Source: Oscillospiraceae bacterium
GTDB lineage: Bacteria > Bacillota > Clostridia > Oscillospirales > Ruminococcaceae
Reading direction: 5' to 3'
Assembly: GCA_016291435.1 (NCBI GenBank)
Contig: JAEEXH010000022.1
Location: 1-36,258, forward strand
DNA: 36,258 nt
Below are positions 1 to 36,258 of this stretch, piece by piece. Position 1 is the stretch's first letter; each line of letters starts with the position of its first letter. The notes beneath the pieces were generated by a model. That model had not been told where the DNA came from and did not search any database. It saw only the letters and a list, made by a program, of their open reading frames with translations. The translations under genes and the position numbers were made by a program.

Positions 1-222
1 ATCGACTCCAAAGATAGCAGCAAATTCCTGGCTTCTTTCTTGTGTAGGGGTCAGCTTACCTGATTCATACTTGGCATAAACAGATCGGTCGATATGAAGT
101 TCCTTTGCCACATCCACCTGTGTCATACCTCGACTCAAACGAATTTCTTTCATTTTTTTGCTGACGATAACATTCTTACCATCTTTCAGAAATTCGTTTC
201 TAAATTCTTTGTTATCAGCCAT
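1..222 (-). CDS. XRE-family helix-turn-helix regulator (partial, runs off left edge)
   Basis: The reverse strand is open from an ATG at 222 to the window edge and gives about 74 residues starting MADNKEFRNEFLKDG. Residues around 22-70 form a classic Cro/C1-type helix-turn-helix: KKMKEIRLSRGMTQVDVAKE followed by LHIDRSVYAKYESGKLTP. Such proteins bind operator DNA as dimers and usually regulate their own promoter. AAGGAGG at 231-237 sits 8 bases before the ATG, which selects this start over the in-frame ATG at 240 that would overlap it. It lies downstream of the small membrane-protein gene at 284-430 and shares the promoter at 495-523. The C-terminal part is outside the window, so any sensor domain is unseen. 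The TGCACA array near the promoter is a natural candidate operator, but that link is inference. Confidence 0.85.
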   Translation of the reverse strand, partial: MADNKEFRNEFLKDGKNVIVSKKMKEIRLSRGMTQVDVAKELHIDRSVYAKYESGKLTPTQERSQEFAAIFGVD

Positions 223-243
223 AGGATCTACCTCCTTCATAGT

Positions 244-278
244 ATGGGGCGGATACCTTCTGACGGCATCCGCCCCAT
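244..278 (-). other. Intergenic stem-loop between two minus-strand genes
   Basis: ATGGGGCGGAT (244-254) pairs with ATCCGCCCCAT (268-278), an 11-base-pair perfect stem with a 13-base loop. It lies between the small membrane-protein gene and the XRE gene. No U-run follows on either strand, so it may act as an RNA processing or stability element, or a weak attenuator, rather than a full terminator. Confidence 0.6.
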
Positions 279-283
279 GCCGT

Positions 284-430
284 TTACTGGTTGCTTTCGA
301 GCTTCTTCTGGCCTGCAATCCCCAGCAGGATCACGATGAAATCATCTACCGGTCCAGGGGCAAAATCCACGGGGGAGATCACATAGAGGATCACCAGGAC
401 AATCAGCATACCCTTCATGACATCATTCAT
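284..430 (-). CDS. Small (48 aa) membrane protein, DUF1232-like
   Basis: The reverse strand encodes MNDVMKGMLIVLVILYVISP followed by VDFAPGPVDDFIVILLGIAG and a short charged tail. One hydrophobic helix covers about residues 8-20 and a second covers about 31-40. The text ISPVDFAPGPVDD resembles the ISPIDLIPD signature of DUF1232 (YkvA-like) membrane proteins, though the protein is shorter than usual. AGGAGG lies 7 bases before the ATG at 430; the ATG at 436 would be only one base from the ribosome-binding site. It is first in a two-gene unit with the XRE gene. Function is unknown. It could be a small stress or host-interaction protein carried with its own regulator. Confidence 0.65.
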   Translation of the reverse strand: MNDVMKGMLIVLVILYVISPVDFAPGPVDDFIVILLGIAGQKKLESNQ

Positions 431-494
431 AATCATACCTCCTCTGGTACATCACAGTTCGTAACAGCTCCCTGCTGTCTCTCCTGTTGTATTC

Positions 495-523
495 AGTATA
501 GCATAAAGCTTAGTGTGCGTCAA
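495..523 (-). promoter_or_regulatory. Sigma-A promoter for the small membrane protein/XRE unit
   Basis: Read on the minus strand: -35 TTGACG (518-523), 17-base spacer, -10 TATACT (495-500). An inverted repeat AGTGTGC (512-518) / GCACACT (532-538) overlaps the -35, a good position for an autorepressor site. Confidence 0.75.
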
Positions 524-530
524 TAGATAA

Positions 531-632
531 TGCACACTATGCACACTTTGAGCATTGATTTGCACAAGCATCATGCACATCGCTGTGCCGTTATGCACAT
601 GAGTCATGCACATTTTGCTTGTCCCATGCACA
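531..632. repeat. Array of seven TGCACA sites, 33-bp period
   Basis: TGCACA occurs at 531, 540, 561, 574, 594, 607 and 627. From 561 on, the spacing alternates 13, 20, 13, 20, which makes a 33-bp repeat of site pairs (about three helical turns). The sequence between the sites differs, so the motif and its spacing are what is kept. The array sits between the divergent promoters at 495-523 (minus) and 660-688 (plus). It looks like a cooperative operator array. Confidence 0.75.
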
Positions 633-659
633 TTTTAGTCTCATTTTCCGGATTCCATC

Positions 660-688
660 TTGAACAAATGCCGCGGATATGATATAAT
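660..688 (+). promoter_or_regulatory. Sigma-A promoter reading toward the tyrosine phosphatase gene
   Basis: TTGAAC (660-665), 17-base spacer, TATAAT (683-688). The predicted transcript would carry a leader of roughly 285 bases before the gene at 980. That leader contains the TAGTAGTAA repeats. Confidence 0.6.
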
Positions 689-842
689 AGTAGTGAAACC
701 GAATTCGACATAGTAGTAATACACATACGCCTTAGTAGTAAAACGGTAGTAATCACTCTATTACTACTTGCGATAAGTGCGGACACTCCGCAAAATCCTT
801 AGTAGTAAAACACCTCGATTTCTACTACGATTTTACTACTAA
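688..842. repeat. TAGTAGTAA repeat cluster in a leader region
   Basis: TAGTAGTAA or close variants occur at 688, 711, 733 and 800. A shorter GGTAGTAA is at 745, and reverse copies lie at 761, 821 and 832. TAGTAGTAAAA (800-810) and TTTTACTACTA (831-841) form a perfect 11-bp inverted repeat, and TAGTAAT (747-753) pairs with ATTACTA (760-766). GCGGA-CAC-TCCGC at 778-790 is another small hairpin. No credible protein is encoded from 440 to 979; this stretch is regulatory or repeat DNA. Confidence 0.7.
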
Positions 843-979
843 CGACGATTGAAATATGCGTATTTATGCGGAGTTTTGCCGATTTCGCCCTATTCTGTCA
901 AAATGGGTGTCAGAAAAATGAACCTCGCAAAAGTCCGCATAACTCGGCAAAATACGGCATTTCAGGAGGGAAAAATAGC

Positions 980-1456
980 ATGATTCGTGTGATGTTCGTG
1001 TGCCACGGCAATATCTGCCGCTCCCCGATGGCGGAAATGATCCTGAAAGAAATGGTGCGGCGGCGCGGCATCGCGGAGCAATTCGTGATCGCCTCCGCCG
1101 CAACGAGCACAGAGGAGATCTGGGGCGGGCGCGGCAATCCTGTCTATCCGCCGGCAGAGGAGGAGCTCGAAAGACACGGCATCCCCTGCGAAAAGCGGCA
1201 GGCGGTGCAGCTCACCCGCGCAGATTATGCGGCGTATGATTACCTGATCGGGATGGACCGTGCGAATCTGCGCAATATGCAGCGGATGCTCGGCGGCGAC
1301 CCGGCGGGCAAGCTCTCGCTGCTCATGGACTTCACAGAAGCGGGCGGCGAGGTCTCCGACCCGTGGTATACGCGGCGGTTCGATGCGGCATTCCGCGATA
1401 TATGGGCGGGCTGCGAGGGACTGCTTGCGCATCTCGAAAGAAGCGGCGCACTGTAA
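980..1456 (+). CDS. Low-molecular-weight protein tyrosine phosphatase
   Basis: A 158-residue protein of the low-molecular-weight phosphotyrosine phosphatase family. The active-site loop VCHGNICRS near the N-terminus has nucleophile C8 and R14 (CX5R), and the general-acid DP pair is at D127-P128 (SDPWY). These enzymes remove phosphate from protein tyrosines; in Firmicutes they often act with tyrosine kinases that control capsule or exopolysaccharide synthesis. The start at 980 is chosen because AGGAGGG lies 9 bases upstream and the family begins immediately before the P-loop; a longer open frame to 866 lacks support. It faces the acyltransferase gene convergently across a shared terminator. 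No tyrosine kinase is adjacent, so the substrate is unknown. Confidence 0.93.
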   Translation: MIRVMFVCHGNICRSPMAEMILKEMVRRRGIAEQFVIASAATSTEEIWGGRGNPVYPPAEEELERHGIPCEKRQAVQLTRADYAAYDYLIGMDRANLRNMQRMLGGDPAGKLSLLMDFTEAGGEVSDPWYTRRFDAAFRDIWAGCEGLLAHLERSGAL

Positions 1457-1459
1457 AAA

Positions 1460-1503
1460 AACAGCAGCGGGAACCGGCTTTGCGTCGGCTCCCGCTGTTT
1501 TTG
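1460..1503. terminator. Bidirectional terminator between convergent genes
   Basis: CAGCGGGA (1465-1472) pairs with TCCCGCTG (1490-1497), with further inner pairing. An A-run precedes the stem and a T-run follows it, so it can stop transcripts from both the phosphatase and the acyltransferase. Confidence 0.85.
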
Positions 1504-1533
1504 TTTTACGGTATTCTGCGGATGCGGGCGGCG

Positions 1534-2634
1534 TTATGCCGCTGCTTGCCCGGCTGCTTTTTTCGCTGCGATGCGCTTGCGGAAGAATTCCACGATGTAA
1601 TACAGCACGATGCCGGCAATGAGAATCAGCACCAGATCTGCGGCGGCAAACACGCTGTCGGAGACCTTCACGAGCTTCTTCTCCTTGATAAACAGCATGC
1701 CGCTTCTGACCGCATTCTGGATCAGATAGATCGGCAGGCTCCATTTGCCGAGCAGATAGACAAAGCGGTTGTTGAAAAGCGTGCTCAGCTTTCCGCTGCT
1801 GATGACGCCGAGCTCACTGAACGAGAGCGTCACGCCGATGCAGAACAGCACCGCGATGTAGATCTGATATTTTGCGTCTGCCGCGGTGAAGCAGTAGACG
1901 GTCGAGACGAGATAGCAGAACGCTTCGATCACTGTGATGAGCAGTCTGCCGCGCCGTCCCGGGTTCAGATCCTTCAGCTTTGTGTAAACATAGAAGCAGA
2001 AGATGCCGAGGCAGATATCCTGCAAGCCGCGCATGTTGTGATCGGTGCCGATCAGCAGACCGTTCTGCACCGCATTTCTGCCGAGCAGGAACAGCCCGAT
2101 CGCCGGTGCCGCGATTCCCGTGAAGGTCTTTTTGAACTTTACGGCAAACGGATAGAGCAGGAACATGACGAGCAGCATGGTGCTGATATACCATTCCTGC
2201 CCGAGCAGCGCATCATTGTTGCCGCTCAGCTGAAACGCCTGCATCAGGAACAGGGAGGGCAGCTTGTCGAGCAGAACGTCAAAGCCCTTGTCGCCGCCGA
2301 TGAGCCGGATCAGGATGAACAGGATTGCGATTGCACATGCAATGAAATGATAGGGCAGGATCGCCTTTGCCTTTTTCCAGACAAATGCGAAATCATCGCG
2401 GGCAAGGTCATCGGTTTCTGTCCGCTTGCTGAGAGACAGCGCAAACAAAAAGCCCGAGACGATGAAAAAGTATTCCACGCCGCAGCCGCCGTATCCGGCG
2501 AGACTCAGCCTGCCGTCCAGATAGACGCGCCCGAAATCCCAGAAATCCTTGTTGATGTGGAAGATGACCACGATCACCGAAAAGACAAACCGGAAAAAAT
2601 CAATTTTGCCGTTCCGCGCTTTATGATTTTCCAT
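1534..2634 (-). CDS. Acyltransferase-3 family membrane protein
   Basis: A 366-residue protein with about ten hydrophobic segments. The N-terminal text GKIDFFRFVFSVIVVIFH is the signature first helix of the acyltransferase-3 (OafA/NodX-like) family, and EYFFIVSGFLFALS is the second conserved block. Members transfer acetyl or other acyl groups to extracellular sugars such as O-antigen, exopolysaccharide or peptidoglycan from within the membrane. GGAGG lies 6 bases before the ATG at 2634, and a consensus promoter lies upstream at 2692-2720. It stands alone as a transcription unit, so the acceptor cannot be told from context. The tyrosine phosphatase next door and the exopolysaccharide genes elsewhere in the window would fit surface-glycan modification, but this is inference. 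Confidence 0.88.
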   Translation of the reverse strand: MENHKARNGKIDFFRFVFSVIVVIFHINKDFWDFGRVYLDGRLSLAGYGGCGVEYFFIVSGFLFALSLSKRTETDDLARDDFAFVWKKAKAILPYHFIACAIAILFILIRLIGGDKGFDVLLDKLPSLFLMQAFQLSGNNDALLGQEWYISTMLLVMFLLYPFAVKFKKTFTGIAAPAIGLFLLGRNAVQNGLLIGTDHNMRGLQDICLGIFCFYVYTKLKDLNPGRRGRLLITVIEAFCYLVSTVYCFTAADAKYQIYIAVLFCIGVTLSFSELGVISSGKLSTLFNNRFVYLLGKWSLPIYLIQNAVRSGMLFIKEKKLVKVSDSVFAAADLVLILIAGIVLYYIVEFFRKRIAAKKAAGQAAA

Positions 2635-2691
2635 AGAAACCTCCGATGAATGATGAAAAGTGAAAATCTGAAGCAGGATTGTTCCTCTGCA

Positions 2692-2720
2692 ATTATACCA
2701 CCTCGCTTCCGAAAAGTCAA
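2692..2720 (-). promoter_or_regulatory. Sigma-A promoter of the acyltransferase gene
   Basis: On the minus strand: TTGACT (2715-2720), 17-base spacer, TATAAT (2692-2697). Confidence 0.75.
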
Positions 2721-2767
2721 TACAGGCGCGGCGCGGTGATGCTGCTGCGTGAATTGCGCTGAATCTT

Positions 2768-2825
2768 GTATATTTGCCCGATCGCCGGACAAACTATCCC
2801 GTGAAAGCCGTATCCGATACGGCTT
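2768..2825 (+). promoter_or_regulatory. Possible sporulation-sigma promoter and 21-bp palindrome
   Basis: GTATA (2768-2772) and GGACAAACTA (2787-2796) resemble the -35 and -10 of forespore sigma-F/sigma-G promoters, with a spacer of 14 bases (slightly short). Downstream lies AAGCCGTATC-C-GATACGGCTT (2805-2825), a perfect palindrome around one base and a likely protein-binding site. No convincing sigma-A promoter is seen in this gap. The sigma assignment is tentative. Confidence 0.35.
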
Positions 2826-2862
2826 GCGGAATACAGATTTCTGAATCAGAAAGGCGATCGCT

Positions 2863-3633
2863 ATGAACAATGTCAAACACGCCGGAAGAACCGGCAAGGG
2901 CTTCTATGCTGCGCTGTCGCTCAGCGTTGCGATGGTCGGTGCGGGCTGCTGGTATGCCTTCACCGCTGCGGGCAGGAAGCCGCTCGGAAACACCGTACAG
3001 CCGCCGGAGCTGAGCATCGCGGAGTCGCTGCCCGAGCATTCGGCGACCCGTCCGACCGGCACAACTGCCGTGACGACCCGTCAGACCACCCGCACCACCG
3101 CCCGCACGACTGAGGATGCGGAGGAAGCCGCCGCGCTGCTCCGTCACACGACTGCCGGGACAGAAGCGGTCACGACTGCGCTGCCTGCCGTCACGACCGC
3201 GCCCGCGGAAACACCGCTCATGCCGGTCAGCGGAGAGATTGCAGCGCCGTACAGCGCAGGCGAGCTTGTCAAATCGAAGACTACGGGCATCTGGGCGACC
3301 CACAACGGCGTCGATTTCGCGGCGCCCGTCGGCACGGAGGTCTGTGCGGTGCTCGACGGCACCGTTACGGAGATCCGCCGCGATGCACGCTACGGCGTCT
3401 GCGTGACGCTGCTGCATGAGGACGGCACGGTCACGCGCTGCTGCGGTCTCAACGAGAATCTGGATGTCATCGCGGGGCAGGTGCTGGAACGCGGCACTGT
3501 GCTCGGCACAATCGGCGACACGAACGAGGCGGAGCGCGCAGAGGGTGCGCATCTGCATTTTGAGGTGCTGCGGAACGACAGCTATGTCGATCCGGCAGCC
3601 TTCCTCGGTCTGACTGCGCCTGCCGCAGAGTGA
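2863..3633 (+). CDS. SpoIIQ-like M23 (LytM) metallopeptidase
   Basis: A 256-residue protein with a short cytoplasmic start, one membrane helix at about residues 14-36, a long Thr/Ala/Pro-rich linker (about 60-118) and a C-terminal LytM/M23 domain (about 120-250). The text PVSGEIAAPYSAGELVKSKT followed by THNGVDFAAPVGTEV matches SpoIIQ-type proteins. In endospore formers SpoIIQ sits in the forespore membrane and binds mother-cell SpoIIIAH across the intermembrane space. The zinc ligands look complete: H147 and D151 (HNGVD) and H232 within HLHFEV (230-235). B. subtilis SpoIIQ lacks one ligand, so this copy may be an active peptidoglycan hydrolase, as in some Clostridia. The ribosome-binding site (AAAGGCG) is weak. 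A general cell-wall peptidase is the alternative; no other sporulation gene is adjacent. Confidence 0.75.
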   Translation: MNNVKHAGRTGKGFYAALSLSVAMVGAGCWYAFTAAGRKPLGNTVQPPELSIAESLPEHSATRPTGTTAVTTRQTTRTTARTTEDAEEAAALLRHTTAGTEAVTTALPAVTTAPAETPLMPVSGEIAAPYSAGELVKSKTTGIWATHNGVDFAAPVGTEVCAVLDGTVTEIRRDARYGVCVTLLHEDGTVTRCCGLNENLDVIAGQVLERGTVLGTIGDTNEAERAEGAHLHFEVLRNDSYVDPAAFLGLTAPAAE

Positions 3634-3657
3634 CGGAATACTATTTATATGCAGTTC

Positions 3658-3696
3658 AGCGCCTGTGATCCGCAAGCCGGATCGCGGGCGCTTTGC
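3658..3696 (+). terminator. Likely terminator after the M23 peptidase gene
   Basis: AGCGCCTGTGATCCG (3658-3672) pairs with CGGATCGCGGGCGCT (3678-3692) with two mismatches across a 5-base loop. The T-tail is poor (TTGCC), so efficiency is uncertain. Confidence 0.55.
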
Positions 3697-3725
3697 CGCA
3701 CTCGCAGATTATTTCAAAATACCCC

Positions 3726-3754
3726 TTGACAAATCGGGGAGAATCTGCTAAAAT
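3726..3754 (+). promoter_or_regulatory. Sigma-A promoter of rpsF-ssb-rpsR
   Basis: TTGACA (3726-3731), 17-base spacer, TAAAAT (3749-3754). It gives a leader of about 100 bases before rpsF. Confidence 0.85.
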
Positions 3755-3779
3755 AGTAGAGTACGACTGTATGCGTACC

Positions 3780-3837
3780 CGCGGCACAGACTGCCGCGAT
3801 CCTTGTCCGCCCGAAATTTACCGAACGGACGGGCTTT
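3780..3837 (+). promoter_or_regulatory. rpsF leader structure, probable S6:S18 autoregulatory element
   Basis: CGCGGCA (3780-3786) pairs with TGCCGCG (3792-3798). A second element has GTCCG (3805-3809) facing CGGAC (3826-3830), enclosing CCCG and TACCGAA. Known S6:S18 leader motifs in rpsF-rpsR operons carry a CCG bulge opposite an ACCGA segment that mimics the 16S binding site, and the same pieces are present here. The assignment follows from that resemblance and the gene context; a covariance search was not possible. Confidence 0.5.
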
Positions 3838-3859
3838 ATCCAGAAGGAGGTGTATCAAC

Positions 3860-4153
3860 ATGGCAAAGCTTTCTGCAAGCTACGAACTGATGGTCGTTCT
3901 CAGCCTGACAAAGGGTGAGGAGGCTGCTCAGGCAACGTGGGCAAAGTTCAAGGAGCTGATCGAGGCGAACGGAACGCTCGGCGAGGTTGATGAGTGGGGC
4001 AAGCGCAAGCTCGCATACCCGATCAACTACGAGACCGACGGCTATTATGTTGTCGTCACGTTCGACGCAAAGCCGGAGTTCCCGGCAGAGCTCGACCGTA
4101 TCCTCAACATTACCGACGGCGTGCTCCGTTCCATGATTACTGTCAAGGAGTAA
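3860..4153 (+). CDS. rpsF: Ribosomal protein S6
   Basis: A 97-residue protein, normal for bS6, with the typical opening YELMVVLSLT, the central EVDEWGKRKLAYPINYETDG and the end LRSMITVKE. S6 binds 16S rRNA together with S18 in the platform of the 30S subunit. AAGGAGGTG lies 8 bases before the ATG; a longer in-frame start at 3803 falls within the leader and is rejected. It is first gene of rpsF-ssb-rpsR, an order conserved through Firmicutes, with 27 bases to ssb. Confidence 0.97.
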   Translation: MAKLSASYELMVVLSLTKGEEAAQATWAKFKELIEANGTLGEVDEWGKRKLAYPINYETDGYYVVVTFDAKPEFPAELDRILNITDGVLRSMITVKE

Positions 4154-4180
4154 TCAATCAGTTCAAAGGAGGTTCGGTTT

Positions 4181-4756
4181 ATGCTGAACAAGGTTATCAT
4201 TATGGGACGTCTGACCCGTGATCCTGAGCTGCGGCAGACGACCTCCGGCGTTCCGGTGTGTACGATTACGGTTGCAGTTGACCGCCCCGTCCGCAAGGAT
4301 CAGGAAAAGCAGGCGGATTTCATCCGCGTGATTTGCTGGCGGCAGACTGCTGAGTTCGTTTCGCGCTATTTCACCAAGGGCAAGATGATCATTGTCGAGG
4401 GCAGCCTTCGCAATAATGATTACACCGACAACAACGGTGTCAAGCATTACGGCATGGATGTGCAGGCAGATAATGTCACCTTCGGCGAATCCAAGGGCGC
4501 GTCGCAGGGCGGCGGCTACGGTGACGGCGGCTACGGCGGCGGTTACCAGCAGCAGGGCGGCTACGGGCAGCAGCAGGGGGGCTACGGCTCTCAGGGCGGC
4601 TACCAGCAGCAGGGCGGTTATGCACAGCAGGGCGGCTACGGGCAGCCCGCGGCACCGCAGGCTCCGCGTCCCGCTGCACCCCAGCAGGACAACCTGAATA
4701 TCGGCGACATCGGCGAATTTGAAGAAATTCTCAGCGACGGCGAAGTGCCGTTCTGA
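4181..4756 (+). CDS. ssb: Single-stranded DNA-binding protein
   Basis: A 191-residue SSB. The OB-fold covers about residues 1-108 (LNKVIIMGRLTRDPELRQT; TVAVDR; ADFIRVICW; GKMIIVEGSL). It is followed by a long Gly/Gln/Tyr-rich linker of repeated GGYGQQQ-type units (about 110-160) and the acidic tip DGEVPF, a variant of the usual DDDIPF that recruits repair and replication partners. It coats single-stranded DNA during replication, recombination and repair as a tetramer. AAAGGAGG precedes the ATG. The linker is repetitive at DNA level (GGCGGCTACGG-like units), so it is prone to length change by slippage. Confidence 0.97.
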   Translation: MLNKVIIMGRLTRDPELRQTTSGVPVCTITVAVDRPVRKDQEKQADFIRVICWRQTAEFVSRYFTKGKMIIVEGSLRNNDYTDNNGVKHYGMDVQADNVTFGESKGASQGGGYGDGGYGGGYQQQGGYGQQQGGYGSQGGYQQQGGYAQQGGYGQPAAPQAPRPAAPQQDNLNIGDIGEFEEILSDGEVPF

Positions 4757-4789
4757 GAGCCCATTATTTTGCAGAGGAGGGACTAACCC

Positions 4790-5038
4790 ATGCCTATGGA
4801 TCATGAGAGACCGCAGCGCGGCGGCAAGAGACCGCGCAGAAAGGTTTGCATGTTCTGTGTCGATAAGATCCAGGACATCGACTACAAGGACATCAACCGT
4901 CTGAAGAAGTGCATGACTGAGCGCTCGAAGATTCTTCCGCGCCGCGTCACCGGCACCTGCGCTTATCATCAGCGCAAGCTGACAACGGCAATCAAGCGCG
5001 CAAGATACGTTGCACTGATTCCGTACACAGCAGACTAA
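4790..5038 (+). CDS. rpsR: Ribosomal protein S18, zinc-binding (C+) form
   Basis: An 82-residue bS18 with the core [20 protein letters not shown] and [19 protein letters not shown]18 pairs with S6 on the 30S platform. Four cysteines, C20 and C23 (CMFC), C41 and C57, match the zinc-coordinating version rather than the cysteine-free paralogue used by many bacteria under zinc shortage. GAGGAGGG lies 9 bases before the ATG. It is last in the operon and followed by a strong terminator. Confidence 0.96.
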
Positions 5039-5045
5039 TTGCAAG

Positions 5046-5083
5046 AGAAAACGCCAAGCGCAGAGATGTGCTTGGCGTTTCTT
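5046..5083. terminator. Terminator after rpsR (likely bidirectional)
   Basis: AAACGCCAAGC (5049-5059) pairs perfectly with GCTTGGCGTTT (5070-5080), 11 bp, with short T-rich tails both ways. It also serves the lipoprotein gene on the minus strand. Confidence 0.85.
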
Positions 5084-5100
5084 GATTCTGCGCCGGAGAA

Positions 5101-5430
5101 TCAGCGGCGGTTGTGGATCTCACGGGTTGCTTCTGTCAGGACGCTCGTGACAATGTCTTCAGCGTCATCCAGCATGCTCTCGGCGCGGTCGAGCAGACCG
5201 CTGCCGGTCGTGTCGGCCGTCATATGCGCATCGGTGGAGAGCGCCGTCGTTACGGTTGTGCTCGGCACTGTTGTTTCCGCTGTCGTGGAAGCAGTCGTAG
5301 CACGCCGGGTGGAGGTGGTCTCCGCGCCGCGCTCCGAGGTGTCGCGCATGCCGCAGCCGACAAAGCCGAAGCAGCAGAGCGCCGCCGCAAGGGACGCAGA
5401 AAGCAGTTGCTTTTTCATGCGAATTGCCAT
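5101..5430 (-). CDS. Small Thr-rich lipoprotein of unknown function
   Basis: A 109-residue protein with a lipoprotein signal: positive start (MAIRMKK), hydrophobic stretch, and lipobox FVGC with the acylated Cys near residue 26. The mature part is a Thr/Ser/Ala-rich linker (about 35-75) followed by a short acidic helix (DRAESMLDDAEDIVTSVLTE). It is therefore predicted to be anchored outside the membrane with a flexible stalk. I do not recognise a family. Translation may instead start at the Met at residue 5 (5418). A similar Thr-rich linker style is seen in the M23 peptidase at 2863-3633, which suggests a common surface-protein composition in this organism rather than homology. Confidence 0.65.
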   Translation of the reverse strand: MAIRMKKQLLSASLAAALCCFGFVGCGMRDTSERGAETTSTRRATTASTTAETTVPSTTVTTALSTDAHMTADTTGSGLLDRAESMLDDAEDIVTSVLTEATREIHNRR

Positions 5431-5541
5431 TCCTTTCCTATCTCTGTGCCCGCGGAGCTTTCTGCGGGCATGGATAGCATGCCGCGATCCGGCGGCGTTT
5501 ATCCGTGGGGAATAAAGGCAATTTTCTCATGTTTTGCACCG

Positions 5542-5655
5542 TTTCAACAGACTTTTCAACAGAAACAAGTGTTTTCACCGCGCAGGCACGCCGATTCTGC
5601 GCCGTTTCAACATGTTTCAACAGAGTCCGCAGTGCGCTGCGTAAGATTTTCAACA
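5542..5655. repeat. Five TTTCAACA repeats upstream of the lipoprotein gene
   Basis: TTTCAACA occurs at 5542, 5554, 5605, 5615 and 5648, all in the same orientation, in the gap that holds no gene (5431-5711). Read toward the lipoprotein gene the motif is TGTTGAAA. It may be a regulator-binding cluster; no clean sigma-A promoter was found among the copies. Confidence 0.55.
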
Positions 5656-5659
5656 TACA

Positions 5660-5698
5660 AAAACCGGCAGCAGCCTGATGAGCTGGTGCCGGTTTTGA
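5660..5698. terminator. Terminator after the TerB-like gene
   Basis: AAAACCGGCA (5660-5669) pairs with TGCCGGTTTT (5687-5696); the inner AGC/GCT also pairs. The flanking A-run and T-run suit both directions, mainly the minus-strand gene ending at 5712. Confidence 0.8.
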
Positions 5699-5711
5699 TT
5701 TTATGCCGGGA

Positions 5712-6173
5712 TTATTCGCAGAGTGCCTTCAGACGGTTGATTTCCTCGGCTTCTTCCTCGGAAACAACGCCGTCGCTCTCGACGATGATCTCGCAGATGA
5801 GCGCCAGAAGCTCCTTGTAGGAATCGGCGAGACGGTCGTTCAGCTCGCGCATGTAGCTGATGCCGTTCTCAAAATCTTCGTCGAATGAAAGGCCGATCTC
5901 ATCCTCACAGCTGCGATAGACCTCTGTGAGCTCCTCGGGTGTGTAATCGAAGCCGAACGCATCGTTGAGGTAGTCAGCTTCCTTCTCGGAGATTACGCCG
6001 TCTGCTGCAATCAGGCGAATGATGATGCTCACAAGATCATTCACATAGAAATGCTCCATTTCGCCGTGCAGATCCTTGTTCCAGCGGCCCTCCTCTTCGA
6101 TGGCGTCACAGCCGATCATGAATTTGTCGAGCTTTAACTGGAAGCTGTCAATCAGTTTTTCGAGCTTGCTCAT
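5712..6173 (-). CDS. TerB-like domain protein
   Basis: A 153-residue, all-helical, acidic protein. Two matching segments, IRLIAADGVISEKEADYL and ICEIIVESDGVVSEEEAEEI, carry the DGxxSxxEA signature of TerB/tellurite-resistance-like folds, which bind divalent metal through acidic residues. There is no signal peptide, so it is expected in the cytoplasm. The start at 6173 is chosen because AGGAGG lies about 10 bases upstream; the open frame continues to 6218 but runs into the tRNA terminator. It is a single gene, and no other ter genes are nearby. Function within the family is mostly unknown. Confidence 0.7.
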   Translation of the reverse strand: MSKLEKLIDSFQLKLDKFMIGCDAIEEEGRWNKDLHGEMEHFYVNDLVSIIIRLIAADGVISEKEADYLNDAFGFDYTPEELTEVYRSCEDEIGLSFDEDFENGISYMRELNDRLADSYKELLALICEIIVESDGVVSEEEAEEINRLKALCE

Positions 6174-6205
6174 TTGCGGGGTCCTCCTTTTTTTACGATA
6201 GATAC

Positions 6206-6234
6206 ACAAAAACCCCACTCAACTGAGTGGGGTT
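6206..6234 (-). terminator. Terminator of tRNA-Arg
   Basis: On the minus strand AACCCCACTC and GAGTGGGGTT (6211-6220 / 6225-6234) form a 10-bp stem followed by TTTTTGTG. Confidence 0.9.
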
Positions 6235-6240
6235 CAGCGA

Positions 6241-6314
6241 TGCGCCGGAAGGGATTCGAACCCCCGACCTACTGGTTCGTAGCCAGTTACTCTATCCAAC
6301 TGAGCTACCGGCGC
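6241..6314 (-). tRNA. tRNA-Arg (anticodon ACG)
   Basis: 74 bases on the minus strand. The acceptor begins GCGCCGG and closes with CCGGCGC plus discriminator A; the anticodon loop is CTACGAA (ACG, first base normally edited to inosine), and the T-arm is GGTTCGAAT. CCA is not encoded. Confidence 0.97.
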
Positions 6315-6339
6315 AAATCTCATCTCTGAGAACTTCATT

Positions 6340-6368
6340 ATTATAGCACATTTTCTGCGGCTTGTCAA
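6340..6368 (-). promoter_or_regulatory. Promoter of tRNA-Arg
   Basis: Perfect consensus on the minus strand: TTGACA (6363-6368), 17-base spacer, TATAAT (6340-6345). Confidence 0.92.
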
Positions 6369-6427
6369 GCATGAAATGAAATATTTATGATTTAACTGAA
6401 TTTGCAGCAGAATTCCTGCAAAAGAAT

Positions 6428-6456
6428 TGACTTTTTTCACGCAATATGCTACAATA
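6428..6456 (+). promoter_or_regulatory. Sigma-A promoter of the FTR-like/thioredoxin operon
   Basis: TTGACT (6428-6433), 17-base spacer, TACAAT (6451-6456). Confidence 0.8.
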
Positions 6457-6513
6457 GGTATACAGAGGGATGCTCTGGGAAAACCTATCCGAAGAAGGGA
6501 ACGTGACCCCGAA

Positions 6514-6711
6514 ATGAAAATCCGTTTCAATGAAGACGCTGAGACTGTGGCGCGGATCCGTGCCGGGCTGCTCAAGAAGGAGGGCTTCTGCCCCTGCCGC
6601 CTCCAGCGCACAGAAGAAAACCGATGTATGTGCCAGGAGTTCCGCGACCAGATCGCCGATCCGGAATTCGAGGGCTACTGTCACTGCCGACTGTACTATA
6701 AGGAAAAATAA
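6514..6711 (+). CDS. Ferredoxin:thioredoxin reductase catalytic-subunit-like protein
   Basis: A 65-residue protein with the cysteine pattern of the FTR catalytic chain: CPC (C26, C28), CMC (C38, C40) and CHC (C56, C58). In that family these hold a [4Fe-4S] cluster beside a redox-active disulfide and pass electrons from ferredoxin to thioredoxin. Plant and cyanobacterial chains are longer (over 100 residues) and partner with a variable subunit; this short stand-alone form resembles those of anaerobes. It is followed 11 bases later by thioredoxin in the same orientation, which strongly supports the role. The ribosome-binding site before the ATG at 6514 is poor (GAAGGGA, 14 bases away), but no better in-frame start exists. 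The family call is good; activity is inferred. Confidence 0.8.
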   Translation: MKIRFNEDAETVARIRAGLLKKEGFCPCRLQRTEENRCMCQEFRDQIADPEFEGYCHCRLYYKEK

Positions 6712-6722
6712 GGAGGATCACT

Positions 6723-7037
6723 ATGGCTGTTTTGCATATTGAAGATGCGGCAGAGTTCGCTGCTGAGGTGCTGGACGCAGAGGGCAAGGTGCTCGTCGAT
6801 TTCTGGGCATCGTGGTGCGGCCCGTGCATGATGATGGCACCGGTGCTGGAGGCGCTCGACAAGGCATATCCGGCTGTGACCGTCGCGAAGGTGAATGTGG
6901 ACGAGCTCGGCGAGCTCGCGATGCAGTACAGCATCGACAGCATCCCGGCGTTCCTGCTCTTTGAGGGCGGGAAGGTCACAAAGCGTGCGATCGGTGCGAT
7001 GCCGATGGAGACGCTTGCGGCAAAGCTCGGGCTGTAA
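6723..7037 (+). CDS. trxA: Thioredoxin
   Basis: A 104-residue thioredoxin with active site WCGPC (residues 31-35), the preceding VLVDFWAS strand, the cis-proline loop SIPAF and the ending MPMETLAAKLGL. It reduces protein disulfides in the cytoplasm. AAGGAGG precedes the ATG. Its partner upstream is the FTR-like protein, so electrons may come from ferredoxin rather than from an NADPH-dependent reductase; no trxB lies in the window. A perfect terminator follows. Confidence 0.95.
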   Translation: MAVLHIEDAAEFAAEVLDAEGKVLVDFWASWCGPCMMMAPVLEALDKAYPAVTVAKVNVDELGELAMQYSIDSIPAFLLFEGGKVTKRAIGAMPMETLAAKLGL

Positions 7038-7062
7038 GACGCAGAAAGACGGTATTTCATTC

Positions 7063-7100
7063 AAAAATCCGCTTGTCAGGGCTTGACAAAGCGGATTTTT
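7063..7100 (+). terminator. Terminator of the thioredoxin operon
   Basis: AAAAATCCGCTT (7063-7074) pairs perfectly with AAGCGGATTTTT (7089-7100), with a T-run at the end. Its loop and right arm also form the -35 and spacer of the next promoter. Confidence 0.92.
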
Positions 7101-7111
7101 TGTGGTACAAT
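7083..7111 (+). promoter_or_regulatory. Sigma-A promoter of rpmG-secE-nusG-rplKA
   Basis: TTGACA (7083-7088), 17-base spacer, TACAAT (7106-7111). The spacer is the right arm of the preceding terminator. It gives a G+C-rich leader of about 200 bases (7118-7319) in which no known motif is recognised. Confidence 0.85.
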
Positions 7112-7319
7112 ATATGTACCTCTTTGCGGAGGCGTTTTTGTTGTGCCCGGAAATTTCGGCGCGGCGGTATGTGCTTGACCGGTTGCACCCTTCTTCCGGC
7201 GCATCGCCTGACATCCGCAGAACAGAGGGAGGCAGGTCTCCCGCCGTACAGCGCGCAGCGCAGACACGCGCTTGCCCGCAGGAATGCGCGGCGGAAATTT
7301 GAATACAGGAGGTGCCGAC

Positions 7320-7469
7320 ATGCGTGTCAAGATCACACTTGCTTGCACAGAATGCAAGCGCAGAAACTATGTTTCTAAGAAGAACAAGAAGAACGACCCG
7401 GACAGAATCGAAATGATGAAGCACTGCAGATTCTGCAACAAGCATACGCTGCATAAGGAAACGAAGTAA
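7320..7469 (+). CDS. rpmG: Ribosomal protein L33, zinc-binding form
   Basis: A 49-residue bL33: [20 protein letters not shown], then the basic middle and [16 protein letters not shown]9, C12, C36 and C39 form the zinc-binding version. It sits on the large ribosomal subunit near the E site. AGGAGGT (7307-7313) fixes the ATG at 7320; an upstream in-frame start at 7272 lies in the leader. It is first gene of the rpmG-secE-nusG block common in Firmicutes. Confidence 0.95.
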
Positions 7470-7538
7470 TTTGCTTCCGAACAAACCCGTCCGCGGCGTG
7501 CATGTGAATGAACGCTGACGGGCAGAAAGGAATCAGGC

Positions 7539-7790
7539 ATGGCGAAGGACAAGGAACTCGCTGCTGAAAAGAGCAGCAAGAAGGATTCGTCCAAGAAGCA
7601 GGGCAAGATCGCAAAGTGGTTCAAGGACCTCAAGCAGGAACTGAAGAAGGTGGTCTGGCCCGACAGGAAGACTGTTACAAACAACAGCATCGTCGTGTTC
7701 GCTGCCATGATCGGATTCGCCGTTTTTACGTTCTTGCTGGATGAGGGCTTCCTCTGGCTCTTCCAGTTCGCGATCAGCGGCAAATCTTGA
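7539..7790 (+). CDS. secE: Protein translocase subunit SecE
   Basis: An 83-residue single-helix SecE. The Lys/Ser-rich N-terminal tail (about 1-25) precedes the amphipathic segment KWFKDLKQELKKVVWPDRK, whose KVVWP motif is diagnostic, and a membrane helix at about 50-75. It clamps SecY in the translocon. GAAAGGA precedes the ATG. It lies 69 bases after rpmG and 76 bases before nusG. Confidence 0.95.
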   Translation: MAKDKELAAEKSSKKDSSKKQGKIAKWFKDLKQELKKVVWPDRKTVTNNSIVVFAAMIGFAVFTFLLDEGFLWLFQFAISGKS

Positions 7791-7866
7791 AGATGCGGCA
7801 TGTGAATGTTACGGAACCCGGTGCGGCTCTCCGCAGACAATTTTTCTGAAAGGCTGGAGGTAACTT

Positions 7867-8406
7867 ATGAGTGAAGAAAGCACCCCGAAGGCAGAGTGGT
7901 ATGTGATCCATACCTACTCCGGCTACGAAAACAAGGTCGCGCAGAGCATTCTCACGAAGGCGGAGAATCAGCAGCTCACCGATAAGATCCTTGAGGTGCA
8001 GATCCCGACCGAGCAGGTGCAGGAGGTCACAGACGGAAAGACCAAGGAATATGCCAGAAAGATCTATCCGGGATATGTGCTCGTGCATATGGTACACACC
8101 AATGAGGTTGCCTATCTGATCCGCTCGATCCGCGGCGTCACAGGCTTCCTCGGCGCAGATCCTACGCATCCGCAACCGCTCACGGACAGCGAGGTCGCTG
8201 CCATGGGCGTCGATCTCGGCACAACAGTTGAGATCAATCTGAGCGTCGGCGATTCGGTTCGCGTCGTCGGCACAGCGATGGACGGCTTTACCGGCGTGGT
8301 TCAGAGCATCGACATCGAGGAGGGTACCTGCGAGGTGCTCGTCTCCATGTTCGGTCAGGAGACCCCGACCAAGCTCAAGCTGACAGAGGTCACAAGAGAC
8401 GAGTGA
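7867..8406 (+). CDS. nusG: Transcription elongation/antitermination factor NusG
   Basis: A 179-residue NusG. The NGN domain begins WYVIHTYSGYENKVAQ and holds KIYPGYVLVHM; the KOW domain holds GDSVRVVGTAMDGFTGVVQS and ends KLKLTEV. It binds RNA polymerase and affects elongation, pausing and coupling with ribosomes, including on rRNA operons. TGGAGGT precedes the ATG. Its context between secE and rplK is canonical. Confidence 0.97.
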   Translation: MSEESTPKAEWYVIHTYSGYENKVAQSILTKAENQQLTDKILEVQIPTEQVQEVTDGKTKEYARKIYPGYVLVHMVHTNEVAYLIRSIRGVTGFLGADPTHPQPLTDSEVAAMGVDLGTTVEINLSVGDSVRVVGTAMDGFTGVVQSIDIEEGTCEVLVSMFGQETPTKLKLTEVTRDE

Positions 8407-8524
8407 TCCCGTCCGCGCAAAAGAAGAGACGGCATGCTGAAAGCGGCAGGCTGTCGTGGGAGAGATATTCTGCAACGGGCAGGGTATCCCGCCATACACC
8501 ACATAATTTGGAGGTAAATGCAAA

Positions 8525-8950
8525 ATGGCACAGAAAGTAGTTGGCTTTATTAAGCTGCAGATTCCCGCAGGCAAGGCAACTCCTGCTCCGCCTGTCGGTC
8601 CGGCACTCGGTCAGCACGGCGTCAACATCATGGGCTTCTGCAAGGAGTTCAATGAGCGCACGAAGAACGAGGCGGGTATGATCATCCCGGTCGTTATCAC
8701 CGTCTATGCAGACCGTTCGTTCGACTTTATCACAAAGACCCCGCCTGCGGCTGTTCTGATCAAGAAGGCATGCGGCATTGACAAGGCTTCCGGCGTTCCG
8801 AATAAGAACAAGGTTGCAACCATCACCAAGGATCAGATCCGCGCGATCGCCGAGAAGAAGATGCCTGACCTGAATGCTGCTTCCATCGAGGCTGCAATGA
8901 GCATGATCGCAGGTACTGCCCGTTCGATGGGCGTTGTCGTCGCAGACTGA
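8525..8950 (+). CDS. rplK: Ribosomal protein L11
   Basis: A 141-residue uL11 starting [20 protein letters not shown] and containing [20 protein letters not shown] and the end [10 protein letters not shown]. It forms the stalk base and binds the GTPase-associated centre of 23S rRNA. TGGAGG precedes the ATG. The 118-base gap after nusG shows no recognised motif. Confidence 0.97.
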
Positions 8951-9034
8951 TGTCTGCCAGTGGGAGGATTCTTCCGCCAGCCGGCTGATCTGACGCCGGC
9001 ACACCACAGATTGATGATAAGGAGTTTTGCATAA

Positions 9035-9730
9035 ATGAAACACGGAAAGAAATATGTCGACAGCGCAAAGGCGCTCGACGCCAGCAAGCTGTACGAGCCG
9101 AACGAGGCACTCAGCACCGTTTGCACGCTCGCAAAGGCAAAGTTTGACGAGACCGTTGAGGCACACATCCGCCTCGGCGTTGACTCCCGTCACGCAGATC
9201 AGCAGGTCCGCGGCGCAGTTGTTCTGCCGAACGGTACCGGTAAGACCATCCGCATTCTCGTCTTCTGCAAGGAGGACAAGTATGAGGCAGCAAAGGCAGC
9301 CGGCGCAGACTATGTCGGCGGTCTGGATATGGTCGAGAAGATCCAGAAGGAAAACTGGATGGAGTTCGACGTTGTCATCGCATCGCCTGACATGATGGGC
9401 GTTGTCGGTAGACTCGGTAAGGTTCTCGGTCCGCGTGGCCTGATGCCGAACCCGAAGGCCGGCACTGTTTCGCCTGATGTCGCAAAGGCAGTTCAGGAGG
9501 CAAAGGCCGGTAAGATCGAGTACCGTCTCGACAAGTCCAACATCATTCACTGCCCGATCGGCAAGGTTTCCTTCGGCGCTGACAAGCTCGAGGAGAACTT
9601 CAACACCCTGCTTGAGGCAGTCGTGAAGGCAAAGCCGGCAGCAGCAAAGGGTACTTACCTGCGCTCTGTCACCGTCGCTTCCACTATGGGCGTCGGCGTG
9701 CCGGTTCTCACCACGAAGTTCGGTGTGTAA
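9035..9730 (+). CDS. rplA: Ribosomal protein L1
   Basis: A 231-residue uL1, full length, opening with [15 protein letters not shown], with the conserved core [20 protein letters not shown] and the C-terminal [16 protein letters not shown]. It binds 23S rRNA at the L1 stalk, and in many bacteria represses its own operon through the leader. AAGGAG precedes the ATG. The usual next genes rplJ and rplL are absent: a terminator and tRNA-Lys follow, so the classical cluster is broken here. Confidence 0.97.
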
Positions 9731-9749
9731 TGAAACAGAAAATCGCTGC

Positions 9750-9791
9750 GGAGAGACGGGGTGACCCGTTTCTCCGGCAGATGATTTTTTG
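9750..9791 (+). terminator. Terminator after rplA
   Basis: GGAGAGACGGG (9750-9760) pairs with CCCGTTTCTCC (9765-9775) with one G-T wobble, followed after a short gap by TTTTTT (9785-9790). Confidence 0.65.
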
Positions 9792-9792
9792 C

Positions 9793-9821
9793 TTGACTTT
9801 TCTGCTGAAATATGGTATAAT
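9793..9821 (+). promoter_or_regulatory. Promoter of tRNA-Lys
   Basis: TTGACT (9793-9798), 17-base spacer, TATAAT (9816-9821). Confidence 0.9.
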
Positions 9822-9834
9822 ATATCTGCTCTAT

Positions 9835-9907
9835 GAGAAATTAGCTCAGTTGGCAGAGCATCTCCCTTTTAAGGAGAGGGTCGAGGGTTCGAACCCCTCA
9901 TTTCTCA
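9835..9907 (+). tRNA. tRNA-Lys (anticodon TTT)
   Basis: 73 bases. The acceptor GAGAAAT pairs with ATTTCTC, with discriminator A at 9907; the anticodon loop is CTTTTAA and the T-arm is GGTTCGAAC. CCA is not encoded. The accessory island starts about 500 bases downstream; tRNA genes are common landing sites for mobile DNA, but no convincing att duplication was found. Confidence 0.97.
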
Positions 9908-9919
9908 CTTTTCGCAAAG

Positions 9920-9959
9920 CGTCCTAAATGCGTGAAATTCAAGCATTTAGGACGTTTTT
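9920..9959 (+). terminator. Terminator of tRNA-Lys
   Basis: CGTCCTAAATGC (9920-9931) pairs perfectly with GCATTTAGGACG (9943-9954), followed by TTTTT. Confidence 0.93.
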
Positions 9960-9982
9960 CTTTGCTTTTGCATTGAAAAATT

Positions 9983-10017
9983 TTTCCGTATTTTGAAGCA
10001 AATTTCCGTATTTTGAA
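9983..10017. repeat. Tandem 15-mer, 20-bp period
   Basis: TTTCCGTATTTTGAA occurs at 9983-9997 and again at 10003-10017. It lies in the 510-base gene-free stretch between tRNA-Lys and the restriction-modification gene. Confidence 0.75.
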
Positions 10018-10030
10018 ACCGTTTTCACCC

Positions 10031-10217
10031 CGAATGCACCCGACCGTGCACACGAGCATTTTTAGGTGCATAAAAGTGCATGTGCACGCAGCCTTTGTGT
10101 ACCATAGCCCTCATTACTATGGAAATCGGTGCAGATACGAGAAATTTAGTGCCTAGAGTGTGCTTTGTGTCATGTGCACGAATGCACCCGAAAAAAATCG
10201 TTTTATCGCCTCGTGCA
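10031..10217. repeat. GTGCAC/TGCACCCG repeat cluster upstream of the island
   Basis: CGAATGCACCCGA occurs at 10031-10043 and 10179-10191. Further GTGCA or GTGCAC copies lie at about 10046, 10066, 10076, 10082, 10131, 10174 and 10213. No protein gene is supported here; a short frame at 10080-10277 looks random. The shared TGCAC core recalls the TGCACA array at 531-632. Confidence 0.6.
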
Positions 10218-10341
10218 CCCGTGAAACCCTCTTTTCATGAAATTTGCGAATTATACGGCGAAGGAGCAGTGCTGTAATGGTGCTGCTCTTTTTCTTTATC
10301 AGACAGAAAATGCTGGATAATAGAGAAACGGTCATTTCAGA

Positions 10342-10370
10342 TTGACATTATTACTAAATTATGGTATACT
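10342..10370 (+). promoter_or_regulatory. Strong promoter of the MmeI-like/HNH/KAP operon
   Basis: TTGACA (10342-10347), 17-base spacer, TATACT (10365-10370). It lies 48 bases before the ATG of the restriction-modification gene and is the only strong promoter seen for the three-gene unit. Confidence 0.88.
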
Positions 10371-10418
10371 ATATTCTGTATATGTATATCCATATCACAA
10401 ATATTGAAGGAGAAGGCC

Positions 10419-13211
10419 ATGACACCAAACGAACAGAAGAAGGCAGCTGCGGAATTTGCGGCACGCTGGAAGGATCAGGGATACGAAAAGGGGCAGAGCC
10501 AGCAGTTCTGGATGGATTTGCTGGTCAGCGTTTTCGGCGTGCAGGATATCAAAGGATTCATCAGCTTTGAGGATCAGGTGCAGCTCGACCATACCAGCTT
10601 CATCGACGGTTATATCCCGTCCACCCATGTTATGATCGAGCAGAAGTCGCTCGGCAAAGACCTGCGCAAGGCGATCAAGCAGTCTGACGGGCAGATGCTC
10701 TCTCCTTTTCAGCAGGCTAAACGCTATGCTGCTGAGCTGCCGTATTCGCAGCGTCCGCGCTGGATTATCACCTGCAACTTTGCTGAATTTAATATCTATG
10801 ACATGGAAAAGCCGAACGGCGAACCAGAGATCATTTTCCTGAAAGACTTTCCGAAAGAGTATTACCGGATGCAGTTCCTTGTCGATTCCGGCAGCGAGCT
10901 GATGAAACAGGAAATGGAGATTTCCCTGAAAGCCGGCGAGATCGTTGGCGCGCTGTATGATGCGCTGCTGAAACAGTATGCTGATCCGACAGCGCCGGCG
11001 ACGCTGCAAAGCCTGAACAAGCTGTGCGTTCGCCTGGTTTTCTGTCTGTATGCAGAGGATGCCAATATCTTCGGCAAACACATGATGTTCCATGACTACA
11101 TGAAGCAGTTTGACGCGAAATCTGCGCGAAAGGCTCTGATCGAGCTGTTTCAGGTTCTGGACACCAAAACGGAAGACCGTGATCCGTACATGGAAGAAGA
11201 CCTCGCAGCATTTCCGTATGTCAACGGCGGACTGTTTGCAGATGAACATATCGAGATCCCGCGGCTGACGGATGAGATCATGGATCTGATTCTGCGCAAG
11301 GCAAGTGAGGACTTTGACTGGTCGGGCATCTCCCCGACGATTTTCGGTGCGGTCTTTGAATCGACCTTGAACCCCGAAACGCGCCGCAGCGGCGGTATGC
11401 ACTATACCTCGATTGAGAACATCCACAAGGTTATTGATCCGCTGTTCCTTGACGATTTGCGGCAGGAATACGAGAGCATTATCGCGCTGAAAGATGTGTA
11501 TACGCGCAGAAAGCGGCTCCCTGCATTTCAGGAGAAGCTTGCCTCGCTGTGCTTCCTGGATCCGGCTTGCGGCAGCGGCAACTTCCTGACGGAGACCTAT
11601 CTCTCGCTGCGAAAGCTGGAGAACGAGGTCATCGCTCAGATTGTTGCGGATTCCTCCGGACAGGTCGGCGGTCAGATGATGCTCGGCGCAGAAACGCTGA
11701 ATCCGATCATGGTGTCGATCGGGCAGTTTTACGGCATCGAGATCAATGATTTCGCTGTGACAGTCGCCAAAACCGCCCTTTGGATTGCGGAAAGCCAGAT
11801 GATGCAGGAAACTGAGCGCTTGATGAATATTAACCTTGATTTCTTGCCGCTGAAATCTTATGCGAATATTGTCGAGGGCAACGCGCTGAGAATGGATTGG
11901 GCAAGCGTTGTACCGAGAGATAGATTATCCTATATTGCCGGAAATCCGCCGTTTGTCGGGGATAGACTCATGAATGATGAGCAAAAAGACGATGTGCTTA
12001 CTATCTTCGATGGTGTGAAAAACAATGGTAATCTGGACTATGTTTCTTGCTGGTATCAAAAGGCGGCGGAACTGATGACTGTCAATTCCGTCAGAGCAGC
12101 ACTGGTATCGACCAATTCCATTACTCAGGGAGAACAGGTTGCAATTCTCTGGAAGTACCTGTTCCGGCAGGGCGTACATATTGACTTTGCCCACCGCACC
12201 TTTGTGTGGGACAGCGAAGCAAGTCTGAAAGCCCATGTGCATTGTGTGATTGTCGGATTCAGCAAAGCGCCGAATTCTGCACCGCGCAGATTATACGACA
12301 ATGGAGCCATGAAGCAAGTCCGCAATATCAATGGTTATCTGGTTGAAGCAGATGATATTGTTTTAGACAGCCGGTCAAAGCCACTTTGTGCTGTGCCCGA
12401 AATCGGCATCGGCAACAAACCGATTGATGATCAGAATTATTTATTTTCATATGAAGAAATGCTTGAGTTTATAAAAAAAGAGCCGGCGTCAGAACAATTA
12501 TTTCATATTTGGCTTGGTGCAACAGAGTTCATCAATAATAAACCGCGATATTGTCTCTGGTTAGGTGATTGTTCTCCAAAAGAGTTGCTCAGTATGCCGG
12601 AGTGCTTAAAACGAGTAGAAGCTGTAAGACAATTTAGACTAGCTAGCAAAAGCGCGGGGACACGAAAACTTGCAGAAACACCGACACGGTTTCATGTAGA
12701 AAACATGCCGAAAGGATCATTCATTATTGTTCCTCGTCACTCCTCTGAGAATAGAAAATACATTCCCATTGGCTTTGAATCTCCAAATGTTTTTTCAGGA
12801 GATGCAAATCTAATTATACCTAATGCAACTCTTTTCCATTTTGGCGTTTTGACTTCAAATGTTCACATGGCATGGATCCGAACAGTATGCGGAAGAATTA
12901 AGAGTGACTACCGCTATTCAAAGGACATTGTGTATAACAACTTCCCGTGGTGCAATCCGACGCCGGAACAGCGGGCAAAAATCGAAAAAACGGCACAGCA
13001 TATCCTTGATGTCCGCGCAAAGTATTCTGACAGCAGTTTCGCTGATATGTACGGAGAGAAGATGTATCTGTACGGCGACCTCGTGACTGCGCATCAGATG
13101 AATGACAAAGCAGTCATGGAGGCATACGGCTTCTGGGGTAAGCTCAACTCCGAGAGCGAGTGCGTGGCTACGCTCATGAAGATGTATCAGGAGCTGACGG
13201 AGGGGAAATAA
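10419..13211 (+). CDS. MmeI-family type II restriction-modification fusion enzyme
   Basis: A 930-residue protein in the usual size range of MmeI-type enzymes, which cut and methylate DNA in one chain. An N-terminal PD-(D/E)xK nuclease is visible as D63 and E74-Q-K76 in FIDGYIPSTHVMIEQKS. A helical spacer follows to about 370. The adenine methylase has the SAM-binding motif DPACGSGNF (381-389) and catalytic NPPF (509-512). The rest is the target-recognition domain and a C-terminal helical region. Start: AAGGAG lies 6 bases before the ATG at 10419; a TTG at 10404 overlaps that site. Bases about 12420-12900 (residues about 668-827) are visibly A+T-richer than the gene ends, as if the recognition domain had been exchanged. 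The stop touches the ATG of the next gene. Alternatives: a PglX/BREX-like methylase, less likely because the nuclease motif is present. Confidence 0.85.
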   Translation: MTPNEQKKAAAEFAARWKDQGYEKGQSQQFWMDLLVSVFGVQDIKGFISFEDQVQLDHTSFIDGYIPSTHVMIEQKSLGKDLRKAIKQSDGQMLSPFQQAKRYAAELPYSQRPRWIITCNFAEFNIYDMEKPNGEPEIIFLKDFPKEYYRMQFLVDSGSELMKQEMEISLKAGEIVGALYDALLKQYADPTAPATLQSLNKLCVRLVFCLYAEDANIFGKHMMFHDYMKQFDAKSARKALIELFQVLDTKTEDRDPYMEEDLAAFPYVNGGLFADEHIEIPRLTDEIMDLILRKASEDFDWSGISPTIFGAVFESTLNPETRRSGGMHYTSIENIHKVIDPLFLDDLRQEYESIIALKDVYTRRKRLPAFQEKLASLCFLDPACGSGNFLTETYLSLRKLENEVIAQIVADSSGQVGGQMMLGAETLNPIMVSIGQFYGIEINDFAVTVAKTALWIAESQMMQETERLMNINLDFLPLKSYANIVEGNALRMDWASVVPRDRLSYIAGNPPFVGDRLMNDEQKDDVLTIFDGVKNNGNLDYVSCWYQKAAELMTVNSVRAALVSTNSITQGEQVAILWKYLFRQGVHIDFAHRTFVWDSEASLKAHVHCVIVGFSKAPNSAPRRLYDNGAMKQVRNINGYLVEADDIVLDSRSKPLCAVPEIGIGNKPIDDQNYLFSYEEMLEFIKKEPASEQLFHIWLGATEFINNKPRYCLWLGDCSPKELLSMPECLKRVEAVRQFRLASKSAGTRKLAETPTRFHVENMPKGSFIIVPRHSSENRKYIPIGFESPNVFSGDANLIIPNATLFHFGVLTSNVHMAWIRTVCGRIKSDYRYSKDIVYNNFPWCNPTPEQRAKIEKTAQHILDVRAKYSDSSFADMYGEKMYLYGDLVTAHQMNDKAVMEAYGFWGKLNSESECVATLMKMYQELTEGK

Positions 13212-13976
13212 ATGAGCGATGTTCAATTTGGTATATGTCATATCTGTGGTAACTATGGAGAACTGACCTTTGAACACATACCTCCTCAAAAAGCGTTTAA
13301 CTGGCAACGCGCCAAAATATATAATGGGTATGAGGCATTGAACAAAATCAATGGTGAGCCAGCAAAATTCATCAATTTGCAGCAAGGGATGGGTAAGTAT
13401 TCTTTATGTGAGCACTGTAATAATACTACCGGTTCATGGTATGCGCAAACCTATCGTGATATTGCCATGGATGTAGTGAAATATCTGCATAATAATGATC
13501 CACTTAAACATGGTGATGTTGTAACATTCACTTTTAAGGAGTGTCCCATTCTTCGATTTGTAAAGCAAGTTATAGCAATGTTTTGCAGTCTGTTACCATA
13601 TGAAGAAAACCAGAGATTAGGATTTGATAAGCTTATACTGAATAAAGAAAGTAATTCCGTTAACAAAGAATTGTTTGATTTGAGGATGTATCTTACACCG
13701 CCTGAAACTGGACAGTTGATGTGTGGACCGACTGTTGTGCTCTATAAAGCCGAGGAATCTATAAAAAGTGGTTGTGTAGCGGATCTTGCCGTATATCCAT
13801 TTGGATTCATACTGAATCTTACACCTGAAATAGATGTAAAGTATGGAACAAGCATCTTGAAAATGTTAGATGCAAATTACCATGACAGGCATGCTTTTGA
13901 GATAGCGTTGATGTACTTAGAACGGTATAATACAGACTTACCGCTTCCGTTAATTTATAAGGAATTACCAAAGTAA
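13212..13976 (+). CDS. HNH-like zinc-finger protein, candidate nuclease
   Basis: A 254-residue protein. The N-terminal 80 residues carry two cysteine pairs, C9-x2-C12 (CHICG) and C66-x2-C69 (CEHCNN), enclosing LTFEHIPPQKAFN (E21, H22). This layout is that of HNH nucleases with a zinc knuckle: EH as the first histidine motif and CNN as the asparagine site. The remaining 170 residues match no domain I know. Its ATG follows directly on the TAA of the restriction-modification gene, so translation is probably coupled; no separate promoter or clear ribosome-binding site is seen. It is A+T-rich compared with the housekeeping genes. It may be an effector nuclease working with the downstream NTPase, or a nicking partner of the restriction enzyme. 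Catalytic activity is inferred; a structural zinc-binding role is possible. Confidence 0.6.
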   Translation: MSDVQFGICHICGNYGELTFEHIPPQKAFNWQRAKIYNGYEALNKINGEPAKFINLQQGMGKYSLCEHCNNTTGSWYAQTYRDIAMDVVKYLHNNDPLKHGDVVTFTFKECPILRFVKQVIAMFCSLLPYEENQRLGFDKLILNKESNSVNKELFDLRMYLTPPETGQLMCGPTVVLYKAEESIKSGCVADLAVYPFGFILNLTPEIDVKYGTSILKMLDANYHDRHAFEIALMYLERYNTDLPLPLIYKELPK

Positions 13977-13989
13977 AGAAGGTGCTTTA

Positions 13990-16623
13990 ATGGCGAGCAA
14001 TCAAAATGACACCAAGGAACGAAAACTTGAGTATTTCTATCAGCTAAATAGTGTGATGCCATTGTTTAGAATTGCATCGGTTTCGATTCTCATCATAATG
14101 GGAGTATTAGTGATAGATATTCTTAATATTCCTTCTCTACTCTTTGAAAAAGCGCCTGAACAGCTAATACAGATTGTATTCGTAAGTGTTGTAATGCTTG
14201 CCGTTCTATGGATGCTTGAACACTCATATTTTCAAGCGTTCACATTGAAAACAGTAACACACATTGATGCTGCTATTATTTGCTTGTTTACATCTTCATT
14301 AATATTAAGAATAATATACTCTATTATAGTACCTAACTCCGCCTTCAAATCTAAAGGCACTTTAATCATAATGATTGTTGCATTATGTATGATTGTTTTT
14401 AGAGTACATAGGTGTAAATGCAAGCAGAATTTAAATGAACACTTATATGATCTTAAAGACATATTGAACAATAATTTTACGGTCTTAAATGATGAGCCCA
14501 TATTATTATCCGAGAAAGATGTAGATTATGATCTTTTGGATCGTAGTACAACGATTAATCAGCTATATTCTACCATCATTAATTTCCGTTCGGAACGCTC
14601 GTTTGTCATAGCGCTTTGTGGCGAATGGGGAAGCGGAAAGACAACAATTATAAATAATGTAAAGCGGTTGATTAACGAGAATAATAGAGAAGCTGTTGTA
14701 ATTGATGATTTTGATCCCTGGATTTTTGGAACACGCGACGCATTGTTATTATCAATGTATGATAAAATATTACAGAAAACTGGCATTAAATACAGTGTTT
14801 TAAAAAGTAAAAGAATAGCATCTTGTTTAAAACAGACTTTTGGCGACATTGGCAATACCATAACAAAATCGAAAGAAATCGGTTCCCTTTTTAAAGAATT
14901 GACCTCTCCTAATAGCTCATCTGATCAAATAACAACCATCAAAGCAGAATTGACCATGTATTTAAACTCTCTCAATAAGCCCATAGTCTTCATTATTGAC
15001 AATATCGATCGAGCTGAAGCAGATAATATCCTTTTCCTGTTTAAATTGATAGGGACTATATTTGATCTCCCAAATATTCTTTACATATTATCCTATGATT
15101 CGAATCGGGTAAAAGAACTGATAAATAACACTGCAAAAATTCACCCTAAATATATAGAAAAAATAGTTCAGCAAGAAATACAGATTCCATCGGCTCCTAA
15201 AGAGCATCTCGCAGCAGTGTATCAAATTTGTACTCAAAACATCTTGCAGCGTTATGGCATTGATTTTATGAGTAACAGAATATATACTGAAGTGTGCAAT
15301 GTGTTATGTAGTGACGGAAACGAAAACATTCGTAATTTTAAAAGATTGGTGAATTCTGTTTATTCCAATGTGCTTCCAAGTTGTAAACGACTTGATACAG
15401 CGACACTATTTTCGCTTGAGGCTATAAGATTTATTGTCCCTGAATTGTACGAACAGATTAGAACAAACCAAGAATATTTCATCTCGAGAGATACAATTTT
15501 ATCAGAGGAAAAAATAAGGATTAATTATTATAACAGGGAACAGTTTAATAAAAAAGGTAAGGCATATTATGATCAATTGTCTGATAAATATTCACGCTAT
15601 TTACCAATACTAAGTTTATTATTCCCATACGCTTCGCGATATATCAGACATGAGGAGTTAATGCCACAATATTCGTATGATAGCGACAGCTTTAACAGTA
15701 AATACCCTATTTATAGCGCCAAATTTTTCGATTTGTATTTTTCATATGGTAGTAATGAGTTTTCGATTATCTGCGAGTCCGTTGAAAATATGATTGCAAG
15801 CATTAACAACTCTGAAAAGAAAAAAGCAAGAACCATCTTAAAAAAGTATATCAATGAAATCGATACTAATTGGCAAAGGGAATGGTTTGAAACATTGCAA
15901 CTCTATACCGATGAGATTCTTGATTCTAGGAAATATGCATTGACAAAAGCTATCTGGTGGCAACTTGACTCAATTGACAATGGTTTAGAGTTTATGATGC
16001 TAAGTGCCCACCAGCGTGCTCTCATCATAATTGCAATATTAATAAAACAAATGAAAGCCGAGGAAGTAAGTGATTTTTATAGAAAATTAGGCAATAAATA
16101 TCAATGGGTTTTGCTGATTAGCGATCTAATCTATTGGATGGAGGTGGATAATAAACATTCAACCTCAGATAATAAATGGATTGATGATTTAAGAACCATT
16201 TACGCTAATATGTGCAACAAAATAATAGAAGAGAAGGTTCATTTATACGATTCTGCTTATTATCGCTATAAAAATATTTACGGCATATTACGCTTTTTCT
16301 GTGGCGAAAAGAACACTATTGATGATCGGGAAGTATGCAAACAATATATTCAGAATACATTCCTAGATGAATATGTTTATCGATTATTAGCAGATTGTAT
16401 TACCACTTCTCGCAGCGGAAATGTCTATGGCTACACTATTCAAGCTGATTCGGACCTTCTGCAATTCGTTGATAAAATTCGGATCGATGAAGCAATACAA
16501 CAAAGGCCACCGCGATCTGATATAGAAAAAATAGTCTTAAATCTATACCAAGAATATTGTGTAACAGGTCATGATGTTGAAAACCAATACTATTCATCCA
16601 CTCCTTTAAAGTTCAAATTATAA
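13990..16623 (+). CDS. Membrane-anchored KAP-family P-loop NTPase
   Basis: An 877-residue protein. Four hydrophobic segments lie near the N-terminus (about 25-45, 58-77, 92-113, 123-138). They are followed by a KAP-type NTPase: Walker A GEWGSGKTT (211-219), FDPWIF (241-246), and Walker B FIIDNIDR (334-341) followed by LYILSYDSN. The FxPW block and the insertion of membrane helices are hallmarks of the KAP group, which includes the phage-excluding PifA of plasmid F. The C-terminal 450 residues are helical, with no family I recognise. GAAGGTG precedes the ATG, 13 bases after the HNH-like gene. The gene is strongly A+T-rich, which points to transfer. A probable role is ATP-driven sensing or membrane-sited effector action in phage defence, inferred from family and neighbours. 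Confidence 0.82.
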   Translation: MASNQNDTKERKLEYFYQLNSVMPLFRIASVSILIIMGVLVIDILNIPSLLFEKAPEQLIQIVFVSVVMLAVLWMLEHSYFQAFTLKTVTHIDAAIICLFTSSLILRIIYSIIVPNSAFKSKGTLIIMIVALCMIVFRVHRCKCKQNLNEHLYDLKDILNNNFTVLNDEPILLSEKDVDYDLLDRSTTINQLYSTIINFRSERSFVIALCGEWGSGKTTIINNVKRLINENNREAVVIDDFDPWIFGTRDALLLSMYDKILQKTGIKYSVLKSKRIASCLKQTFGDIGNTITKSKEIGSLFKELTSPNSSSDQITTIKAELTMYLNSLNKPIVFIIDNIDRAEADNILFLFKLIGTIFDLPNILYILSYDSNRVKELINNTAKIHPKYIEKIVQQEIQIPSAPKEHLAAVYQICTQNILQRYGIDFMSNRIYTEVCNVLCSDGNENIRNFKRLVNSVYSNVLPSCKRLDTATLFSLEAIRFIVPELYEQIRTNQEYFISRDTILSEEKIRINYYNREQFNKKGKAYYDQLSDKYSRYLPILSLLFPYASRYIRHEELMPQYSYDSDSFNSKYPIYSAKFFDLYFSYGSNEFSIICESVENMIASINNSEKKKARTILKKYINEIDTNWQREWFETLQLYTDEILDSRKYALTKAIWWQLDSIDNGLEFMMLSAHQRALIIIAILIKQMKAEEVSDFYRKLGNKYQWVLLISDLIYWMEVDNKHSTSDNKWIDDLRTIYANMCNKIIEEKVHLYDSAYYRYKNIYGILRFFCGEKNTIDDREVCKQYIQNTFLDEYVYRLLADCITTSRSGNVYGYTIQADSDLLQFVDKIRIDEAIQQRPPRSDIEKIVLNLYQEYCVTGHDVENQYYSSTPLKFKL

Positions 16624-16710
16624 AATGCGAATGAATAGAGAAACAGGATTTCTTTAGCGAACCGCCTAAGTAATTATTTGCTTTGCTGGATGACAGTACA
16701 ATAAAAAAGC

Positions 16711-16751
16711 AACACCGTACATGACTTGTTTGAATCTGCGCGGTGTTTTTC
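16711..16751 (+). terminator. Possible terminator of the defence operon
   Basis: AACACCG (16711-16717) pairs with CGGTGTT (16741-16747), followed by TTT. The 23-base loop is long, so strength is uncertain. No gene is seen from 16624 to 16835. Confidence 0.5.
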
Positions 16752-16835
16752 GCGGTGAATAATATGTGTGAAAAGGGTTTGGGAATTGCCCAAGGATGAG
16801 ACAGAGCACCCAAGTCAGTATTGATCGACCGGAAA

Positions 16836-16926
16836 TGTATATGCCGCCCCCAGAACCGCACCTGCACGGGGGTTCGACCGCACTCTGCCGGGCATTGAAC
16901 CGCACGCTGCCGGACGTTGACCGCAC
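16836..16926 (+). repeat. Left end of the IS21 element, four transposase-site repeats
   Basis: Terminal TGTATATGCCGCCCCCAG is followed by four GA(A)CCGCAC units starting at 16853, 16876, 16897 and 16919, spaced 21-23 bases (two helical turns). This is the multiple-site end expected for IS21 IstA binding. Confidence 0.88.
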
Positions 16927-16946
16927 CTATCCGAATCCTGTATACT
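16917..16946 (+). promoter_or_regulatory. Transposase promoter within the left IS end
   Basis: TTGACC (16917-16922), 18-base spacer, TATACT (16941-16946) preceded by TG. The -35 lies within the fourth IstA-site repeat, so IstA binding could repress its own transcription. Confidence 0.65.
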
Positions 16947-16994
16947 AATCATAGCACACAACAATGTGTGACTTGAAATACAGGAGGTTCGGAT

Positions 16995-18545
16995 ATGACG
17001 AACTATCGGAAAATCTTGGAGATGCATTCCCAGGGGCATAGCCAGAGAAGCATCGAAGCGAGCGTTCACTGCTCACATCAGACGGTCAGGTCAGTACTCG
17101 ACCGCGCTCAGGAACTGCACATCACCTGGCCGCTTGATGACGATGTGACCAACGAGGCGCTTGACGAGCTGCTCTACGGTAGACACGAAAGCAGCCCCAC
17201 GCCCTATGCTGTCATCAACTACGAGTACATTCATCAGCAGTTATCCCAGAAGGGCGTTACGCTCACACTGCTCTGGCAGGAGTATTGCGAAGCAGCCTAC
17301 GCCAACGGCGAAACGCCGTACATGAGCACGCAGTTCGGCGACAAATACCGCCGTTGGGCGCGTGTCACGAAAGCAACAATGCGCGTCACCCACAAGCCTG
17401 GTGACACCATGCAGGTCGATTGGGCGGGTGGTACGATCCCGTATTATGACTCCGTGACCGGCGAGGAGTACAAGGCGTATCTGTTCGTGGCAGCATTGCC
17501 GTGCAGCAGCTACCTCTATGTGGAAGCCTGCGCAGACATGAAGATCGAGAACTGGCTGATGTGCCACGTTCATGCTTACGCATATTTCGGCGGTGTGACG
17601 CGGATTCTGGTACCGGATAACCTCAAAACCGGTGTAACCGCCAATACCCGCTATGAAACACAGTTGAATCATAGTTACCAGGAACTTGCAGAATACTACG
17701 GCACGGCAATCGTTCCGGCGCGTGTACGCAAGCCACAGGACAAAGGGCTTGTAGAAAAGTCGGTCGGATTCTCCACGACATGGATCAGCGCAGCACTTCG
17801 TGAACGTAAGTTTTTCTCCATTGCGGAGGTGCAGGAAGCCGTCGCAGAACGTCTGGAATACATCAACACCAAGCCATTTCAGAAGCGTCCTGGCTGCCGC
17901 AGAGAGGCGTATCTTGCAGAGGAGAAGGAATTCATGCTGCCGCTTCCAAAGCAGCCGTATGAGCCATCTGTATGGAAGCAGCAGGTAGTTGGCAATGACT
18001 ATCTGATCTCGGACGGGATGAACAAGTACTCTGTGCCGTTTGACCTGATCGGCGAACAAGTACAGATCAGATTGACACGCGATCTAGTTGAGGTGTATTT
18101 CAAGGGCAGCCGCATGACCTCTCACAAACGGCTCGAAAAGTACAGTGTCCAGCCAATTGTGAAGCCGGAGCATATGCCAGACAGACATCGGGAATACCTG
18201 CATTGCAATGCTGACGAGTTCAGGACATGGGCGAAAACCATTGGAAAATCTACTGAGGAGATCGTGAGATACTTCCTGTCCTCCGGTGCTGCTGCTGAAC
18301 AGGGCTACAAGGCTTGTGTCAGCCTGACGAAGCTCGGAAAGCGGTACGGCAAAAAGAAGCTGGAATCTGCCTGTGAGCGAATGCTGGCCTTTACCTCATC
18401 GCCGTCTATCCGCACAATTGCAACGCTTTTGAAGAACAGTCGCGAGCCGGAAAAGAGTTCCGAAGAAACGGAATCCGGCAGCAAGTACGGCATTACCCGC
18501 GGCGCAGCCTACTGGAAAAAGGGAGGTGGCGGTAATGTTGAATAA
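16995..18545 (+). CDS. istA: IS21 transposase IstA
   Basis: A 516-residue DDE transposase. An N-terminal helix-turn-helix covers about 1-45 ([20 protein letters not shown]). The catalytic core has D142 (MQVDWAG), D208 (VPDNLKTG) and E254 ([10 protein letters not shown]), and a C-terminal beta-barrel holds [14 protein letters not shown]. It cuts and joins the element ends with help from IstB. AGGAGG lies 8 bases before the ATG. No frameshift or stop interrupts it. Confidence 0.95.
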
Positions 18546-19302
18546 CACGTTAGAGCGCCTCCGTGCCATGAAAATGAGCGCGTTTGCGGATGAGCTGGAG
18601 CGCCAGGCCGAGGATGCAAGCAGCTATGGTCAGCTTGGATTCGAGGACAGATTGTCGCTGCTGGTCGATTGCGAGTGGAACCGTCGGCAGAATAACAAGC
18701 TTCTCCGCTTCATCCGAAATGCGCATTTTTCCAATCCTTCGGCTACGATGGAGGGCATTGAATACATTGAGGACAGGCATCTGGACAAGGGCAGGATGCT
18801 GCGATTTGCGACCTGCCGGTATGTTGACGAGGGGCGGCATATTATCCTGAAGGGTGCTTCTGGAAACGGCAAAACCTACATCGCCTGTGCGCTTGGCAAC
18901 GCTGCCTGCCGCAAGTTCAAGTCAGTGCGTTACATCCGGATGCCGGAGCTTCTGGACGAGCTGAGTGTTGCTAAGGCAAACGGCGAATTTGCAAAGGTTA
19001 TCAAGGCATACAAGAAGGTGGATCTGCTGATCCTTGATGAGTGGCTGATCCGCTGCCTGACGCCGAATGAGAGCTATGATCTGCTGGAGATCATTGAATC
19101 GCGTATTGAGCGGTCTATGATTTTCTGTACGCAATACCATACCGAGGGGTGGTACGACCGCATCAACGCTGATCCGAACAATGACAGCCCGATCTCTGAT
19201 GCGATCATTGACAGGATCGTCAACACCGCATATCCGGTCATGATCGACGGAGAAGTCTCAATGCGCAGGCGGCATGGACTCCCGGAAGGAGCAGAGCCGT
19301 GA
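18535..19302 (+). CDS. istB: IS21 helper ATPase IstB
   Basis: A 255-residue AAA+ ATPase related to DnaC. Walker A is GASGNGKT (107-114) and Walker B is LLILDEW (164-170). IstB loads on target DNA and directs IstA to it. GGGAGG (18521-18526) lies 8 bases before the ATG at 18535, favouring it over an in-frame GTG at 18526 that overlaps the ribosome-binding site. It overlaps the end of istA by 11 bases, typical of IS21. Confidence 0.95.
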
Positions 19303-19496
19303 TGGAGAATTACTGTGCTTTTAGTCAGGATCACAAGTGCCTGAAATGGTACGATTATGAGCTTACTCGACATGAATTGGAAGAAGCTGACCGCCTTTGT
19401 CACGGTAACTGGATAGAGATCCAGCGCCTGTATGCGTACATTGACGAACTCAGAGCCATTCTTGAGAAAAATCATATAGATTATCCTGAGCTCTAA
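19302..19496 (+). CDS. Small third ORF of the IS21 element
   Basis: A 64-residue frame, [20 protein letters not shown] onward, whose ATG overlaps the istB stop (TGATG), suggesting translational coupling. It is charged, helical in its second half (LEEADRLCHGNWIEIQRLYA) and has no known domain. It lies inside the element before the right end and so moves with it. It could be a real accessory protein of this IS subgroup; function unknown. Confidence 0.55.
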   Translation: MENYCAFSQDHKCLKWYDYELTRHELEEADRLCHGNWIEIQRLYAYIDELRAILEKNHIDYPEL

Positions 19497-19561
19497 TCAA
19501 GCTCAGGGCTGAGTTTCCTGAAGGGAGCCTGCTGGTGTATTCTGACAGGCTCCTGCTTCGG

Positions 19562-19652
19562 GTGCGGTTTTGCTCCGGCAAGATGCGGTTCAACGTCCGG
19601 CAAGGCGCGGTTTGCACCCCGTGCAGGTGCGGTTCTGGGGGCGGCATATACA
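19562..19652 (-). repeat. Right end of the IS21 element, four repeats
   Basis: GTGCGGTT-type units start at about 19562, 19583, 19605 and 19627, again about 22 bases apart, followed by CTGGGGGCGGCATATACA. It mirrors the left end. Confidence 0.88.
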
Positions 19653-19790
19653 CAAGGGATATATTTGAAAAGAGTATACTACAAAATGTTAATCCATTGG
19701 ATTTCTGCATGAGATTTGAAAACAGGTGTAACATGACAAATACGATGCTCATGAAAAAAATACAGCCATACGAAGTTGGATAATCCCCTC

Positions 19791-19819
19791 TTGACAACCG
19801 CCTCAATTTGCGCTATAAT
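19791..19819 (+). promoter_or_regulatory. Consensus promoter without a downstream protein gene
   Basis: TTGACA (19791-19796), 17-base spacer, TATAAT (19814-19819): perfect consensus boxes. Confidence 0.85.
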
Positions 19820-19825
19820 ACCAAA

Positions 19826-20176
19826 TAAGGAGCAAGCCACCGGGCACATATTCTCCTATAAGTCGCTGGTTTTGGTTATCATGGCGCTAAAAAAATGATA
19901 ACTCGGCATCAGTGGGCAGTATAGTACAGAGCAAAATGTATAACTGAGATACCACAACGCAAATTGCCTAAGCAAATTTGTTTAGTACCGGGTGAAATCT
20001 GGGGAGTGGGAATAATAAACACCCCGAAAAATAGGGCGTAAGCACGCCAAAAGCCGTTATCAAACTGTTATCATGGCAACGATTTGGCAACATTTCTCTA
20101 TCATCGACAACAGTATAAAAATATTTGTCTGAAAAGATAAGAGCTGTCCGATTCAAGTTAGAATCGGACAGCTCTT
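19826..20176 (+). ncRNA. Candidate structured non-coding RNA, about 350 nt
   Basis: From the consensus promoter to the terminator hairpin there is no plausible reading frame on the plus strand and none with a ribosome-binding site. Several helices can form: GTTATCAT (19875-19882) with ATGATAAC (19895-19902); CAAATT with AAATTTG (about 19960-19981); GGGTG with CACCC (about 19990 and 20020); and GGCGT-AAGC-ACGCC-type at 20035-20048. GTTATCATGGC is repeated at 19875 and 20067, so ATGATAAC could pair with either copy. It does not show the signatures I know for tmRNA, RNase P RNA, SRP RNA or common riboswitches. It may be an unlisted or simply unrecognised RNA; 6S-like RNA is not excluded. Confidence 0.45.
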
Positions 20177-20180
20177 TCGT
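20139..20180. terminator. Bidirectional terminator between the RNA candidate and the exopolysaccharide genes
   Basis: AAGAGCTGTCCGATTC (20139-20154) and GAATCGGACAGCTCTT (20161-20176) form a perfect 16-bp stem with a 6-base loop. The minus-strand tail (TATCTTTTC) is the more U-rich, so it mainly suits the transferase gene ending at 20231. Confidence 0.85.
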
Positions 20181-20230
20181 TATGATAATCTGAAAACCGT
20201 GCATCAAAGTGCTCGCTGCAAATGAACGGC

Positions 20231-21670
20231 TCACTCCGCGCCGTCCTTTTTCAGCACGGCAAACACCGTCCGAAGCACGCAGAGTGCGTCGAGATACACT
20301 GAGAAATGCTTGATATAGTAATACTCCAGCTCCAGCCGCTCGCGGTAGCCGATATTCGATCTGCCGTTGCATGCCCACCAGCCTGTGATGCCAGGACGGA
20401 CGCGCTGATAAAGCTGCAAGCCGCCGTGTGCCTCCAGCTCGCCTTCCACAAGCGGGCGCGGTCCGACAAGGCTCATATCGCCCCGCAGCAGATTGATGAC
20501 CTGCGGCAGCTCATCCACCGAGGTTTTGCGGAGCAGCTGCCCCGTCCTTGTGATGCGCGGATCATGCCGGAGCTTCTGACTGTGCTCCCATTCCGCACGG
20601 TACCGTTCATCCTTCAGCAGCTCGCTGAGACGCGCCTCTGCGCCGGGCACCATCGTGCGGTATTTCCAGATGCGGATGGGCTTGCCGTTCCGTCCGATGC
20701 GCATCTGTGTGTAGAAGATCGGTGCGCGGTCGCTGTGCAGCAGATAGGCAATCTTCACTGCCGCAGAAACCGGCAGGAGCAGCACAAGTCCCAGCAGCCC
20801 GAAGAGTACATCCAGCAGGCGCTTGACGCCGAGATAGAAGAGCTGCGGAAGCCGGAAGGAAAATGCGGTCATGCTCAGCGCCTTGCAGACGCCGAGATCG
20901 CTGACATACTGATCCTCTGTCTCGATGCCGAGGATCGCTTCCAGACTGATGTGCACATTGACGGCGTTGTCAATGAGCATGCGGTAATCTGCCTGCGGGA
21001 GCGCGGCGGGCGGCAGGGCGATCAGCACATCGCAGATCCGCTGCCGGATGATCTCTGCTGCGAAATCTCTGCCGAGCACCGGGATATTCTGATACGCTGC
21101 GGCACGCTCTGTGCCGGGGAAATGGATTGCCCGGATCTCATACGGCGAATAGTCGCCCGCTGTGACATCCCGGATCACGGCATCGGCATGTGCGCGGTCG
21201 GTGATGATGCAGAGCGGCACGGTTTTGTTGCCGCCGAGCCGCAGCTTTCCCGAGACGATCAGCTTTTTCAGGATGTATTTCAGCAGCAGCGACAGGATGA
21301 AATAAAAGACAAAGGTGAGCACGAAGATCGTGCGCGAGAGCTGCTCGCCGATTTTGAAAATATAGAGCATCAGCGCAACAGCGATCGCATTGGCTGCTGT
21401 CAGACGGAGCGCGCCGAAGATCTCCATGTAGAATTTCCGCCGCAGAATGCCGCTGTACGGATCCAGCAGCACGGTCATCAGGGCATCGGCGGCGAGAAAG
21501 AGCAGCACGATGCGGACGCACATCCCCGCAGACCATTCGGGATCCGGCAGAAACCACAGCCCGCCGAGCTTCAGCCAGAATGCAGCGGAAAAGGAGAGCA
21601 GCAGTGCAAGCATGTCCGCCAGCAGGAAGTCGAGATGCCGCAGCTGCGGGTATCGGTTCTGCATGCTCAT
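20231..21670 (-). CDS. Polyprenyl-phosphate sugar-phosphate transferase (exopolysaccharide)
   Basis: A 479-residue polyisoprenyl-phosphate hexose-1-phosphate transferase. The N-terminal four to five membrane helices (about 15-185) precede a nucleotide-binding-like middle domain and the C-terminal bacterial sugar transferase domain (about 293-479). Its conserved blocks are KYRTM, DELPQVINLLRGDMSLVGPR and RPGITGWWACNGRSN, and it ends LEYYYIKHFSVYLD. Such enzymes start repeat-unit assembly by moving a sugar phosphate from a UDP-sugar to undecaprenyl phosphate on the inner membrane face. The start at 21670 overlaps the TGA of the upstream gene (ATGA), with AAAGGA upstream; a longer frame to 21811 runs inside the ligase gene and is rejected. 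Only two genes form this unit, so other glycosyltransferases must be elsewhere. Confidence 0.9.
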   Translation of the reverse strand: MSMQNRYPQLRHLDFLLADMLALLLSFSAAFWLKLGGLWFLPDPEWSAGMCVRIVLLFLAADALMTVLLDPYSGILRRKFYMEIFGALRLTAANAIAVALMLYIFKIGEQLSRTIFVLTFVFYFILSLLLKYILKKLIVSGKLRLGGNKTVPLCIITDRAHADAVIRDVTAGDYSPYEIRAIHFPGTERAAAYQNIPVLGRDFAAEIIRQRICDVLIALPPAALPQADYRMLIDNAVNVHISLEAILGIETEDQYVSDLGVCKALSMTAFSFRLPQLFYLGVKRLLDVLFGLLGLVLLLPVSAAVKIAYLLHSDRAPIFYTQMRIGRNGKPIRIWKYRTMVPGAEARLSELLKDERYRAEWEHSQKLRHDPRITRTGQLLRKTSVDELPQVINLLRGDMSLVGPRPLVEGELEAHGGLQLYQRVRPGITGWWACNGRSNIGYRERLELEYYYIKHFSVYLDALCVLRTVFAVLKKDGAE

Positions 21671-23019
21671 AGCGTCTCGTCCTTTCGGCTGCCTGTCCGG
21701 AAGCTCAGCCCCAGAAAGAGGAAGAGATACGGCGCAGTGTAATACATTGTATTGCCGAAGCACGCGGAGACAAGGTAGGCAAAGGCAGCACAGAGCGCCG
21801 CGAGCGAACATGCATCCGTCTTCGCTCTGTGCTTCAGCGCGGAGCGGAAGACAAAGAACAGTCCGCAGAGATATGCGATCAGCGTCGGGATGCCGAAGAA
21901 CGCAGCATACTGCAAATATTCGTTGTGCGGGCGGTCGGTGTGGAAGACTGAGCTTGCGATGAGAATATCGGCGATGCCCTCGATACCGGAGCCGATGAGC
22001 GGATGCTCCCGGATCTCCCCGAGCGTGACGCGCCAGAGCCCCCAGCGCCCGGTGCCTGCTTCGTCCGTATTGCCGGCGCTGCCGGAGGTGATTCCCGAGA
22101 CGTCATTGCGGAAGCGGAAGAGCTTTTCGTAGATCGTGCGGTCGACCGGTGTGAGCGCCGCTGTGACAAGCAGGAGGATGCCCAGCAGCACAAGCGCGCC
22201 GGGGGAGAATTTTCTGCGGCACAGAGAGACTGCGGCTGTCAGGAAGAGGAGCCCCGCGATGCATGCGAGATAGCAGCCGAAGGTGCCGTTCAGGACGAGC
22301 GACGCGCTCCCGAGCAGAAAGCTGAGAAACGCAAAGATACGCAGCGGCTTGGTTTTCTCCAGAAGTGTCAGCGCGGCGCTGAGCACGACGGTCACAGTCA
22401 GGAAGTAGCCGTAGTGATTGTACTGGTGGAAAATGCCGATCGTATGCTCGGCAAAAAACATTTTTGTCTGCCGCACATAGGTTTCAATCACCACAGCGCT
22501 GTTCAGCAGGAAGGCGGCCGCCAGAAATGTATAGAGCAGCAGCTTCTTGACCCGCGGGGCAGAGATGACCGAAGCGGTCGTGTAATAGATGCCGAAATAG
22601 AGCAGATAGGTGAAGAGGCTCTCGTGCCTGTAAAGATCGCCGTGCAGCGCGGCGTAGGTAAAGCCGTTCAGATACGTCGAAAAGACCATGAGGAGCATCG
22701 CGGCACAGAAGCAGAGCAGCGGGAGATTGCGGCGGCAGAGCGCAGAGACCTGCGTGCCGTCGGTGCATTTTTTGCCGAGAAGCAGCAGCAGCGCAGCACC
22801 GCCGAGAAATGTGCCGATGCGCCCGGCGAAGACCGTTGCCGCCGCATAGCCGTAGGGCGCAAGATAGGTGACAAGAATCTGATAGGGGACTGTCAGGAAC
22901 AGCGCAGCCGCCGGCACCGCCGCCAGCAGCTCGATGAAGCTGCGCGGGATATTGCCGAAAAATGCCCTCGGTGTCTTTGCCTGCACGACGGCTCTGTATT
23001 GTTCACGGATGTTGCTCAT
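21667..23019 (-). CDS. O-antigen ligase/polymerase-like membrane protein
   Basis: A 450-residue protein with about twelve hydrophobic segments. The region RWGLWRVTLGEIREHPLIGS followed by GIEG and DRPHNEYLQ is the periplasmic-loop signature of the Wzy/WaaL O-antigen-ligase family. In a Gram-positive cell it would polymerise or attach exopolysaccharide or teichoic-type glycans outside the membrane. It is first in a two-gene unit with the sugar transferase, overlapping it by 4 bases, with a consensus promoter at 23055-23083. The exact glycan is unknown. Confidence 0.85.
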   Translation of the reverse strand: MSNIREQYRAVVQAKTPRAFFGNIPRSFIELLAAVPAAALFLTVPYQILVTYLAPYGYAAATVFAGRIGTFLGGAALLLLLGKKCTDGTQVSALCRRNLPLLCFCAAMLLMVFSTYLNGFTYAALHGDLYRHESLFTYLLYFGIYYTTASVISAPRVKKLLLYTFLAAAFLLNSAVVIETYVRQTKMFFAEHTIGIFHQYNHYGYFLTVTVVLSAALTLLEKTKPLRIFAFLSFLLGSASLVLNGTFGCYLACIAGLLFLTAAVSLCRRKFSPGALVLLGILLLVTAALTPVDRTIYEKLFRFRNDVSGITSGSAGNTDEAGTGRWGLWRVTLGEIREHPLIGSGIEGIADILIASSVFHTDRPHNEYLQYAAFFGIPTLIAYLCGLFFVFRSALKHRAKTDACSLAALCAAFAYLVSACFGNTMYYTAPYLFLFLGLSFRTGSRKDETL

Positions 23020-23054
23020 GCGCGCACCTCGTTTCTGCGAAATGATACTACTAA

Positions 23055-23083
23055 ATTATAGCAGAGCGGGGGTGTTTTGTCAA
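23055..23083 (-). promoter_or_regulatory. Promoter of the exopolysaccharide gene pair
   Basis: On the minus strand: TTGACA (23078-23083), 17-base spacer, TATAAT (23055-23060). TTTAGTAGTAT follows directly, recalling the TAGTAGTAA units at 688-842. Confidence 0.9.
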
Positions 23084-23098
23084 GGCGGCGGGCGGCTT

Positions 23099-23482
23099 TC
23101 AGAGCAGGATGTAACAGAGCGCGAGCAGCAGCTTCCGGTCTGCCTTATCCTGCCAGAGCATCCAGAGCAGCGCGAGCAGGAGAAGTGTCTCACCGTCCAT
23201 GCGCCGGAGACGGTCGGGGAGATCAGTGAGGAGCCCTGAAAGCTCCGGCGGGAGCAACGGTGCCTGCTGTGCGGGCGGCTTCTCCCCGGCTGCCGTATGC
23301 GGGCTGTGCAGCGGGCGCTCCGGCGGCTGCGGCGGCTGCGGCGGCTCCGGCACAGTCAGCGCAGGCGGATCCTGTCTGCGCGGGGGCGGCGGCGCATACC
23401 GGCTGCTGTCTGTCTCCGGCTGAAACCGCGGCACCATCGGTCTGCGCGGGGTGCGGCGGGAAAAAGGGTTCTGTGCAGGCAT
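23099..23482 (-). CDS. Proline-rich protein with hydrophobic C-terminus, unknown function
   Basis: A 127-residue protein. Residues 1-80 are rich in Pro, Arg and Gln and probably disordered; the C-terminal 35 residues are hydrophobic with an embedded charged turn (LLLLALLWMLWQDKADRKLL). It is third in a same-strand run of three small genes (24120 to 23099). I recognise no family. The C-terminus looks like a short helical membrane hairpin of the kind found in conserved small proteins of spore-forming Clostridia, but that is an impression only. Confidence 0.6.
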   Translation of the reverse strand: MPAQNPFSRRTPRRPMVPRFQPETDSSRYAPPPPRRQDPPALTVPEPPQPPQPPERPLHSPHTAAGEKPPAQQAPLLPPELSGLLTDLPDRLRRMDGETLLLLALLWMLWQDKADRKLLLALCYILL

Positions 23483-23517
23483 ACGGCGTCACCTCCGTTT
23501 CAGTATTGCCGCCGGGT

Positions 23518-23871
23518 TCAGTCCGTCAGCGAAGAGAGCATCCCGCTCTCGCGCAGGACACTGACGATCTGCCAGAGCCGGAGCAGCCGCAGTGCCTTCT
23601 CTGCGCGCTTTGCACGCTCCGGCGAAAGATGCGGTTTCAGTGCACGGAGCAGCACCGCATTGGCATCCGGGGGCTGTGCGCCGAGCATCCGGCTGATCCC
23701 GAGCAGCTTGCCCATATCCGGCAGCGGCAGATCGGCGCCCGGATCCGGCATGTCTCCGCCTGATGCCTCAGCGCCCTCGGGCTCCCGCAGCATCGCCGCA
23801 AGCTCCGAGAGATCCCGCATCGCTTCCGGATCGCGCAGCACCGATTGCAGCCGGCTCGTGAGATCGTCCAT
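23518..23871 (-). CDS. Small helical protein, unknown function
   Basis: A 117-residue protein: an acidic N-terminal helical part (MDDLTSRLQSVLRDPEAMRD), a Gly/Pro-rich linker and a basic C-terminal helical part (LKPHLSPERAKRAEKALRLL). There is no signal peptide or membrane helix. It starts 3 bases after the stop of the gene at 23875-24120, so the two are co-translated. No domain known to me fits; a structural or regulatory partner role is possible. Confidence 0.65.
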   Translation of the reverse strand: MDDLTSRLQSVLRDPEAMRDLSELAAMLREPEGAEASGGDMPDPGADLPLPDMGKLLGISRMLGAQPPDANAVLLRALKPHLSPERAKRAEKALRLLRLWQIVSVLRESGMLSSLTD

Positions 23872-23874
23872 CGC

Positions 23875-24120
23875 TTACCCCTTTGTCAGACGCTCGTAAA
23901 GCGCCCGTGCCTGCCTGGAATTCATGATCTGATCGAGCTTCTTCGGATTGCTGAGCACCTGCCGGAACGCCGCCTGCTCCTGCGGCCTGAGCCCCGCAAA
24001 GGCGCTGTCAAATTTGCCTGCCTGAAGCTCCTGCCGGAGCGTTTCTGCCGGAACGCCGAGCTTTGCGCTCACCGATTGCAGCAGTGCTTCCATCTGCGGA
24101 TGATCCTTCGGAATTGCCAT
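23875..24120 (-). CDS. Small helical protein, unknown function
   Basis: An 81-residue soluble protein, MAIPKDHPQMEALLQSVSAK onward, largely helical, ending MNSRQARALYERLTKG. It is first gene of the three-gene minus-strand run. AAAGGAG lies upstream of the ATG at about 10 bases. It has no cysteine, no signal and no known domain. Confidence 0.65.
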   Translation of the reverse strand: MAIPKDHPQMEALLQSVSAKLGVPAETLRQELQAGKFDSAFAGLRPQEQAAFRQVLSNPKKLDQIMNSRQARALYERLTKG

Positions 24121-24163
24121 AGTGAAAAACTCCTTTCATGAGCGGGCAAGAAATATCCCCCCA

Positions 24164-24192
24164 TTGATTTTCCTCACAATATATGATATAAT
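24164..24192 (+). promoter_or_regulatory. Promoter of the phosphodiesterase gene
   Basis: TTGATT (24164-24169), 17-base spacer, TATAAT (24187-24192). Confidence 0.8.
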
Positions 24193-24225
24193 AGAGAAAC
24201 TCAGAACAGAAAGGGAGGATTTTGT

Positions 24226-24741
24226 ATGCAGATCTGTGTTTTTTCGGATACACACAACAATTACCCTGCGGTCTGTGACGTCATCTTGCCGCACAAGGAT
24301 GCCGACCTCTTCGTCTTCTGCGGCGACGGGCAGTATGACATTGAGCGCTTCCTGCGGGAATACCCGGAATTCGAGCAGAAGCTCGTGCGCGTCCGCGGCA
24401 ACTGCGATTTCGATACCGACATCCCGCTGATGGCATCTGTCCCGCTGCCCTACGGTCACAAGCTGATCGCCGTACACGGGCATTACTACGAATCGGGCGA
24501 CTTCACGGAGCGGCTCTCTGCACTCGGCAGGGAGAACGGCGCGGATATCGTCTGCTTCGGGCATCTGCATGTGCGCATGAGCCGCAGCGTCAACGGCGTG
24601 CGGCTGTTCAGCCCGGGCAGCGCTGCCAAGCCCCGCGACGGCAAGCCCGCCGCCTTCGGTCTGATCGACATTTTCCCGAGCGGCATCCTCACCTCGCACG
24701 GCGATCTTGCCCGCTCCTCCTATGGTATGCCGCTTTGGTAA
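24226..24741 (+). CDS. YfcE/MJ0936-family metallophosphodiesterase
   Basis: A 171-residue calcineurin-like phosphoesterase with all metal ligands visible: D8 and H10 (FSDTHNN), D34 (CGDG), N59 (RGNCD), H84 and H86 (HGH), and H113 and H115 (GHLH). Family members hydrolyse phosphodiester bonds with two metal ions in the cytoplasm; natural substrates are mostly unknown. GGGAGG precedes the ATG. It is a single-gene unit with its own promoter. Confidence 0.92.
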   Translation: MQICVFSDTHNNYPAVCDVILPHKDADLFVFCGDGQYDIERFLREYPEFEQKLVRVRGNCDFDTDIPLMASVPLPYGHKLIAVHGHYYESGDFTERLSALGRENGADIVCFGHLHVRMSRSVNGVRLFSPGSAAKPRDGKPAAFGLIDIFPSGILTSHGDLARSSYGMPLW

Positions 24742-24840
24742 ATCTTGCGACAGACGCGGCGGAATATCGGAACAAATCAGAGTAAAATGCACGCATATAC
24801 GCATATTCCGAATATTCGACAAGAGAACAAAAAATTCCCC

Positions 24841-24869
24841 TTGCAATCCTGCCGGAAATATGATATAAT
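24841..24869 (+). promoter_or_regulatory. Promoter of the GH25 gene
   Basis: TTGCAA (24841-24846), 17-base spacer, TATAAT (24864-24869). Confidence 0.78.
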
Positions 24870-24932
24870 GTAATATAGGGTATCTGCGGAAACATGGATT
24901 CCGCATTCTGACAGGAAAGGAGCCGGGTACTT

Positions 24933-26363
24933 ATGAGACGGATTCTCAGACGGTTCGCAGCATGCCTGACGGCAGCCGTGATCTGTACCCTCTGCTTTGC
25001 GCAGCGGGGCATGCAGTGTCCCGATGACACAGATATGACAGCCTATGCATCGGCATATATTCCCGGCATCGACGTATCAAAATTTCAGGAGAAAATCGAC
25101 TGGGAGGCGGCTGCGGCATACGGCGAAAAGTTCGCGATCATCCGCTGCTGCAAGATCTACCACGCATACGGCGACCGCGAATACGACGAGCGCTTCATGG
25201 AAAACTACGAGGGCGCACGCGCCGCGGGGCTTGCCGTCGGCTGCTATCTCTTCACGGACGCCGTCACCTCTGCGGAATTCAAGCAGGATGTTGAGATGCT
25301 GCTGAGCCACATCGACGGGCTCACCTTTGAATTTCCGGTTTATCTTGACATCGAATCCAAGACGCGGCAGGAGCATCTGCCCTCCTCCGTTTTCACGCCG
25401 CCGCTGATCGAGGCGCTTGAGATGATCGAGCAGGCGGGTCACACCGCCGGTGTCTACGCAAACACCGCATTCTTCTCGGAGTGCATCGACCGCGAGGCGA
25501 TCACTTCCCGCGGCTATGAGATCTGGGAGGCAAACTATTTCGACTCCGTGAGCGGTCTCTCAAGCCCTGCCGGGCACAATCTCTCGGAGACTGCGGACAT
25601 CTGGCAGTATACCGGCTGCGGCAGAACGGGCGGTGTCCCGACGATGGTTGACCGCAATATCTGCTATACCTACAAGTATTTCGATCATCAGATTGCGATA
25701 GAGGACGCGGTTCTCCCCGATGAGATCCTGCGCCCGGGGACAGGCTTCCGCGTGCAGGGCAGGGTGCAGGGCGATGCGGTCATCCGCACGCTGACAGGCA
25801 CAATCAGCAATCGCGGGACGGACGTGCCTGTGCAGACCGTCACGGTCTATCCCCATGCGAAATCCTATGACATCAACGGATTTTTCAGCAAGAAGCTGGC
25901 GTTCAATTCGCTCACAGAGGGCAATTACGTTATGCGCATCACCGCCGTGGATTCCTCCGGCAAGTCTGTGACAGCGGCAGAATCGGAGTTTTCCGTGCAG
26001 GCGGAGACCACAACGGCTGTCACAACGACCGATCCCTTCTGGGGCAATCTTTCGACCGGGCCCGACGGCAGCGGCGCCATGGCAGAGGCTGTCCGCACGA
26101 TCAAGGGCAGCATGGAGGCTGCGGAAACGACCGTATCCAGAGCCGAAGTGCAGGAAGAACCGGAGACCGGCAGCACATTCCTCCGGACGGCGCTCTCGGT
26201 CTATGAGACGCTGGGCATCCGTCAGACACTGAACGATATGAAGGAAAAGAGCACCTCGCTGGCGCTGGAACGCACCCCGCTGCACCGGATCATTTCCTCG
26301 GCGAGTGACCGTGCAGATGCGCTCTATACGGCGGCAGGGCTGCTGACAGGGCGATACACATAA
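24933..26363 (+). CDS. Secreted GH25 lysozyme-like cell-wall hydrolase
   Basis: A 476-residue protein with a signal peptide (MRRILRRFAACLTAAVICTL) and a GH25 (1,4-beta-N-acetylmuramidase) domain at about 43-245. Key residues are D47 in GIDVSKFQ and the catalytic pair D139 and E141 in VYLDIE; WQYTGCG closes the barrel. A beta-rich region at about 260-355 may bind wall or sugar, and a Thr-rich and helical tail follows. Such enzymes cut the glycan backbone of peptidoglycan outside the cell. AAAGGAGC precedes the ATG at 24933. The tail beyond 360 matches nothing I know. A prophage lysin is unlikely because a signal peptide and own promoter are present. Confidence 0.88.
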   Translation: MRRILRRFAACLTAAVICTLCFAQRGMQCPDDTDMTAYASAYIPGIDVSKFQEKIDWEAAAAYGEKFAIIRCCKIYHAYGDREYDERFMENYEGARAAGLAVGCYLFTDAVTSAEFKQDVEMLLSHIDGLTFEFPVYLDIESKTRQEHLPSSVFTPPLIEALEMIEQAGHTAGVYANTAFFSECIDREAITSRGYEIWEANYFDSVSGLSSPAGHNLSETADIWQYTGCGRTGGVPTMVDRNICYTYKYFDHQIAIEDAVLPDEILRPGTGFRVQGRVQGDAVIRTLTGTISNRGTDVPVQTVTVYPHAKSYDINGFFSKKLAFNSLTEGNYVMRITAVDSSGKSVTAAESEFSVQAETTTAVTTTDPFWGNLSTGPDGSGAMAEAVRTIKGSMEAAETTVSRAEVQEEPETGSTFLRTALSVYETLGIRQTLNDMKEKSTSLALERTPLHRIISSASDRADALYTAAGLLTGRYT

Positions 26364-26374
26364 GGCGCATGCAG

Positions 26375-26417
26375 AGCGCCCCGCACAGATCAGACGGATC
26401 CGTGCGGGGCGCTTTTT
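26375..26417 (+). terminator. Terminator after the GH25 gene
   Basis: AGCGCCCCGCAC (26375-26386) pairs perfectly with GTGCGGGGCGCT (26402-26413), followed by TTTTT. Confidence 0.93.
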
Positions 26418-26432
26418 GTATATGTCGGGCGG

Positions 26433-27626
26433 TCATCGCTTCACGATCACGCCCATGATTTCTCTGCCGCAATAGCTGCATGTGTAGTTCTCGTCCACAG
26501 CGCCCGTGATCGGTGCGCCGCAGCCGGGGCACTGGTTCTTGACGATCTTCTTTGCGAGCGCCGCCGTCAGCCTGCCCTCGTGCATCTCAAAGGCACAGTT
26601 GCGGAGATAGCCGTGGCGGATTGCACGCCGCACGCTTTTCATCTTGCTGCGGTTTGTCGCGACAATGCCCATGTCGGGGATCTGCTCCACCGCGACATAC
26701 GGCTTGCTGTAACGCGCAAAATACCCTGCGCTCTCCTGTGCCGTGCGGATGCTGACTGTCTTGCGGAGGCGCAGCCATGCAAGCGGTGTCAGCACCAGAA
26801 CCAGCGCAATGCCGAACAGCATGTTGTCGAGAATATCCGCACGGATCAGCTCATAGGAGAAAAGATGATTGTCCGGATCCAGCAGGTTCTTCTGCTGATA
26901 CGCTTTGTCGAAATAATGCGAAAGCTCGGAGCCGGTATACATCAGCGTGATGACCGCGAGGCTCGCACCGAGCACAAACAGCGTCGCGAACAGCCCCTTC
27001 TTGAGCGAGAGATACTTCGCCATGTAGAACTCAGGATTGTTTCTGCCCTGCTGTGCATCGCTGGTGATGCTGAGAAACTGGTCGCCCGAGAGCACGCGCG
27101 CCGTCAGGTCGGAGCTCCCGCAATAGGAGCATGTGCCGGTGAAATAGATGCTCTTCTCGATCTCCGCGCCGCAGCTCTGACACTGGCAGCGGATCTTCTT
27201 GCTTTCGAGCACGACGCTTCTGCTGCCGTCATTCTCTGCCCGGAGCGTACAGCTTTTCATATATCGCCGGATGCAGAGCGCCGTTTCCCGTTCTGCCTGC
27301 GGCACGGTCATGCCGGTGACAGCGGCGAGGTCTGCGACAGGGACAACGCCGTCCAGATCGCCCTCAAAGCAGCGCGAGAAGAACACCGCATTCCCGATGT
27401 GATACCGCGAGCGTGCGAGCAGAATGAGGAGCAGCACTAAGAGCGGCACCATGATCAGCGAGCTTTTCATATCGACTGCGCCCCATGCGCTCTCGGGGTC
27501 GTCGCGGTAATAGACAAATTCCGAGACAATGTAATAGCCGCGCCCCAGCAGCTCGATCACCGCGAAGATCGTCAGCAGGACATTGCGGATGCGCAGCACC
27601 CGGAGCGTTTTCTCTTTCAGATACAT
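26433..27626 (-). CDS. Membrane protein with two zinc ribbons, unknown function
   Basis: A 397-residue protein. Hydrophobic helices lie at about 15-35, 55-71, 210-230 and 268-285. Two treble-cysteine zinc ribbons flank the last helices: C149-x2-C152 with C166-x2-C169 (preceded by C147), and C366-x2-C369 with C383-x2-C386 (QCPGCG, CSYCGR). Residues about 90-130 look like a small winged-helix or J-type insertion (VPVADLAAVTGMTVPQAERE). AAGGAGA lies 7 bases before the ATG, and a consensus promoter lies at 27666-27694. It is divergent from the AraC gene. Clostridia encode many such zinc-ribbon membrane proteins without known function. Confidence 0.7.
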   Translation of the reverse strand: MYLKEKTLRVLRIRNVLLTIFAVIELLGRGYYIVSEFVYYRDDPESAWGAVDMKSSLIMVPLLVLLLILLARSRYHIGNAVFFSRCFEGDLDGVVPVADLAAVTGMTVPQAERETALCIRRYMKSCTLRAENDGSRSVVLESKKIRCQCQSCGAEIEKSIYFTGTCSYCGSSDLTARVLSGDQFLSITSDAQQGRNNPEFYMAKYLSLKKGLFATLFVLGASLAVITLMYTGSELSHYFDKAYQQKNLLDPDNHLFSYELIRADILDNMLFGIALVLVLTPLAWLRLRKTVSIRTAQESAGYFARYSKPYVAVEQIPDMGIVATNRSKMKSVRRAIRHGYLRNCAFEMHEGRLTAALAKKIVKNQCPGCGAPITGAVDENYTCSYCGREIMGVIVKR

Positions 27627-27665
27627 AGCCGTTCTCCTTTTTGGCCTGTGATGTGGTACCTGTCT

Positions 27666-27694
27666 ATTATAGCAGAAAATACGTCAGTTGTAAA
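27666..27694 (-). promoter_or_regulatory. Promoter of the zinc-ribbon membrane protein gene
   Basis: On the minus strand: TTTACA (27689-27694), 17-base spacer, TATAAT (27666-27671). Confidence 0.8.
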
Positions 27695-27715
27695 TACCCG
27701 TGCGCCGAAATGCTA

Positions 27716-27744
27716 TTGACAAACAGCATGTGATATGGTATCAT
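27716..27744 (+). promoter_or_regulatory. Promoter of the AraC-type regulator gene
   Basis: TTGACA (27716-27721), 17-base spacer, TATCAT (27739-27744). It is divergent from and 21 bases away from the -35 of the membrane-protein promoter, so one bound regulator could affect both. Confidence 0.8.
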
Positions 27745-27765
27745 GATAAAAAGGGGTTGATACAG

Positions 27766-28563
27766 ATGAGAATGGACGAAATCGGCTGGCATTCGACACA
27801 CAGTGCAGATTTCAGCAATCAACGCGAGCAAGGCACAGGGGACTATGTCTTCCTGCTGATCAAGTCGCCCTGCCGGATTTTCTATGACGGGGAAATGCGG
27901 AAATATCCCGCATATACATGGATTCTCTACACGCCGGACGCCTATCAGCATTACGGTGCGGACGGGGAGGTATACAACGACGACTGGCTGCACTTTGCGC
28001 CGGATGCAGAGGAGGAAGCGATGCTCCGCGCACTCAGCATCCCGCTGAACACGCCGGTCACGCTGCCGAAAGGGACGGAACTCTCGAAGCTGCTGCGTGA
28101 TATGTGCTTTGAATATTTCTCTGTGCATCTGCACCGCATAGAAATGACGAATCTCATGTTCCGCATGCTCTTTTACCGGCTGCACGAGCAGCTCTGCCGC
28201 GTGAAGGCTGTGCCGGTCTCCGATTCCCGTGCAGTGCGTCTCAGGCAGATCAAGGAATTTGTGTTCCGCAAGCCGTTCGAGCGGTTCACGGCGGCGCGCT
28301 TTGCGGAAGAGATGGATCTCACTGTCACGGAGTTTGAGCAGCAGTATGCGGAAGAAAACGGCAGCGCCTTCGCCGATGACCTGATTCACACGCGCCTTTG
28401 CTTCATCGCCGAACAGATGCGGCTGCACGCAGACGAGGATCAGACAGTCGAGGAGATTGCACAGCTCTGCTGCTATGCCAGCGAAGCGGAGTTCACAGCG
28501 GAATTCAGCCGCTTCATGGGGCAGACCCCGCAGGCATTTCTGGATGAATGCAGAAAAAAATGA
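27766..28563 (+). CDS. AraC-family transcriptional regulator
   Basis: A 265-residue regulator. The N-terminal part (about 1-150) has the cupin-like sensing layout of the family (FLLIKSPCRIFYDGE; WILYTPDAYQHY; WLHFAPDAEE). The C-terminal part (about 165-262) holds two helix-turn-helix motifs; the second, TVEEIAQLCCYASEAEFTAE followed by FSRFMGQTPQAFLDE, is typical. The ligand is probably a sugar, as for relatives with this layout, but this is inferred. AAGGGG lies 9 bases before the ATG at 27766; the frame is open to 27700 but that includes the promoter. No transporter or catabolic gene is adjacent. The likely targets are its own and the divergent gene. Confidence 0.88.
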   Translation: MRMDEIGWHSTHSADFSNQREQGTGDYVFLLIKSPCRIFYDGEMRKYPAYTWILYTPDAYQHYGADGEVYNDDWLHFAPDAEEEAMLRALSIPLNTPVTLPKGTELSKLLRDMCFEYFSVHLHRIEMTNLMFRMLFYRLHEQLCRVKAVPVSDSRAVRLRQIKEFVFRKPFERFTAARFAEEMDLTVTEFEQQYAEENGSAFADDLIHTRLCFIAEQMRLHADEDQTVEEIAQLCCYASEAEFTAEFSRFMGQTPQAFLDECRKK

Positions 28564-28591
28564 TCGCTCCGGCGATTCTATATCAGCAAGA

Positions 28592-28622
28592 AAAGCGGCG
28601 GATCTTCGGATCCGCCGCTTCT
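28592..28622. terminator. Terminator with UUCG tetraloop between convergent genes
   Basis: AAGCGGCGGATC (28593-28604), TTCG loop, GATCCGCCGCTT (28609-28620). The C(UUCG)G loop is exceptionally stable. It is shared by the AraC and phosphoglucomutase genes. Confidence 0.85.
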
Positions 28623-28637
28623 GTGTTCCATATGGAA

Positions 28638-30371
28638 TTATGCCTCGACCAGCTTGTGCATATCTGCCTTGAGCTGCTCGCCGAGTGCGGTTGCTTCCTC
28701 CATCGTCTTGCCGGTGGTGGTGTAGTAAACCTTGATCTTCGGCTCTGTGCCGGAGGGACGCACGATGACGCTTGCATGACCCGGCAGGAAGAAGGAGACC
28801 ACATTGGACTTCGGCAGATTCGTCGGTCTTGTCTCGCCGGTCTCTGCATTTGTGAAGAGCCCGGTCTCGTAGTCCGCAGACTCGATCACATTGAGCCCGC
28901 CGATCTGCTTCGGTGCATTTGTGCGGAAGGCATCCATGATCGCCTGCATCTTGTGCATGCCGCTCACGCCCTCGAAGGCGAAGCTCTCGAGCTGATGACG
29001 GAACACACCGTATTTTGCATAGAGATTCTCACGCGCCTGCATCATGCTGATGCCCTTGGTGCGGTAATATGCAGCCATTTCCACGATCAGCATGGACGCG
29101 ACGACCGCATCCTTGTCGCGGACATAGGAGCCTGCGAGATAGCCGTAGCTCTCCTCGAAGCCGAAGATGTAGCGATCCTCCTCGCCGTCCTTCTCCAGCA
29201 TGCCGATCTGCTCGCCGATGAACTTGAAGCCCGTCAGCACATTGCGCAGCTCGACGCCGTATTCCTTCGCGATCGGAACCGTGAGATCGGTCGTGACGAT
29301 GGTCTTGACCGCAATCGGATTCTTCGGCATTGTGCCCTTCTGTGTGCGCTGCTCGCAGATATACTGGAGCAGCATTGCACCGACCTCATTGCCGGAGAAG
29401 AGCGCATAGCCGCCCTTGCCGTCCGGCACAGCGATGCCGACACGGTCGCAGTCGGGGTCGGTCGCCAGCAGCAGATCCGGCTGCACCTCATCGCAGTAAC
29501 GGAGGCCGCATTCCAGAGCCTCGCGGATCTCCGGGTTCGGATACGGGCAGGTGGTGAAGTTGCCGTCGGGCAGCTCCTGCTCCTTGACCACAGTCACATC
29601 GGAGATGCCGATGCGTCTGAGAATCTCGCGGACAGGCTTGTTGCCCGTGCCGCAGAGCGGGGTGTAGACGATTTTCAGACCGCTCGCCGCGCAGAGCTCG
29701 GTATTGATGCCCTGTCTGAGCACATTCTGATAGTATTCCTCAATCACATCTTCGGTGATATAGGAGATCATGCCGGCCTTCAGCGCTTCGTCGAAGTCGC
29801 CGCGCTTCACATCGTGGAAGGTATCGACCGCATTGATCTTGCCGATGACGGTGTTTGCGACATCGAGCGTGATCTGGCAGCCGTCTTCGCCGTAGACCTT
29901 GTAGCCGTTATACTTTGCGGGGTTATGGCTCGCCGTGACCATGATGCCGGCAGAGCATTTCAGCGCACGCACCGCCCAGGAGAGCATCGGGGTCGGCATG
30001 AGCTCGGTGTAGATATGAACACGGATGCCGTTTGCCGCGAGGACTGCCGCCGCCGCCTTTGCGAAGGTATCGGACTTGATGCGGCTGTCATAGGAGATGG
30101 CAACAGAGGGCTCTTTGAAGGAGCTGTTGACATAGTCTGCAAGACCCTGCGTTGCTCTGCAAACGGTATAGATATTCATTCTGCCGGTGCCGGCACCGAG
30201 CACGCCGCGCAGACCGCCGGTTCCGAATTCCAGATCATTATAAAAACGCTCGCGGATTGCATCCGCATCGCCCTCAATCTCCCTGAGCTCACGCACGAGG
30301 TCGGGATCAGCGGTTGCATTCTCACGCCACAGTGCGTAGAGCGCATTTTCTCTGGTCATATCATTCTGCAT
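28638..30371 (-). CDS. Phosphoglucomutase/phosphomannomutase
   Basis: A 577-residue alpha-D-phosphohexomutase. Motifs in order: substrate entry FGTGGLRGVLGAGTGRMN (about 49-66), phosphoserine loop TASHNP with S148, metal site DPDCDR, sugar loop GFEESYG, and phosphate loop RPSGTEPK near the end. It interconverts glucose-1-phosphate and glucose-6-phosphate, linking glycolysis to UDP-glucose and wall or capsule sugars. AAAGGA lies 8 bases before the ATG at 30371; the ATG at 30380 overlaps it and the frame up to 30449 lies in the promoter. It may supply precursors for the exopolysaccharide genes, though it is a separate unit. Confidence 0.95.
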   Translation of the reverse strand: MQNDMTRENALYALWRENATADPDLVRELREIEGDADAIRERFYNDLEFGTGGLRGVLGAGTGRMNIYTVCRATQGLADYVNSSFKEPSVAISYDSRIKSDTFAKAAAAVLAANGIRVHIYTELMPTPMLSWAVRALKCSAGIMVTASHNPAKYNGYKVYGEDGCQITLDVANTVIGKINAVDTFHDVKRGDFDEALKAGMISYITEDVIEEYYQNVLRQGINTELCAASGLKIVYTPLCGTGNKPVREILRRIGISDVTVVKEQELPDGNFTTCPYPNPEIREALECGLRYCDEVQPDLLLATDPDCDRVGIAVPDGKGGYALFSGNEVGAMLLQYICEQRTQKGTMPKNPIAVKTIVTTDLTVPIAKEYGVELRNVLTGFKFIGEQIGMLEKDGEEDRYIFGFEESYGYLAGSYVRDKDAVVASMLIVEMAAYYRTKGISMMQARENLYAKYGVFRHQLESFAFEGVSGMHKMQAIMDAFRTNAPKQIGGLNVIESADYETGLFTNAETGETRPTNLPKSNVVSFFLPGHASVIVRPSGTEPKIKVYYTTTGKTMEEATALGEQLKADMHKLVEA

Positions 30372-30428
30372 GGTGTTCATCCTTTCAGCTATACAGTTAG
30401 CATGATCTATTCTTTTACACACATATCC

Positions 30429-30456
30429 ATTATAGCATATTTTGCGCATTTTGCAA
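30429..30456 (-). promoter_or_regulatory. Promoter of the phosphoglucomutase gene
   Basis: On the minus strand: TTGCAA (30451-30456), 16-base spacer, TATAAT (30429-30434). Confidence 0.7.
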
Positions 30457-30595
30457 AGGGGCAGAATACCGAAATTTACATGGATTTTACAGTCTTTTTG
30501 GTATCAATGGATGAAAATGAAAGAAAAAGGTTCCCTGATTAAAGCGATTGATATATAATAGTATAAGAAGATTCAGAGGAAGGCGGGGCGATCGG

Positions 30596-31315
30596 ATGGC
30601 AGAGCAGGCAAGGCGCGGGTTTCTCCCGACAGATGCGCGGGATTTCTGCGAAGCAGCGTGCGTGACGCTGCGGAAGGCGGCAGAGGAGGTTTTCTTCCTG
30701 CTGAACCGCGGCTATCCCGTTCAGGCATCGACGCGGTTTGTCGGCGACCGTTATCAGCTCTCGGAGCGGCAGCGTCTTGCGCTGGCGCGGACGGTCTCCC
30801 CGGCGGAGAGCGTGCGGGCGAGGCGAAGCCGGAAAATTACCGATCTGCGCGGAAAAGTCATCGACATCGACGGCTTCAATGTCATCATCGGGCTGGAAAT
30901 TGCGTTCTCGCGGTCGATGCTCTTCCGCTGTATGGACGGAACGGTCCGTGATCTTGCGGGACTGCACGGCACCTATCGCCTGATCCCGCAGACAGATCTT
31001 GCGGTCGGCGCACTGCTGCGCACCCTTGCTAAACGCGGTGCAGCCGGTGCGGTCATCCATCTGGACAAGCCGGTTTCCAATTCCGGGCGGCTGCGGGCGC
31101 GGATCCTTGCAATCGCGGAGGAGCAGGGCTTCATCCCGGAGGTCTGCATCGAGGATGCGGTTGATACCGTGCTGAAATCAAAACCGCTCACGGCGTCCGG
31201 CGATGCAATTATTCTCGATGAATGTGCTGCGTGGTATAATCTCGCGGCGGATGTGATCGCACAGGAGATCGGAGACTATCCTTATATAGATATTACATCG
31301 CAGATAGAACTGTAA
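30596..31315 (+). CDS. DUF434-family protein
   Basis: A 239-residue soluble protein. The N-terminal helical domain (about 12-75: DARDFCEAACVTLRKAAEEV ... RFVGDRYQLSERQRLALART) matches DUF434. The C-terminal part (about 80-225: GKVIDIDGFNVIIGLE ... GAVIHLDKPVSNSGRL) matches its usual partner DUF5616, whose conserved Asp residues recall PIN/NYN-type nucleases. No experimental function is known to me. The ATG at 30596 is chosen for the AGGAAGG upstream. It is 26 bases from the histidine kinase gene and may be co-transcribed. TATAAT at 30554-30559 is a possible -10 without a good -35. Confidence 0.75.
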   Translation: MAEQARRGFLPTDARDFCEAACVTLRKAAEEVFFLLNRGYPVQASTRFVGDRYQLSERQRLALARTVSPAESVRARRSRKITDLRGKVIDIDGFNVIIGLEIAFSRSMLFRCMDGTVRDLAGLHGTYRLIPQTDLAVGALLRTLAKRGAAGAVIHLDKPVSNSGRLRARILAIAEEQGFIPEVCIEDAVDTVLKSKPLTASGDAIILDECAAWYNLAADVIAQEIGDYPYIDITSQIEL

Positions 31316-31341
31316 AAATCATTTCCGGGGGAGGAAAGACT

Positions 31342-32565
31342 ATGCATCGGAGACTGCGCCTGCGCTTTTTTCTGATCAGCTGGGGTTTGCTGATTCTGCT
31401 GCTTGCGGCAATCTGCACAGGCATCGGCATCTATTGGTATCAGTCAGCCGTCAGCGGCACGGAGCATGCACTCCGCACGGCCGTCGAGACCGAGACCCTC
31501 AGCGATGACAGCCGCGGCATGGCGGCACTTCAGCTCGGCGCACACGGAGATCTTGCCGCAGTGGAGCAGAATCACCTGAGTCTCAGCGAGGATACACTGG
31601 AATCGCTCGCAAGGCAGATTGAGATTACCGGCGAGCAGAGCGGCGGCACCGCAGAGGTCAACGGCGTGCAGTATCGCTATCTCGGCGTGCGGAAGCGCGG
31701 CGGCGCGTGGGTCGCTGTCTCGGAATGCACGCAGGAAACAAGCGTGCAGGAAACCATCCGGAAGCGGCTGCCGGTGCTCGGCGCGCTGGGGGCATTGCTC
31801 CTGCTGCCTGTCTGCCTGCTGCTGTCACACTGGGCGAGCAAGCCGATCGAGCAGGCATGGGAAAAACAGAATGACTTTGTATCGGATGCGACGCATGAGC
31901 TGAAAACGCCGCTTGCGGTCATAGCCGCAGACACGGATGCCGTGCTTGCCAATCCCGAGGCGACGATCGAGAGCCAGGGGGAATGGCTGGAGAGCATCCA
32001 GAGCCAGACAACACGCATGGCGGGGCTTGTCGGTGACCTGCTGTTTCTTGCAAAGATCGACGCAGGGGAGATTCATCTGGAGGCGGAAGATCTTGCGATC
32101 AGCGATCTGATGGAAGGGGTCTGCATGGAACGGGAGGCGGAGCTCTTTGAGCGCGGACGCACGCTCGATTATGAGATGACGCCCGGACTGCACTATCGCG
32201 GCGACCGGAAACGCATCGAACAGATGGTCGCGGCATTGCTCAACAATGCGGCGCAGTATACCCCGGAGGGCGGCTCGATCCGCGTAGTTGTCAACCGTGA
32301 CCGCAAGCAGCATCTCCGCATCGTGATTTCCAATACAGGCACGCCGATCTCGCAGGAGGATCTCACAAAGATCTTTGACCGCTTCTACCGCGCCGATCCT
32401 TCCCGCGCACGGGATACCGGCGGCTATGGGCTCGGGCTCTGTGTTGCGAGAAGCATTGCAGAGCTGCACGGGGGCACGATTGAGGCGACAAGCGGCAATG
32501 GCGTGAATGTGTTTACGGTTCTGCTGGGCAATCTGTCGGAGACGGGCAGCACGGCAGCAGAATAA
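31342..32565 (+). CDS. Sensor histidine kinase without an adjacent response regulator
   Basis: A 407-residue membrane kinase. Helices lie at about 8-33 and 145-163 around an extracytoplasmic sensor of about 110 residues. The HisKA dimer domain has phospho-acceptor H185 (SDATHELKTPLAVI). The ATPase domain has the N box LLNNAAQYTPEGG, the G1-like ISNTGTPI (Asn where Asp is usual), the F box FDRFYRADPSRARDTGG and the G2 box GYGLGL. The 26-base spacing suggests co-transcription with the DUF434 gene. Two-component pairs are normally adjacent, but no response regulator lies on either side; the rRNA operon follows. The signal is unknown. GGGGGAGG precedes the ATG. Confidence 0.9.
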   Translation: MHRRLRLRFFLISWGLLILLLAAICTGIGIYWYQSAVSGTEHALRTAVETETLSDDSRGMAALQLGAHGDLAAVEQNHLSLSEDTLESLARQIEITGEQSGGTAEVNGVQYRYLGVRKRGGAWVAVSECTQETSVQETIRKRLPVLGALGALLLLPVCLLLSHWASKPIEQAWEKQNDFVSDATHELKTPLAVIAADTDAVLANPEATIESQGEWLESIQSQTTRMAGLVGDLLFLAKIDAGEIHLEAEDLAISDLMEGVCMEREAELFERGRTLDYEMTPGLHYRGDRKRIEQMVAALLNNAAQYTPEGGSIRVVVNRDRKQHLRIVISNTGTPISQEDLTKIFDRFYRADPSRARDTGGYGLGLCVARSIAELHGGTIEATSGNGVNVFTVLLGNLSETGSTAAE

Positions 32566-32648
32566 GAGTGAATACAGGCAAAAGAAGTCGAAAGAGCGGG
32601 ATAAAAACTGGAAGAATCGCCGAATCAAAAAAATCTCGAAAAAAGCGC

Positions 32649-32677
32649 TTGACATTTCGGTCCCGTTGTGCTATAAT
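32649..32677 (+). promoter_or_regulatory. rRNA operon promoter
   Basis: TTGACA (32649-32654), 17-base spacer, TATAAT (32672-32677): full consensus, about 290 bases before 16S. Confidence 0.93.
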
Positions 32678-32739
32678 AAACAAGTCGCCGCGAGAGAGAC
32701 ACCTCAAACGAGGGGTTAAACGAGCGGTGAAAAAGCGAC

Positions 32740-32814
32740 GAGTTTGCTTGCAAACTCGAGAGATGTGAGAGCGAAGCGAACACATCGGAGGCATCTTGAA
32801 AATTGAACAATGCA
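32740..32814 (+). other. 16S leader: GAGTTTGC hairpin and processing-stem arm
   Basis: GAGTTTGC-TT-GCAAACTC (32740-32757) recurs before 23S at 34845-34863. AAAATTGAACAATGCA (32799-32814) is the exact complement of TGCATTGTTCAATTTT (34550-34565) after 16S; together they form the RNase III stem that loops out pre-16S. The gap 32566-32967 has no protein gene. Confidence 0.85.
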
Positions 32815-32967
32815 ACCAAGAGAGAAACCCTTGAAGATTCCGAATTGCAGTAAAAAGGCAATTCAAGTCAAGGCGAGACTTAAAAACGCGAAACAAAAGT
32901 AATTGCGAGTGACTCGTAATGACTAGGATTTAACGGATAAGCGAAAGCGAATCTGTTATATACAAAC

Positions 32968-34491
<1,524 letters not shown>

Positions 34492-34616
34492 CCGAGAAGT
34501 GAAGAGCTTCTCAAAACTCCGGTTCAGGCTTTAAGAGTTTTGAAAAGCGTGCATTGTTCAATTTTGAAGGTGCTGTCGAGTAAGCACCTTGAGAAGAAAA
34601 GGATACAACCTCAGAC

Positions 34617-34689
34617 GGGGGTGTAGCTCAGCTGGGAGAGCACCTGCTTTGCAAGCAGGGGGTCAGGGGTTCGATTCCCCTCATCTCCA
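34617..34689 (+). tRNA. tRNA-Ala (anticodon TGC)
   Basis: 73 bases in the 16S-23S spacer. The acceptor GGGGGTG pairs with CATCTCC including the G3-U70 pair that identifies alanine tRNA; the anticodon loop is TTTGCAA. Confidence 0.97.
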
Positions 34690-34696
34690 TGGAAAT

Positions 34697-34770
34697 GGGC
34701 CAATAGCTCAGCCGGTTAGAGCACACGCCTGATAAGCGTGAGGTCGGTGGTTCGAGTCCACTTTGGCCCA
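34697..34770 (+). tRNA. tRNA-Ile (anticodon GAT)
   Basis: 74 bases. The acceptor GGGCCAA pairs with TTGGCCC plus A, and the anticodon loop is CTGATAA. The Ala-Ile pair in the spacer is common. Confidence 0.97.
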
Positions 34771-34844
34771 CTTCTTTCTCAATCAGGATAGATTTGAGAA
34801 GAAAAGAGATTTTCTTCTGAAATCTGTTCTGAAAAGAGCAGAGA

Positions 34845-34863
34845 GAGTTTGCGAAGCAAACTC
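34845..34863 (+). other. 23S leader hairpin, copy of the 16S leader element
   Basis: GAGTTTGC-GAA-GCAAACTC. The following ACCTTGAAAACTGAATAGCA parallels the 16S leader text CATCTTGAAAATTGAACAATG. It probably serves antitermination or the 23S processing stem, whose partner lies past the window edge. Confidence 0.7.
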
Positions 34864-35078
34864 AAGAGAAACCCGCAGGGTTTCTAAGTACCTTGAAAAC
34901 TGAATAGCAAGTGTAATGCGAAAATGAGGAAACTACGTGATGCACGAAAGTGCAGAACACGACATCAAACTGATGGAAACATCAAATTTGAGTCGGGTAA
35001 CAAAAGTAGCCAAAAAAATTAAAGAGTAACATCTTTAAAACCTCATAATTCGAGCAGGAGAAGAACCTGAACACGAAA

Positions 35079-36258
<1,180 letters not shown>

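Follow-up and report, generated by a model that had tools for sequence, protein, structure and literature searches.

A putative restriction-modification operon in which an MmeI-type gene may act as a docking site for exchangeable second-line defence genes

The window (the whole 36,258-nucleotide stretch of DNA that was analysed) carries three genes on the same strand: an MmeI-type restriction-modification (R-M) gene (10419-13211), a gene encoding an HNH-like protein (13212-13976) and a gene encoding a KAP NTPase (13990-16623), with gaps of 0 and 13 bases between them. The features of the locus, with the evidence for each in brackets, are as follows.

9835-9908, + strand: tRNA-Lys (TTT), at the 3' end of which sister species of the genus diverge (tRNA call)
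9990-10422, + strand: leader with repeated TGCAC words, hairpin, promoter, ribosome site and start codon (comparison with sister species G397)
10342-10370, + strand: promoter, TTGACA-17-TATACT with TG before the -10 (promoter scan; kept ahead of other R-M genes)
10419-13211, + strand: MmeI-type (type IIL/IIG) single-chain R-M gene (ORF, Pfam, PADLOC, motifs)
12348-12953, + strand: target recognition domain (TRD), Pfam MmeI_TRD, residues 649-850 counted from TTG (Pfam)
13071-13211, + strand: last ~46 codons of MmeI, a segment that recurs beyond the cargo in 5 other loci (comparison with other loci)
13212-13976, + strand: HNH-like protein, 254 amino acids, with C9, C12, EH22, C66 and C69-N70 (ORF, family alignment)
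13990-16623, + strand: membrane KAP NTPase, 877 amino acids, PifA-like (ORF, Pfam, PADLOC, motifs)
14086-14406, + strand: four predicted membrane helices of KAP, residues 33-139 (hydropathy count only)
16836-19652, + strand: IS21-type element directly after the operon, with istA (16995-18545), istB (18526-19302) and 92-base inverted ends (ORFs, Pfam, repeats)

The promoter has 11 of 12 consensus matches, in a scan which overall returned 20 sites against 21.4 expected from shuffled sequences and thus no excess. The leader that contains it is 93% identical to that of the sister species G397 as far as the ATG. A first-pass annotation, made from the sequence alone, had described one promoter followed by three genes spaced 0 and 13 bases apart; this is borne out by the ORF coordinates and by conservation of the promoter stretch in the sister species, and we infer that all three genes are on one transcript. 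Their G+C contents are 48.8% (MmeI), 36.9% (HNH-like) and 33.0% (KAP). A direct repeat flanking the three genes (10307-10329 and 16622-16644, 18 of 23 positions) was treated as chance because eight such repeat families were found in 10.6 kb. The genome to which the window belongs is a draft of 155 contigs with 3.6% contamination, probably assembled from a mixed sample, and the contig may be chimeric; against this, a low G+C of the genes behind MmeI is general across loci, beyond the window. The genomes used for comparison are likewise drafts.

The MmeI reading frame is open from TTG 10404 and its stop codon ends at 13211; the ribosome site fits ATG 10419 (AAGGAGAAGGCC-ATG), which is most likely the start codon. 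All five Pfam MmeI domains were found above their cut-offs (MTase 1.6e-88, TRD 1.4e-70, N-terminal 2.9e-38, helical 4.6e-22 and C-terminal 1.2e-15), and PADLOC REase_MTase_IIG matched with 1159.9 bits. The motifs D68...E79-x-K81, DPACGSGNF (from residue 385) and NPPF (at 514, all numbered from TTG), which we take to be the catalytic motifs of MmeI, are intact, and the earlier description of the gene as a complete single-chain R-M enzyme is therefore upheld. Enzymes of the MmeI family methylate self DNA and cut unmethylated foreign DNA.

The second gene had been called an HNH-like zinc protein from its C9/C12, EH and C66/C69 residues. No profile matched it above cut-off (the nearest, Pfam HNH_5, gave E 0.33 and 11.3 bits against a gathering score of 27.5), and its relatives L015 and L002 also fall below that score with 19.2 and 20.6 bits, respectively. 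Family members were collected from Firmicutes, Proteobacteria, Cyanobacteria and Actinobacteria and, in an alignment of 11 rows, H22, P25, N30, G59, C66, C69 and G74 were invariant and C9 and C12 were kept in at least 90%, giving nine such positions across the CxxC ... EH ... CxxCN pattern. Because these residues are conserved in the family, the name is fair despite the sub-cut-off profiles. No sequence relatives were found in the PDB, and an AlphaFold model from a two-row alignment had a pLDDT of 37.7. The protein may cut nucleic acid.

The third gene matched Pfam KAP_NTPase (1.2e-44) and PADLOC PifA (3.3e-44, over residues 189-815), and carries a Walker A motif (GEWGSGKT at 211) and a Walker-B-like motif (VFIIDNIDR near 332). 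Hydrophobic segments lie at residues 33-51, 58-76, 96-114 and 121-139, as judged by a hydropathy count only. Its earlier assignment as a four-helix membrane KAP NTPase is thus confirmed by Pfam, PADLOC and the Walker motifs, with the helices supported by hydropathy. The protein shares with PifA-type KAP NTPases the KAP domain and the region downstream of it; it differs from them in an extra N-terminal four-helix block (33-139), outside the PADLOC-matched region, and in that the KAP genes of the window and of Lactobacillus intestinalis sit behind R-M genes. Judged by its family, the window protein may act in phage exclusion, and it may sense or act at the membrane. Identity with QatA of the Qat system was rejected (26 bits against an NCBIfam cut-off of 600).

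The DNA behind MmeI was compared across relatives. MmeI relatives were present in 38 of 396 genomes of the family (E<=1e-150) and in 46 of 394 genomes of the order (E<=1e-100), own genome included; 36 family and 42 order loci reached the MmeI C-terminus, which with the window gave 79 loci for examination of the 3' flank, and 7 family and 4 order matches which did not reach the 3' end were left out. Cargo was defined as an ORF on the MmeI strand, at least 100 codons long, whose start lies between -30 and +60 bases from the MmeI stop codon. With L076 and L077 left out (flank under 400 bases), cargo was present at 43 of 77 loci, the window included, and absent at 34; 8 of the 43 ORFs were housekeeping or doubtful as judged by eye, and the downstream genes called galE, trmB, Tex, xylanase, MATE, recombinase and HsdM (L156) were likewise named by eye. 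Gaps of -4 to +4 bases were seen in many loci; at L173 (genome G623), where the MmeI stop ends at base 515 of the oriented piece, the cargo ATG follows 23 bases on. When the same rule was applied to both sides of the 46 loci with both flanks (9 of 55 were dropped for missing one), an ORF was found downstream in 29 and upstream in 8 (Fisher P =1.4e-5, relatedness ignored). Close co-directional genes are frequent in bacteria, and this asymmetry alone would show only that MmeI leads an operon; what stands out is the content of the slot.

Of the 31 loci and the window that were scanned, 12 had a known family above its Pfam cut-off in one of the first three genes behind MmeI. These were Schlafen/AlbA_2 (L065, L066 and L148), TIR (L080), SIR2 (L081 and L087), AbiH (L091), RES (L090), OLD-type ATPase (L135, and L059 as the second gene after 232 bases), ApeA/HEPN (L137) and KAP (the window). 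PADLOC agreed at L081 (ThsA), L087 (PDC-S25), L091 (AbiH), L135 (Old) and L137 (PDC-S58). Most cargo proteins had no match to any characterised family. In a plasmid sample of 12 of 262 MmeI records, picked across genera, a co-directional gene of at least 100 amino acids lay within 60 bases in 3 (Abi_C, a PLD-like gene below cut-off and Mrr), a short ORF only (81 and 52 amino acids) in 2, and neither in 7.

Evidence for gain and loss of cargo at this place comes from a pair of genomes of the same genus. In G536 the slot is empty, with the galE flank starting at +3 from the MmeI stop codon, while in G499 the stop codon is followed by 1.09 kb with cargo and the galE flank starts at +1094; the two galE flanks are 90.6% identical over 1047 bases. 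In a second pair, from two families, MmeI proteins which are 93.7% identical carry unlike cargo (OLD in one, DUF6650 with a HEPN-like gene in the other); the DNA of these two MmeI genes is 93-99% identical over most of positions 1440-2520, and over the final ~160 bases identity drops from 97-98% to 70% and then 61% (the last two bins of 90 bases).

A same-strand copy of the MmeI 3' end was found beyond the insert at 5 of 79 loci (L080, L084, L091, L173 and L085). These copies span the last ~25-45 MmeI codons and lie just past the insert; at L085 the insert, of Fic/RhuM type, is on the other strand and the copy runs on for 19 bases after the stop codon. Seven other 110-amino-acid slices of MmeI gave no such match beyond the insert (0 of 79). 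Weak opposite-strand matches to the MmeI 3' end at L145 and L172 (E 5e-4 and 0.008) were set aside, and are gone at E 1e-4. There is no second copy of the MmeI 3' end in the window, so the route by which its own cargo entered is inferred from relatives. The G+C content of the cargo was below that of the 3' part of its MmeI gene in 30 of 30 cargo genes from a list drawn up by hand (mean -11 points); at loci with no cargo, the first ORF was below MmeI in 15 of 34 (mean +1.7; Mann-Whitney P =4.9e-10 against cargo). The idea that the same cargo goes with the same MmeI 3' end did not hold in general: an unusually similar 3' end was seen in only 1 of 6 same-cargo pairs. This speaks against a simple cassette that brings its own MmeI end, and the 3' end need therefore not travel with the cargo.

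Since the slot is empty in some relatives and holds other defence-type genes in others, MmeI seems to be a docking point for exchangeable second defences. We put at roughly 0.6 the probability that the locus is an R-M operon in which MmeI forms a first line and also offers a docking site for exchangeable second-line effectors, here the HNH-like and KAP proteins. The operon layout, the changing cargo, the empty and filled pair, the 3'-end copies and the G+C contrast are seen in the sequence itself; the defence function is putative. The model of a restriction first line with a second line behind it, put forward in the first-pass annotation, is made more likely by the changing cargo behind MmeI.

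Under this reading, one promoter would drive a complete MmeI enzyme and read-through would express the genes directly behind its stop codon. MmeI would methylate self DNA and cut unmethylated DNA as the first line. Recombination at the MmeI 3' end would bring in the cargo, and could leave that end duplicated past the insert. As a second line, the cargo might be idle or held in check until a phage blocks or defeats restriction, by analogy with PrrC and EcoprrI. For the HNH-like and KAP proteins the plainest guess would be a membrane NTPase that senses or executes, with a nuclease-like partner.

A wider proposal, which we hold tentatively and at somewhat below even odds, is that MmeI-type genes serve as docking platforms without need of an integrase. 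Different R-M bodies would be accepted behind a constant leader and start codon, the TRD would be swapped mid-gene, and the last ~45 codons would form a recombination joint for gain, loss and exchange of effector cassettes, with one transcript coupling the current specificity to the current back-up; the HNH-like and KAP genes would be one loading. In G397 the same leader and ATG open a type I hsdM (HsdM_N 1.4e-12, N6_Mtase 1.4e-41), which stops at 317 amino acids, and the promoter part occurs there a second time (89%), ahead of a ResIII/DUF4145 ORF. The TRD part has been exchanged between the MmeI genes of a same-genus pair (L108 and L113).

The leading alternative, which we consider less likely, is accretion in a defence island: MmeI, HNH and KAP would be independent genes gathered at a tRNA hotspot, their tight spacing incidental and without functional or evolutionary link. 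The strong G+C differences among the three genes would fit this, as would the finding of HNH and KAP alone elsewhere and the recombinases, relaxases and IS elements near several copies. The 3' end of the tRNA-Lys gene is also variable within the genus: similarity to G396, G398 and G374, and to a separate copy in G399, stops at 9909, the tRNA-Lys 3' end. Such accretion is harder to reconcile with co-directional inserts placed at the stop codon, downstream rather than upstream of MmeI in the 46 two-sided loci (29 against 8), or with the gaps of a few bases, the exact empty and filled pair and the copies of the 3' end of MmeI alone. Defence islands could nevertheless produce part of the slot pattern.

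The HNH-like and KAP genes had further been described as locked to MmeI, and a separate two-gene HNH-KAP module had been offered as an equal possibility; neither was supported. Neither gene occurs in the 78 other MmeI 3' flanks. HNH relatives were found in 3 genomes (G284, G311 and G386) besides the own genome among 396 of the family, and in 4 besides the own among 195 of the order. KAP relatives (E<=1e-20) were found in 4 further family genomes (G082, G127, G289 and G327), two of them full length, and at E<=1e-40 in none of the 195 order genomes apart from the own. Both genes were present together in only one of the 396 family genomes, that of the window, and 16 plasmid records with HNH and 19 with KAP had zero accessions in common. 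Co-occurrence elsewhere was thus absent within a sample, not a census. The first-pass annotation had named such an absence as refuting its proposal, and a fixed HNH-KAP module is accordingly rejected in that sample of family and order genomes and plasmids.

One type I R-M operon was met with HNH alone and one with KAP alone. In G454 (hsdR-259aa-hsdS-HNH-hsdM) the HNH gene lies without a gap on either side, and in Lactobacillus intestinalis DSM 6629 (hsdR-hsdM-hsdS-hsdS-KAP) a KAP relative, 28.6% identical over 77%, follows 6 bases after the last hsdS; each can therefore join R-M operons. HNH stands alone in most places, G454 being the only one of 7 other HNH genomes in which it is in an R-M operon. 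The full-length KAP relatives of G289 and G327 are alone, beside relaxase/integrase and recombinase genes, and neither they nor the relative in Acetoanaerobium noterae adjoin R-M genes. Plasmid neighbourhoods were examined for 10 of the 16 HNH records and 2 of the 19 KAP records. Scanning genome contigs with HNH produced a single relative, Bradyrhizobium L015. Among 50,697 phage records there was no HNH relative and no KAP relative at E<=1e-8 to indicate phage origin, and MmeI was found in 5 records; viral contigs scanned for KAP, HNH and MmeI gave no confirmed relative.

HNH and KAP together were met only in the window and, as the two occur apart, it is possible that they were added one after the other. 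A dedicated two-gene system, with KAP as sensor ATPase and HNH as nuclease, parked behind MmeI by chance, is improbable: the 13-base spacing, the shared strand and the similar low G+C (36.9 and 33.0%) speak for it, but it has no co-occurrence in the 395 other family genomes, the 16 and 19 plasmid records or the 78 other MmeI flanks, and type I R-M operons were seen with either gene alone. In spite of the apparent common operon, it is hardly credible that MmeI cuts only as part of an obligate three-part system in which HNH and KAP are working components, since MmeI relatives 60-72% identical lack both, many lack any cargo, and the MmeI chain has every domain and catalytic motif.

The reading of MmeI as a docking site can be set beside known systems. 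Known examples of an R-M gene with a second-line partner come mainly from type I systems (PrrC). In the window and at L206 and L214, an effector gene lies inside an R-M operon or immediately after it, which is the arrangement of the PrrC kind. According to the available text of PMC3710099, PMC12707154 and PMC12839542, R-M plus a back-up effector is an established idea both for BREX and for type I systems. The present loci resemble the type Ic system EcoprrI with its PrrC, and R-M operons that include other HEPN proteins (available text of PMC3710099 and PMC12707154), in a possible toxic second line in an R-M operon and in changing partners. Those operons are described for type I or other multi-gene R-M systems, whereas here a single MmeI-type gene is the anchor, the cargo lies strictly downstream of its 3' end, and there is evidence of the way in which cargo is swapped. 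BREX recruits Schlafen, HEPN, OLD and HNH as auxiliary or back-up effectors beside a methylation-based defence, as here, but has a many-gene core, and MmeI and KAP have 0 occurrences in the main text of that report (PMC12839542). Hotspots of P2-like phages and P4 satellites, in the available text of PMC9122126, likewise hold ever different antiviral genes at one fixed place; phage genes fix that place, whereas the slot described here is set by an R-M gene's 3' end. Type IIL MmeI enzymes, as presented in the available text of PMC4833311, are like the window gene in the five Pfam MmeI domains and the catalytic motifs, the 3' cargo slot being the difference that belongs to the loci described here. 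Searches of a library of open-access papers gave no account of such a slot behind MmeI-type genes.

If the commonest one-gene R-M type carries a changing 3' partner, the gene behind MmeI would offer an inexpensive starting point in the search for new anti-phage effectors. The empty and filled pair and the 3'-end copies would then make gain and loss of defence genes directly testable, and the loci would form a natural set combining one first line with many second lines. Recurrent families in the slot that have no known function are the SKLSYIFK family, DUF6414, DUF6602 and DUF6650; the DUF6414 cargo begins 5 bases past the MmeI stop codon in two families, with 79% DNA identity.

A family of proteins of approximately 325 amino acids, sharing the N-terminus M(T)SK(L/I)SYI(F/L)K, was identified behind the MmeI gene in three genomes (loci L140, L152 and L154), with similarity to HEPN_Swt1 only, at a sub-threshold value (2.8e-4). 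DUF6414 proteins were found behind MmeI in two families of bacteria (L141 and L146), and these two cargo regions are 79% identical at the DNA level, starting 5 bases past the MmeI stop codon. It was also observed by eye that the 186-amino-acid partner of a SIR2 protein (L081) resembles the 190-amino-acid partner of an OLD-type ATPase (L135).

In addition to the variable position at the 3' side, MmeI genes may have one at the 5' side. At two loci the gene directly upstream of MmeI encodes a membrane protein, and these two proteins (306 amino acids at L110, 314 at L116) are related:

L110, 539-1459: membrane-protein gene, 38 bases from MmeI
L116, 545-1489: membrane-protein gene, 5 bases from MmeI

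At a third locus (L037) a 339-amino-acid protein with an EHVIP motif is encoded 49 bases upstream of MmeI.

The MmeI gene of the window is preceded by a leader:

Window 9990-10422: leader lying downstream of tRNA-Lys and upstream of MmeI

The words TGCAC and GTGCA are abundant here (6 and 7 copies), and the leader is 93% conserved in the sister species G397, while conservation on the rplA side is lower (about 85%). Possible readings of the leader are an operator region or the terminus of a mobile unit. One promoter sequence precedes three different R-M genes of the genus (in the window and at L183 and L190 of G397), namely MmeI, a truncated hsdM and a ResIII/DUF4145 ORF.

An imperfect direct repeat (10307-10329 and 16622-16644; 18 of 23 positions matching) exactly brackets the three genes and is probably due to chance.

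A second copy of window positions 9013-9585, 90% identical, is present in the same draft genome (G000, contig C6, 3591-4162), which hints at strain mixture or contamination. Close to the contig end lies a tRNA pair, arranged as inside an rRNA operon:

Window 34617-34771: tRNA-Ala and tRNA-Ile, in tandem
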